NCBI GenBank assembly: GCA_011772865.1
Contig: WVYQ01000020.1
Coordinates: 53,825-101,165 of the forward strand
From: Woeseiaceae bacterium
Lineage (GTDB): Bacteria > Pseudomonadota > Gammaproteobacteria > Steroidobacterales > Woeseiaceae
Length of the DNA: 47,341 bases
Direction of reading: 5' to 3'
A program made the position numbers and the translations under genes. Positions within the stretch are counted from its first letter, which is position 1. Each line of letters begins with the position of its first letter. The notes under the pieces are model-generated. The model had not been told where the DNA came from and did not search any database. It saw only the letters and a list, made by a program, of their open reading frames with translations. Positions 1 through 47,341 of this stretch are shown here, one piece after another.

Positions 1-1002
1 AACGAGGACGGCCAGGAACGACAACACGAACCCCGGTGACATGGTTGAAAACGGGAACGTGCCTGCAATCACAGCCGACGTAATCGCAATGATACGAAAG
101 GGCCGTACCTGTCGCGCAACTACTATTGCCGTCGCTGCCAGGCCGATCATCAGGGTCGCGCGTTGTGCCGGGATAGCTATCCCTGACAACAATGCATACA
201 CAACGGCCGACGCAAATGCCACAACGGTGCTGGCTCGGTGCAGATGCTTCGACGCGCCCGCCAGCGCGATGCCCATGGCAGTCAGCAAATATGCGACGGC
301 GACCAGCATGCCGACATGCAAACCCGAAATCGCCATGAGGTGGCTGATTCCCGTCTGCGCGTAACGCTGCCACTGCTCCTGAGACACAAGATGGCGCGCG
401 CCGACCGAAATCGCGATGAGCACGGCGGCCCGATCGGGCTCGCGAACTGCGGCCACGACGCGATCAACAACGTGCAGCCGAACCCGATCTACGTGTCCCA
501 ATTCCCCGGTCCGTAGACGTTGATTGCGGTGGCTATTGACGACGAACGCGGTAGCTGCAATTTGCTGCCGAAACAGCAGCGCCTCGTAGTCGAAAATACC
601 CGGATTGCTGGTTGCACGTGGGCGCTTTAGCCGCAGCTCCAGCCTCCAACGCTCGCCAGGGCGGATTTCATGCGGCGGGGTATACCAGCTCACCCGAATT
701 CGCGCCGGCACCCAGGGGCTGTCGATAACTTCTCCGACAAAATTCACAGACTCGCCGCGCCTTCGCGGGAATCCGACGACACGCACCTCGGTCATGATGC
801 TGTCGCCTACGTACTCCGCAGAAATGCGGCTCGTGATAACTCGTTCGGCATCGACCCCGAACTGTATCGCTCCGCCGAGAAGTAACAGGACCGCGGTCGA
901 CCTGCCGGCCAGGCAGGCCCCCAGTAGCAGGAACAATACAATGGGAACGAGGTCGGAATAGGTCGCAAAGCTGCTAAGCTGCGGCAGGTAGGTGCCCACC
1001 AC
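1..1002 (-). CDS. comEC: ComEC/Rec2 family DNA uptake channel, N-terminal part (cut by window start)
   Basis: ComEC proteins form the inner-membrane channel that carries single-stranded DNA into the cytoplasm during natural transformation. The open frame runs off base 1, so only about 334 N-terminal residues are visible. Hydrophobic helices lie at about residues 10-45, followed by a soluble beta-rich stretch (DUF4131-like region) and then the competence domain, which carries the family motif HLMAISGLHVG at about residues 221-231. Upstream in-frame stops at 1066-1068 and 1051-1053 bound the start. The best candidates are GTG at 1002 or 999 (TTG at 1005 is possible); none has a clear Shine-Dalgarno sequence. 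It is divergent from the DUF2062 gene. Family assignment is firm; whether this organism is transformable cannot be told. Confidence 0.85.
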   Translation of the reverse strand, partial: MVGTYLPQLSSFATYSDLVPIVLFLLLGACLAGRSTAVLLLLGGAIQFGVDAERVITSRISAEYVGDSIMTEVRVVGFPRRRGESVNFVGEVIDSPWVPARIRVSWYTPPHEIRPGERWRLELRLKRPRATSNPGIFDYEALLFRQQIAATAFVVNSHRNQRLRTGELGHVDRVRLHVVDRVVAAVREPDRAAVLIAISVGARHLVSQEQWQRYAQTGISHLMAISGLHVGMLVAVAYLLTAMGIALAGASKHLHRASTVVAFASAVVYALLSGIAIPAQRATLMIGLAATAIVVARQVRPFRIIAITSAVIAGTFPFSTMSPGFVLSFLAVLV

Positions 1003-1075
1003 CAAAGCCAGGCACGCCCGAACAACGTATCTTCCCCGAGTTTCGATGCTTCAATCGAAACGGAATCAGTGGTCA

Positions 1076-1594
1076 ATGCCAAGACGATTTTTTAAGAGAT
1101 TTGCGTTCAAACGCCACGAGATCGCCGAGCGCTGGTTCATGGGCCCTTTCCGGCACCTGATACACGACCATCGACTTTGGGGCATTCGGCGCAAGACCGT
1201 CGTGCCGGCATTTTCGCTGGGATTGGCTATCGCTTTCGTACCGCTGCCGGGTCACATGATGCAGGCCGCATTGCTGGCGCTCGTGTTACGGGTCAACATT
1301 CCGGTCGCGGTCTTGTCGACGTTTCTGAGCAACCCGCTGACCATGGGACCGCTCTTTTTCGGTGCTTATGTTTTGGGGTCCACGCTACTCGGAATCGAGC
1401 CCGGACCGTTCTCATTCGAATATTCGTTTGCCTGGGTACGGACCGTATTTACGACCATCTGGCTGCCATTGACTCTCGGCTGCGTCCTGCTCGGATCGGC
1501 GGCGGCCGTCATCGGTTACGTTGCGCTCGACGGACTCTGGCGTTACTCGCTGCACGATTACAAGGCGAAGAAACGCAAGAACCGGTCGCGCTGA
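1076..1594 (+). CDS. DUF2062 domain integral membrane protein
   Basis: A 172-residue protein of the DUF2062 family, whose function is not known. The chosen ATG gives the usual basic N-terminus MPRRFFKRFAFKR; an upstream in-frame start at 992 would overlap comEC. Membrane segments lie at about residues 45-70, 75-105 and 125-150. The family hallmark of a Pro-rich turn after the first helix (VPLPGHMMQAALL, 55-67) and a NIPVAVLSTFLSNPLTMGP-like stretch (74-92) are present. The C-terminus is strongly basic. It faces lolD tail to tail with a 9-base gap and is divergent from comEC. Family identity is confident; no role is assigned. Confidence 0.85.
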   Translation: MPRRFFKRFAFKRHEIAERWFMGPFRHLIHDHRLWGIRRKTVVPAFSLGLAIAFVPLPGHMMQAALLALVLRVNIPVAVLSTFLSNPLTMGPLFFGAYVLGSTLLGIEPGPFSFEYSFAWVRTVFTTIWLPLTLGCVLLGSAAAVIGYVALDGLWRYSLHDYKAKKRKNRSR

Positions 1595-1603
1595 GCGCTT
1601 ACC

Positions 1604-2287
1604 CTACTCTGGCCGCAGCTTGCCGTTCTCCAGGACGAGAATCCGGTCCATCCGGTCGGCGATGCCGTGATCGTGAGTAACAATGACGAGACTGGTCTCG
1701 AGTTCCCGGTTCAATTCGAGCATCAGATTGAGGACGTGTTCACCATTACCGGCGTCGAGGTTTCCGGTCGGTTCGTCGGCCAGTACCAGTTGCGGTCGCG
1801 TAATCAGTGCCCGCGCTACCGCAGCGCGCTGCCTTTCGCCGCCGGATAGTTCTCCGGGTTTGTGATCGAGCCTTTCGCCAAGACCCACTCGCTGCAGGAG
1901 ACCAGCGGCCTTTTCCAGGGCATCGGGTTTCGCTTCGCGTCTGATGAGGAGCGGCATCGCGACATTCTCGGCAGCCGTGAACTCCGGCAACAGGTGGTGA
2001 AACTGGTAGACAAACCCGATATAGCGATTTCGCAGTTCAGATCTCGACACTTCGTTGCCACCGTGCATTGGCTTGCCGCCCACGTGCACTTCGCCCGCCG
2101 TCGGTTCGTCCAGTCCCCCCATGATCTGCAACAAGGTCGTTTTGCCCGATCCTGACGCACCGACGATCGCGACGCGTTCGGCCGCAGCAACATCCAGGTC
2201 GACGCCACTCAGAACCTCCAGCTCGGAGGCGCCTTCGCGAAACCTGCGCACGACTCCGCGGCACTGCAGCACGATTCGATCAGTCAT
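1604..2287 (-). CDS. lolD: Lipoprotein-releasing system ATP-binding protein LolD
   Basis: ATPase of the LolCDE complex, which extracts outer-membrane lipoproteins from the inner membrane and passes them to LolA. The 227-residue protein has Walker A GASGSGKT (43-50), the Q-loop segment YQFHHLLPEF (94-103) typical of LolD, the signature LSGGERQR (147-154), Walker B LVLADEPTGNLD (167-178) and a switch His in VTHDH near residue 205. Its start overlaps the preceding permease gene by 8 bases, so the two are probably translationally coupled. It is the last gene of a three-gene operon read leftwards. Confidence 0.96.
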   Translation of the reverse strand: MTDRIVLQCRGVVRRFREGASELEVLSGVDLDVAAAERVAIVGASGSGKTTLLQIMGGLDEPTAGEVHVGGKPMHGGNEVSRSELRNRYIGFVYQFHHLLPEFTAAENVAMPLLIRREAKPDALEKAAGLLQRVGLGERLDHKPGELSGGERQRAAVARALITRPQLVLADEPTGNLDAGNGEHVLNLMLELNRELETSLVIVTHDHGIADRMDRILVLENGKLRPE

Positions 2288-3527
2288 AGCGCAACGCTTC
2301 TGCAGGTGCGGTTCTCGACGCGAGCCACGACGGATAGACCGTCGATGCCAGCGACAGCACCAACGCGATCACGCTGATCAAGGTGACATCGGCGATTCGT
2401 AATTCCGACGGCAAATCGCTGATGAAGTAGACGTCAGCAGCCAGGAGCTTGATTCCAAACAGTGATTCGAGGCCACCCACGAGGCTCTCCAGGTTGAGTG
2501 CGAGCAGAATACCAAACAGCGCGCCTGCTACCGTGCCGATTACGCCGATTACGCTGCCTTGCGTGACGAAAATACGAAGAATGCTGCCGGGACGAGCCCC
2601 GATCGTTCTTAATATGGCGATGTCACCCTGTTTGTCCCGGACGACCATAACCAGCGTCGAGACGATGTTGAATGCCGCGACGGCGACGACAAGCAACAGG
2701 ATGATGAACAGGATCGACTTGGTGATCTGGATGGAGCGGAAGAAGTTGACATGGCGCCGGGTCCAGTCGCCGACGAGCACGACCTCGCCATTTTCCAGCG
2801 CAACCTCTCGCACGATCTCCGGCGCGTTGAAGATGTCCGTAACGGCCAGCCGAACGCCAGTCACCTGCTCCCCCAGCCGATACAGCTTCTGGGCATCCTC
2901 AATATTGATAAAAGCGAGCCGGCGGTCGTACTCGTACATGCCGACACGATAGATGCCACTGACAACGAAACGCTTGGTACGGGGAACGACCCCGGCGGGC
3001 GTCACGAGGCCTTCGGCCAGAGTGACGGTCACCTTGTCGCCCATCGTGACCTGCAATGCGTCCGCAAGCTCGCTGCCGAGCACAATGTTGAATCGCCCGG
3101 GCTCGAGGTTGAAGATGTCGCCATCCTGCAGGGTCGAGGCAATACCCGAAACCGCATCTTCGGCAAGTGGCTCGATGCCTCGAAGCTCGGCGCCACTCAG
3201 CTGTTGGTCGAACATGAGTAATGCCTGTCCGTGAACATACGGAGCCGAGGCCCGGACTCTCGCATTGGCATCCGCAACTTCGCTCAGTGGCCGCCAGTCC
3301 GCGATCGTTCCCTCGAGGCCTTCGATGTTTGCATGTGACGTCATCGTAAGCAGTCGGTCCTGTAATTCGCGCTCGAATCCGTTAACGACCGACAGGACCA
3401 GGATCAGGACAGAGACCGCTATCGCGATACCGAGCATCGAGATCGCCGATATCAGGGATACAAAGCTGTTGCTGCTTCGCGAGCGCACATAGCGATTGCC
3501 GATCCACGTTTCGAAACGACTGCTCAC
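2280..3527 (-). CDS. lolE: Lipoprotein-releasing system permease, LolC/LolE family (second copy)
   Basis: One of two homologous permeases of the LolCDE complex. The 415-residue protein has an N-terminal membrane helix at about 24-50 leading into the family segment SVVNGFERELQDRLL. A large periplasmic domain follows (about 50-265), then three C-terminal helices (about 270-300, 315-345 and 375-405). The cytoplasmic coupling region DKQGDIAILRTIGA (near 300-313) is clear. It sits between the other permease (3 bases upstream) and lolD (8-base overlap). Which of the two permeases is LolC and which LolE cannot be settled by eye, so the symbol is provisional. Confidence 0.88.
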   Translation of the reverse strand: MSSRFETWIGNRYVRSRSSNSFVSLISAISMLGIAIAVSVLILVLSVVNGFERELQDRLLTMTSHANIEGLEGTIADWRPLSEVADANARVRASAPYVHGQALLMFDQQLSGAELRGIEPLAEDAVSGIASTLQDGDIFNLEPGRFNIVLGSELADALQVTMGDKVTVTLAEGLVTPAGVVPRTKRFVVSGIYRVGMYEYDRRLAFINIEDAQKLYRLGEQVTGVRLAVTDIFNAPEIVREVALENGEVVLVGDWTRRHVNFFRSIQITKSILFIILLLVVAVAAFNIVSTLVMVVRDKQGDIAILRTIGARPGSILRIFVTQGSVIGVIGTVAGALFGILLALNLESLVGGLESLFGIKLLAADVYFISDLPSELRIADVTLISVIALVLSLASTVYPSWLASRTAPAEALRYD

Positions 3528-3530
3528 GGG

Positions 3531-4775
3531 CTACTCATATCTCAACGCGACGGCGGGATTGACCATTGCCGCCCGCCTCGCAGGGTACAACGTCGCGAGC
3601 GAAGTGAGAACAAATGCAGCCCCTGCAATCGTCACGACGTCGGCCGTTTCAAGCTCGGACGGAATTTGTGTCACGTAATAAACATCACCCGGCATGATCT
3701 GGAATCCGAACCACTGTTCGATGACGGGCACGATCACCGGCACATTGATCGCAACAACCACGCCGAGTAACACGCCGATCACGACGCCGGCCCAGCCAAT
3801 CACGGCGCCCTGCACGAAAAATACACGCACGACTCCGGCCGCTTTCATGCCGAGAGTCCGCAAGACCGCGATGTCGTTTGTCTTGTCGGTCACGACCATC
3901 ACAAGACTCGCGACAATGTTGAATGCCGCAACGCCGATAATCAGGGATAACAGGAGCGACATCATCATTTTTTCGAGTCGAATCGCACGGAAGTAACTCG
4001 CGTTCTCGACGGTCCAGTCGCTTGTCGTCACAGCATCGCCGAGCCTGGCCCCGAGACGCGAGGCGACGACAGGTGCAGTCATGACGTCATCGGTTCTGAA
4101 TCGAATGCTCGTAACCTCGTCCCCGATACCGAGCACGGCCGCTGCATCGAGCGTGTTGACGAGCGCCAGGACGCTGTCGTGTTCCTGCAATCCCGCCTCG
4201 AAGACGCCACGCAGGACAAAGCGCTCCAGTTTGGCTTCAAGCGTGCCGTCACCGGCTGGCCGCGGGATCAGCAGGACGACGCCATCACCGAGCCTGACAC
4301 CGAGGTCAAAAGCCAGCAGGCGGCCGAGGATGATGGCGCGACTACCGGGCTGGAGATCGTCGAGGGACCCCTCGATCAGGTTGATGGTATCCCCCGACAT
4401 CGCGGACTCGAACGCCGGATCCACGCCATGCACGATAACGGGCTCGAGTTCGCGGCGCGACTGGATCATGCCCTCCATTTCCACGAGAGGCGCTGCGGCA
4501 GACACGCCCGTTTCCGCTGCGACCTGCTCCCTGAGTTCGCGCCAGCCGCTCGTGACCCGGTTCGTCCCGGTCACGTAGCCGTGCGCCGACATGCTCAGCA
4601 AGCGGTTGCGCAACTCGCCCTCGAATCCGTTCATGACGGACAGGATGACGATCAGTGCCGCGACGCCCAGGGCGATACCGATGAGCGAAATCAGCGTTAT
4701 GAACGACACGAACCGGGTCCGGCGCTTCGCTCGCAGGTAGCGAAGCCCGACAAACAACTCGACGGGATTGATCAT
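3531..4775 (-). CDS. lolC: Lipoprotein-releasing system permease, LolC/LolE family (first copy)
   Basis: First gene of the lol operon, encoding the partner permease of the neighbouring LolC/LolE-type protein. I place the start at 4775 (MINPVELFVGLRYLRAK), which matches the usual family N-terminus; an in-frame ATG three codons upstream at 4784 is possible. The architecture is the same: N-terminal helix ending in LSVMNGFEGELRNRLLSM, a periplasmic domain of about 220 residues, then three helices with DKTNDIAVLRTLGM in the coupling loop. The two permeases are clearly paralogous but well diverged, as expected for a heterodimer. The order permease-permease-ATPase differs from lolC-lolD-lolE in E. 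coli. The symbol is provisional. Confidence 0.88.
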   Translation of the reverse strand: MINPVELFVGLRYLRAKRRTRFVSFITLISLIGIALGVAALIVILSVMNGFEGELRNRLLSMSAHGYVTGTNRVTSGWRELREQVAAETGVSAAAPLVEMEGMIQSRRELEPVIVHGVDPAFESAMSGDTINLIEGSLDDLQPGSRAIILGRLLAFDLGVRLGDGVVLLIPRPAGDGTLEAKLERFVLRGVFEAGLQEHDSVLALVNTLDAAAVLGIGDEVTSIRFRTDDVMTAPVVASRLGARLGDAVTTSDWTVENASYFRAIRLEKMMMSLLLSLIIGVAAFNIVASLVMVVTDKTNDIAVLRTLGMKAAGVVRVFFVQGAVIGWAGVVIGVLLGVVVAINVPVIVPVIEQWFGFQIMPGDVYYVTQIPSELETADVVTIAGAAFVLTSLATLYPARRAAMVNPAVALRYE

Positions 4776-4850
4776 TGCCCGCATTAAACCATATAAGTTT
4801 CGTGACGTGATTCACAAAAATCGAAATGCCTTAAAAACCTTTGAAATCAA

Positions 4851-4882
4851 TTGTTTTTAACCCGGACTTTGAGTGATATAGT
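4851..4882 (+). promoter_or_regulatory. Candidate extended -10 promoter for the small secreted protein gene
   Basis: An extended -10 element TGATATAGT lies at 4874-4882 (TATAGT at 4877-4882), about 26 bases before the start codon. An imperfect -35, TTGTTT at 4851-4856, gives a long 20-base spacer. The region is much more AT-rich than its surroundings, and AAGGAG at 4895-4900 serves as ribosome-binding site 8 bases before the ATG. The -10 match is good; the -35 match is weak. Confidence 0.45.
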
Positions 4883-4908
4883 CGATCCCAACTGAAGGAG
4901 AATCTGTC

Positions 4909-5196
4909 ATGGCGAAGTTGCGGATTTTGACTGTAATTGCTCTTTTGACCGGCGTTTTGGCGACCGCCGGCGCGCAGAACCTGGACATGGAAGGTGCCCA
5001 GCCGGTTGCCGATGGTTCGCGGCCGATGCGCGGCATGACGGCCGAAAGCGTCGAATCCCGGTTCGGCACGCCCGATGCCAAGGTCGCCCCGGTAGGTGAT
5101 CCGCCGATCTCGCGTTGGGAATACAAAGACTTCGTTGTGTTCTTCGAGTACGACCGCGTCATTCACGCTGTGAGCAAGCGCAAGCAGACCAGTTAA
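4909..5196 (+). CDS. Small secreted protein with a BamE/SmpA-like sequence pattern, function unknown
   Basis: A 95-residue protein with a Sec signal peptide (hydrophobic core LTVIALLTGVLATAG, cleavage probably after AGA near residue 22). The mature part is about 70 residues and carries RGMTAESVESRFGTPD and then PPISRWEYKDFVVFFEYDRVIHAV. This turn-then-WEY pattern resembles small BamE/OmlA-type periplasmic domains, although the cleavage site lacks a lipobox Cys. It has its own promoter-like sequence, an AAGGAG ribosome-binding site and a strong terminator, so it is probably a single-gene transcript. The resemblance is an inference from pattern only. Confidence 0.8.
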   Translation: MAKLRILTVIALLTGVLATAGAQNLDMEGAQPVADGSRPMRGMTAESVESRFGTPDAKVAPVGDPPISRWEYKDFVVFFEYDRVIHAVSKRKQTS

Positions 5197-5210
5197 TCGC
5201 TTTGAAAAGG

Positions 5211-5244
5211 ACGCCCGGGCAGGAAACTGCCCGGGCGTTTTTTT
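5211..5244 (+). terminator. Strong rho-independent terminator
   Basis: A perfect 12-bp stem (ACGCCCGGGCAG at 5211-5222 pairing with CTGCCCGGGCGT at 5227-5238) with a GAAA tetraloop (5223-5226) runs into seven T residues (5238-5244). It begins 14 bases after the stop codon of the small secreted protein gene and separates it from mfd. Confidence 0.95.
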
Positions 5245-5295
5245 GTGCGAGTGTCGTATGTGATAATCGCGGGCCGATTTTCAGCATCTCCAACC

Positions 5296-8200
5296 TTGTC
5301 AGACCACTATCTCATTAACGAGTCGTATCCATTGCCCGCGCCGGGCAACCGGGTCGGCTGGGGCCGGCTGATCGGTGCGAGCACAGCGCTGGCAGCAGCC
5401 GAGTTCGCGGCGATAAACAAGGTGCCGGTCGTGCTGCTCGCCGATGATCCGCGGCAGGCCGACCAGTTTGAAGCGAGCATTGGTTTCTTTGCCGGGGACA
5501 ATCTCGACGTGCACCATTTCGTCGAGTGGGAGACGCTGCCCTGGGATACGTTTTCCCCCCACCAGGACATCATCTCCGAGCGACTTTCGGTCCTGGCGTC
5601 GATCGGAAGTCTCTCGACCGGCGTTATCGTCGCGTCCGCGCCCGTCCTTTTGCAACGGCTGCCACCGGTCGACTATGTGTCGGCGCGATCACTCTCACTC
5701 AGAGTCGGTCAGACCCTGCCGCGAGATGCGTTTATCGATTCACTGGCGTCCGCTGGCTACCTGCGAGTGCCACAAGTCAGCGAACACGGCGAATTCGCCG
5801 TGAGAGGCTCGCTCATCGACGTATTCCCGATGGGCTCGCCCCACCCGATCCGCATCGATTTCTTTGACGATGATATCGAGTCTTTGCGTTTTTTCTCTCC
5901 CGAGACACAACTCTCCGGGGATTCGCTTGAAAAGGTGGACGTGTTGCCCGCACGTGAAATACCGCTCGACGCGGACAATGTTCGGAGGTTCCGCGAACGT
6001 TACCGCGAACGTTTTGAGGGCCAGCCGGCCCGCTCGCGGGTCTATCGGGAAATCTCCGACGGAATCGCCCACGGCGGTATCGAGTACTACATGCCGTTAT
6101 TCTTCGAATCGACGGCGACATTACTGGACTATTTGCCAGACGAGTGTGTCGTAATGGCGCCGCAAGGCCTCGAGGGAATTCTCGGCAAAACATGGCAGGA
6201 GGTCGAAGAGCGCTACGAACTCAGCAGCCTTGATCCGGAGCGGCCTATCCTCTGTCCCGAGGAGACCTTCAACAATGCCGACGAGATTCTGCAGCGACTC
6301 GAGCGATTGCGGCAGATACGTTACTCGCCGCAGTCGCTTGCTGAAGGTCCCGGAACCGTCAATTTTCCGACGCAATTACCGCCGGCAATGAAGGTGGAAG
6401 CGCGCTACGAAGACGCTGCGGGCGCCCTGATGCAATTCCTCGATGACTTTGCAGGGCGCGTCCTTTTCACAAGCGACTCTGCAGGACGCCGTGAACAGAT
6501 CCATGACTTGTTGTCCGGCCGGCATCTCGACCTGATGCGGGCGGAAGGCTGGTCGGAGTTCAAGCGATCGGGACAACGGATTGGCGTCGCCGTCGCGCCA
6601 CTCGAGAACGGCGTAGTGCTGTCCGATGCGGGGGTCGCGATTATCAGCGAGCAGCAGCTGTTCGGCGAACGCGTGCGGCCGAAAGCCAGGCGCCGCCGCA
6701 CCGAGCGCGATCCCGAAACGATCATCCGCCAGCTCAACGACCTCGAGGCCGGGTCGCCCGTAGTGCATGCCGAGTATGGCATCGGCCGGTACCAGGGGCT
6801 GACCACGCTCGAGGCCGGCGGTATTGCCGGCGAGTTCCTCGAGCTCGAGTACGCGGGAGGCGACAAGCTCTACGTTCCCGTCCACGCGCTCGAACTGATC
6901 TCCCGGTACACGGGCGCTTCCCCGGAAAACGCGCCGTTGCATCGCCTCGGCAGCGACCAGTGGGCCAAGGCGCGCAAACGAGCGATCAGCAAGATCCGGG
7001 ATGTTGCAGCCGAGCTGCTCGACATCTATGCACGTCGTGCCGCCAGGCCAGGCCATCGATTCAAATGGGCCGAGAGCGACTACCGGGCATTCGAGAGTGA
7101 TTTCCCGTTCGAGCCTACGGAGGACCAGGGTCGCACGATCGATGAAGTCCTGGCCGACCTCGAGTCCGGGCAGCCGATGGACCGGATCGTCTGTGGCGAC
7201 GTTGGCTTCGGCAAGACCGAGGTGGCGCTGCGCGCATCGTTTGCGGCTGTTCATGGCGGCAAGCAGGTTGCGATCCTGGTACCGACGACCTTGCTGGCGC
7301 AGCAGCACGGCCAGAATTTCCGCGACCGGTTTGCCGACTGGCCGGTGCGCGTCGAAGTCCTGTCGCGATTCCAGTCGGGAAAAGCGGTGACATCCATTGT
7401 CGACGGATTGCGCTCCGGGCGTGTCGACATCGTCATCGGCACGCACCGCTTGCTGCAGCACGTCAAAGACCTGCGAAATGTCGGTCTCGTCATCATCGAC
7501 GAGGAACATCGTTTCGGTGTTCGCCACAAGGAAGCCATCAAGTCACTGCGAAGCGAGGTCGACGTTCTTACTCTCACGGCAACGCCTATCCCACGGACAT
7601 TGAACATGGCGCTGGGTGGAATTCGCGACATGTCGCTGATCACGACCCCGCCGGCAGAGCGACTGGCCGTCAAGACATTTGTGACCGAGTGGAACGACGT
7701 CCTGATCCGCGAAGCGTGTCTGCGAGAAATCAAGCGCGGGGGGCAGGTTTTCTTTATCCATAACCGCATCGAGGACATAGAGCGGGTCGGCGAGAAATTG
7801 GCGAAACTCGTACCCGAGGCACACATACGGATCGGTCATGGGCGAATGCCCGAGCGAGAATTGGAGCAGGTGATGCTCGACTTCTATCACCGGCGATTCA
7901 ATGTTCTATTGTGTACGACAATAGTCGAGAGCGGTATCGACGTGCCGACTGCGAATACGATCGTCATCAATCGAGCCGACCGCTTCGGCCTCGCCCAATT
8001 GCACCAACTCCGTGGCCGGGTCGGCCGGTCGCACCATCGTGCGTTTGCCTACCTGATCGCTCCGCCCAGGGTGTCGATGACTGCGGATGCAATCAAGCGC
8101 CTTGAAGCCATCGATTCGCTCGAGGATCTCGGCTCGGGGTTCACGCTGGCAACCCACGACCTGGAAATCCGCGGCGCTGGCGAATTGCTTGGCGACACCC

Positions 8201-8751
8201 AGAGCGGGCAAATCCAGGAAATCGGTTTTTCCCTGTATACCGAGCTACTCGGCCGGGCTGTGGAATCGTTGAAAGCGGGCAAGGAGCCCGATCTCGAAGC
8301 CCCGCTGAACGACGGTGTGGACATCAATCTGCATGTCGCGGCCCTGCTCCCGGATGACTATGTGCCGGATGTGCATCTAAGGCTCATTCTCTACAAGCGT
8401 ATTTCGGGTTGCGCCACCCCGGCGGAGCTGCGGGAGCTGCAGGTCGAGCTGATTGACCGGTTCGGGTTGCTGCCCGAACCCGCCAAGAATTTATTGCGCA
8501 TAGCCGCTTTGAAACAGCGCGCGGGTTCGCTGGGGATAGAAAAGATCGACGCAGCAAACGTTGGCGGCTACATGGTATTCGCGCGGGAAAGCCGCATTGA
8601 CGCGTTGGCGCTTGTCAAGCTCGTGCAAAGCGGCCCGGCAACTTACAAGCTGAAGGGCTCCCATCGCCTGCAGTTCCGCCAGGAACTCAGCGACGTCAGC
8701 CGGCGCTTTGCGGCCGTCGAGAATCTGCTTGAAACGCTTGCAGTCGACTAG
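5296..8751 (+). CDS. mfd: Transcription-repair coupling factor Mfd
   Basis: ATP-dependent translocase that removes RNA polymerase stalled at DNA lesions and recruits UvrA. With TTG at 5296 the protein is 1151 residues, close to E. coli Mfd (1148), and the N-terminus aligns with the family (LPAPGNRVGWGRLIGAS). GTG codons at 5245, 5251 and 5260 extend the frame but lie against the terminator and a possible -10 (GATAAT, 5262-5267). Domains in order: UvrB-like region (about 1-330), RNA-polymerase-interacting domain beginning near LEAGSPVVHAEYGIGRYQGL, then helicase motifs with Walker A GDVGFGKTE (about 634-642) and IIDEEHRFG (near 735). A TRCF C-terminal domain with LLPDDYVPDVHLRL ends the protein. 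csiV follows after 22 bases. Confidence 0.97.
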   Translation: MSDHYLINESYPLPAPGNRVGWGRLIGASTALAAAEFAAINKVPVVLLADDPRQADQFEASIGFFAGDNLDVHHFVEWETLPWDTFSPHQDIISERLSVLASIGSLSTGVIVASAPVLLQRLPPVDYVSARSLSLRVGQTLPRDAFIDSLASAGYLRVPQVSEHGEFAVRGSLIDVFPMGSPHPIRIDFFDDDIESLRFFSPETQLSGDSLEKVDVLPAREIPLDADNVRRFRERYRERFEGQPARSRVYREISDGIAHGGIEYYMPLFFESTATLLDYLPDECVVMAPQGLEGILGKTWQEVEERYELSSLDPERPILCPEETFNNADEILQRLERLRQIRYSPQSLAEGPGTVNFPTQLPPAMKVEARYEDAAGALMQFLDDFAGRVLFTSDSAGRREQIHDLLSGRHLDLMRAEGWSEFKRSGQRIGVAVAPLENGVVLSDAGVAIISEQQLFGERVRPKARRRRTERDPETIIRQLNDLEAGSPVVHAEYGIGRYQGLTTLEAGGIAGEFLELEYAGGDKLYVPVHALELISRYTGASPENAPLHRLGSDQWAKARKRAISKIRDVAAELLDIYARRAARPGHRFKWAESDYRAFESDFPFEPTEDQGRTIDEVLADLESGQPMDRIVCGDVGFGKTEVALRASFAAVHGGKQVAILVPTTLLAQQHGQNFRDRFADWPVRVEVLSRFQSGKAVTSIVDGLRSGRVDIVIGTHRLLQHVKDLRNVGLVIIDEEHRFGVRHKEAIKSLRSEVDVLTLTATPIPRTLNMALGGIRDMSLITTPPAERLAVKTFVTEWNDVLIREACLREIKRGGQVFFIHNRIEDIERVGEKLAKLVPEAHIRIGHGRMPERELEQVMLDFYHRRFNVLLCTTIVESGIDVPTANTIVINRADRFGLAQLHQLRGRVGRSHHRAFAYLIAPPRVSMTADAIKRLEAIDSLEDLGSGFTLATHDLEIRGAGELLGDTQSGQIQEIGFSLYTELLGRAVESLKAGKEPDLEAPLNDGVDINLHVAALLPDDYVPDVHLRLILYKRISGCATPAELRELQVELIDRFGLLPEPAKNLLRIAALKQRAGSLGIEKIDAANVGGYMVFARESRIDALALVKLVQSGPATYKLKGSHRLQFRQELSDVSRRFAAVENLLETLAVD

Positions 8752-8773
8752 CGCTAACTCCGACAATACCCGC

Positions 8774-9691
8774 ATGAAAAAGCTTATCGCATTGCTGGCC
8801 GCATGGGCATCAATAGCCAGTGCGCAGGATACAGCGGTCGACGAGACCACCGTCGAGGAAGAACCGGTACGCCGCTATACGGTCGAGATTATCGTCTTTT
8901 CTTATAGCGACGATGCCTCCGTGGGTTCCGAGATATTTCTCCCTGACGAGCCCCCTCCCGAGGAGGGCCTCATTCTTGACGAGGATGGCAACCCGATCCT
9001 CTCCCGGGACACAGAAATTCCGGAGTTTGGTGACCACGTGGTTGCGGACAAAGGCGTCGAGCCCGGAGAGGAAGAAGACGCCTCGTTGACCTGGATCATC
9101 GTTCCGGGCTTCGCCGAGGAACCGGCCGATGAGGCGCCAGTGTTACTTACTCGAGGCGCTGACCGGGAGGAACCGAATCCGTTTCAGCTCGTCCTTCTGG
9201 CGGAAGATGAATTCTTGCTCGGAGACGTCGCCGAACAGTTCGAATTGCTCGAGGCCTACGAAACCCTGGTGCATTTCGGCTGGACGCAGCCGACGTTCGA
9301 GGAAGAAGCAACACCACCTATCGAACTGCAGCTGATTACGGAGCCGCCGGAGGGCCTTGCGGGCACGTTGACACTCTATCTGAGCCGATACCTGCACCTG
9401 GTCGTCGATCTGGCTCTTGATGCGCCGGCAGAGTTCGAAAAGGAAGTGGTCGATGAGGATTCTTTCTTCAGTTTTGGCGACTCTCGCCCGGACTATGACG
9501 ATCGATACGAAGAGCAGCTCATACCCATACGTTTCAGGATTCAGGAAGACCGAATCATGAAGAATGGCGAACTGCGTTATTTCGACCACCCGAAGTTCGG
9601 TGTGCTGGCGAAAGTCACCCGGGTCGAAGAACCGGAAGAGGAAGATACCGGTGATGATACCGGTGCCCTAGTCGGCCGGCTTTCTCAATAA
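8774..9691 (+). CDS. csiV: CsiV family (DUF2803) periplasmic protein
   Basis: CsiV, studied in Vibrio cholerae, is a periplasmic peptidoglycan-binding protein needed under some cell-wall stresses. This 305-residue homologue has a signal peptide (MKKLIALLAAWASIASAQ), then the family entry VRRYTVEIIVFSY (about residues 33-45) and the C-terminal hallmark KNGELRYFDHPKFGVLAKV. It is markedly acidic, with Glu/Asp-rich runs near residues 20-32, in the central part and at the C-terminus. The ATG at 8774 is chosen because it gives the signal peptide; a longer frame from 8708 would overlap mfd. It lies 22 bases after mfd, a neighbourhood seen in other gammaproteobacteria, and its last 24 bases overlap the convergent GGDEF gene. 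Confidence 0.87.
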   Translation: MKKLIALLAAWASIASAQDTAVDETTVEEEPVRRYTVEIIVFSYSDDASVGSEIFLPDEPPPEEGLILDEDGNPILSRDTEIPEFGDHVVADKGVEPGEEEDASLTWIIVPGFAEEPADEAPVLLTRGADREEPNPFQLVLLAEDEFLLGDVAEQFELLEAYETLVHFGWTQPTFEEEATPPIELQLITEPPEGLAGTLTLYLSRYLHLVVDLALDAPAEFEKEVVDEDSFFSFGDSRPDYDDRYEEQLIPIRFRIQEDRIMKNGELRYFDHPKFGVLAKVTRVEEPEEEDTGDDTGALVGRLSQ

Positions 9692-10540
9692 GCGTTCGAG
9701 AAAATCGCTCGGCGGCCCGTCCTCGGGACCGGCGCCGACGCGATAGGAAACAGTCACGAACTTCGCGATTTTCGAACGAGGATGATGCAAGCCCAGATCG
9801 CGGACTGCCGTTGCAATACGCTCTGCAAACTCACGAACGCCGGCCTCATCCGATGCATGCGACAGCACGGCGAACTTTGCGCCGTCCATCCTGCCGACCA
9901 CGTCACTGGCCCGTCTCAGGCAACGCCGGATAGTCCGACCGACGCGCCGCAGGCACGAATCGGCCGCATGGCGTCCGAATACATCGACGTAGGCATCGAA
10001 ATCGTCGAGCGCGAAGACGACGACTGCCAGCATACTTTTCTCGCGTCCGGCAACAGCCCAGTCGTGCTCGAAGATCTCCCTGAACGCACGCGCGTTCAAG
10101 AGACCCGTCGTGGGATCGTCCCGGGTCAGGTCTCGAATAGTTCGCTTGGCCTTGAGCAGCGCGTGGTGCATGTCGCTGCTTGCTACGGCGGCATTACCTC
10201 CGCTGCCGCGCCAGAACACAGCGTAATATCGCGCATCCGTCTCATCCGGCAGGCACAATGGCTTCAGGGCCAGCAGGTATTCCTTGCCCGCCTGTTCGAC
10301 CGGAAAACTCGTCTCCTGCTGCGAGCGGACGGCCTCGGATATCTCGAGCGCCAGTTCGCGCCCCACGAGCTGTTCCACCACATCGGCGAACGGCTGGTCG
10401 CGGCAGGCATCTCCCTGGATTGACTCGAAGGCCCTGTTGACCATCGTCACGGGCCAGTCGGGATGATCGACGCGCACGACAATCAACGGCTCCGCGGTCG
10501 CGGTGATGACCTGTTCGAGTATGTGCTGGTGTATGGACAT
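9668..10540 (-). CDS. PAS-GGDEF protein with degenerate GGDEF signature
   Basis: A 290-residue protein with no membrane segment. Residues about 8-112 look like a PAS domain (EPLIVVRVDHPDWPVTMVNRAF). Residues about 138-290 are a GGDEF domain: DDPTTGLLNARAF, then FALDDFD with the first metal-binding Asp, then GRHAADSCLRRVG. The catalytic signature expected as R-x-GGDEF reads RMDGAKF, so residues 219-223 are DGAKF and the second half of the active site is lost. It is therefore probably not an active diguanylate cyclase and may act as a c-di-GMP or GTP sensor or a protein-protein module. Its ATG overlaps the stop of the upstream phosphorylase gene (TAATG), implying coupled translation. Confidence 0.85.
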   Translation of the reverse strand: MSIHQHILEQVITATAEPLIVVRVDHPDWPVTMVNRAFESIQGDACRDQPFADVVEQLVGRELALEISEAVRSQQETSFPVEQAGKEYLLALKPLCLPDETDARYYAVFWRGSGGNAAVASSDMHHALLKAKRTIRDLTRDDPTTGLLNARAFREIFEHDWAVAGREKSMLAVVVFALDDFDAYVDVFGRHAADSCLRRVGRTIRRCLRRASDVVGRMDGAKFAVLSHASDEAGVREFAERIATAVRDLGLHHPRSKIAKFVTVSYRVGAGPEDGPPSDFLERLLRKPAD

Positions 10541-11274
10541 TACCCGGACCCGAAGAACGCCTTGAGTACCTGCATCGCCTGCATTTTGGCCGACAGGGTA
10601 CTGGATTCGACATCGGCATGTATCGGCATTTCCCCGCGTCCTGCCGCCTTGTTCACAACGAGTGAAAGACAGGCATACTCGAGGCCGAGTTCCATGGCGA
10701 TACTCGCCTCGGGCATCGCAGTCATACCGACGAAGTCGGCGCCATCTCGCTCGAGCCGATCTATCTCCGCTGCGGATTCGAGCCGCGGCCCCTGCGTCGC
10801 CGCGTAGACACCGCCATCGTGACAATCGACGCCTGCAGTCTCGGCCGCCGCCAGCAACGCGGCCCGCAGCCGCTGGGTGAATGGCTCGGTGAAATCGATA
10901 TGATCAAAATCCGGGTCGGGCTCGCCGTAGATCGTGTGCTCCCGCCCCCACGTATAGTCGATGATCTGGTCCGGGACAGCGATCTGCCCCGGCTCGCGAA
11001 TGGCCGAAATGACTCCGACGGTATTCAACGCAATAACAGCGTGGGCGCCGACGTCCTTCAACGCCTCGAGGTTCGCCCGGTAGTTGATCAGGTGAGGCGG
11101 CAGTGAATGATCGTCGCCGTGCCTCGGTATTACCAGCGCCGTGTCGTCGCCAAATCGCACAGGGCGGATCGGTGCCGATGGTGGGCCGAAACGCGTGTGG
11201 ACCCGGTGCGGCTCGGCGCTCGCCACAAACGCTTCGAAACCGCTACCAACGATAACTGCATACAATGTGCTCAA
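10540..11274 (-). CDS. mtnP: S-methyl-5'-thioinosine (or thioadenosine) phosphorylase
   Basis: Purine-nucleoside phosphorylase superfamily enzyme that cleaves the nucleoside left over from polyamine and quorum-signal synthesis. The 244-residue protein starts IVGSGF and has the phosphate-binding RHGDDHSLPPHLINYRANL, then ALNTVGVI, YAATQGPRLESAAEI and DFVGMTAMPEASIAMELGL with the ribose-binding Met and Glu. The NTVG variant, plus the position directly behind nagZ, resembles the Pseudomonas 5'-methylthioinosine phosphorylase PA3004 rather than a classical adenosine-specific MtnP. Substrate choice is therefore an inference. It overlaps nagZ upstream (ATGA) and the GGDEF gene downstream (TAATG). 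Confidence 0.9.
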   Translation of the reverse strand: MSTLYAVIVGSGFEAFVASAEPHRVHTRFGPPSAPIRPVRFGDDTALVIPRHGDDHSLPPHLINYRANLEALKDVGAHAVIALNTVGVISAIREPGQIAVPDQIIDYTWGREHTIYGEPDPDFDHIDFTEPFTQRLRAALLAAAETAGVDCHDGGVYAATQGPRLESAAEIDRLERDGADFVGMTAMPEASIAMELGLEYACLSLVVNKAAGRGEMPIHADVESSTLSAKMQAMQVLKAFFGSG

Positions 11275-12317
11275 GAATCAAGCTCCAGTTGTGGGCGCTC
11301 GGTCCAGCGCGCCAGGGCATGAGTTGCTTGTTGCCAGAGTTCGCTTGCTCGAAGCGTCTCGCGCAAAACGTGCCCGGTTCCATGGAGACGGGCAAGCCTG
11401 ACGAGAGACAGCGGGCGCGAATAGTCATTTAGAGCCTGCACGGCCTGCTCGGCGCCACGACGATCGTTGCAGATCAACACCATATCGCAACCCGCCTCGA
11501 GCGCACGTTTCGACCGCCTGCGCATCGAGCCATACGCGTCCGCAGCTTTCATGCTGAGATCGTCACAAAAGACCGCCCCACCGAAGCCCAGCCGGCTACG
11601 CAACTCGCGCTCGATCCAGAACTGCGAGAACCCGGCAGGCATCTCGTCGAGTTCCCGATATACGACGTGCGCCATCATGACGCCCGCAGCATGCCCGCCG
11701 CTGATCAACGTGTCGTAGGGATGCATGTCATCGAGCAGGTCGCCGTATTCGCGCCGGTCAATCGGCAATTCATGGTGCGAATCAGCGACGACCGCGCCGT
11801 GACCCGGAAAGTGCTTCGCGACCGCGGCCATTCCGGCACTGCGCAACCCACGCGCAAATGCAGCGGCCAGCTCGCCCACCGCCACGGGTTTGCGGTGAAA
11901 GGCACGGTCGCCAATCACCTCGCTGACACCCCAGTCGAGGTCAACGCACGGTGCGAAGCAAAGATCGATTCCGGCAGCCCTGAGCTCGGACGCAATAAGC
12001 CAGCCGACCTGCCGCGCCAGCAACGTCGCATTCTCCGGATCCTGGTCGTATTCGATCCCCAGGTGCCGCATGGACGGAATCCGACTGAAGCCGTCACGGA
12101 ATCGCTGGACCCGCCCGCCCTCGTGATCGACCGCGATGAGCAAGGGTGGCGTGCGCAGCGCACGGATTTGGGACACGAGATCGGCAATCTGTTCCGGAGA
12201 CTCGTAATTACGGCTGAACAGGATGACGCCACCGACCGCCGGTTCCCGCAGCAGGTCCCGGTCTGCCGGCGTTAGCGCGACCCCTTCTACATCGAGCATC
12301 ACCGGTCCGAGAGACAT
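11271..12317 (-). CDS. nagZ: Beta-N-acetylhexosaminidase NagZ
   Basis: Cytoplasmic glycoside hydrolase family 3 enzyme that removes N-acetylglucosamine from anhydromuropeptides during cell-wall recycling. The 348-residue single-domain protein has IAVDHEGGRVQRF (61-73), the flexible catalytic loop KHFPGHG (168-174) followed by the Asp-Ser-His triad DSH (179-181), and the nucleophile Asp in FCDDLSM (near 247). There is no signal peptide, as expected. A promoter-like pair lies just upstream, and the stop overlaps the phosphorylase start by 4 bases. Confidence 0.96.
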   Translation of the reverse strand: MSLGPVMLDVEGVALTPADRDLLREPAVGGVILFSRNYESPEQIADLVSQIRALRTPPLLIAVDHEGGRVQRFRDGFSRIPSMRHLGIEYDQDPENATLLARQVGWLIASELRAAGIDLCFAPCVDLDWGVSEVIGDRAFHRKPVAVGELAAAFARGLRSAGMAAVAKHFPGHGAVVADSHHELPIDRREYGDLLDDMHPYDTLISGGHAAGVMMAHVVYRELDEMPAGFSQFWIERELRSRLGFGGAVFCDDLSMKAADAYGSMRRRSKRALEAGCDMVLICNDRRGAEQAVQALNDYSRPLSLVRLARLHGTGHVLRETLRASELWQQATHALARWTERPQLELDS

Positions 12318-12337
12318 AAGGTTAATTCTATAAAAGT

Positions 12338-12365
12338 CTTATAATTTATTGAAATTATTTATCAA
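12338..12365 (-). promoter_or_regulatory. Candidate sigma-70 promoter with internal AT palindrome upstream of nagZ
   Basis: Read on the minus strand, TTGATA (12365-12360) and TATAAG (12343-12338) are separated by 16 bases, each one mismatch from consensus. The spacer carries a perfect 7-bp inverted repeat, ATAATTT/AAATTAT around a 4-base centre (12341-12358). The element overlaps the last codons and stop of rlmD and would give a leader of about 14 bases for nagZ. The region is strikingly AT-rich for this genome. Confidence 0.45.
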
Positions 12366-13677
12366 ATACTGCAATCGATTCGACGTGCGCCGTGTGCGGA
12401 AACATGTCAATGATACCCGCTGCCACACACGAAAATCCTTTTTCGTGAACGAGTACCCCTGCATCCCTCGCCAGCGTTCCAGGGTGACAGGAAACATAGA
12501 CGATGCGCCGGGGACCGATGACGTCCATCTGCTCGGAAACCTCCTGCGCACCACTGCGCGCGGGATCGAGCAGCACGAGATCCCAGGATTCATCGAGCCA
12601 GGTTTCGGAACCGTCGATACCGCTCAGGTCCGCTTTACGAAACTCGGCATTGGTGATCCCGTTCAACTCGGCATTCGCCGCTGCTGCCTTGACAAGCATT
12701 GTTTCCATTTCAACGCCCAACACGTGTGCCGCCCTGCGTGCCAACGGTAACGAAAAATTGCCGATACCGCAGTACAGGTCAAGGACGCGGTCACCCGGGC
12801 CGGGCGCCAGCGTTTCGACTGCCCGATGCACCATTCTGCGATTGATGTCGGCATTGACCTGCACGAATCCGACCGCCTCGAACGCGATACGAACGTCGAA
12901 TTCGGGAAGTTCATAGTAAAGAGGCCCGGCATCGGTTTCCGGGTACAGCAGTCCCACCGAGTCCAGCCCGCCGGGTTGCAGGTAGATTCGAACATCGTGA
13001 TCACGACCAAACTGCCGCAGCACCGCCTCGTCATCGGCACTTGGGGGATCGAGCACCCGGAAGACCAGGGCAGTCGCATTATCGGCGATCGATACCTCGA
13101 CCTGGGGCAATCTTGCCCGAATCGACAGCGCCCCAATCAACTCGCTCAGTGCGGCAATCAAGCCATCGACCGGCTTTGCGAGAATATCGCAGCGACTCAT
13201 ATCGGTGATAAATGGCGCGTGCCGCTCCCTGAAGCCGACCAGAACTCTGCCCTTTGCGTGAACATCCTTCACGGCCAGGCGGGCGCGGCGGCGGTAATTC
13301 CAGGCCGGTCCGGTCAGGGGGTCGAGCCAGGCCGCCGGCGTGACTCGACCGATGCGCTCGAAATTATCTCGCAGCGCCTGCTCTTTGATGCTCCGCTGCT
13401 GGGTATCCGACACATGCTGCAGCGAACAGCCGCCGCAACGGCCATAGAACTCGCAACGCGCCTCGATTCTTTCAGGCGAAGGGTCGATGACCTCGAGCAA
13501 CTCGGCCTCGTCGTAATTGCGCCGGAACTTGCGGCGCTGGTAACGCACTTCTTCACCCGGGAGCGCCCCGGCGACAAACACTTTTTTGCCTTCCGTCGCT
13601 GCGATGCCCCGGCCATCGTGCGTCGCGGATACGATCCTGGCCGTTTCCGGCTCCCGGCGGCGTTGACGACGGCCCAT
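12355..13677 (-). CDS. rlmD: 23S rRNA (uracil-1939-C5)-methyltransferase RlmD
   Basis: SAM-dependent enzyme that makes m5U1939 in 23S rRNA. The 440-residue protein has an N-terminal TRAM-like RNA-binding region (about 8-65). An iron-sulfur cluster motif follows, CEFYGRCGGC (Cys 75, 81 and 84), with a fourth Cys in MSRCDIL. The methyltransferase core has FVQVNADINRRM, DLYCGIGNFSLPLA (SAM binding), LDPARSGAQ and the catalytic Cys in YVSCHPGTLARDA. Its start overlaps the stop of the upstream exonuclease gene by one base. Confidence 0.96.
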   Translation of the reverse strand: MGRRQRRREPETARIVSATHDGRGIAATEGKKVFVAGALPGEEVRYQRRKFRRNYDEAELLEVIDPSPERIEARCEFYGRCGGCSLQHVSDTQQRSIKEQALRDNFERIGRVTPAAWLDPLTGPAWNYRRRARLAVKDVHAKGRVLVGFRERHAPFITDMSRCDILAKPVDGLIAALSELIGALSIRARLPQVEVSIADNATALVFRVLDPPSADDEAVLRQFGRDHDVRIYLQPGGLDSVGLLYPETDAGPLYYELPEFDVRIAFEAVGFVQVNADINRRMVHRAVETLAPGPGDRVLDLYCGIGNFSLPLARRAAHVLGVEMETMLVKAAAANAELNGITNAEFRKADLSGIDGSETWLDESWDLVLLDPARSGAQEVSEQMDVIGPRRIVYVSCHPGTLARDAGVLVHEKGFSCVAAGIIDMFPHTAHVESIAVFDK

Positions 13678-14447
13678 CAGTCCTGCCAGGCGGAGAGAAA
13701 CTCGTTCAGGTGCGGCTGGTCGAGGGTTTCGAGGGTCGAGCGCACGAGAGCAAACTCTTTCTCAAGTCCCTTTTCATCAAGATTGCCGCGCATATGTTCG
13801 TAACGCAGGTAGACGAGCCAGGTATTCAGCACATCGGTTTCACAATAGTCCCGGATCTCACGAATTCCCCCATCGAGAAACGTATCCCAGACCTTGGCGC
13901 CACTCATTCCGAGTTTGCCGGGAAATCCCAGGAGTACGGCAGTCTGATCCAGGCTTGCGCTGGCACGAGCCTGGTATCCGGCGAGTACATCCATCAGGTC
14001 AGTGTGTCGCGAGTGAAAGCGATTCAGGTAATTATTCCACCGAAAATCGGAATCCGAGTCACCCGTCTCCCAGTAACGCGCCGCGCGCGCACCATGGCGC
14101 AGTGCGCGATAGTGCAGGACAGGCAAATCGAAGCCACCGCCATTCCAGGAAACGAGATCCGGTGAGTACCGTTCGATACCATCGAAAAACCGGGCGACCA
14201 ACTCGGACTCGTCCGCATCTTCGTCGCCCAGGCTCCAGACCCGGAAAGAATCACCCGTCCGCAGCGCGACGGATATTGCGACGATGCGATGCTGGTGCAA
14301 CGGCAAGAACTCGCGACCGGACTTTTGCAGCTGCTTGAACGTCATTGCCTTGGCGACGTCCTCATCCGATACACCGTCAAGATTCCACATTCGACGCCCG
14401 AACTCGACGTCAGGTACGGTCTCGATGTCGAACGAAAAACAGTGCAT
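13677..14447 (-). CDS. Predicted 3'-5' exonuclease, PolB-like DnaQ-fold family
   Basis: A 256-residue protein of the family described as 3'-5' exonuclease related to the DNA polymerase B exonuclease domain. The three exonuclease motifs are visible: FDIETVPD (motif I, near residues 6-13), SWNGGGFDLPVL (motif II, near 99-110) and DYCETDVLNTWLVY (motif III). The acidic metal ligands are thus retained and activity is likely, but the biological role is not known. It lies 3 bases after pdxJ and overlaps rlmD by one base, so it shares that transcript. Confidence 0.88.
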   Translation of the reverse strand: MHCFSFDIETVPDVEFGRRMWNLDGVSDEDVAKAMTFKQLQKSGREFLPLHQHRIVAISVALRTGDSFRVWSLGDEDADESELVARFFDGIERYSPDLVSWNGGGFDLPVLHYRALRHGARAARYWETGDSDSDFRWNNYLNRFHSRHTDLMDVLAGYQARASASLDQTAVLLGFPGKLGMSGAKVWDTFLDGGIREIRDYCETDVLNTWLVYLRYEHMRGNLDEKGLEKEFALVRSTLETLDQPHLNEFLSAWQD

Positions 14448-14450
14448 CGC

Positions 14451-15191
14451 CTAAACGCCCGACCGCGCCTGCAGCATCAGATCTTTCATGTCCCGAACCG
14501 CGGCCGTCATTCCGTCAAAGACGGCGCGCGACACGATCGCATGACCGATGTTCAGCTCGACGATTTGATCAATACTGGCAATTGCCGAAACATTTCTGTA
14601 GTGCAAGCCGTGGCCTGCGTTGACGAGCAGGCCAATGTCGCTGGCGTGCTTTGCCGCTGCCACGATCCGCTGCAATTCTTTTTCCTGTTCGGCGCCGTCG
14701 ACCTCTGCATAACTGCCGGTGTGCAACTCGACAACAGGCGCCCCGACCGCAACCGCGGCGTCAATTTGGGCCGGCTCAGGATCGATAAACAATGACACAC
14801 GGATACCTGCCTCAGCAAGACGCGCACAGGCGTCTCGAACCTTGTCCTGCAGGCCGAGCACATCCAGGCCGCCCTCCGTCGTCAATTCCTGGCGGTTTTC
14901 CGGCACCAGGCAGACGTCAGTCGGCTTGAGCTTCCCGGCGATGCCGAGCATCTCGTCCGTCACAGCTATTTCGAGGTTCATGTGCGTCCGCATTACTTCG
15001 AGAATCTCGGTCAGGTCGCTGTCCTGGATGTGACGGCGGTCTTCGCGCAGGTGCACGGTGATACTGTCGGCGCCAGCCAGCTCCGCCATGACGGCTGCTT
15101 CGACGGGACGTGGATAGGATGTGCCACGCGCCTGCCGCAGTGTAGCGACGTGGTCGATATTGACGCCGAGATGAATTGGGCTGTCGGGCAT
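14451..15191 (-). CDS. pdxJ: Pyridoxine 5'-phosphate synthase PdxJ
   Basis: Condenses 3-amino-2-oxopropyl phosphate with deoxyxylulose phosphate to make pyridoxine 5'-phosphate in the DXP-dependent vitamin B6 route. The 246-residue TIM barrel begins [19 protein letters not shown]. It then shows [39 protein letters not shown] and the late segment [11 protein letters not shown], all diagnostic for PdxJ. The gene follows recO, as in E. coli, but is followed by the exonuclease gene instead of acpS. Confidence 0.97.
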
Positions 15192-15215
15192 CGCGCTATT
15201 CTAACCTGCAATGGC

Positions 15216-15956
15216 TCATTGTTTTGCCGGCGCGGATGCGCTGCGCATTTCCAGAAGCACCTTGCGACTTTTGAGCTCCTTGCCACCCAGGTGGAAGGAT
15301 ACGACTTCCCGCATCAGCCGACCTGCAGCACGCAAAACGGCCGGGTCATCGAAGCGCTGCTCGGCGATGCCGGCAAGTATCGCTCCACTGAAGATGAGCA
15401 GGCCGTCGGTTCGGTCCACGCGAACGGCGCCCTGCTCCATCCGGTACTCGTACGACTGTGCGGGATCGAGTGCATTCGTCGAACCGGACTCATGATCCAG
15501 GTTCAAGGCATAGCCCGAATGCCTGAGCAATGCCATCTCGAACTGGCGCAGGACCATGGCGACATCGGTCTCCGCGACGGCGAGGGCGCCAATGGTATCG
15601 GCGTAAGCGGCAAAAATTTCCGGCTGCGGGTCATGGCGATGGAGGAAATGCAACACGAGCTCATTGACATAGTAACCCGATAGCAGCGCCTCGCCGGTGA
15701 GACTGAGCGGCGCGCCACGTACTTCGGCGCCGGTCAGCGTACCCAGATCGGACTTGATGACCCATGACATCGACAAGGGCATGAACGGCCGGAGTACACC
15801 TTTCAGCCGCGACCGGGCACCGCGACTGCCGCGCGCTACAACGGCAAGCTTGCCATGCTCGCGGCTCAGGATGTCGAGGATCTGACTGGAATCCCGAAAC
15901 GGCTTGTGATGCAGGATGAAAGCGGCCTGCTGTTGTACACGTCGCTGGACTGACAT
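15216..15956 (-). CDS. recO: DNA repair protein RecO
   Basis: Mediator of RecF-pathway recombination that helps RecA load onto SSB-coated DNA. The 246-residue protein has the N-terminal OB-fold start (AFILHHKPFRDSSQILDILSREHGKL) followed by RGSRGARSRLKGVLRPFMPL, and a helical C-terminal domain with YYVNELVLHFL. A Cys zinc motif is not evident, which is common in gammaproteobacterial RecO. It sits between era and pdxJ in the usual order. Confidence 0.93.
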   Translation of the reverse strand: MSVQRRVQQQAAFILHHKPFRDSSQILDILSREHGKLAVVARGSRGARSRLKGVLRPFMPLSMSWVIKSDLGTLTGAEVRGAPLSLTGEALLSGYYVNELVLHFLHRHDPQPEIFAAYADTIGALAVAETDVAMVLRQFEMALLRHSGYALNLDHESGSTNALDPAQSYEYRMEQGAVRVDRTDGLLIFSGAILAGIAEQRFDDPAVLRAAGRLMREVVSFHLGGKELKSRKVLLEMRSASAPAKQ

Positions 15957-15967
15957 AGCGCCAGATT

Positions 15968-16861
15968 CTACTGCGACTCGAATCCGAGACGCAGCAAGTC
16001 CTTTTCACTGTCGGCCCAGTTGTCCTTTACTTTGACCCAGAGATCGAGATGCACCGGCCGCTGCAATTGCTGCTTGAGTTCGAGTCGCGCTTCCCGGCCG
16101 ATGCGCTTGAGGACCGCACCGCCCTTTCCGACGACGATGCCCTTCTGGCTATCGCGTTCGACCCAGATAATTGCGTGAATCGTGATTCCTTTCTCGTCGG
16201 CCTCGAATTGCTCAATCTGAACAGTCAATCCGTACGGAATTTCCTGGTGCAGTGACAGCGTCAGTTTTTCCCGGATTGTCTCGGCGGCACGAAACTCGAT
16301 ACCGCGGTCGGTCTGCATATCTGCTGGAAACAGAAACGGTGATTCCGGCAGGTAGGGCGGAATCAGGCCGAGTAATGCCTCGAGATTGTCGCCCTTGCGT
16401 GCCGAAATCGGAACGATATCGGCGAATTCGCGACGCTCGGCCGTCTCGCTGATGATTGCCAGTAACTTGTCTTTCGGCTGTACGAGGTCGACTTTGTTGA
16501 GAACCGCAACCACTGGCGCGGACACTGACTGCAGCCGCTGCAGCACATCTCCGTCCTCGACCGTCCAGCGGCCTGCTTCGACGACGAACAGTATGAGGTC
16601 CGCATCAGCCAGTGCGCTCGCCGCTGCACGGTTCATCATGCGATTCATCGCCTTGTCCGCCTTGCGATGGATGCCCGGTGTGTCGATGAAAACGATCTGG
16701 GTATCGGGCGTCGTGTGAACGGCCAGAATGCGATGCCTCGTCGTCTGTGGCTTCGCCGTGACGATACTGACCTTGGTCCCCATCAGCACATTGATCAGCG
16801 TCGATTTGCCGACATTTGGGCGCCCGACAACAGCAACGAATCCGCAGTTCGTTGTGCTCAT
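15968..16861 (-). CDS. era: GTPase Era
   Basis: Essential GTPase that binds the 3' end of 16S rRNA and assists 30S assembly. The 297-residue protein has G1 GRPNVGKST (13-21), an effector-region Thr in PQTTRHR, G3 DTPG, G4 NKVD and G5 SARK. A C-terminal KH domain carries the GKGGAVLKRIGREAR loop. Its ATG overlaps the rnc stop by 4 bases, the standard rnc-era coupling. Confidence 0.97.
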   Translation of the reverse strand: MSTTNCGFVAVVGRPNVGKSTLINVLMGTKVSIVTAKPQTTRHRILAVHTTPDTQIVFIDTPGIHRKADKAMNRMMNRAAASALADADLILFVVEAGRWTVEDGDVLQRLQSVSAPVVAVLNKVDLVQPKDKLLAIISETAERREFADIVPISARKGDNLEALLGLIPPYLPESPFLFPADMQTDRGIEFRAAETIREKLTLSLHQEIPYGLTVQIEQFEADEKGITIHAIIWVERDSQKGIVVGKGGAVLKRIGREARLELKQQLQRPVHLDLWVKVKDNWADSEKDLLRLGFESQ

Positions 16862-17541
16862 GCTTCGTCGGCCGCGTGCAAACGTGACAACATCGCCTCA
16901 GCCGCCTGCTGTTCGGCAGTGCGCCGCGTGGTGCCGCTGCCCTTCGTCACATTATCGGCCGCGCGGCAACTGACTTCGAAAGTCTGCTGATGCGCCTCGC
17001 CGGAAACCTCGTGCAACTCATATTCGGGCAGGCCCATCTGCCGCGCTTGCATCCACTCCTGCAGTCGACTCTTGGCATCCCGCAACGACTCGACGTCGGG
17101 AAACTCGTGCAGCCGATGGCCAAAGGCCTTCTCGATAGCGACGCGTGTTGCCTCGAAACCCGAATCGAGATAAATCGCACCAAATACAGCCTCGAGGGCA
17201 TCGGCGAGAATCGAACGTCGACGGTGGCCACCGCTTTTGCGCTCACCCGATCCCAGGTACAGGTGCTTGCCAATCCCGAGTTCGCCCGCAATTTCAGCAA
17301 GTGACTGGTCGTTCACAAGGGAGGCCCGCAGGCGGCTGAGGTCGCCTTCGGTTGCGAGAGGATGGCTGCGGAACACGACTTCAGAAATTACAAGGTCCAG
17401 GACGGCGTCGCCGAGAAACTCGAGGCGTTCGTTGTTGTTGCCAGCCGCACTGCGATGGGTCAGCGCAAGCTCGAGGAGCCGCGCATCGGCAAATTCGTAA
17501 TCCAGGGAATTTTTCAGCCAGGTTCCGGCTTTGTCTGCCAC
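16858..17541 (-). CDS. rnc: Ribonuclease III
   Basis: Double-strand-specific endoribonuclease that processes rRNA and structured mRNAs. The 227-residue protein contains the signature NERLEFLGDAVLDL (37-50) with the catalytic acidic residues, a second acidic site in ADALEAVFGAIYLDSGF, and a C-terminal double-stranded RNA-binding domain (about 157-225, with SCRAADNVTKGSGTTRRTAE). It starts 53 bases after the DUF4845 gene and overlaps era by 4 bases. Confidence 0.96.
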   Translation of the reverse strand: MADKAGTWLKNSLDYEFADARLLELALTHRSAAGNNNERLEFLGDAVLDLVISEVVFRSHPLATEGDLSRLRASLVNDQSLAEIAGELGIGKHLYLGSGERKSGGHRRRSILADALEAVFGAIYLDSGFEATRVAIEKAFGHRLHEFPDVESLRDAKSRLQEWMQARQMGLPEYELHEVSGEAHQQTFEVSCRAADNVTKGSGTTRRTAEQQAAEAMLSRLHAADEA

Positions 17542-17594
17542 TATCGCTCGTTCTTGATGATCTGGCGCGCAACGTGCCGCGACCGGGTCTTGCC

Positions 17595-17990
17595 CTAGCG
17601 GCGTACGAGACGCGTCTTGTTAAAGTGCACCGTGAACGAGATATTACCAATGAATGGCGCTGTGTGGTCGTAGACGGCTGCAACCTCATAACCGCCGTCT
17701 ACCGATGTCACTTTGACGTCACGATACGTGATGATACCGACACTCTCCACGTCAAATCGACGGGACATTGAGCTGCGTATCTGTTCCCGCGTCGGATTCA
17801 TGCCGTCGAATTCTTCGAAAACGCCGTCAACGACGCCGACGACTTTCATGTAGTTCAGGTAAACCGGCGTCAGGCGGATCGCACCAAACGCGAAAACGCC
17901 GACGAACGAAGCCAGGATGATATAGCCGAGCATCGTCGCGCCGCGTTGTCTCGCGGCCATTCCGTATCGTGTCTCTCTAATGCGGACCAT
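17595..17990 (-). CDS. DUF4845 domain protein
   Basis: A 131-residue protein with one N-terminal membrane helix (about 21-40, LGYIILASFVGVFAFGAI) followed by a periplasmic domain with LTPVYLNYMKVVGVVDGV. The family is regularly found between lepB and rnc in gammaproteobacteria; its role is unknown. The N-terminus RQRGATMLGYIIL resembles a pseudopilin-like entry (Arg-Gly-x-Thr before the helix). ATG at 17990 is used; ATG at 17960 would give a start closer to the family average. Confidence 0.85.
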   Translation of the reverse strand: MVRIRETRYGMAARQRGATMLGYIILASFVGVFAFGAIRLTPVYLNYMKVVGVVDGVFEEFDGMNPTREQIRSSMSRRFDVESVGIITYRDVKVTSVDGGYEVAAVYDHTAPFIGNISFTVHFNKTRLVRR

Positions 17991-18080
17991 AGCGAAATCA
18001 CCCCTTCAGAGGTGCCATTTGCAGCCAATCAGGGCGAATTTAACGTAATTTCAAGCCCCGATTCAGTGATTTGTACCACA

Positions 18081-18836
18081 TTATTGGATCTTGTCGCCGA
18101 TCCGGTTCCAGCGCGGCCAGGTCAGCCCGTCCATGTGCATCCAGATACGAACGGCCTCGCCGACCAGGTGGCTTTCAGGAATGGCGTCGATGAAGCGACT
18201 GTCCCGGCTATTGTCACGATTGTCGCCCATGACGAAATAATGGCCTTTGGGCACCTGGTATACGCCGTCCCGCACCATGTACGCCGCATTGGTGATCAGG
18301 ATCTCGTGCTCGCGCTCGCCAAGCTGCTCGACGAAGCGAGGACTGTCGGGGGTGGCTTCAGGATGCTGGGCCAGCGGCACTTCTTCACCGTTGATAATCA
18401 ATCGATGCCGCTCGTAGATGATCTCGTCGCCGGGCAGCCCGACAACACGCTTGATGTAGTTGATACTTGGATTGTCCGGCAGCCGAAATACGACCACGTC
18501 ACCGCGCTCCGGCGAGCCGGTTTCGAGGATCTTCGTCTCGGATACCGGCAATCGCAGCCCATACGAGTACTTCTTGACGAAAATAAAATCTCCCTGCAAC
18601 AACGTGGGCATCATGGAACCCGACGGAATCCGGAACGGCTCGAATACGAAGGAACGGACAACCAGGACAAACAGCAAAACCGGAAAAAACGAGCGCGAAT
18701 ACTCGACGAGCGTCTGCATTGCGGTCGATGTGCCCTCTTTATCCTCAACGCGTCCCCACACCCACTTATCCAGTGCGACGACGATGCCCGTAAGCAACGT
18801 CAGGAGCGTCAGTATCAGTGCCAGATTAATACTCAA
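18081..18836 (-). CDS. lepB: Signal peptidase I
   Basis: Inner-membrane endopeptidase that removes Sec and Tat signal peptides. The 251-residue protein has two N-terminal helices (about 3-22 and 50-67). The catalytic Ser74 lies in RIPSGSMMPTL and the general base Lys129 in NYIKRVVGLPGD, with the late box GHYFVMGDNRDNSRDSR. It follows lepA after 10 bases, the classic lepA-lepB operon, and the DUF4845 gene comes 90 bases downstream. Confidence 0.97.
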   Translation of the reverse strand: MSINLALILTLLTLLTGIVVALDKWVWGRVEDKEGTSTAMQTLVEYSRSFFPVLLFVLVVRSFVFEPFRIPSGSMMPTLLQGDFIFVKKYSYGLRLPVSETKILETGSPERGDVVVFRLPDNPSINYIKRVVGLPGDEIIYERHRLIINGEEVPLAQHPEATPDSPRFVEQLGEREHEILITNAAYMVRDGVYQVPKGHYFVMGDNRDNSRDSRFIDAIPESHLVGEAVRIWMHMDGLTWPRWNRIGDKIQ

Positions 18837-18846
18837 TTCCCCACTC

Positions 18847-20637
18847 TCACTTCTCGACCTTCAGGACTGCGAGAAACGCCTCCTGCGGAATCTCAACGGA
18901 TCCTACCTGTTTCATGCGGCGCTTGCCGGCCTTTTGTTTTTCGAGCAGTTTGCGCTTTCGCGTGACGTCGCCGCCGTAGCATTTGGCCGTGACATTCTTG
19001 CGCAAAGCCTTGACGTTACTGCGGGCGACGATCTGGCCGCCGATGGCAGCCTGGATAGCGACGTCGAACATTTGCCGTGGTATGAGTTCCCGCATCCTGT
19101 CGACCAGCTCGCGACCCCGGTACTGGGCATTGTCGCGATGCACGATGATTGACAGCGCATCGACACGGTCGCCATTGATCAGCATATCCAGCCGCACGAG
19201 ATCGGCAGGCTCGAAACGCTCGAAATGATAATCGAACGAGGCATATCCCCGGCTGACCGACTTCAGACGATCGAAGAAATCCAGCACAACTTCGGCCAGC
19301 GGCATTTCGTACTCGATCGATACCTGGGAACCCAGGTAGCGCATATGTTTCTGCACCCCGCGCTTCTCGGTGCAGAGCTTGATAACAGCACCTACATGTT
19401 TCTCGGGAACGAGAATATTGGCCGTAATAATCGGCTCTCGCAATTCGGCGATCTCGTTGCCGGGCGGGAGCTTGGACGGGTTATCCACGTATGTCACATT
19501 TCCTGAACTATCGACAACCTCGAATACGACCGTGGGGGCCGTCGTGATCAGCTCGAGGTCATACTCGCGTTCAAGTCGCTCCTGCACGATTTCCATGTGC
19601 AGCATGCCGAGAAAGCCGCAGCGAAACCCGAAACCGAGCGCCGCCGACGTCTCGGGCTCGAAATGCAGCGCTGCGTCGTTCAGTCGCAGCTTCTGCAGTG
19701 CTTCGCGGAAGTTCTCGTAGTCATCGGAACGAATCGGGAACAGTCCCGCGAAGACACGCGGCTGAATATGCTGAAACCCCGGCAACGGCTCAGCGCAGGG
19801 CTGGCGTGCGAGCGTTATCGTATCGCCGACGGGAGCGCCATATATGTCCTTGATGCCGGCGATCACGAAACCGACCTGGCCCGTTTTCAGCTCGTCGCGA
19901 TCTGCCATCTTCGGCGTGAAGCATCCGACTCGATCGGCGCTATAAGTATCCCCGGTCGACATGATCTTGATCTTGCCGCGTTTCGGCAAACTGCCGTTCA
20001 CCACACGAACCAATGACACGACACCCACGTAATTATCAAACCATGAGTCGATGATCAGCGCCTGCAGCGGCGCCTCCGGATCGCCCTCGGGAGGCGGGAT
20101 GTCGCGCACGATGGCCTCGAGCAGATCGGGGACGCCAACGCCTGTTTTTGCGCTGACTTCGACTGCGCTCTGTGCTTCGACGCCGATGATGTCCTCGATC
20201 TCGGCCTTGACCCTGGCGGGCTCCGCGGCAGGCAGATCGATCTTGTTGAGAACCGACAAAACCTCGAGCCCCTGGTCGATTGCGGTCGTGCAGTTAGCGA
20301 CGCTCTGGGCTTCGACTCCCTGCGCGGCGTCGACGACCAGGAGCGCGCCTTCGCAGGCCGCCAGCGACCGGGAGACCTCGTAGGAAAAATCGACATGCCC
20401 GGGCGTGTCGATGAAGTTCAGCTCATACGTTTTGCCGTCCTGCGCGGTGTACTGCAGCGATACGCTCTGCGCCTTGATCGTAATTCCGCGCTCTCGCTCG
20501 AGTTCCATCGAATCGAGCACCTGCTCCGCCATTTCACGATCCGAAAGGCCACCGCAATGCTGGATAAAGCGGTCAGCCAGTGTCGATTTGCCATGGTCTA
20601 TATGGGCAATGATTGAAAAGTTACGTATGTGATTCAT
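18847..20637 (-). CDS. lepA: Elongation factor 4 (LepA)
   Basis: Ribosome-associated translational GTPase (EF4). The 596-residue protein has G1 AHIDHGKST (11-19), G3 DTPGHVDF, G4 NKID, EF-G-like domains II, III and V, and the LepA-specific C-terminal domain with [16 protein letters not shown]. The C-terminal RNA-contact segment is basic ([21 protein letters not shown]). Its start lies inside the end of the glutaredoxin-like gene (17-base overlap). Confidence 0.98.
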
Positions 20638-20869
20638 CGAGGCCCAGAATCCGTGTCAGCGCCTGGCGGTCGAGATGATACTGGCAGATTAGCTCGCCGT
20701 CATATTCGACGACCGGCACGCGCGTACCGTATTCGCGCCTCCAGTCCTCCCGAGTATCGATATCGTGTACCACGATGCGAAATCGACCCTGTACGAGCGG
20801 CAATAACTCTTCGACAAGAATCTCGCAAAGATGGCAGCCCTGCCTGCTGTATACATCGATTGTCTTCAA
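20621..20869 (-). CDS. Glutaredoxin-like thiol protein (DUF836 type)
   Basis: A short thioredoxin-fold protein with an N-terminal redox pair CHLC following DVYSRQG. The cis-Pro loop follows as [12 protein letters not shown], then a short C-terminal helix. I favour TTG at 20869 (82 residues): it overlaps the rseC stop as TTGA and begins with the expected KTIDVYS strand. ATG at 20908 would add 13 residues and overlap rseC by 43 bases. It also overlaps lepA by 17 bases. Substrates are unknown; placement after rseC, itself a Cys-rich membrane protein, could point to a thiol link, but this is speculation. Confidence 0.82.
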
Positions 20870-21306
20870 CAGAGACGCTCTATTCGGGGCGTAAAACGGC
20901 GAAGACATGCCGCTCGTCGCAACCGCCAGCGGCTCAACAGAAGACCGCCACCGAGCCCCAGTAATGCCAGAACCGCTGCACCCTGGTCGCCAAGCGCCGC
21001 CGCATAGGCGATTGCGGCACCTGCAATTGCGCCGATCATCGGCAAACCGTAGACGATGAACGCGGCGCGCAACAGGTTGTCCGGAGCCAGAGAGAGTTCG
21101 ACCCTGTCGTCGACCTCAGGCCGCAACCCGTCGGGTACCGCTACTTCGATCTCCCGCTCCTGGCCCGAAGTTGCAAAGATTCCGGCACCGCAGCCCTTGC
21201 CCGCCGCACAGCGCGGGCAGGCCGGGATATCCTGCACGAGAACCGTAACGCGCAGACCGCCTTCGCCAGGGATAAGCGACAGTATTCTGCCTCGGGGATT
21301 GTCCAT
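20866..21306 (-). CDS. rseC: RseC/MucC family membrane protein
   Basis: RseC is an inner-membrane protein of the sigma-E operon, linked in E. coli to SoxR reduction and to modulation of sigma-E. The 146-residue protein starts with a soluble region carrying the Cys cluster CPRCAAGKGCGAG (Cys 30, 33 and 39), followed by two membrane helices (about 78-100 and 104-122) and a basic tail. It lies 33 bases downstream of rseB. Confidence 0.9.
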   Translation of the reverse strand: MDNPRGRILSLIPGEGGLRVTVLVQDIPACPRCAAGKGCGAGIFATSGQEREIEVAVPDGLRPEVDDRVELSLAPDNLLRAAFIVYGLPMIGAIAGAAIAYAAALGDQGAAVLALLGLGGGLLLSRWRLRRAACLRRFTPRIERLC

Positions 21307-21339
21307 GGTATTGAATCCGGCAGGCCGAAACGGCCGGGA

Positions 21340-22314
21340 TCAGTTCGGCCGCATTGATGTTGCGATCTTCTCGACCGTGATCGATGGCACTTCGCCGACC
21401 GCCGTGACCTGAAAGCCCTCAAATCGAACGCTATAGGAATTTGATGACCCGACGCTGGAGCGCCGGGCTATTTTCTTGTCGCCAGCGGGCTCGATAAAGA
21501 CCGACACATTGGCCAGGCCATCGCTGTAAAGAATATGCGTCACGGTTGCGTCCCGGCTGGCAAGATTTTCCTCGTGTGTCGATACGACCCTGAACCCCGA
21601 TGGCAGATCGTCACTGGACCACGCACTTGCCACACCATGGCTGACATGCCGTTTCGGCTGAGTGAACCAGCGAAAATTCTCGATGCTGATCGATGGCGAC
21701 AACGCGCTCGCGTGAATCTCGGAATTGAGCCGAATATCGGCGAACTTGACCTGTTCTATGGAACTGCCGTCCTGCGCCATCATCTTGGTCTGCAGCGGGA
21801 AGCCGGACTCTACGTCGAGCCATAGCCGGTGACCATATCGATAATCGTCATGCGGCCGGATCGCGATCAGCACGGACTTGCGGCCGGCAACGCGATCCTC
21901 GCGTACGATTGCGACATCGTATTCGCTGCCAAAGCGAATATCACTCGACGGCAATGACGAAAACAACGTGCTTTGATCGTTCCATTCCTCGACGAGCACT
22001 GATTTCTTGTCAGGCAAAATGCACTGGACCTCGTTGCCAATCCTGATGATTTCCAGCCCATTGCCCTCCTGGACAACGACCTTTTCGTGGACTACGCCGT
22101 CCTTGATAACGCGTACGACTTTCAACGCTTCGACCTGGCCATTCTGGACCCGAATGACCGTGCCTTCATAGTTCGCCGTCTGTACGGCTCCGGTCATGCG
22201 GTCGAGCCAGTCGTGCGGGGAGCCGTCCTGTGCGGCGGCCTGCGTGGACATCCCGAGAAGACTGCCGAGCGCAACGCTAGCCGTCGCGATCCAGTGCCGT
22301 CGGGATAGGATCAT
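21340..22314 (-). CDS. rseB: Sigma-E regulatory protein RseB (MucB)
   Basis: Periplasmic protein that binds RseA and shields it from DegS until mislocalised lipopolysaccharide or lipoproteins signal envelope stress. The 324-residue protein has an export signal with SRRHWIATASVALGS, which looks partly Tat-like, cleaved near TQAAAQ. The large LolA-like domain includes DWLDRMTGAVQTANYEGTVI and later YRYGHRLWLDVESGFPLQ; the small domain includes WSSDDLPSGFRVV. The start at 22314 is chosen for the signal peptide; the frame is open far upstream but overlaps rseA. It is 4 bases from the rseA stop. Confidence 0.93.
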   Translation of the reverse strand: MILSRRHWIATASVALGSLLGMSTQAAAQDGSPHDWLDRMTGAVQTANYEGTVIRVQNGQVEALKVVRVIKDGVVHEKVVVQEGNGLEIIRIGNEVQCILPDKKSVLVEEWNDQSTLFSSLPSSDIRFGSEYDVAIVREDRVAGRKSVLIAIRPHDDYRYGHRLWLDVESGFPLQTKMMAQDGSSIEQVKFADIRLNSEIHASALSPSISIENFRWFTQPKRHVSHGVASAWSSDDLPSGFRVVSTHEENLASRDATVTHILYSDGLANVSVFIEPAGDKKIARRSSVGSSNSYSVRFEGFQVTAVGEVPSITVEKIATSMRPN

Positions 22315-22318
22315 CGGA

Positions 22319-22927
22319 TCAGGGCGCCGGGGTTTCCGGAGCCTCGTCAGCGTCGGAATTCGTATCATCGACGGCATCCGCCGACCGGCCCTCGGCCGGC
22401 AACTCGTCTGCGACCTGGTAAGTAACGAGCCTCGAATTGATGCTCTGCAGTCCGATGTACTGTGACGAATCATTGTGGCGCCTGACGTAATCCAGCAACG
22501 CATCGTCCATGCTATCGGGAGTCGTGTAGCTGTCTGCCGGCGTCTCGGCAATGGTGGCAGCGGCAGGTTCCTCGGCGCTCGGTTCGACGGCCAACTGTTG
22601 CAATCCCAGTGTTGCAGCCAGGGCCACTGTCGCGGCTATTGCGACTCCTGCCAAGGGTCGCATGAAACGCGGCGCAGTCGGCGCTGTGTCCGTTTCACCT
22701 TGGTCCAGTCCGGGCTCGTCGAGCTCTGCGACAATTCGCTCACGCAAAACCGACATGCCGGCCAGCATCCGTTCGCCACGGATGACGCGGCCCATCGCAA
22801 GGTATTCGGCTGCCTGTTGCCGGAGACCCCGGTCATGGCACAGCCTGCGCAGTAGCAGCTCGGCTTCGTTCTGCGGCAGTTCGCCGTCCACGAAAGCTGA
22901 AATCTGCATTTTTATTGCATCATTCAT
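22319..22927 (-). CDS. rseA: Anti-sigma-E factor RseA (MucA)
   Basis: Single-pass membrane protein that binds RpoE in the cytoplasm and is cleaved by DegS and RseP under envelope stress. The 202-residue protein begins MQISAFVDGELPQNEAELLLRRL (residues 7-29, the RseA N-terminal fold). A membrane helix lies at about 103-120 (LAGVAIAATVALAATLGL), followed by an acidic periplasmic tail. ATG at 22927 gives the family N-terminus. It lies 14 bases after rpoE and is followed closely by rseB. Confidence 0.93.
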   Translation of the reverse strand: MNDAIKMQISAFVDGELPQNEAELLLRRLCHDRGLRQQAAEYLAMGRVIRGERMLAGMSVLRERIVAELDEPGLDQGETDTAPTAPRFMRPLAGVAIAATVALAATLGLQQLAVEPSAEEPAAATIAETPADSYTTPDSMDDALLDYVRRHNDSSQYIGLQSINSRLVTYQVADELPAEGRSADAVDDTNSDADEAPETPAP

Positions 22928-22941
22928 AGGTCCCCGCCTAA

Positions 22942-23517
22942 TTACCGAATCAGGGTGCCCACTTTCTTGCCAATGGCATCGCGGGCCCTGAAAATTCTTG
23001 ATCGCACGGTCCCAACGGGACAATCCATCGTCTGCGCGATCTCTTCATAACTCATACCATCCAGCTCACGCAAGATGATCGCCGTCCTGAGATCATCCGG
23101 CAGCGCTTCGATGGCGCGCTCCAGCGTTTCCTGCAACTCCTTCGAGAGCGTTACCCCTTCGGGATCATCTGTCTCCTTGAGCTTGGCATGTAGCCCGTAC
23201 TGCTCGGGATCCTGCATATCCAACTCAACATCCATTGGTCGCCGCCGCTGCGCCGCAAGATAGTTCTTCGCGGTATTCACCGCGATCCGGTATAGCCAGG
23301 TATAAAACGCGCTGTCGCCACGGAACCGGGGAAGCGCCCGGTAGGCCTTGATAAAGGCCTCCTGGGTGATATCCAGAGCCTGCTCCGGGTCACGCACATA
23401 CCGCATCACCAGGTTGACGATCTTGTGCTCGTACTTGAGCACGAGCAGATCAAACGCGCCTTTGTCGCCTTTCTGGACCCGTTTGACCAGCTCCTTGTCG
23501 GTGGATTCATTTGCCAT
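22942..23517 (-). CDS. rpoE: RNA polymerase sigma-E factor RpoE (AlgU)
   Basis: ECF sigma factor that runs the envelope-stress response. The 191-residue protein is nearly canonical: region 2 with DLLVLKYEHKIVNLVMRYV and ALDITQEAFIKAYRAL, WLYRIAVNTAKNYL at the end of region 2, and region 4 with IILRELDGMSYEEIAQTM and CPVGTVRSRIFRARDAI. Its own promoter region has a sigma-E-type element at 23543-23569. It heads the rpoE-rseA-rseB-rseC operon; no mucD-like protease gene follows. Confidence 0.98.
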   Translation of the reverse strand: MANESTDKELVKRVQKGDKGAFDLLVLKYEHKIVNLVMRYVRDPEQALDITQEAFIKAYRALPRFRGDSAFYTWLYRIAVNTAKNYLAAQRRRPMDVELDMQDPEQYGLHAKLKETDDPEGVTLSKELQETLERAIEALPDDLRTAIILRELDGMSYEEIAQTMDCPVGTVRSRIFRARDAIGKKVGTLIR

Positions 23518-23542
23518 TCGTACTCATTCCACCAACACCCGG

Positions 23543-23569
23543 ATAGACCGGCCGGATAATCGAAAGTTC
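23543..23569 (-). promoter_or_regulatory. Putative sigma-E autoregulatory promoter of rpoE
   Basis: On the minus strand, GAACTT (23569-23564) is followed after 16 bases by TCTAT (23547-23543). This agrees with the known sigma-E/AlgU promoter form GAACTT-N16/17-TCnnA except for the last base of the -10. The element ends 25 bases before the rpoE start codon, where an autoregulated P2-type promoter is found in E. coli and Pseudomonas. Confidence 0.62.
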
Positions 23570-23633
23570 TCCAAAAACAACACGCATTCAGACTTTTTGT
23601 GACTTGGTTCGCAGCCGGGGCATGGTAGCAGTT

Positions 23634-24074
23634 TCAGCCTCTCGCTCCCAAGTGCCGCCAGATCACCTGCAGGCGCCGCCACTCGTTGTTTTTCCGTGTA
23701 TTGCGGCGAATCAACTCGACGTGTCGCGAGCCTGTATCCGTCCTGAACCTGAGCCATGCGACGCGCCGCAAGACGACACTACCGGACTCGATTGTTGCCG
23801 CGGAGCAACAGTTATTGCGGTCGAAGACGTGCACGACTCCGTCCTCGTCGATCCGGAGTCGATCACAGGCCTTATTCGCTCTGGATATAAGCCACAGATC
23901 GCGACCGCTCATGCCGCACCAGCCGAGCCCTGCCAGCACCTGCCACTGCCAGGCAATCGGCAAGGTCATAATCGCCGCGATGCCGCCTGCTGCGGCGAGC
24001 ATCCCGGAACCGAGAACCGCGCGCCGCAGCTGTGGATCAGGCATCAGCTCGGCCGAGTATTTGATCGATGACAC
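23634..24074 (-). CDS. ygfX: YgfX-like inner-membrane protein (CptA family)
   Basis: A 146-residue protein with a short N-terminal segment, two closely spaced membrane helices (about 20-37 and 41-55) and a cytoplasmic beta-rich tail ending in basic residues. This layout and the position directly downstream of sdhE match E. coli YgfX (CptA), reported as partner of SdhE and, under the name CptA, as a toxin acting on the cytoskeleton. Sequence similarity is low, as is usual for this family, so the call rests mainly on layout and neighbourhood. It overlaps sdhE by 38 bases. Confidence 0.7.
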   Translation of the reverse strand: MSSIKYSAELMPDPQLRRAVLGSGMLAAAGGIAAIMTLPIAWQWQVLAGLGWCGMSGRDLWLISRANKACDRLRIDEDGVVHVFDRNNCCSAATIESGSVVLRRVAWLRFRTDTGSRHVELIRRNTRKNNEWRRLQVIWRHLGARG

Positions 24075-24267
24075 GTTTCAGCTCGGGAGAAGGCGTCTGC
24101 TGATTCAAGAGATAGCCTGCAAGTTCAGGATCCGGAAGATCCAGAAGTGCCTGAAACGCCCGCTTATCGGTCTCGGACGCTGACTCGTAGAACTTGTCGA
24201 GATAAGCAACGAGGAGTTCGTCCAGTTCCCGCATTCCCCGCCTGCATTGCCAGCGGAGCCGCGTCAA
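24037..24267 (-). CDS. sdhE: FAD assembly factor SdhE
   Basis: Small helical protein that promotes covalent flavinylation of SdhA. The 76-residue protein has the invariant [11 protein letters not shown] motif (RGxxE, residues 9-19) and the second family block [12 protein letters not shown]. It overlaps the sdhB stop by 4 bases (ATGA), so it is probably co-translated with its client complex. Confidence 0.95.
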
Positions 24268-25046
24268 TAACGCCTCTCGACCAGCATTTTCTTGGTCTCG
24301 GCAATCGCTTGTGCCGGATTGAGATCCTTGGGGCAGGTCTGCGTGCAGTTCATGATCGTATGACAGCGATACAGCCGGAACGGATCCTCGAGCTCATCGA
24401 GGCGTTCACCGGTCGCCTCGTCACGACTGTCCACAAGCCAGCGATAGGCAGCCAGCAATGCCGCAGGACCGAGGTAGCGGTCGCTGTTCCACCAATAGCT
24501 TGGGCAGCTCGTTGAACAACAGGCGCAAAGGATGCACGCGGCAGGCTCATTGATGAGTTCCTGATCTTCCTTGCTCTGCAGCCTTTCACGGTCGGGCGGT
24601 GGTGGCGTCCGGGTTTGCAGCCACGGTTTGATCGATGCGTACTGCGCATAGAAATTCGTCAGGTCCGGTACGAGATCCTTGACGACCGGCATGTGCGGCA
24701 ACGGGTAGATCTTGACGTCGCCCTTGACGCTGTCGATCGCGCGAGTGCACGCCAGCGTATTTCCGCCATCGATATTCATTGCGCAGGAACCACAGATGCC
24801 TTCACGGCACGAGCGCCTGAACGTCAGCGTAGGATCGATTTCATTCTTGATCTTGATCAGCGCATCGAGAACCATCGGACCACAGCTGTCGACATCGACC
24901 TCATAGGTATCGACGCGCGGATTTTCGCCGCTGTCGGGATCGTAGCGATAGACCGCAAACCGGCGCACGTTCGCTGATCCGTCGGCCGCAGCGAAATGCC
25001 GGCCCTTGCGGATGCGTGAATTCTTTGGAAGTCTGAATTCAGCCAT
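24264..25046 (-). CDS. sdhB: Succinate dehydrogenase iron-sulfur subunit
   Basis: Carries electrons from the flavin to quinone in complex II. The 260-residue protein has all three cluster motifs: CREGICGSC with a downstream Cys for the 2Fe-2S centre, [12 protein letters not shown] for the 4Fe-4S centre, and [17 protein letters not shown] for the 3Fe-4S centre. A N-terminal extension (about 30 residues) precedes the ferredoxin fold. It starts 31 bases after sdhA. Confidence 0.97.
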
Positions 25047-25077
25047 ATTCGTATATCAAGCCTCTGACTTCGCCAGC

Positions 25078-26862
25078 CTAGTAGACCCGGGCCTTGGGTG
25101 GAATCGCATCGACGTCGTCGGTCAGCGTATCCTGGTGCACGGGCCGATAATCGAAACTCACTGCACCGTTGTCATCAACCCATGCCAACGTATGTTTCAT
25201 CCAGTTTTCGTCGTCGCGATCCGGGTAGTCTTCGCGCGCATGGGCGCCGCGGCTTTCGAGACGATTGACCGCCGACCGGATTGTCGCCGCGGCGTTGAGC
25301 ATAAGATTCTCGAGTTCCATCGTCTCGATGAGATCGGTATTCCAGACGAGCGAACGGTCCGACACCTTGACGTCCGCCAACGATGCGAACGTCTGATCCA
25401 GTAACCCGGCCCCTTCTTCGAGAGACTCGCCGGTGCGAAAGACTGCCGCGTGGCTCTGCATGATCTTCTGCATTTCCAGCCGAATAACTGCTGTCGGCCG
25501 GCTGCCATCGGCATTGCGCAGGCGATCAATGCGCTCCACACTGTTTTGCCCGGCATCGGACGGCAATTCCCGGTGGCGTGTGCCCGGCGTCATTGTCTCT
25601 TCACAGAAGTGTGCCGCTGCGCGCCCGAACACGACGAGATCCAGCAGTGAGTTCGACCCGAGGCGATTGGCCCCATGAACGGACACGCAGGCGGCCTCGC
25701 CCACGGCCATCAGCCCCGGCACGACCGACTCGGCGTCACCATCCTTCATGGTTACGACCTCGCCATTGTAGTTCGCCGGAATGCCGCCCATGTTGTAATG
25801 CACGGTCGGCAGTACCGGAATCGGCTCCTTCGTCACGTCGACCCCGGCAAAGATCCGCGCCGACTCGGCGATGCCCGGCAGCCGTTCTTCGATAACCTCG
25901 GGGCCGAGATGCTCCAGGTGCAGGTGAATGTGATCGGTCTCGGCGCCGACGCCCCGGCCTTCGCGAATTTCGATCGTCATCGACCGGCTGACCACGTCGC
26001 GCGATGCCAGGTCCTTTGCGTTCGGGGCGTAGCGTTCCATGAACCGCTCACCGTCCGAATTTGTCAGGTAGCCGCCCTCGCCGCGCACGCCTTCCGTGAT
26101 CAGGCAACCGGCGCCGTAAATGCCGGTCGGGTGAAACTGCACGAACTCCATGTCCTGCGCGGGCAGTCCGGCGCGCATGACCATGGCGTTGCCGTCACCG
26201 GTACAGGTATGCGCAGACGTGCAGGAGAAGTAGGCGCGTCCGTACCCGCCCGTCGCCAGGATGACCTGGTGAGAGCGGAACCGATGCAGCCGGCCGGTGG
26301 CGAGATCGATTGCAACGACGCCGCGACAGGCACCATCCTCCATGATCAGGTCGACCGCAAAATACTCGATGTAAAACTCGGCATCGTGCTTCAGCGACTG
26401 CTGGTAGAGCGTATGCAGCATCGCATGACCCGTTCGATCGGCTGCGGCGCAGGTCCGCTGCGCCGTGCCTTCACCGTACCGCGTCGTCATGCCACCGAAT
26501 GGGCGCTGGTAGATCTTGCCGTCCTCGGTCCGGGAGAAAGGCACTCCGTAGTGTTCGAGTTCGATGACGGCGTCGGGCGCCTCCTTGCACATGTACTCGA
26601 TCGCGTCCTGGTCACCGAGCCAATCGGAGCCCTTGACCGTGTCGTACATATGCCAGCGCCAGTCGTCCTCGCCCATGTTGCCGAGTGCGGCGCTGATGCC
26701 GCCCTGCGCGGCCACCGTGTGACTGCGAGTGGGGAATACCTTCGTGATACATGCGGTGTCGAACCCGGCGTGCGCCAGCCCGAACGTCGCGCGCAGGCCT
26801 GCGCCGCCGGCGCCGATGACGACAACGTCGTAACTGTGGTCAATAAACTCGTAGTCGCTCAT
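25078..26862 (-). CDS. sdhA: Succinate dehydrogenase flavoprotein subunit
   Basis: Oxidises succinate to fumarate in the TCA cycle. The 594-residue protein has the FAD-binding [13 protein letters not shown] (near 14-26), the flavin-linking His in [11 protein letters not shown], substrate-site residues in [23 protein letters not shown], and the C-terminal FAD domain with [18 protein letters not shown]. Its ATG overlaps the sdhD stop by 4 bases. Confidence 0.98.
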
Positions 26863-27239
26863 GCGCCCAGACCGATCAGCAGGATGGCATAAACAGACAA
26901 TGCCGCGACGAACACGTGCGCGAATCGTGACAGGATTAGCGCGGCCAGCTTCAGGCCATTCGCGTGGACGTAATCCTCGATAACCACCTGTACGCCCAGG
27001 TTCGAGTGATAGGCAACGGCAAGACAGGTCAGAAGCATGAGCACGCTGTTCAGCGGCCGGCTTATGAAGTCGATGACGGCATCGTATTGCAGCGCCCCCA
27101 GCGAGACGACCGAAGCCACGAACCAGAGACCGAGCAGCACCAGCGCGATACCCGAAATTCGCTGCCTCCAGAAGTGCCCGGTGCCATCTTTGGCCGTACC
27201 GAGTCCGAGTACCTGGTTGAGCGGCGCCCGCAGGCTCAT
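26859..27239 (-). CDS. sdhD: Succinate dehydrogenase membrane anchor subunit SdhD
   Basis: Membrane subunit that helps bind haem b and ubiquinone. With ATG at 27239 the protein is 126 residues with three helices. It contains the family segment [18 protein letters not shown], which carries the conserved haem-region His and the Asp-Tyr pair. That start overlaps the sdhC stop as ATGA; the open frame extends further upstream but inside sdhC. Confidence 0.93.
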
Positions 27240-27613
27240 AGCAACATCACCCAGAAGAGCGCCGTTGCCGCGATCGACGCGACAAGCACAAACCATGCCG
27301 ATGCGATAGCCTGGCGTTTTTCCAGGCCACGCCCGGTGTCCCACACGAGGTGACGAATGCCGTTCATCAGGTGGTAGAAAAAGGCGAAACTCAAGCCGAC
27401 GAGCAACAGCTGTCCGATCACTGTCGACATTGTGGCGCCGAAACGAGCGTATTCCTCAGGACCGGTGGCTGCGCTGACGAGCCAGGCGGCCAGCACGAGA
27501 AATCCGACGGCCATCGCCACACCGGTCGCCCGGTGCAGGATTGAAAGCGTCATCGTTATGGGCCAGCGGTAGATCGACAGGTGAGGTGATAAAGGCCTTT
27601 CAGTATTGCTCAT
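27236..27613 (-). CDS. sdhC: Succinate dehydrogenase cytochrome b556 subunit SdhC
   Basis: Three-helix membrane subunit of complex II. The 125-residue protein has the signature [13 protein letters not shown] (6-18), the quinone-site SILHRATG (24-31), and the haem-ligand region [15 protein letters not shown]. It starts 29 bases after the stop of the SDHAF4-like gene and is coupled to sdhD. Confidence 0.96.
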
Positions 27614-27642
27614 AAAGTCCTGTTATTAATAACTTTATTTTC

Positions 27643-27783
27643 CTAAAAATCGATGCAGCGACCGGCTTTTTCCCAGTCGCCGTAACGCGTAGGATCGGGC
27701 CCTTCCCGGCCGCCGATTTCCTTCGGCTTCTCGGGCTCGGGCTCCTGCTCGGGTTCCTTATTTTCGGTATCCTCGTCTGGCAT
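27643..27783 (-). CDS. SDHAF4-type complex II assembly factor (DUF1674)
   Basis: A 46-residue protein whose last 25 residues, with KEIGGREGPDPTRYGDWE followed by GRCIDF, are nearly the hallmark of eukaryotic SDHAF4 and its bacterial DUF1674 relatives. SDHAF4 binds flavinylated SdhA and protects it before it joins SdhB. The first half is an acidic Glu-Pro-rich low-complexity stretch. The ATG at 27783 is the only sensible start; the open frame continues upstream through the antisense of ygfZ. It is the first gene before sdhC, so both ends of the sdh operon carry assembly factors. Confidence 0.85.
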   Translation of the reverse strand: MPDEDTENKEPEQEPEPEKPKEIGGREGPDPTRYGDWEKAGRCIDF

Positions 27784-27861
27784 GGCGAGAGTATGCCAGA
27801 CACCGTCGCGACCTGCATAAGCGGGCTGTACCAGTTTGTAACACGTTAGAATCCCTTGCCG

Positions 27862-28542
27862 ATGACAGCTATCCCTTACACAACTATCGAGGTTTCCGGC
27901 AGTGACGCGTTCGAGTTCCTGCAGGCGCAGCTCGCCGCGGATTTGACCGACCTCGGCCCGGCGGGACTTGCGGCCTGGTGTAATCCCAAGGGCAGGGTTA
28001 TTTGCCTGTTTCGAGTGACACGATCGGGTGACAATATCCTGCTCGCCCTGCCCGCCGAGCTGGCCGACGATGCCCTCGGGCGATTGACGATGTTTCGCTT
28101 TCGATCGAAGGTCGACTTCGCAGCGCGCGCAACGACTGCCGAGCAACTCGGCATGACATCCGGCTATGAGGAATGGCGGCTCGCCAACCTGCAAAACGGG
28201 ATCCCGGAGATACTTGCGCAACAGTCCGAAGCGTTTACGCCACACATGCTCAATCTCGACCTTCTCGATGCGGTCAGCGTCAGCAAGGGGTGCTACCCGG
28301 GCCAGGAGATTGTCTCCCGAACGCATTTCCGCGGCGCCACGAAGCGCCGCTGCCTGCGCTTTGAAAGCCCGGTGCCGGTCTCACCCGGCGACAAGGTCTC
28401 GGATGGCGATCGCGATGTCGGCGAGGTGCTCAATGCGATCGGCCGTGAGCTTCTCGCCGTGGTGCCGCTGGACAAGGCGAATCAGGATCTTAGCGTCGCC
28501 GGAAACACCTTGGTAAACTTGCCTCTGCCGTACCTCGAATAA
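27862..28542 (+). CDS. ygfZ: YgfZ/GcvT-domain folate-dependent Fe-S repair protein
   Basis: Tetrahydrofolate-dependent protein that helps maintain certain Fe-S enzymes such as MiaB. The roughly 226-residue protein has the GcvT-like N-terminal domain (GSDAFEFLQAQLAADL, KGRVICLFRV) and the diagnostic YgfZ motif KGCYPGQEIVSRTHFRG with its conserved Cys. ATG at 27862 is preferred over TTG at 27856. It is divergent from the SDHAF4-sdh operon, which itself encodes an Fe-S enzyme. Confidence 0.92.
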   Translation: MTAIPYTTIEVSGSDAFEFLQAQLAADLTDLGPAGLAAWCNPKGRVICLFRVTRSGDNILLALPAELADDALGRLTMFRFRSKVDFAARATTAEQLGMTSGYEEWRLANLQNGIPEILAQQSEAFTPHMLNLDLLDAVSVSKGCYPGQEIVSRTHFRGATKRRCLRFESPVPVSPGDKVSDGDRDVGEVLNAIGRELLAVVPLDKANQDLSVAGNTLVNLPLPYLE

Positions 28543-28565
28543 CAAGAAGCATTGGGGGGTAAACA

Positions 28566-29044
28566 ATGATCCGATACATCAAGATCGCGCTGGCCGCGCT
28601 TGCCTCGCTGTTCTGTATTTTCTATGCCATACAAAACATGGCCAACCTCGGCCCTGCCGAGTGGTTCGTCGGTACGATGACCGCCATGGAAGGACACGAG
28701 GCCTATCCGAATACGTTCGGTTTCGCAGTGACCTCTCCTGCCCTCGTCAAGCTCATGCTGTGGATCATCATCCTGCTCGAACTGGCCGCAGGCGTGCTTG
28801 CGGGCAAGGGCGCGTGGGACATGTTTGGCGCTCGCAACGGCAGCAGTGAAGCGTTCAATTCCGCCAAGAAATACGCGCTGGCGGGCACCGCGCTTGCCGT
28901 CGTCATCTGGTTTGGCATTTTCGGCGCGTTCGGCGGCGCATTCTTCCAGATGTGGCAGGTCGAAGCCGGCCTGAACGCACTCAGGGACGCGGCATTTTTC
29001 TCAGTGCAGCACGGTGTGGCTTTCCTGATAATCCGCAGCGACGA

Positions 29045-29048
<4 letters not shown>
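28566..29048 (+). CDS. DUF2165 small integral membrane protein
   Basis: A 160-residue protein with four predicted membrane helices (about 5-25, 63-85, 103-127 and 138-155). The first loop contains [29 protein letters not shown] and the second helix ends in [11 protein letters not shown], as in the DUF2165 family. A strong purine-rich ribosome-binding site (GGGGGG) precedes the ATG. It lies 23 bases after ygfZ and its 3' end overlaps the convergent lysS by 4 bases. Function unknown. Confidence 0.88.
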
Positions 29049-30550
<1,502 letters not shown>

Positions 30551-30564
30551 GTGTCGTTCATTCC

Positions 30565-31660
30565 CTACAGTCCCTGCTTCAGGCTGGCCTCGATAAAATC
30601 ATCCAGGCTGCCGTCGAGTACAGCCTGAGTGTTACCGGTTTCGACGCCCGTGCGCAAATCCTTGATCCGGCTCTGGTCCAGTACGTAATTGCGAATCTGG
30701 CTACCCCAGCCAACGTCGGACTTCCCTTCCTCGACCGTTGCCGCTTTGGCCTGGCGCTCCCGCAACTCCAGTTCATAGAGCTTGGCCTTGAGCTGGTTCA
30801 TGGCTTGCGCCTTGTTCTTGTGTTGCGAACGATCGTTCTGGCACTGGACCACCGTGTTGGTCGGCAGGTGCGTTATGCGGACGGCCGACTCGGTACGGTT
30901 CACGTGCTGACCACCGGCGCCGCTGGCCCGATAAACGTCAATGCGCAGATCCGACGGATCGATCTCTATGTCGATATCGTCATCCACTTCCGGCGACACG
31001 AATACCGACGCGAATGACGTATGCCGGCGATTGCCCGAATCGAATGGTGACTTTCGTACGAGGCGATGCACGCCGGTTTCGGTGCGCAGCCAGCCATAGG
31101 CGTATTCGCCGAAGATATGCACGGTCGCGCTCTTGATGCCGGCGACTTCGCCAGCTGACGCCTCGATGACCTCGGCCTTGAAGCCGTGAGCCTCCGCCCA
31201 GCGCAGGTACATGCGCAAGATCATCTCGGCCCAGTCCTGCGCCTCGGTGCCGCCCGCACCGGACTGGATGTCGAGGTAGGCGTTACTGGCGTCCATCTCA
31301 CCCGAGAACATGCGCCGGAACTCGAGCCCGGCGAGCTGCGCCTCGAATCGTCCGATGTCATTCTCGATCTCGGCCACGGTGTCTGCATCGTCTTCCTCGA
31401 CAGCGAGTCCGAGCAGTTCACCGACATCCGCGAGTCCGGTCGACAATTCATCGAGCGCGACGACGACCTGCTCGAGCCGGGCGCGCTCCTGCCCGAGCGA
31501 CTGGGCCCGTTCCGGCTCGTTCCAGACATCGGGTTGTTCGAGTTCCCGCTGGACCTCGGTCAGGCGCTCGGCCTTGCCCTCATAGTCAAAGATACCTCCT
31601 CAACGCATCGGTGCGTTCTTTGATATCGGCTATGGTTTGTTTGATCTGACTCGTTTCCAT
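30565..31660 (-). CDS. prfB: Peptide chain release factor 2, with programmed +1 frameshift
   Basis: RF2 reads UGA and UAA stops. The gene is split by an in-frame TGA: codons 1-24 run from ATG at 31660 to the CTT at 31591-31589, TGA follows at 31588-31586, and reading resumes in the +1 frame at GAC (31587-31585). Joined this way the protein is about 364 residues, the normal RF2 length. The shifted frame encodes the anticodon-like SPF tripeptide ([16 protein letters not shown]) and the catalytic GGQ in [17 protein letters not shown]. The interruption is the conserved autoregulation of RF2, not a mutation. Confidence 0.96.
31585..31600 (-). other. RF2 programmed +1 ribosomal frameshift site
   Basis: On the minus strand the sequence reads AGG AGG TAT CTT TGA C. 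AGGAGG (31600-31595) is the internal Shine-Dalgarno-like stimulator, CTT is the slippery codon and TGA-C is the poorly terminated stop. It matches the E. coli prfB site apart from AGGAGG in place of AGGGGG. Low RF2 makes ribosomes pause at UGA and slip forward, restoring RF2. Confidence 0.95.
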
Positions 31661-31692
31661 CGTGTCGTCCAGCGTTCAAGCGCGCGATCTTA

Positions 31693-33417
31693 TCACGCAC
31701 CGCCGGCCTGCAATGCAGCTATTTGTTCAACGATGAGCTGCGGTGATTCCCTGCCTTGCCACTCGTTGACGTCGAGGCGGTAGGCGAGCTGAACGACGCC
31801 GCGATAAGCCGGACCGGCCTGGTTGAAAGCGATCGCATCCACGACGTCCTGGCCACCGACCGGACGCAGGCGCATCTTAAGGTGACTCTCACCGACCGTG
31901 CGCTGCTCGATGAGTTCGAAGTCGCCACTCCACATCGGTTCGGGAAAACCCGAGCCCCAGGGCCCGGCGTCGCGCAACGCCCTGGCCGCCTGCAGGAGCC
32001 CGCCCCAGCGGGCGACGTCACTCGTCGAAATCACGCCGTCCGAAACGATTGCGCCCGAAAAATCCGCATCGGGATACAGTCGATCGACCTGCTCGGCTAC
32101 CGCTTCACTGAAGCTCTCGAAGTGATCCTCCGGGATCGTCAGTCCGGCTGCCCTCGCGTGGCCGCCAAACTTCGTGATAAGGCCCGGATGGGTACTCGAT
32201 ACGGCCTCGAGCAGGTCGCGGGCATGAACACACGCGATCGACCTTGCCGACCCTTTCAGAAACCCATCGGTCTCCCTGGCGAACGCGATGACCGGTCGGT
32301 GGCATTTCTCGCGCACCCGCGCCGCGATCAATCCGACGACTCCCTGGTGCCAGTTCTCTTCGTAGACGCATACGCAGGACGGCCACCGTGTTCGATCGAG
32401 CGACCCGACATAGGCGAACGCCTGCTCTCTCATCGTCGCTTCAATGTCACGGCGCTCCTTGTTGATGTCGTCGAGCAGCACCGCATGCCGTCGGGCGACC
32501 GCCGCATCATCGGTCAGCAGGCACTCGATGCCCACGGACATATCCTCCAGCCGGCCGGCCGCATTGATCCGCGGACCGACCGCAAAACCCAGGTCGATAC
32601 TGACCGTGCGCGACATCTGTCGGCCGGCCTGATTGAGCAGCGCTGCGATGCCCGCCACCGTGTGGCCGGCCCGGATGCGATTGAGGCCCTGCTGCACGAG
32701 GATGCGGTTGTTGTGATCGAGCGGAACGACATCGGCCACGGTCCCGAGCGCCACGAGATCGAGATACCTCGCCGGCACGCGCGATGCGCCTTCCCTGCCA
32801 GCGCTTTCGAGACGACGCCCCAGCGCCGCCATGACATAGAACGCGACGCCGACGCCAGCGAGATTGCGGCTCGGAAACTCGCTGCCCGGCAAATTGGGGT
32901 TGACGATGACGCTGGCGTCCGGCAATTCGTCGGCCGGCAGGTGATGGTCGGTCACGAGTACGTCGATTCCGGCATCTCTCGCCGCACGCACCCCGGCAAT
33001 GCTAGAGATGCCGTTGTCGACGGTGATGATCAGATCCGGCGACTGCCTGGCCGCCACGTCCACGAGCTCGGGAGACAATCCATAGCCGAACTCGAAGCGG
33101 TTGGGAACGAGGTAACCGACATCGGCAAAACCGAATTCGCGCAGACACCTCAGAATCAGCGCCGTACTGGTTGCGCCGTCGACGTCGAAATCACCGACAA
33201 CGATGATTTTCCGGTCCTGGTTCGCAAGCAGCAATTCGACGGCCGCGTCGACGTGCTCGAGAGACCCGACAGGGGCCAGGCCCGCCAGCCCGTAGTCGAG
33301 CTGCTCGACGCTGCTCACGCCGCGAGCCGAATACAGCCGGGCAAACAGCGGGTCGACGCCCTCCAGGTGCACGGCCGCGGGGACCTCTCTTGCGACGATC
33401 GGACGGGCGGAACGCAT
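31693..33417 (-). CDS. recJ: Single-stranded-DNA exonuclease RecJ
   Basis: 5'-3' single-strand exonuclease of RecF-pathway recombination and mismatch repair. The 574-residue protein has DHH-family motifs: VGDFDVDGATSTALIL (I), VDNGISSI (II), VTDHHLP (III) and NPNLPGSEFPSRNLAGVGVA (IV). A DHHA1 region with GGHARAAGLTI follows, then a C-terminal OB fold. It precedes prfB by 32 bases and follows the COG4255-like gene after 5 bases. Confidence 0.97.
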   Translation of the reverse strand: MRSARPIVAREVPAAVHLEGVDPLFARLYSARGVSSVEQLDYGLAGLAPVGSLEHVDAAVELLLANQDRKIIVVGDFDVDGATSTALILRCLREFGFADVGYLVPNRFEFGYGLSPELVDVAARQSPDLIITVDNGISSIAGVRAARDAGIDVLVTDHHLPADELPDASVIVNPNLPGSEFPSRNLAGVGVAFYVMAALGRRLESAGREGASRVPARYLDLVALGTVADVVPLDHNNRILVQQGLNRIRAGHTVAGIAALLNQAGRQMSRTVSIDLGFAVGPRINAAGRLEDMSVGIECLLTDDAAVARRHAVLLDDINKERRDIEATMREQAFAYVGSLDRTRWPSCVCVYEENWHQGVVGLIAARVREKCHRPVIAFARETDGFLKGSARSIACVHARDLLEAVSSTHPGLITKFGGHARAAGLTIPEDHFESFSEAVAEQVDRLYPDADFSGAIVSDGVISTSDVARWGGLLQAARALRDAGPWGSGFPEPMWSGDFELIEQRTVGESHLKMRLRPVGGQDVVDAIAFNQAGPAYRGVVQLAYRLDVNEWQGRESPQLIVEQIAALQAGGA

Positions 33418-33422
33418 GACGA

Positions 33423-34379
33423 TCAGTCCAGGACTGCCGAGTTGCGGCGCCAGAAGCGCCTGCGATGGCCGGGTATCACTTCGGCTTCAACACCGTCGCG
33501 GAACATCAGCGTCAGCCGGCTGACACGGCCGGCGTCGAGCAGATCCCTGAGATCGCGCAGGCAGTTCTCGAGCAACTGTTGATTGTCCTGGTCGGGCACG
33601 ACCGCGACGAAGCCGGCCAGGGATGCCTCGACACAGGATCCGATATCGCCCGGCCAGTCTGCGACGACACCGGTCTTGCTCAGCCAGTGACCGACGAGCA
33701 ACGGGTCGTTGCTGAAAAGTGGTGGGTGCGGCGCCGTTTCCTGCTCGGGCGCGACGCCCCCGCCCCACAGCCACAGGCAGTTGATCGGTTGCTTGCCACT
33801 GTCCTGGCGCCGCTGGTTTACCTCGTGATCATGCAACGCCATCTCGACCTCCGATACGAGGTTCCGATAACTGTCAGCGGCTTCTCCCGACGGCATGTGC
33901 TCGTTCGGCATGTCCTCGTGAGCGACATAGGCAGGCACGGCGGCGGTCTCGATTGGCTCGTTCGCTCGCAGGTAACCGCTGGTGCCCAGTCGCGCGAAGC
34001 CGAGACCCTCGTCATTGCCCAGGGTGGCCTGCAGGTGGTCGATCAGCGGCTGCAGGTCGGCTGCCGGCACACTGTCGGCATCCTGGGCATGCAGACACAA
34101 ATGATCGAGCCGCGGCTCCAGGTAGACAGGATCTGCCGCAGCTATCCACACGGTCGGCCGATCGCCGGTCTGCCCCCACATGCGTAACGCCCCCAGCCCG
34201 GATTCGGGACAGGGCAGGTTTAGCTTGCCCAGGATGCGCCCGAGGAGCTCCGCCGGTTCGCTCAATTGCCGCAGGTCCGACCGCGCCAGCCAGCGCCTCA
34301 GAGATGCGTCTGCCACGCGCCCGCCACCGACCGCGGGCAGCACGACGATTGCCGCTGTTTTTTCGTACGAGCCAGCCAA
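33423..34379 (-). CDS. Conserved protein upstream of recJ, COG4255-like, phosphoglycerate-mutase-related
   Basis: A 318-residue cytoplasmic protein. The clearest motif is NCLWLWGGGVAP (near residue 208), which resembles the WpWGqG segment of cofactor-independent phosphoglycerate mutases of the archaeal type. The N-terminal metal-binding Asp-Ser core of those enzymes is not recognisable. Homologues commonly sit directly upstream of recJ in gammaproteobacteria and are often labelled regulatory or phosphoglycerate mutase without proof. It is five bases from recJ, so it is cotranscribed. I assign no reaction. Confidence 0.75.
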   Translation of the reverse strand: MAGSYEKTAAIVVLPAVGGGRVADASLRRWLARSDLRQLSEPAELLGRILGKLNLPCPESGLGALRMWGQTGDRPTVWIAAADPVYLEPRLDHLCLHAQDADSVPAADLQPLIDHLQATLGNDEGLGFARLGTSGYLRANEPIETAAVPAYVAHEDMPNEHMPSGEAADSYRNLVSEVEMALHDHEVNQRRQDSGKQPINCLWLWGGGVAPEQETAPHPPLFSNDPLLVGHWLSKTGVVADWPGDIGSCVEASLAGFVAVVPDQDNQQLLENCLRDLRDLLDAGRVSRLTLMFRDGVEAEVIPGHRRRFWRRNSAVLD

Positions 34380-34445
34380 CTTTGCTCTACAGGAAGGGCT
34401 TTGTATGATGAGAACTCAAGCCCGAGATGGTAACGGAAAGCTCCC

Positions 34446-34817
34446 TTGAAGTTCACCCGCGAAATGCCCGGCCTGCTGATGATACACAGCGTATCCGCTG
34501 ACGGTATCCGGATCGGCGACGAGCTCTACGACCAGACGATCGGCGTCACGGCCGGCGCGGTCATTGACGACTGGCAGGACAAGGCGATCGGTGACCTCGT
34601 GGAATCCGATTTTGCGGATCTGTTGGCCATGAATCCTGAAGTCATCGTGCTCGGCACGGGGACGAGCAATATTTTTCCGCCCCGAGAACTCGTTTTCGCG
34701 ATGGCGCGCCGCCGGATCGGTTTCGAGGTGATGGACTCAGCCGCTGCCGCCAGGACCTACAACGTTCTTGCCAGCGAAGGGCGACAGGTGGCTGCCGTGC
34801 TGTATATCGAGCCCTGA
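34446..34817 (+). CDS. Mth938-like domain protein
   Basis: A 123-residue protein of the Mth938/Xcc1710 fold (formerly DUF498). Family blocks seen are IHSVSADGIRIGDELYDQTIGV, then PEVIVLGTGTSNIFPPRELV, and GFEVMDSAAAARTYNVLASEGR. The only usable start is TTG at 34446, preceded by an ACGGAAAG purine stretch; no ATG or GTG lies in frame upstream. A possible promoter (TTGCTC and TATGAT with a 16-base spacer, 34382-34409) lies in the divergent gap. The fold is known in mitochondria as complex I assembly factor NDUFAF3; the bacterial role is unclear. Confidence 0.85.
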   Translation: MKFTREMPGLLMIHSVSADGIRIGDELYDQTIGVTAGAVIDDWQDKAIGDLVESDFADLLAMNPEVIVLGTGTSNIFPPRELVFAMARRRIGFEVMDSAAAARTYNVLASEGRQVAAVLYIEP

Positions 34818-34827
34818 AACCTGCCGA

Positions 34828-35562
34828 CTATCGTTGTTTCCCATCGACATGCCAACTCCGAAGGCTTTGAGACGGATGCACCTGTGGCTCTGGCACCGTA
34901 ATTGTGCGGCCAAATCCGGGAGCTCGCGACTCGAAGTACAGCACGAATATCAGCCCGGCAATGATGACGCCGAGCACCGTCGCAATGGCAGATCGATACG
35001 ACGTGACAATTAGTCGAATGCGGTGCCAGTTTATCGACTTGTCGCCGACGACGACGTCATAGGCACGTATCGGCTCAATAATATTTCTGAGATGTTGCAG
35101 TCCCAGAGGTTTGAAACGGCAGCCCTGCTCTTTCTTGACCTGGGCATGCATCAGTCCGGAGACCACGATACCTCCGGCATTGGCAATTTTCTGCAGCCGA
35201 GCCGCCGTGTTGATGACGTCACCAAACAGGTTTTCTCCATCGAAGATCACGTCGCCGGCGTGCAGACCGATGCGTGCCTGCAGGTGGCAGCCGGAATCGT
35301 TCTGGCAACCCTGGGATTCCAGGGCTTGTTGGAAGCTGCGCGCAGCCCTGAGAGCCTCTACCGGGCTCTGAAATTCGGCCATCAGGCTGTCCCCAACGCA
35401 ACCGAACTCACGGCCGTGAAACGACGTCACGCAGTGCCCGAAAGTGTCGCGACAGTCCTTTAGCGCTTCGACGGTACTTTCGCCATCGGTTTCCACGAGC
35501 TGGCTGTAGTTTGCGATATCCGCCGCCAGGACCGCCGCGTAGCGATGGCCTAGTCCACTCAT
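34828..35562 (-). CDS. Membrane-anchored class III nucleotide cyclase
   Basis: A 244-residue protein with an N-terminal cyclase homology domain (about 5-172) and a single C-terminal membrane helix (about 193-211). Metal-binding Asp15 (LAADIANYSQL) and Asp58 (CVGDSLMAEF) are present, as are Asp115, Asn118 and the transition-state Arg122 in FGDVINTAARL. The purine-selecting Lys expected four residues before Asp58 is Gly54, so nucleotide preference is uncertain. The membrane helix lies after the catalytic domain, the reverse of most bacterial cyclases. It is divergent from a Crp/Fnr-family regulator (116-base gap), suggesting a cyclase-receptor pair. Confidence 0.88.
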   Translation of the reverse strand: MSGLGHRYAAVLAADIANYSQLVETDGESTVEALKDCRDTFGHCVTSFHGREFGCVGDSLMAEFQSPVEALRAARSFQQALESQGCQNDSGCHLQARIGLHAGDVIFDGENLFGDVINTAARLQKIANAGGIVVSGLMHAQVKKEQGCRFKPLGLQHLRNIIEPIRAYDVVVGDKSINWHRIRLIVTSYRSAIATVLGVIIAGLIFVLYFESRAPGFGRTITVPEPQVHPSQSLRSWHVDGKQR

Positions 35563-35678
35563 ACGTTGATAGCCTGACTAACACAGTATCCGCAAAAGTT
35601 CTGTTCGGAGATGTACTTATACTTATTGACAGATCGCGGCTGGCAGTCCTAAGTAACCGGCAGGGTTGCAAAGAATTT

Positions 35679-36374
35679 ATGTCCGACCTACCTATAGCCG
35701 CCATTCTCTCGCACAATTTCCTGTTCGAAGGATTGCCGGATTCGATCATTGACGAGATCGCGTCACTGGCTCACAGATCCAGGCTTTCGAAAGGGACCCT
35801 GATCTTCTGTCAGGGCGATGACGGCGATGCACTGTACGGCATAGCCTCCGGCAGGGTTCGTATATTCACGGCCGATGGAGAGGGCCACGAGGTATTTCTG
35901 AACGTCCTCGGACCGGGGGATACTTTCGGTGAAATTGCCCTGCTCGACGGCCTGCCCAGGACAGCCAGCGCGATAGCCGTTACGCCGTCCGTGCTCGTTG
36001 TCATCCCGAGGCGGCAATTCCTGGCTTATCTCGATCACCAACCGAAACTGGCCCTGCATCTGATGGTGTTGTTGTGCGAACGGCTTCGCTGGGTCAGCAA
36101 CCTGCTGGAGGACACAAGTTTTCTCGCGGGGCCTGCGCGCGTCGCCAAGCGCTTGACCGTTCTTGTCGAGCGTTACGGCAGACCGGCTGGCGGAGGCGGA
36201 ATCGAACTGAGGATTTCCCAGGCGGACCTGGGTCATTTTCTCGGCATTTCACGGCAGATCGTCAATCACTATCTGCGGGACTGGTGCGAGCGCGGGTGGA
36301 TCACGTTGAAGCGCGGTCGAATCATCATTCATGACTCGAAGGCCCTCGAAGGCATCTTTGTGTCAACTAGTTGA
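35679..36374 (+). CDS. Crp/Fnr-family transcriptional regulator
   Basis: A 231-residue regulator. The cyclic-nucleotide-binding barrel (about 13-115) keeps the phosphate-binding cassette FGEIALLDGLPRTA (83-96), with the ribose-binding Glu85 and phosphate-binding Arg94, so a cyclic nucleotide ligand is likely. There is no Cys cluster of the FNR type. The dimer helix is about 120-145 and the winged helix-turn-helix about 176-215; its recognition helix reads SRQIVNHYL, where E. coli CRP has SRETVGRIL, so the operator should differ from the CRP site. ATG at 35679 gives the family start. A perfect palindrome spans its stop codon. Confidence 0.93.
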   Translation: MSDLPIAAILSHNFLFEGLPDSIIDEIASLAHRSRLSKGTLIFCQGDDGDALYGIASGRVRIFTADGEGHEVFLNVLGPGDTFGEIALLDGLPRTASAIAVTPSVLVVIPRRQFLAYLDHQPKLALHLMVLLCERLRWVSNLLEDTSFLAGPARVAKRLTVLVERYGRPAGGGGIELRISQADLGHFLGISRQIVNHYLRDWCERGWITLKRGRIIIHDSKALEGIFVSTS

Positions 36375-36381
36375 CACAAAG
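36356..36381. promoter_or_regulatory. Perfect 26-bp palindrome, putative operator (site 1)
   Basis: CTTTGTGTCAACT (36356-36368) is followed directly by its exact reverse complement (36369-36381). The core is TGTCAA-CTAG-TTGACA at 36361-36376. It spans the last codons and TGA of the Crp/Fnr-type gene. Symmetry, length and location suit a dimeric winged-helix regulator. A hairpin terminator is an alternative: an 11-bp stem with a CTAG loop could form, but the nearest T run (36390-36394) is separated by eight bases. Confidence 0.75.
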
Positions 36382-36400
36382 CCCAACAATTTTTCGAACG

Positions 36401-36416
36401 TGTCGTCAAGTTGACA
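36401..36416. promoter_or_regulatory. Second operator-like site (site 2), 40 bp from site 1
   Basis: TGTCGTCAAGTTGACA shares 13 of 16 positions with the core of the upstream palindrome (36361-36376), including the outer TGTC and the whole TTGACA half. The start-to-start distance is exactly 40 bp. A weak -10-like AATAAG at 36459-36464 would put this site about 62 bp before a start point, the class I position for Crp-type activators. No -10 fits either TTGACA as a -35, which argues for operator rather than promoter elements. Confidence 0.5.
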
Positions 36417-36490
36417 GACATCGTCGTGGCTGCGGGGGAGCCTGTGACAAAGCGGGGCAATAAGGCCACGCTGAACACCGGGAGACAGTC

Positions 36491-37063
36491 ATGATCACTC
36501 CGCAACGCCTTAGCAAGTATTTGCTCGTGACGGTCGCCATGCTGGCAGTTTCCTTAACGGCTTCTGCCTACGAGGTCCGGGTAATGACTGGCGAGGGCTC
36601 AGAATCCAAAGCGCTCGACAGGGGCGACTATGACCTTGCGATTGAGCGGCTGGAGCTACGGACCAAGAGCGACTCGCCAACTATCGACATTCAACTCACG
36701 AACCTCTGCACGGCGTATGTCGTAACCAGCCAGTTCGACAAAGCCCGAGACGTATGTGACCGGGCGATCGAGGCTGACGGGGATTTCGTCGGTACGGCCT
36801 ACAACAGCAGAGGCGTCCTGAATGCTTTGACAGGCGATTACATCGCAGCACTGGACGACTTCGCAATGGCGGCCGACCAATCAAACTATCCGAAACCGCG
36901 CGTATATTTCGGCGATAAGGCGCCATCGATGCAGCGCTTCGGCACAACTACTGTCGACGTTGAACAATCGATCGAACTGGCCGCACAGAACCTGCAGTTC
37001 GCGGACAGGCGCTGGGCTGCCGTCAAGGAAGACAGCGAAGACCTTACGGCGGGAATGCGCTAG
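36491..37063 (+). CDS. Secreted TPR-repeat protein, function unknown
   Basis: A 190-residue protein with a Sec signal peptide (core LLVTVAMLAVSLTASA, cleavage near residue 26). It carries about two to three tetratricopeptide-like repeats: KALDRGDYDLAIERLELR, then LCTAYVVTSQFDKARDVCDRAIE, then YNSRGVLNALTGDYIAALDDFAMA. A good ribosome-binding site (GGGAGA) precedes the ATG. It is the first gene after the regulator and its palindromes, and a terminator follows. Periplasmic location and a scaffolding role are inferences. Confidence 0.85.
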   Translation: MITPQRLSKYLLVTVAMLAVSLTASAYEVRVMTGEGSESKALDRGDYDLAIERLELRTKSDSPTIDIQLTNLCTAYVVTSQFDKARDVCDRAIEADGDFVGTAYNSRGVLNALTGDYIAALDDFAMAADQSNYPKPRVYFGDKAPSMQRFGTTTVDVEQSIELAAQNLQFADRRWAAVKEDSEDLTAGMR

Positions 37064-37091
37064 CCGAATTTCGTCGCACTACCCCTGCGAC

Positions 37092-37120
37092 ATGGCCGGC
37101 CTCGCGCCGGCCATTTTATT
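37092..37120 (+). terminator. Rho-independent terminator after the TPR gene
   Basis: A perfect 9-bp stem, ATGGCCGGC (37092-37100) with GCCGGCCAT (37106-37114), encloses a CTCGC loop and is followed by TTTATT. It lies about 30 bases after the TPR stop codon. The T tract is interrupted by one A, so read-through into the next genes is possible. Confidence 0.78.
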
Positions 37121-37187
37121 TGGACCGGGACGAAGTGAACTCGATTTCGGGCGGCGGTACTATACTTGCCGAAACAGGAGGGAAACG

Positions 37188-37379
37188 ATGAGCCACAGGC
37201 CATACTGTGCCGTGTCCGGCGGGCTGTTCGCACTGGTTGCTTTGGCCCACCTTTGCAGAATCGGGTACGGCATGTCAGTCCACGTTAATGAATACCCTGT
37301 ACCAATGTTCGTGTCCTGGATCGCCTTCATTGTCCCGGCCGCATTGGCGGCCTGGGCGTTCAAGATGATTCGGCAATGA
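37188..37379 (+). CDS. 63-residue two-helix membrane protein
   Basis: A small protein with two predicted membrane helices (about 8-25 and 38-58) separated by a short loop with YGMSVHVNEYPVPM. An excellent ribosome-binding site (AGGAGGG) lies 6 bases before ATG 37188, which decides the start although the frame is open to 36960. TATACT at 37161-37166 is a possible -10. Its stop overlaps the next gene by 4 bases (ATGA), so it is coupled to the oxidoreductase. Family unknown to me. Confidence 0.8.
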   Translation: MSHRPYCAVSGGLFALVALAHLCRIGYGMSVHVNEYPVPMFVSWIAFIVPAALAAWAFKMIRQ

Positions 37380-38491
37380 TCGATCGGCCACGACGCCAAT
37401 TTCTCGGCACGGTTGGGGCAGGCGCTGTTGCCGGTGCCCTGGGTAGTCTGGGTCTGTTAACGACAAGAAGAGGTTTCGCGCAAATGACAAATACGATTCG
37501 TTGGGGTGTGGTTGGTACCGGCGGAATTGCCAACTCGATGGCGCGAATGATCAAGCTGGCTGACAACGCGGAACTGGCTGCCGTGTCGAGCCGACGGATG
37601 GAAACTGCGCGGGAGTTTGCGGACGAACACGGCGTGCCCAACGCCTTCGATTCGTGGGAGGAAATGTCGGCATCGGATGTGGTGGACGCGATCTACGTCG
37701 CGACTCCGACGAGCGTGCGCGAGGAAATCTGTATCGCGGCGGCCAGCAATGGCAAGCATGTCCTGGGCGAAAAACCGCTCGCAAGCTTGCCCTCGGTTCG
37801 ACGCATCACCAATGCCTGCCGCGACAACAATGTCGCATTCATGGACGGCACGCATTTCGTGCATCATCCCCGCACCCTGGACATCAAGGCGAACCGTGAA
37901 GAGCGGCTCGGCTTCGTATGGTCGGTGGCATCGGCCTTTCAGTTCAATCTCCCGGACAAAGGCAATATTCGCTTCAACCCGGAACTCGAACCGATGGGCG
38001 CGATCGGCGATGCCGGCTGGTACAACATGCGTGCGGCGGTCGAGTACCTGCCGCCCGACGTCGAACTCGATACGGTTAGCGCTCATGTGCGGCGCGACGG
38101 CGAAACCGGCGCCGCGATCAGTGGCACCGGCGTTCTCGACTTTACTGATGGGTCGACTTCAACATGGAATTGCGGCTTCGACTCCGGCGCCGTGGTCATG
38201 GACCTGCGCATCACGGGCACGGCCGGTGTCATCAATATCGACAATTTCCTGTCGCAGAATGCCGATGGCTCGGCGGATTTCCTCTATCGCAAAGGCGGCT
38301 GGGGCCGGGGCGCGAATGAGACGATCACGATCCCGTCCGCCAAGCCCGGCGCTGCCCTGATGTTCGAAGACTTCGCGGCGGCAGCGCACGATCCGTCGCT
38401 GCGCGAACAGTGGATGATTGCAACGGAACGCACGCAGGCATTGCTCGACGCAATCTGGATGGCGGCGCTGGAATCCGAAAAAAGTGATTGA
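37376..38491 (+). CDS. Tat-exported Gfo/Idh/MocA-family oxidoreductase
   Basis: A 371-residue NAD(P)-dependent dehydrogenase of the Gfo/Idh/MocA family. It begins with a Tat-type signal, PRRQFLG followed by TVGAGAVAGALGSLGLL, so it is probably folded with cofactor and exported to the periplasm. The Rossmann motif WGVVGTGGIANSMA follows, then the catalytic GEKPLA box and a conserved MGAIGDAGWYNM. Exported members often act on sugars or glycans with a tightly held NAD(P). Neighbours are a 63-residue membrane protein (ATGA overlap) and a predicted outer-membrane protein. The substrate is unknown. Confidence 0.9.
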   Translation: MIDRPRRQFLGTVGAGAVAGALGSLGLLTTRRGFAQMTNTIRWGVVGTGGIANSMARMIKLADNAELAAVSSRRMETAREFADEHGVPNAFDSWEEMSASDVVDAIYVATPTSVREEICIAAASNGKHVLGEKPLASLPSVRRITNACRDNNVAFMDGTHFVHHPRTLDIKANREERLGFVWSVASAFQFNLPDKGNIRFNPELEPMGAIGDAGWYNMRAAVEYLPPDVELDTVSAHVRRDGETGAAISGTGVLDFTDGSTSTWNCGFDSGAVVMDLRITGTAGVINIDNFLSQNADGSADFLYRKGGWGRGANETITIPSAKPGAALMFEDFAAAAHDPSLREQWMIATERTQALLDAIWMAALESEKSD

Positions 38492-39389
38492 TACGCGGCA
38501 CGCCGCCAGGGCGGCCATGCTAGTAGCTTTCCTCTATGCGGGCGCCTCAAATCAGGCATTCGCTCAGGACCTCGAGCCCCGGCGCTGGACGCCTCTGCCA
38601 CCCGGGCTGAATGTCGCGGGCGCGGGTTATGCCGCGACACGCGGCGACGTGTTCTTTGACCCGGTGCTGCTGGTTGAGGACGCCGAACTCGACGGCCACA
38701 TGCTCGGCGTGTCCTACGTTCGCTCATTCAACATCGCGCAGAAATCCGCGCGTATTGACGTGACCGTGCCATGGCAAAACCTGGAGTGGACCGGACTGCT
38801 CGATGGCGAGCCGGCAACGGCCTCGAGGGTCGGGTTGGCCGATCCGTGGGTCCGCCTGTCGATGATTCTCGTAAATCGTGGTTCCGGCGAGCCCGGGTCG
38901 CCTGGCACGGTTGTCGGTGTGGCGCTGGCAATGGGACTGCCGCTCGGTGAATATCTTGAGGGCAGGCTGCTCAACGTCGGCGGCAACCGGTTTGTTGTTC
39001 GCACCCAGGTGGGCATCGTCCATACGCGCGGCAAGTGGGCCTACGAGTTGACGGGTTCGGCCTTTCTCTATGACGACAATGACGAGTTCCTGGTCAACTC
39101 GACGCTCGAACAGGACCCGCTGTATGCGACACAGGGGCACATCATTCGTTTCTTCGACAAGCCCGGTTGGTGGGCCGCTCTTAGCGCCGGATATGCATGG
39201 GATGGCGAAACCCGGGTCGACGGCGTCCGGTCCGATAATCCCAAGCGCCTGTTCCTGTCCGCGGTGTCCGTGGGATTTCCGGTAGGCCAGCGGCAAGGCC
39301 TGAAAGTCACCTATCTGAGAAGCAGGACCAAAACGGACAGAGACGCCGACACCGATTCGCTGGCGCTCGCTTTTTCACACCGGTTCTAA
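38484..39389 (+). CDS. Predicted outer-membrane beta-barrel transporter-like protein
   Basis: About 301 residues with a signal peptide ([20 protein letters not shown]), then alternating strands typical of a beta barrel, ending [11 protein letters not shown] with the C-terminal Phe expected of outer-membrane proteins. It resembles the transporter family described as putative MetA-pathway of phenol degradation (PF13557): [24 protein letters not shown] near the start, AMGLPLGEY in the middle. GTG at 38484 overlaps the oxidoreductase stop by 8 bases; ATG at 38517 is an alternative. Its 3' end overlaps convergent rpoS by 4 bases. Confidence 0.82.
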
Positions 39390-40246
39390 TCGAGTATGAC
39401 GTCGCCAGAAATGCCCTGGCTCTCCATCATCGCGCGCAGCGTCTTCAGCGCATCGAGTTGAATCTGGCGCACGCGTTCTCGGGTCACACCGATCTCGTTG
39501 CCGATCTGCTCGAGCGTGGCCCGACGATACCCGCGTAGACCAAAGCGTCGCTCGACCACCGCGCGTTGCTTTTCGTTGAGTTCCGAAACCCATCGATCCA
39601 CAAGCCGTTCGACCTTGTCCTTCTGCGCGCGACGAGCAGGCTCGGCGCTGCGTTTCGCCTGCAGGCGGTCTACGGGACCGGCCTCGTCGTCATCGCCGCC
39701 GGCACGAATCGTAACCCGGTTGTGCAGCGACAACAGGCGCTCGACCTGTTGAATGTCCCGACCCGTGTGGTCGGCAATTTGAGCCGCAGTCGGCTCGGTG
39801 TCCTGGCTCTGCCGCAGTTTTCGCGCCGCTCGCAGGCAGGAATTGATGTCCTTGATGATATGGATCGGCAACCGAACCGTACCCGACTGGTTCATGATCG
39901 CACGCTCGATCGTCTGGCGAATCCACCAGGTCGCATAGGTCGAAAACCGGAACCCCCGCTCCGGATCAAATTTCTTGACGGCGTGAATCAGTCCCAGGTT
40001 TCCCTCCTCGATCAGGTCGAGAAGTGGCAGCCCGCGATTGATATAGCGCCTGGAAATCTTGACGACGAGGCGCAGATTACTCTCGATCATGCGCTGGCGC
40101 GCCGCCAGGTCACCGCGTTGCGCACGTCGTGCGAAGTGCTTTTCTTCGTCCGCAGTCAGTAGTGGCGAGACGCCAATCTCGCTGAGGTAGAGCCGGGTGG
40201 GATCCGTTGAATGCCCCGCGGCCTTGTTCTTATAAACCTGCCCCAC
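39386..40246 (-). CDS. rpoS: RNA polymerase sigma factor RpoS (short N-terminus)
   Basis: Stationary-phase and general-stress sigma factor. The 286-residue protein has region 1.2 ([21 protein letters not shown]), the highly conserved region 2 ([57 protein letters not shown]), region 3 and region 4 ([23 protein letters not shown]). GTG at 40246 follows a perfect AGGAGG, which decides the start. E. coli RpoS has about 45 more N-terminal residues. RpoS rather than another RpoD-like factor is supported by nlpD immediately upstream. Confidence 0.9.
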
Positions 40247-40267
40247 AGTACCTCCTGGTTAGTGGGG
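40241..40267 (-). promoter_or_regulatory. Hairpin enclosing the rpoS ribosome-binding site and start codon
   Basis: In the mRNA sense, CCCCAC (40267-40262) can pair with GTGGGG (40246-40241). The second arm contains the GTG start codon and the 15-base loop contains AGGAGG. A six-pair GC-rich stem of this kind would limit ribosome access. It is a structural prediction by eye; no extended stem was found beyond the six pairs. Confidence 0.42.
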
Positions 40268-40299
40268 AGCGGTACACTGAGGTCAGCTTGTCGACCGTG

Positions 40300-40968
40300 T
40301 TATCTCGCAGGCAGATATTGTCGCGGATTAACCGGCTTGCCGTTGCGCCTGATCTCGAAATGCAGCCGCGCCTTTCGTTCCGGCCCCTCCCCCATGGTCG
40401 CTATGCGCTGGCCTTTCTTTATTGATTCGCCTTCTTTGACCAGCAACGACGCGTTGTACCCGTAGGCACTGAGGTAGGTGTCGTTATGTTTAAGAATAAT
40501 AAGCTGGCCATAACCGATCAGTCCACTGCCCGCATACACGACACGCCCGGAAGCCGCGGCAACTATGGCCTGGCCGGTCTTGCCATCGATCAGGATTCCG
40601 GTCCCGGTGCCCGGTTTCCCGCCGAAATTGACGCTGATTCGGCCGTTCGTGGGCCAGCCCCAGGGCGGCGGCGGCTCGGTAGGCACACTGGGTAATGGCT
40701 TTGGCTGCGGCCTGCTCGCCGAGGTCGATCGCTGCCCGACAGATCCTGACGGCGGTGACAATCGAATGACGTCGCCGGGATGGATCAGGGAGCCATCGCC
40801 GAGCTGGTTCCAGCGAGCGACCTGGGACGGGTCCAGGTTATAGCGCCAGGCAATGGAAAACAGCGTCTCGCCGCGGCGAACGATGTGGGTATCGGGCGGC
40901 GGCACGTATCGAGGGATGCCGCAGCCGGCCACGATCAGCAACACGAGAGCGATCGCGATGGCCCGCAT
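40300..40968 (-). CDS. nlpD: Lipoprotein NlpD (LysM and degenerate LytM domains)
   Basis: Outer-membrane lipoprotein that activates cell-separation amidases. With ATG at 40968 the protein is 222 residues: lipobox LIVAGC with Cys16, a LysM domain (about 28-72, HIVRRGETLFSIAWRYNL to HPGDVIRL), a Pro-rich linker, and an M23/LytM domain (about 120-218). Its metal-binding residues are missing (TGTGILIDG and SAYGYN where active enzymes have His), as expected for an amidase activator. The ATG shares an A with the upstream stop (TGATG). rpoS follows after 53 bases and its main promoter may lie within this gene. Confidence 0.92.
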   Translation of the reverse strand: MRAIAIALVLLIVAGCGIPRYVPPPDTHIVRRGETLFSIAWRYNLDPSQVARWNQLGDGSLIHPGDVIRLSPPSGSVGQRSTSASRPQPKPLPSVPTEPPPPWGWPTNGRISVNFGGKPGTGTGILIDGKTGQAIVAAASGRVVYAGSGLIGYGQLIILKHNDTYLSAYGYNASLLVKEGESIKKGQRIATMGEGPERKARLHFEIRRNGKPVNPRQYLPAR

Positions 40969-41552
40969 CAGCCACGAACCGTCAGCCAGATGATGACGAG
41001 CGCCACGATCGCGACCGTAATCCATCCGATGCGTTCGACATAGGTGCGCAATGTCGTTTCTAATTTCTCGCCGCCCCAGACGAGCAGCCCGGCGACGAGA
41101 AAAAACCGCGCTCCGCGGCCGATGAGCGAACCGATGAAAAATACCGGCAGGTTGAGCGCTGCAACGCCAGCGGCGATTGTGAACACCTTGTAGGGGATCG
41201 GTGAGAACCCGGCGACGAAGATGACCCAGATACCATAGCGGCCCAGCCAGTCGCGGCTGGTCTCGTAGGCGCCCCAGTAGCGCGACTCGGCCAGCCACGG
41301 CTGGATCGACTCAAACGCGCCCCAGCCGATCGCGTATCCGGCAAGTCCCCCGATTACCGAGAAAGCGGTTGCAATGAACGCATACCGCCACGCCCTGCCG
41401 AGATCGGCGAGACACATCGGCGCCAGCATGACATCGACCGGGACAGGGAAGAACGAGGATTCCGCGAAACTCAGAACTGCAAGGTAGCGCTCCGCAAAGC
41501 GGTGCCGCGACCACTCGATGACGCGGTCATAGAGCGGGCCGAAGATCTTCAC
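40968..41552 (-). CDS. DedA/VTT-type membrane protein, YqaA-like
   Basis: A 194-residue membrane protein of the DedA/VTT superfamily, YqaA type. Family features are the N-terminal re-entrant region SFAESSFFPVPVDVMLAPM, the motif VAGFSPIPYKVFTIAAGV and IGRGARFFLVAGLL. Four or more helices are predicted. Members of the superfamily include lipid scramblases and undecaprenyl-phosphate transporters; the role of YqaA itself is not known. Its ATG overlaps the pcm stop by 4 bases. Confidence 0.88.
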   Translation of the reverse strand: MKIFGPLYDRVIEWSRHRFAERYLAVLSFAESSFFPVPVDVMLAPMCLADLGRAWRYAFIATAFSVIGGLAGYAIGWGAFESIQPWLAESRYWGAYETSRDWLGRYGIWVIFVAGFSPIPYKVFTIAAGVAALNLPVFFIGSLIGRGARFFLVAGLLVWGGEKLETTLRTYVERIGWITVAIVALVIIWLTVRG

Positions 41553-42214
41553 TTGCCGTGCACCAATGGCACGAAACAGACAGCGCCCAGCGATACTTCT
41601 TCGAAGTGATCGTCCCTGCGCGTGACCTGCAGGAGGTCCTGGTAGCGCGGCGGACCAACAGGAATGATCATGCGACCATTCGGCGCGAGTTGCTGCAGCA
41701 GTTTCTCGGGCAGCTCCGGAGCGGCGGCAGCAACGATGATGCCATCGTACGGAGCATACTTCGGCCAGCCTTCCCAGCCATCGCCGACGCGAAACTGGAC
41801 ATTGTAGATATCGATTTCACGCAATCGACGCCGGGTCTTGCGCATCAGCTCGGGCAGGCGTTCCACCGTGTAAATCTTCTTGACCAGCGGCGCGAGGACG
41901 GCTGTCTGGTAGCCACAACCCGTCCCGATCTCGAGGACCGTTTCACCTTCGAAGTTCTCGAGCAATGCCTCGGTCATGCGCGCAACCACCCAGGGCTGGC
42001 TGATCGTCTGGCCCAGCCCGATCGGCAGCGCCGTATCTTCATAGGCACGACTGGCGAGCGCCTCGTCGACGAACAGGTGCCGCGGCACATTACGAATCTG
42101 CTCGAGTACGACCTCGCTCTGAATCCCGTTGTCCTTGAGGCGCTGAACGAGGCGATCGCGCGTTCGACGCGACGTCATGCCGATTCCCTCGATATTCGGG
42201 CGCGGGCTAGTCAC
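41549..42214 (-). CDS. pcm: Protein-L-isoaspartate O-methyltransferase
   Basis: Repairs isoaspartyl residues in aged proteins using SAM. The 221-residue protein has the family [18 protein letters not shown], the SAM-binding [16 protein letters not shown], and GRMIIPVGP followed by a DLLQVTR strand. An alternative ATG 12 codons downstream ([14 protein letters not shown]) would match shorter homologues. It overlaps surE by 8 bases, as in the surE-pcm-nlpD-rpoS cluster. Confidence 0.96.
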
Positions 42215-42953
42215 GTTGCAGCCACCCCTCCACCTGGGACAAGGCGTCGTGCCGTGTCAGGTCGATCTTGAGCGGTGTGATCGCCGCGGCGCCCTGCTCG
42301 AGTGCATGAAAATCGGTGCCCTCGCCCGACTCCTGGCTCTCGCCGGCCGGTCCCACCCAGTAGATCGTGCGCCCGTGAGGGTCTTCGGACCTGACGACGG
42401 GCTCCGACTTGTGGCGAAACCCGAGGCGGCACACCCGCACCCCGTTCAGTTCCTCGTAAGGCCGATCCGGGACATTGACATTGAAGATGAACTCCGAGGG
42501 CAGCGGGTCCTTTTCGAGGCGTTGCACCAGTTCCACGGCGACCCTGGCCGCCGTGTCGAAATGTGTCAGCCGGTGTCCGACCAGCGACACCGCGATCGTC
42601 GGAAATCCGAGAAAACGCCCCTCCATGGCGGCTGCCACAGTGCCCGAATAAATCACGTCGTCACCGAGGTTCGCGCCATGATTGATGCCGGACACGACGA
42701 GGTCCGGCTCTTCTTCCAGGAATCCGGTCAGTGCCAGGTGCACGCAGTCGGACGGCGTGCCATTCACCCGGTATCGGTTCTCTGCAACTTTCGACACCCG
42801 CAATGGGTCATTCAACGTCAGCGAGTTACTCGCCGCGGACCGGTTGCGATCGGGCGCGACAACGACAACGTCGGCGATTTCGGACAATGCGTCTGCAAGA
42901 ACATTGATCCCTGTGGCGAGATAGCCGTCATCGTTGCTTACGAGGATTTTCAT
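42207..42953 (-). CDS. surE: 5'/3'-nucleotidase SurE
   Basis: Metal-dependent nucleotidase and exopolyphosphatase linked to stationary-phase survival. With ATG at 42953 the protein is 248 residues. It starts [16 protein letters not shown] with the metal-binding Asp8-Asp9, then [26 protein letters not shown] and [20 protein letters not shown]. The frame is open upstream but those codons overlap the divergent smr gene. Confidence 0.97.
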
Positions 42954-43035
42954 GGAGGGTGCTTTATGGATTGCGCCTCGAGGTGGCCTCACTATACTCA
43001 AAGTTTGCATTACACCATAGCCTGAGAAACTTGCT

Positions 43036-43560
43036 GTGAACGACGATGATTCGGACCTTTTCAGACGATCGGTGGGGGATGCCAAACCACTGTCGGCCGA
43101 CGAGCGCGTGCCTGAGGCCGGGAAGAAACCGACGCCCAGGGCCAGGTTCTCGCGAGCCGACGAAGAGAAAGCCCTGCGCGAGAGCCTCGATATCGACGTC
43201 GACGAGATGGAAAGTTCGAACGCCGACAACATGCGCTTTCATCGCCCCCATGTCGGCAAGCGGACGATGCGCAAGCTCGCTCGTGGCAAGTTTGCCGTCC
43301 AGGCGGAAATCGACCTTCACGGCATGACCGTCGCCGAAGCGAGGCCCCGGCTCGCCGATTTCATTGACTATTCGGGCAAGCAGGGCCTGACCTGTGTGCG
43401 TATCGTGCACGGCAAGGGGCTTGGCTCCGGTCACCGGGGCCCCGTGCTCAAAAATGCAGTCAATCGCTGGCTGCGCAAGTGGGATTCCGTAATCGCGTTC
43501 ACTTCTGCACGGCAGGTCGATGGCGGCACCGGGGCTGTCTACGTACTGCTCGATCAGTAG
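43036..43560 (+). CDS. Smr-domain protein (SmrA-like)
   Basis: A 174-residue protein with a charged N-terminal segment and a C-terminal Smr domain (about 90-174). The LDLHG-type motif [16 protein letters not shown] and the [18 protein letters not shown] loop are intact. Smr domains act as nucleases in several settings (MutS2, ribosome rescue), and SmrA of E. coli has DNA endonuclease activity. GTG at 43036 is the start. It is divergent from surE and convergent with truD, an insertion into the usual truD-surE order. Confidence 0.88.
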
Positions 43561-43598
43561 GCGTCCTTATTGGCAGCAGCTTCAATGACCGCTTCAGG

Positions 43599-44579
43599 TC
43601 ATTTCCGGGTGTTGGATATTCTGGCGACTTGGTGGCTGCTCTCGGCGGCAAGGCAGACGACCTCTCGCAGGACTGCGGTTGCAAAACTCCCGCGGCCGAG
43701 ATCGAACTCCAGCCACAGTTGCGCTTCATCAAACTGCCAGGTCATGTTATTCACGCGCATTCGTAACGGGCGCCGCATCTCTTTGACACCGATCGACTCG
43801 AACGCGCGCATGGTGCCGGTTGGATGGACGTCCAGGGCGGCACAGCGCTGTTGCAAAGCGGCATCCACTTCGTCGACCGGGAAAATACTGTTCGTTCCGT
43901 CGAGATTCGCCGTATCACCGGGTAGCAGGCTGTTCCAGGTTCCCTGCTCGACTCGCTCGCTCAGCTGGTTGTTGAAGTCCAGTGACCGCAGAGCCGATAT
44001 ACCGATACTGCGTTTGGCGCGCGGTAACTTCTTGTCGTCGAGTACGGCCTGGCCCAGTTCGATGTTGGATCCGTTCCTCCCGAATCGTTGTTCGCCGAAA
44101 TAATTGGGAACGCCCGAGGCAAGGATAAGCCGTAGCCTTTCATCGACACGGCTGTCTTCAGGCCGGTCGCCCCGCAACGCGATGCGAAACGAGTTGCCAT
44201 GATGAGCTCCGCGCTTGAGTTTGCGCGCATGACGTGTCGCTTCGAGAATGTCGACGCCGTCAACGTTAAGCGCTCGCCAGTCCGTGCCCTCGCCCGCGGC
44301 TCTGCGTACGCTGAACCACTGCCGTGTCACGGCATGTCGGTCTTTGAGCCCTGCGTATCCCACGTCGCGGGACGGCACGCCCGCGTGTCTGGCGAGCTGA
44401 TCGGCAATCCAGGCGGTATTAGCACCGGTTTTCTCGATCCACAGCCAGTCATGTTCGCCATCTCCGCTCATCTCGATATCGAGAAGCTCGTTGACGACAA
44501 AGTCACTGGGCCGGGTCTTGATCCGGGCGCAAAACAGCGGCTGCCCGTGCGCGCGGGCCCAGTCCGGTAACGGCGTCAC
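43599..44579 (-). CDS. truD: tRNA pseudouridine-13 synthase TruD
   Basis: Converts U13 of tRNA-Glu to pseudouridine. The 326-residue protein has the signature GYAGLKDRHAVTRQWFSV with catalytic Asp80, then GNSFRIALRG, SGVPNYFGEQRFGRNGSN and FNNQLSERV. It follows ftsB after 7 bases; the ispD and ispF genes that separate the two in E. coli are absent here. Confidence 0.97.
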   Translation of the reverse strand: MTPLPDWARAHGQPLFCARIKTRPSDFVVNELLDIEMSGDGEHDWLWIEKTGANTAWIADQLARHAGVPSRDVGYAGLKDRHAVTRQWFSVRRAAGEGTDWRALNVDGVDILEATRHARKLKRGAHHGNSFRIALRGDRPEDSRVDERLRLILASGVPNYFGEQRFGRNGSNIELGQAVLDDKKLPRAKRSIGISALRSLDFNNQLSERVEQGTWNSLLPGDTANLDGTNSIFPVDEVDAALQQRCAALDVHPTGTMRAFESIGVKEMRRPLRMRVNNMTWQFDEAQLWLEFDLGRGSFATAVLREVVCLAAESSHQVARISNTRK

Positions 44580-44586
44580 GGGTCGG

Positions 44587-44880
44587 TTAGTGCGCGGCGT
44601 CAGCGACCGGCACGACCTGGTAGAAGGTTTCGCTGGGACCGATCATGCCGAGGTCGGTCCTGGCACGCTCCTCGGCAGCCTCGAGGCTTTGCTTGAGATT
44701 GACGACCTCGGCGTCGAGGGCCTGGTTGCGCGCCTTCAGTGCGGCGTTCTGCTCACGTTGTTCGGCGACAGCGGCTCGCAGGTCACGCGTCTTGCCGAAA
44801 CCGGAGTCGGAGAACCACAGCTGCACCTGCAGCGCCAGTGCGACTCCTGCGAGAATGACAAGCATCCAGCGTGTATTCAC
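44587..44880 (-). CDS. ftsB: Cell division protein FtsB
   Basis: Bitopic divisome protein that joins FtsL and FtsQ and helps activate FtsWI. With GTG at 44880 it is 97 residues: one membrane helix (about 4-21, WMLVILAGVALALQVQLWF), then a coiled coil (about 30-72, VAEQREQNAALKARNQALDAEVVNLK) and a short tail with ARTDLGMIGPSETFYQV. GGGGA lies about 8 bases upstream of GTG. An ATG at 44904 would add 8 atypical residues. It follows eno, as in Pseudomonas and E. coli. Confidence 0.93.
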   Translation of the reverse strand: MNTRWMLVILAGVALALQVQLWFSDSGFGKTRDLRAAVAEQREQNAALKARNQALDAEVVNLKQSLEAAEERARTDLGMIGPSETFYQVVPVADAAH

Positions 44881-44907
44881 CCCGTGTTCCCCAATATTCC
44901 CCAAGCC

Positions 44908-47011
<2,104 letters not shown>

Positions 47012-47015
<4 letters not shown>

Positions 47016-47341
47016 GCTTCAGCGACCCTGGGCAACTCGCCCTCATGGTGTTTTCGGACTGCAGCGATGAAGCCCTTGAACAGCGGATGCCCGTCGCGTG
47101 GATTGGAAGTGAATTCGGGGTGGAACTGGCTCGCCAGGAACCAGGGGTGGCCCGGAATCTCGACCACCTCGACGAGATCATCGACTGACAGACCCGAGAA
47201 TCGCAGCCCTGCGGCCTCGAGCCTGTCACGATAGTTGTTATTGACCTCGTAACGATGGCGATGGCGTTCCTCGATCTCGGTCGATCCATACATCCTTGCG
47301 GCCAGCGAGCCCTCCTTGAGCGTTACCTGCTGCGCGCCGAG
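47012..47341 (-). CDS. pyrG: CTP synthase, C-terminal end (cut by window end)
   Basis: Only the last 109 residues are visible; the rest lies beyond the window. The fragment covers the end of the glutamine amidotransferase domain: [19 protein letters not shown], then [16 protein letters not shown] and [22 protein letters not shown] with the catalytic His and Glu. The frame is open to the last base with no stop, so the gene continues rightwards. Its stop overlaps the kdsA start by 4 bases. Confidence 0.96.

Follow-up and report, generated by a model that had tools for sequence, protein, structure and literature searches.

A CRP/FNR-superfamily regulator in a Woeseiaceae bacterium and its probable tandem TGTC-N8-GACA operators upstream of a TPR gene

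Genes and features of the locus

The DNA analysed here, which we call the window, is a stretch of 47,341 nucleotides from the 3.26 Mb draft genome of a Woeseiaceae bacterium. The features considered are listed in Table 1. A gene for a regulator is flanked on one side by a divergent gene for a nucleotidyl cyclase and on the other by a gene for a TPR protein, and of two palindromic sequences one overlaps the 3' end of this gene while the other is located between it and the TPR gene.

Table 1. Features of the regulator locus, in window coordinates
Feature	Position	Strand	Basis or remark
Class III nucleotidyl cyclase, divergent from regulator	34828..35562	-	Pfam PF00211 2.2e-11
CRP/FNR-superfamily regulator, 231 aa, cyclic-nucleotide-binding domain and Crp-type HTH	35679..36374	+	Pfam PF00027 7e-27, PF13545 5.6e-15
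Phosphate-binding cassette GEIALLDGLPRT (G84 E85 ... R94 T95)	35928..35963	+	Alignments; Clr pocket residues
Recognition helix SRQIVNHYL	36249..36275	+	Conservation in alignment; helix placed by analogy with CRP
Operator site 1 (putative), perfect 26-bp palindrome	36356..36381		Core 36361-36376, TGTCAACTAGTTGACA
Operator site 2 (putative), TGTCGTCAAGTTGACA	36401..36416		Centre 82.5 bp 5' of TPR start codon
TPR gene (probable target), product of 190 aa with hydrophobic N-terminus	36491..37063	+	Pfam TPR_1 4e-07; export judged by eye
Terminator-like hairpin 3' of TPR gene	37092..37114	+	Consensus scan only

The regulator and its cyclase

The regulator combines a cyclic-nucleotide-binding fold and a Crp-type HTH in one protein, with both Pfam matches above cut-off, which places it in the CRP/FNR superfamily. 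Its best sequence match in the PDB is 3d0s (6e-36), which we take to be the CRP of M. tuberculosis. The S191, R192, Q193 and N196 residues of the recognition helix are invariant among 30 aligned proteins picked from at least 120 relatives. The cassette, according to the alignments, has the Gly-Glu and Arg-Ser/Thr residues of cyclic-nucleotide-binding CRP proteins, at G84, E85, R94 and T95; the pocket residues named for Clr are G85, E86, R95 and S96 (PMC10127613). At the C-helix pair corresponding to T127 and S128 of CAP, in a register read by eye, the window regulator has Val-Ser; by the same reading, Thr-Ser is found in 18 of 32 other regulators and Val in four (L102, L103, L116 and L117).

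The regulator is patchily distributed, being found at E <= 1e-60 in only four of 107 genomes of the host family, host included, and no relative was found in viral contigs. The host genome contains seven further matches to it. No paper on this regulator group was found among the matches listed in the open-licence literature.

The cyclase is 244 aa long with a C-terminal membrane-like stretch, and is presumed to be the source of the ligand. Residues D15, D58, N118 and R122, which we take to be metal-binding and catalytic, are invariant among seven aligned cyclases. A class III cyclase occurs in 19 of 30 regulator regions, window included, as judged by a profile made from the loci themselves and in regions of unequal length. 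Pfam confirms four of the five cyclases submitted to it (window, L102, L107 and L118), and those of L107 and L118 are CHASE2 types. The stop-to-stop cyclase frames of L102 and L103 are 802 and 889 codons long, as against 244 aa in the window, and that of L102 contains TPR repeats. In L124 (2995-6315), a single open frame fuses a CRP-type regulator, whose helix has Arg-Glu, to a cyclase-like domain and to TPR repeats; the cyclase-like part has no Pfam cyclase match and is 30% identical to the window cyclase (E 1e-21).

On sequence grounds we consider cAMP the likely ligand. The residues that we take to be the usual base-selecting ones are not evident in the cyclases of these loci, and because of this and of the Val at the position of Thr127 in E. 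coli, cGMP or another nucleotide is possible; the Val itself suggests that the ligand may not be cAMP.

The two palindromes

Site 1, CTTTGTGTCAACTAGTTGACACAAAG at 36356-36381, is a palindrome with two 13-nt arms that match at 100%. It is the longest perfect palindrome of the window, and none of 200 dinucleotide shuffles contained one of 26 bp, the longest being 24 bp. Site 2 agrees with the core of site 1 at 13 of 16 positions and lies 40 bp from it, start to start. The initial annotation had described a perfect 26-bp palindrome, a second site matching at 13 of 16 positions and a spacing of 40 bp, all of which is borne out by the sequence. It also placed both sites directly after the regulator gene; site 1, however, overlaps the last codons of the regulator, with the TGA stop (36372-36374) inside the palindrome. 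The end of site 2 is 74 nt from the TPR start codon.

A pair of TGTC-N8-GACA sequences 30-50 bp apart was found in none of the 200 shuffles. The count of single TGTC-N8-GACA sequences in the window is weak evidence, at three compared with 0.69 expected and with three or more in 4 of 100 shuffles. We also scored the window with a motif built without it from 39 sites in related loci. These sites were selected on their TGTC/GACA arms and include five found by site search (L127 and L128) as well as related rows, so that only the remaining positions are informative; among these, A at position 5 is found in 48 of 78 half-sites, compared with 10 of 62 in 31 background sites from the host genome. Site 1 scores 26.5, the highest in the 47 kb, and site 2 is second with 16.8, the next being 13.4. 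The score of site 2 is unremarkable, given that the best of 28 control loci reaches 15.0 and that two sites within coding sequences of the host genome score 18.2 and 16.4, and the case for site 2 is thus one of position, not of score.

Recurrence of the sites beside related regulators

Relatives were taken from 12 loci of a contig scan and from those genomes of the order that have a match at E <= 1e-40, which are 24 out of 396 with the host included. Requiring a profile score of >90 bits and setting aside duplicates by contig, and also L128, which was discovered through its sites, gave 32 regulator genes besides that of the window. Of these 32, 21 have a TGTC-N8-GACA sequence no more than 600 bp away, a count in which related rows (L116/L117, L110/L118) are not independent of each other. 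Eleven regulators have no exact site within this distance. Three are at contig edges (L105, L112 and L113) and one (L103) has a site with one mismatch, which leaves seven with neither excuse: L115, L121, L122, L123, L124, the second copy of L039, and L040. All of these keep the Arg-Gln helix except L124, the one family member with an Arg-Glu helix, which has no TGTC-N8-GACA in its 11.8 kb.

We also made an unbiased count, up to a distance of 1200 bp, of all 3328 combinations that 256 half-sites form with 13 spacers. TGTC-N8-GACA comes first by number of loci, in 21 of 31 without the window, and second by total, with 34 occurrences behind CGGC-6 with 37. The lead by loci is thin: the runner-up is found in 20, and GC-rich half-sites are close behind. 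In 23 loci that contain other CRP-family genes and served as controls, the combination occurs three times and ranks 412.

The position of the sites relative to the regulator varies. Eleven other regulators (L109, L110a, L111, L114, L116, L117, L118a, L119, L039, L041 and L043) have one site at their start side, which suggests autoregulation, and L120 has one site at its end side.

Tandem pairs and their neighbours

The 396 genomes were searched for two sites separated by a gap of 18-32 bp; by their handles, these were taken to be the same 396 genomes as those searched for the regulator. The pattern is found in 15 genomes, and its reversed control in two. Tandem pairs occur in 11 of the 24 regulator-bearing genomes (10 of 23 without the host), compared with 4 of the 372 others (Fisher 3.7e-12, window included). 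Three of these four (G107, G015 and G236) have a pair and no regulator in the examined stretches of approximately 16 kb, and in the fourth, G076, a regulator-like fragment adjoins three sites.

Seven tandem loci were measured (Table 2). The remaining eight tandem genomes comprise the three just mentioned that have no regulator and five (G133, G168, G210, G216 and G076) with paralogue-type triple sites upstream of a regulator, 44-45 and 71 bp apart.

Table 2. Geometry of the seven tandem loci measured
Locus	Pair spacing (bp)	Near-site centre to ATG (bp)
Window	40	82.5
L102	42	85.5
L104	38	82.5
L106	37	79.5
L107	40	78.5
L108	38	84.5
L127	38	85.5

In all seven loci the centre of the near site is 78.5-85.5 bp 5' of the start of a small, probably exported protein. 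The ATG chosen is the one at the head of a signal-peptide-like stretch, and nearer possible starts also exist in L104, L107, L108 and L127. L127 is on a different contig of its genome (G165) from the regulator, whose contig stops 38 bp past the matched domain. With 10.5 bp to the turn, the spacing of 37-42 bp amounts to 3.5-4.0 turns, and the arrangement of dimers on the same face of the helix, suggested earlier from the window, is therefore not conserved.

Beside the tandem sites, two of the loci encode a TPR protein and the other five a short peptide whose end is Cys/Trp-rich. The TPR protein of the window and its positional counterpart in L045 share 42% identity across 176 aligned positions. 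The short peptides (L104, L106, L107, L108 and L127) are probably exported, are 57-91 aa long from the chosen starts, and end in a motif such as GCCYVFFAGHWICVPC. The three tandem-locus peptides submitted to Pfam gave no match, and a database search with that of L127 returned two proteins, one of them itself. In L104, L107, L108 and L127, a divergent protein of approximately 100 aa is encoded on the far side of the pair, the distance between its start and the other site being 71.5-117.5 bp; that of L107 has no match in Pfam.

Beyond the TPR gene, the initial annotation had allowed for control of the following cluster. We consider this unlikely, in view of the terminator-like hairpin after the gene and of what lies downstream of it in the two TPR-bearing relatives, which appeared different when compared by eye on maps that reach about 750-790 bp further. 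The scan found five terminator-like sites, with 3.1 expected. A scan of 35000-38500 for sigma-70-like promoters found none, and a common -10 element at a fixed distance was rejected (best summed match 17, shuffled mean maximum 18.2).

We note two further groups of sites. Paralogous regulators (L110:6348-7022, L118:8001-8675, L125:2608-3270, L126:8001-8666 and L128:8137-8550) keep the SRQ helix and have the triple TGTC sites, which in L110b, L118b, L125 and L126 are at the start side. They have lost cassette residues, and hence, judging from sequence, may recognise this operator with no need of a cyclic nucleotide. In a 16 kb stretch of L129, TGTCGTTTAAACGACA occurs three times, with one near match in addition (6265, 8001, 8039 and 11131); the regulator is absent from this stretch, and the repeats are probably another operator system.

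Comparison with known regulators

CooA, a CO-sensing CRP/FNR activator of Rhodospirillum rubrum and other bacteria, has an operator given as TGTC-N8-GACA (PMC7306483) or TGTC(A/G)N6(C/T)GACA (PMC5371261), and as TGTCGGCNNGCCGACA in Desulfovibrio (PMC545781). The window sites have the TGTC-N8-GACA pattern of this operator, and the CooA helix (SSRQ in 1ft9) has the Arg-Gln pair in common with the window regulator. The sensors differ: CooA is described as binding heme and as being without the region that matches residues 72-82 of E. coli CRP (PMC12937710), whereas the window regulator has the cassette and adjoins a cyclase.

Clr of Sinorhizobium meliloti is a CRP-family receptor for cAMP and cGMP (PMC10127613, PMC13001267), and its system comprises the CHASE2 cyclases CyaD1, CyaD2 and CyaK and a target, smc02178, reported as being of unknown function (PMC10127613, PMC13001267, PMC5498481). 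CHASE2 cyclases are likewise found near the relatives in L107 and L118. The core motif reported for Clr is GTNNCNNNNGNNAC, with more than 100 candidate sites (PMC10127613), in contrast to the one local pair in the window, where GTCAACTAGTTGAC and GTCGTCAAGTTGAC have neither C at position 5 nor G at position 10.

Cmr of M. tuberculosis, an autoregulator of the CRP/FNR superfamily, binds TGTCAGCGTGCTGACA, which resembles the window motif; unlike the window regulator, it is reported to be without 15 of 17 cAMP-pocket residues, and it is impaired by nitrosation (PMC5499769). E. coli CRP and 3d0s have the fold and the cyclic-nucleotide cassette in common with the window regulator, and the helix of 3d0s has Arg-Glu in place of Arg-Gln. 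The CRP operator is TGTGA-N6-TCACA, compared with TGTCA-N6-TGACA in the window, and neither window site fits it.

The operator pattern and Arg-Gln pair are thus those of CooA and the sensor is not, while the circuit resembles that of Clr and its CHASE2 cyclases with a different operator.

Alternative explanations

The sites could instead belong to a different regulator in the cell, either a CRP or a protein like CooA, since the motif is the printed CooA consensus, it resembles the Cmr site and there are further regulator matches in the genome. We regard this as improbable: the sites track the regulator gene across genomes and in differing neighbourhoods, the CRP-type TGTG-N8-CACA occurs in none of 32 loci, and the host genome shows no enrichment of the motif. 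There, 33 single TGTC-N8-GACA sites compare with 27 in the reversed control, and TGTCA-N6-TGACA occurs once compared with twice, so that the wider regulon that further genome copies might have indicated is not seen. Among five of the 33 read in context, four lie inside open frames (L137, L135, L133 and L132) and one, in L134, is intergenic and in our view PHO-box-like.

It is also highly unlikely that site 1 serves to terminate transcription, or to form an RNA hairpin, where the regulator gene ends, with site 2 being incidental. Folding of the RNA predicts a stem of 11 bp that carries a 4-nt loop (z-score -2.42 over a 151-nt stretch), and five T in a row are found 8 nt past the stem; against this, the terminator scan does not report the palindrome, and a search of Rfam gave no match. 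Relatives keep only the TGTC/GACA arms, the four inner pairs being complementary in 28-59% of the 39 arm-selected sites and the full palindrome being present in one, which argues against a conserved role as a terminator only. Furthermore, the pairs in L104, L106, L107 and L108 are upstream of genes and 300-520 bp away from the regulator.

Chance palindromes with no function are scarcely credible, for although single sites are common (33 in the genome) and some in coding sequences score as high as site 2, the shuffles produced no such palindrome or pair, and motif and position recur in most relatives, though not in all.

A proposed local circuit

We therefore return to tandem operators read by the adjacent regulator, in a small local cyclase/CRP-type circuit that acts on the TPR gene and recurs in related bacteria, as the reading that is very probably right. 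The recognition of TGTC-N8-GACA by this regulator and its action on the TPR gene, both proposed in the initial annotation, are supported by comparison: by the recurrence of the sites beside related regulators, the co-occurrence of tandem pairs and regulator, the CooA-like Arg-Gln pair and consensus, and the distance of the near site in the seven loci. From the sequence, conservation, co-occurrence and neighbouring genes observed, we infer binding, ligand, ligand source, and activation rather than repression, as follows. The divergent cyclase would make a cyclic nucleotide, which the regulator would bind; its Arg-Gln recognition helix would read TGTC(A)-N6-(T)GACA, and one dimer per site would set transcription of the TPR gene, most likely as an activator. 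The start of this gene is 82.5 bp past the centre of site 2.

A broader version, which we offer as a speculation of low probability, is a patchy, self-contained circuit. A membrane cyclase would sense an outside cue, and its nucleotide would drive a regulator with CooA-like reading at the tandem operators. The sole output would be an exported small protein (the TPR protein in the window, the Cys/Trp-rich peptide of 57-91 aa in relatives), which may feed back on the outer domain of the cyclase.

On the main reading, the association of an Arg-Gln helix with TGTC arms would be linked to a CRP protein of the cyclic-nucleotide type, beyond CooA. The Woeseiaceae, reported to be widespread in the sediment of the sea (PMC7082342), would have in this locus a compact and testable circuit leading from a cyclase to an exported protein.
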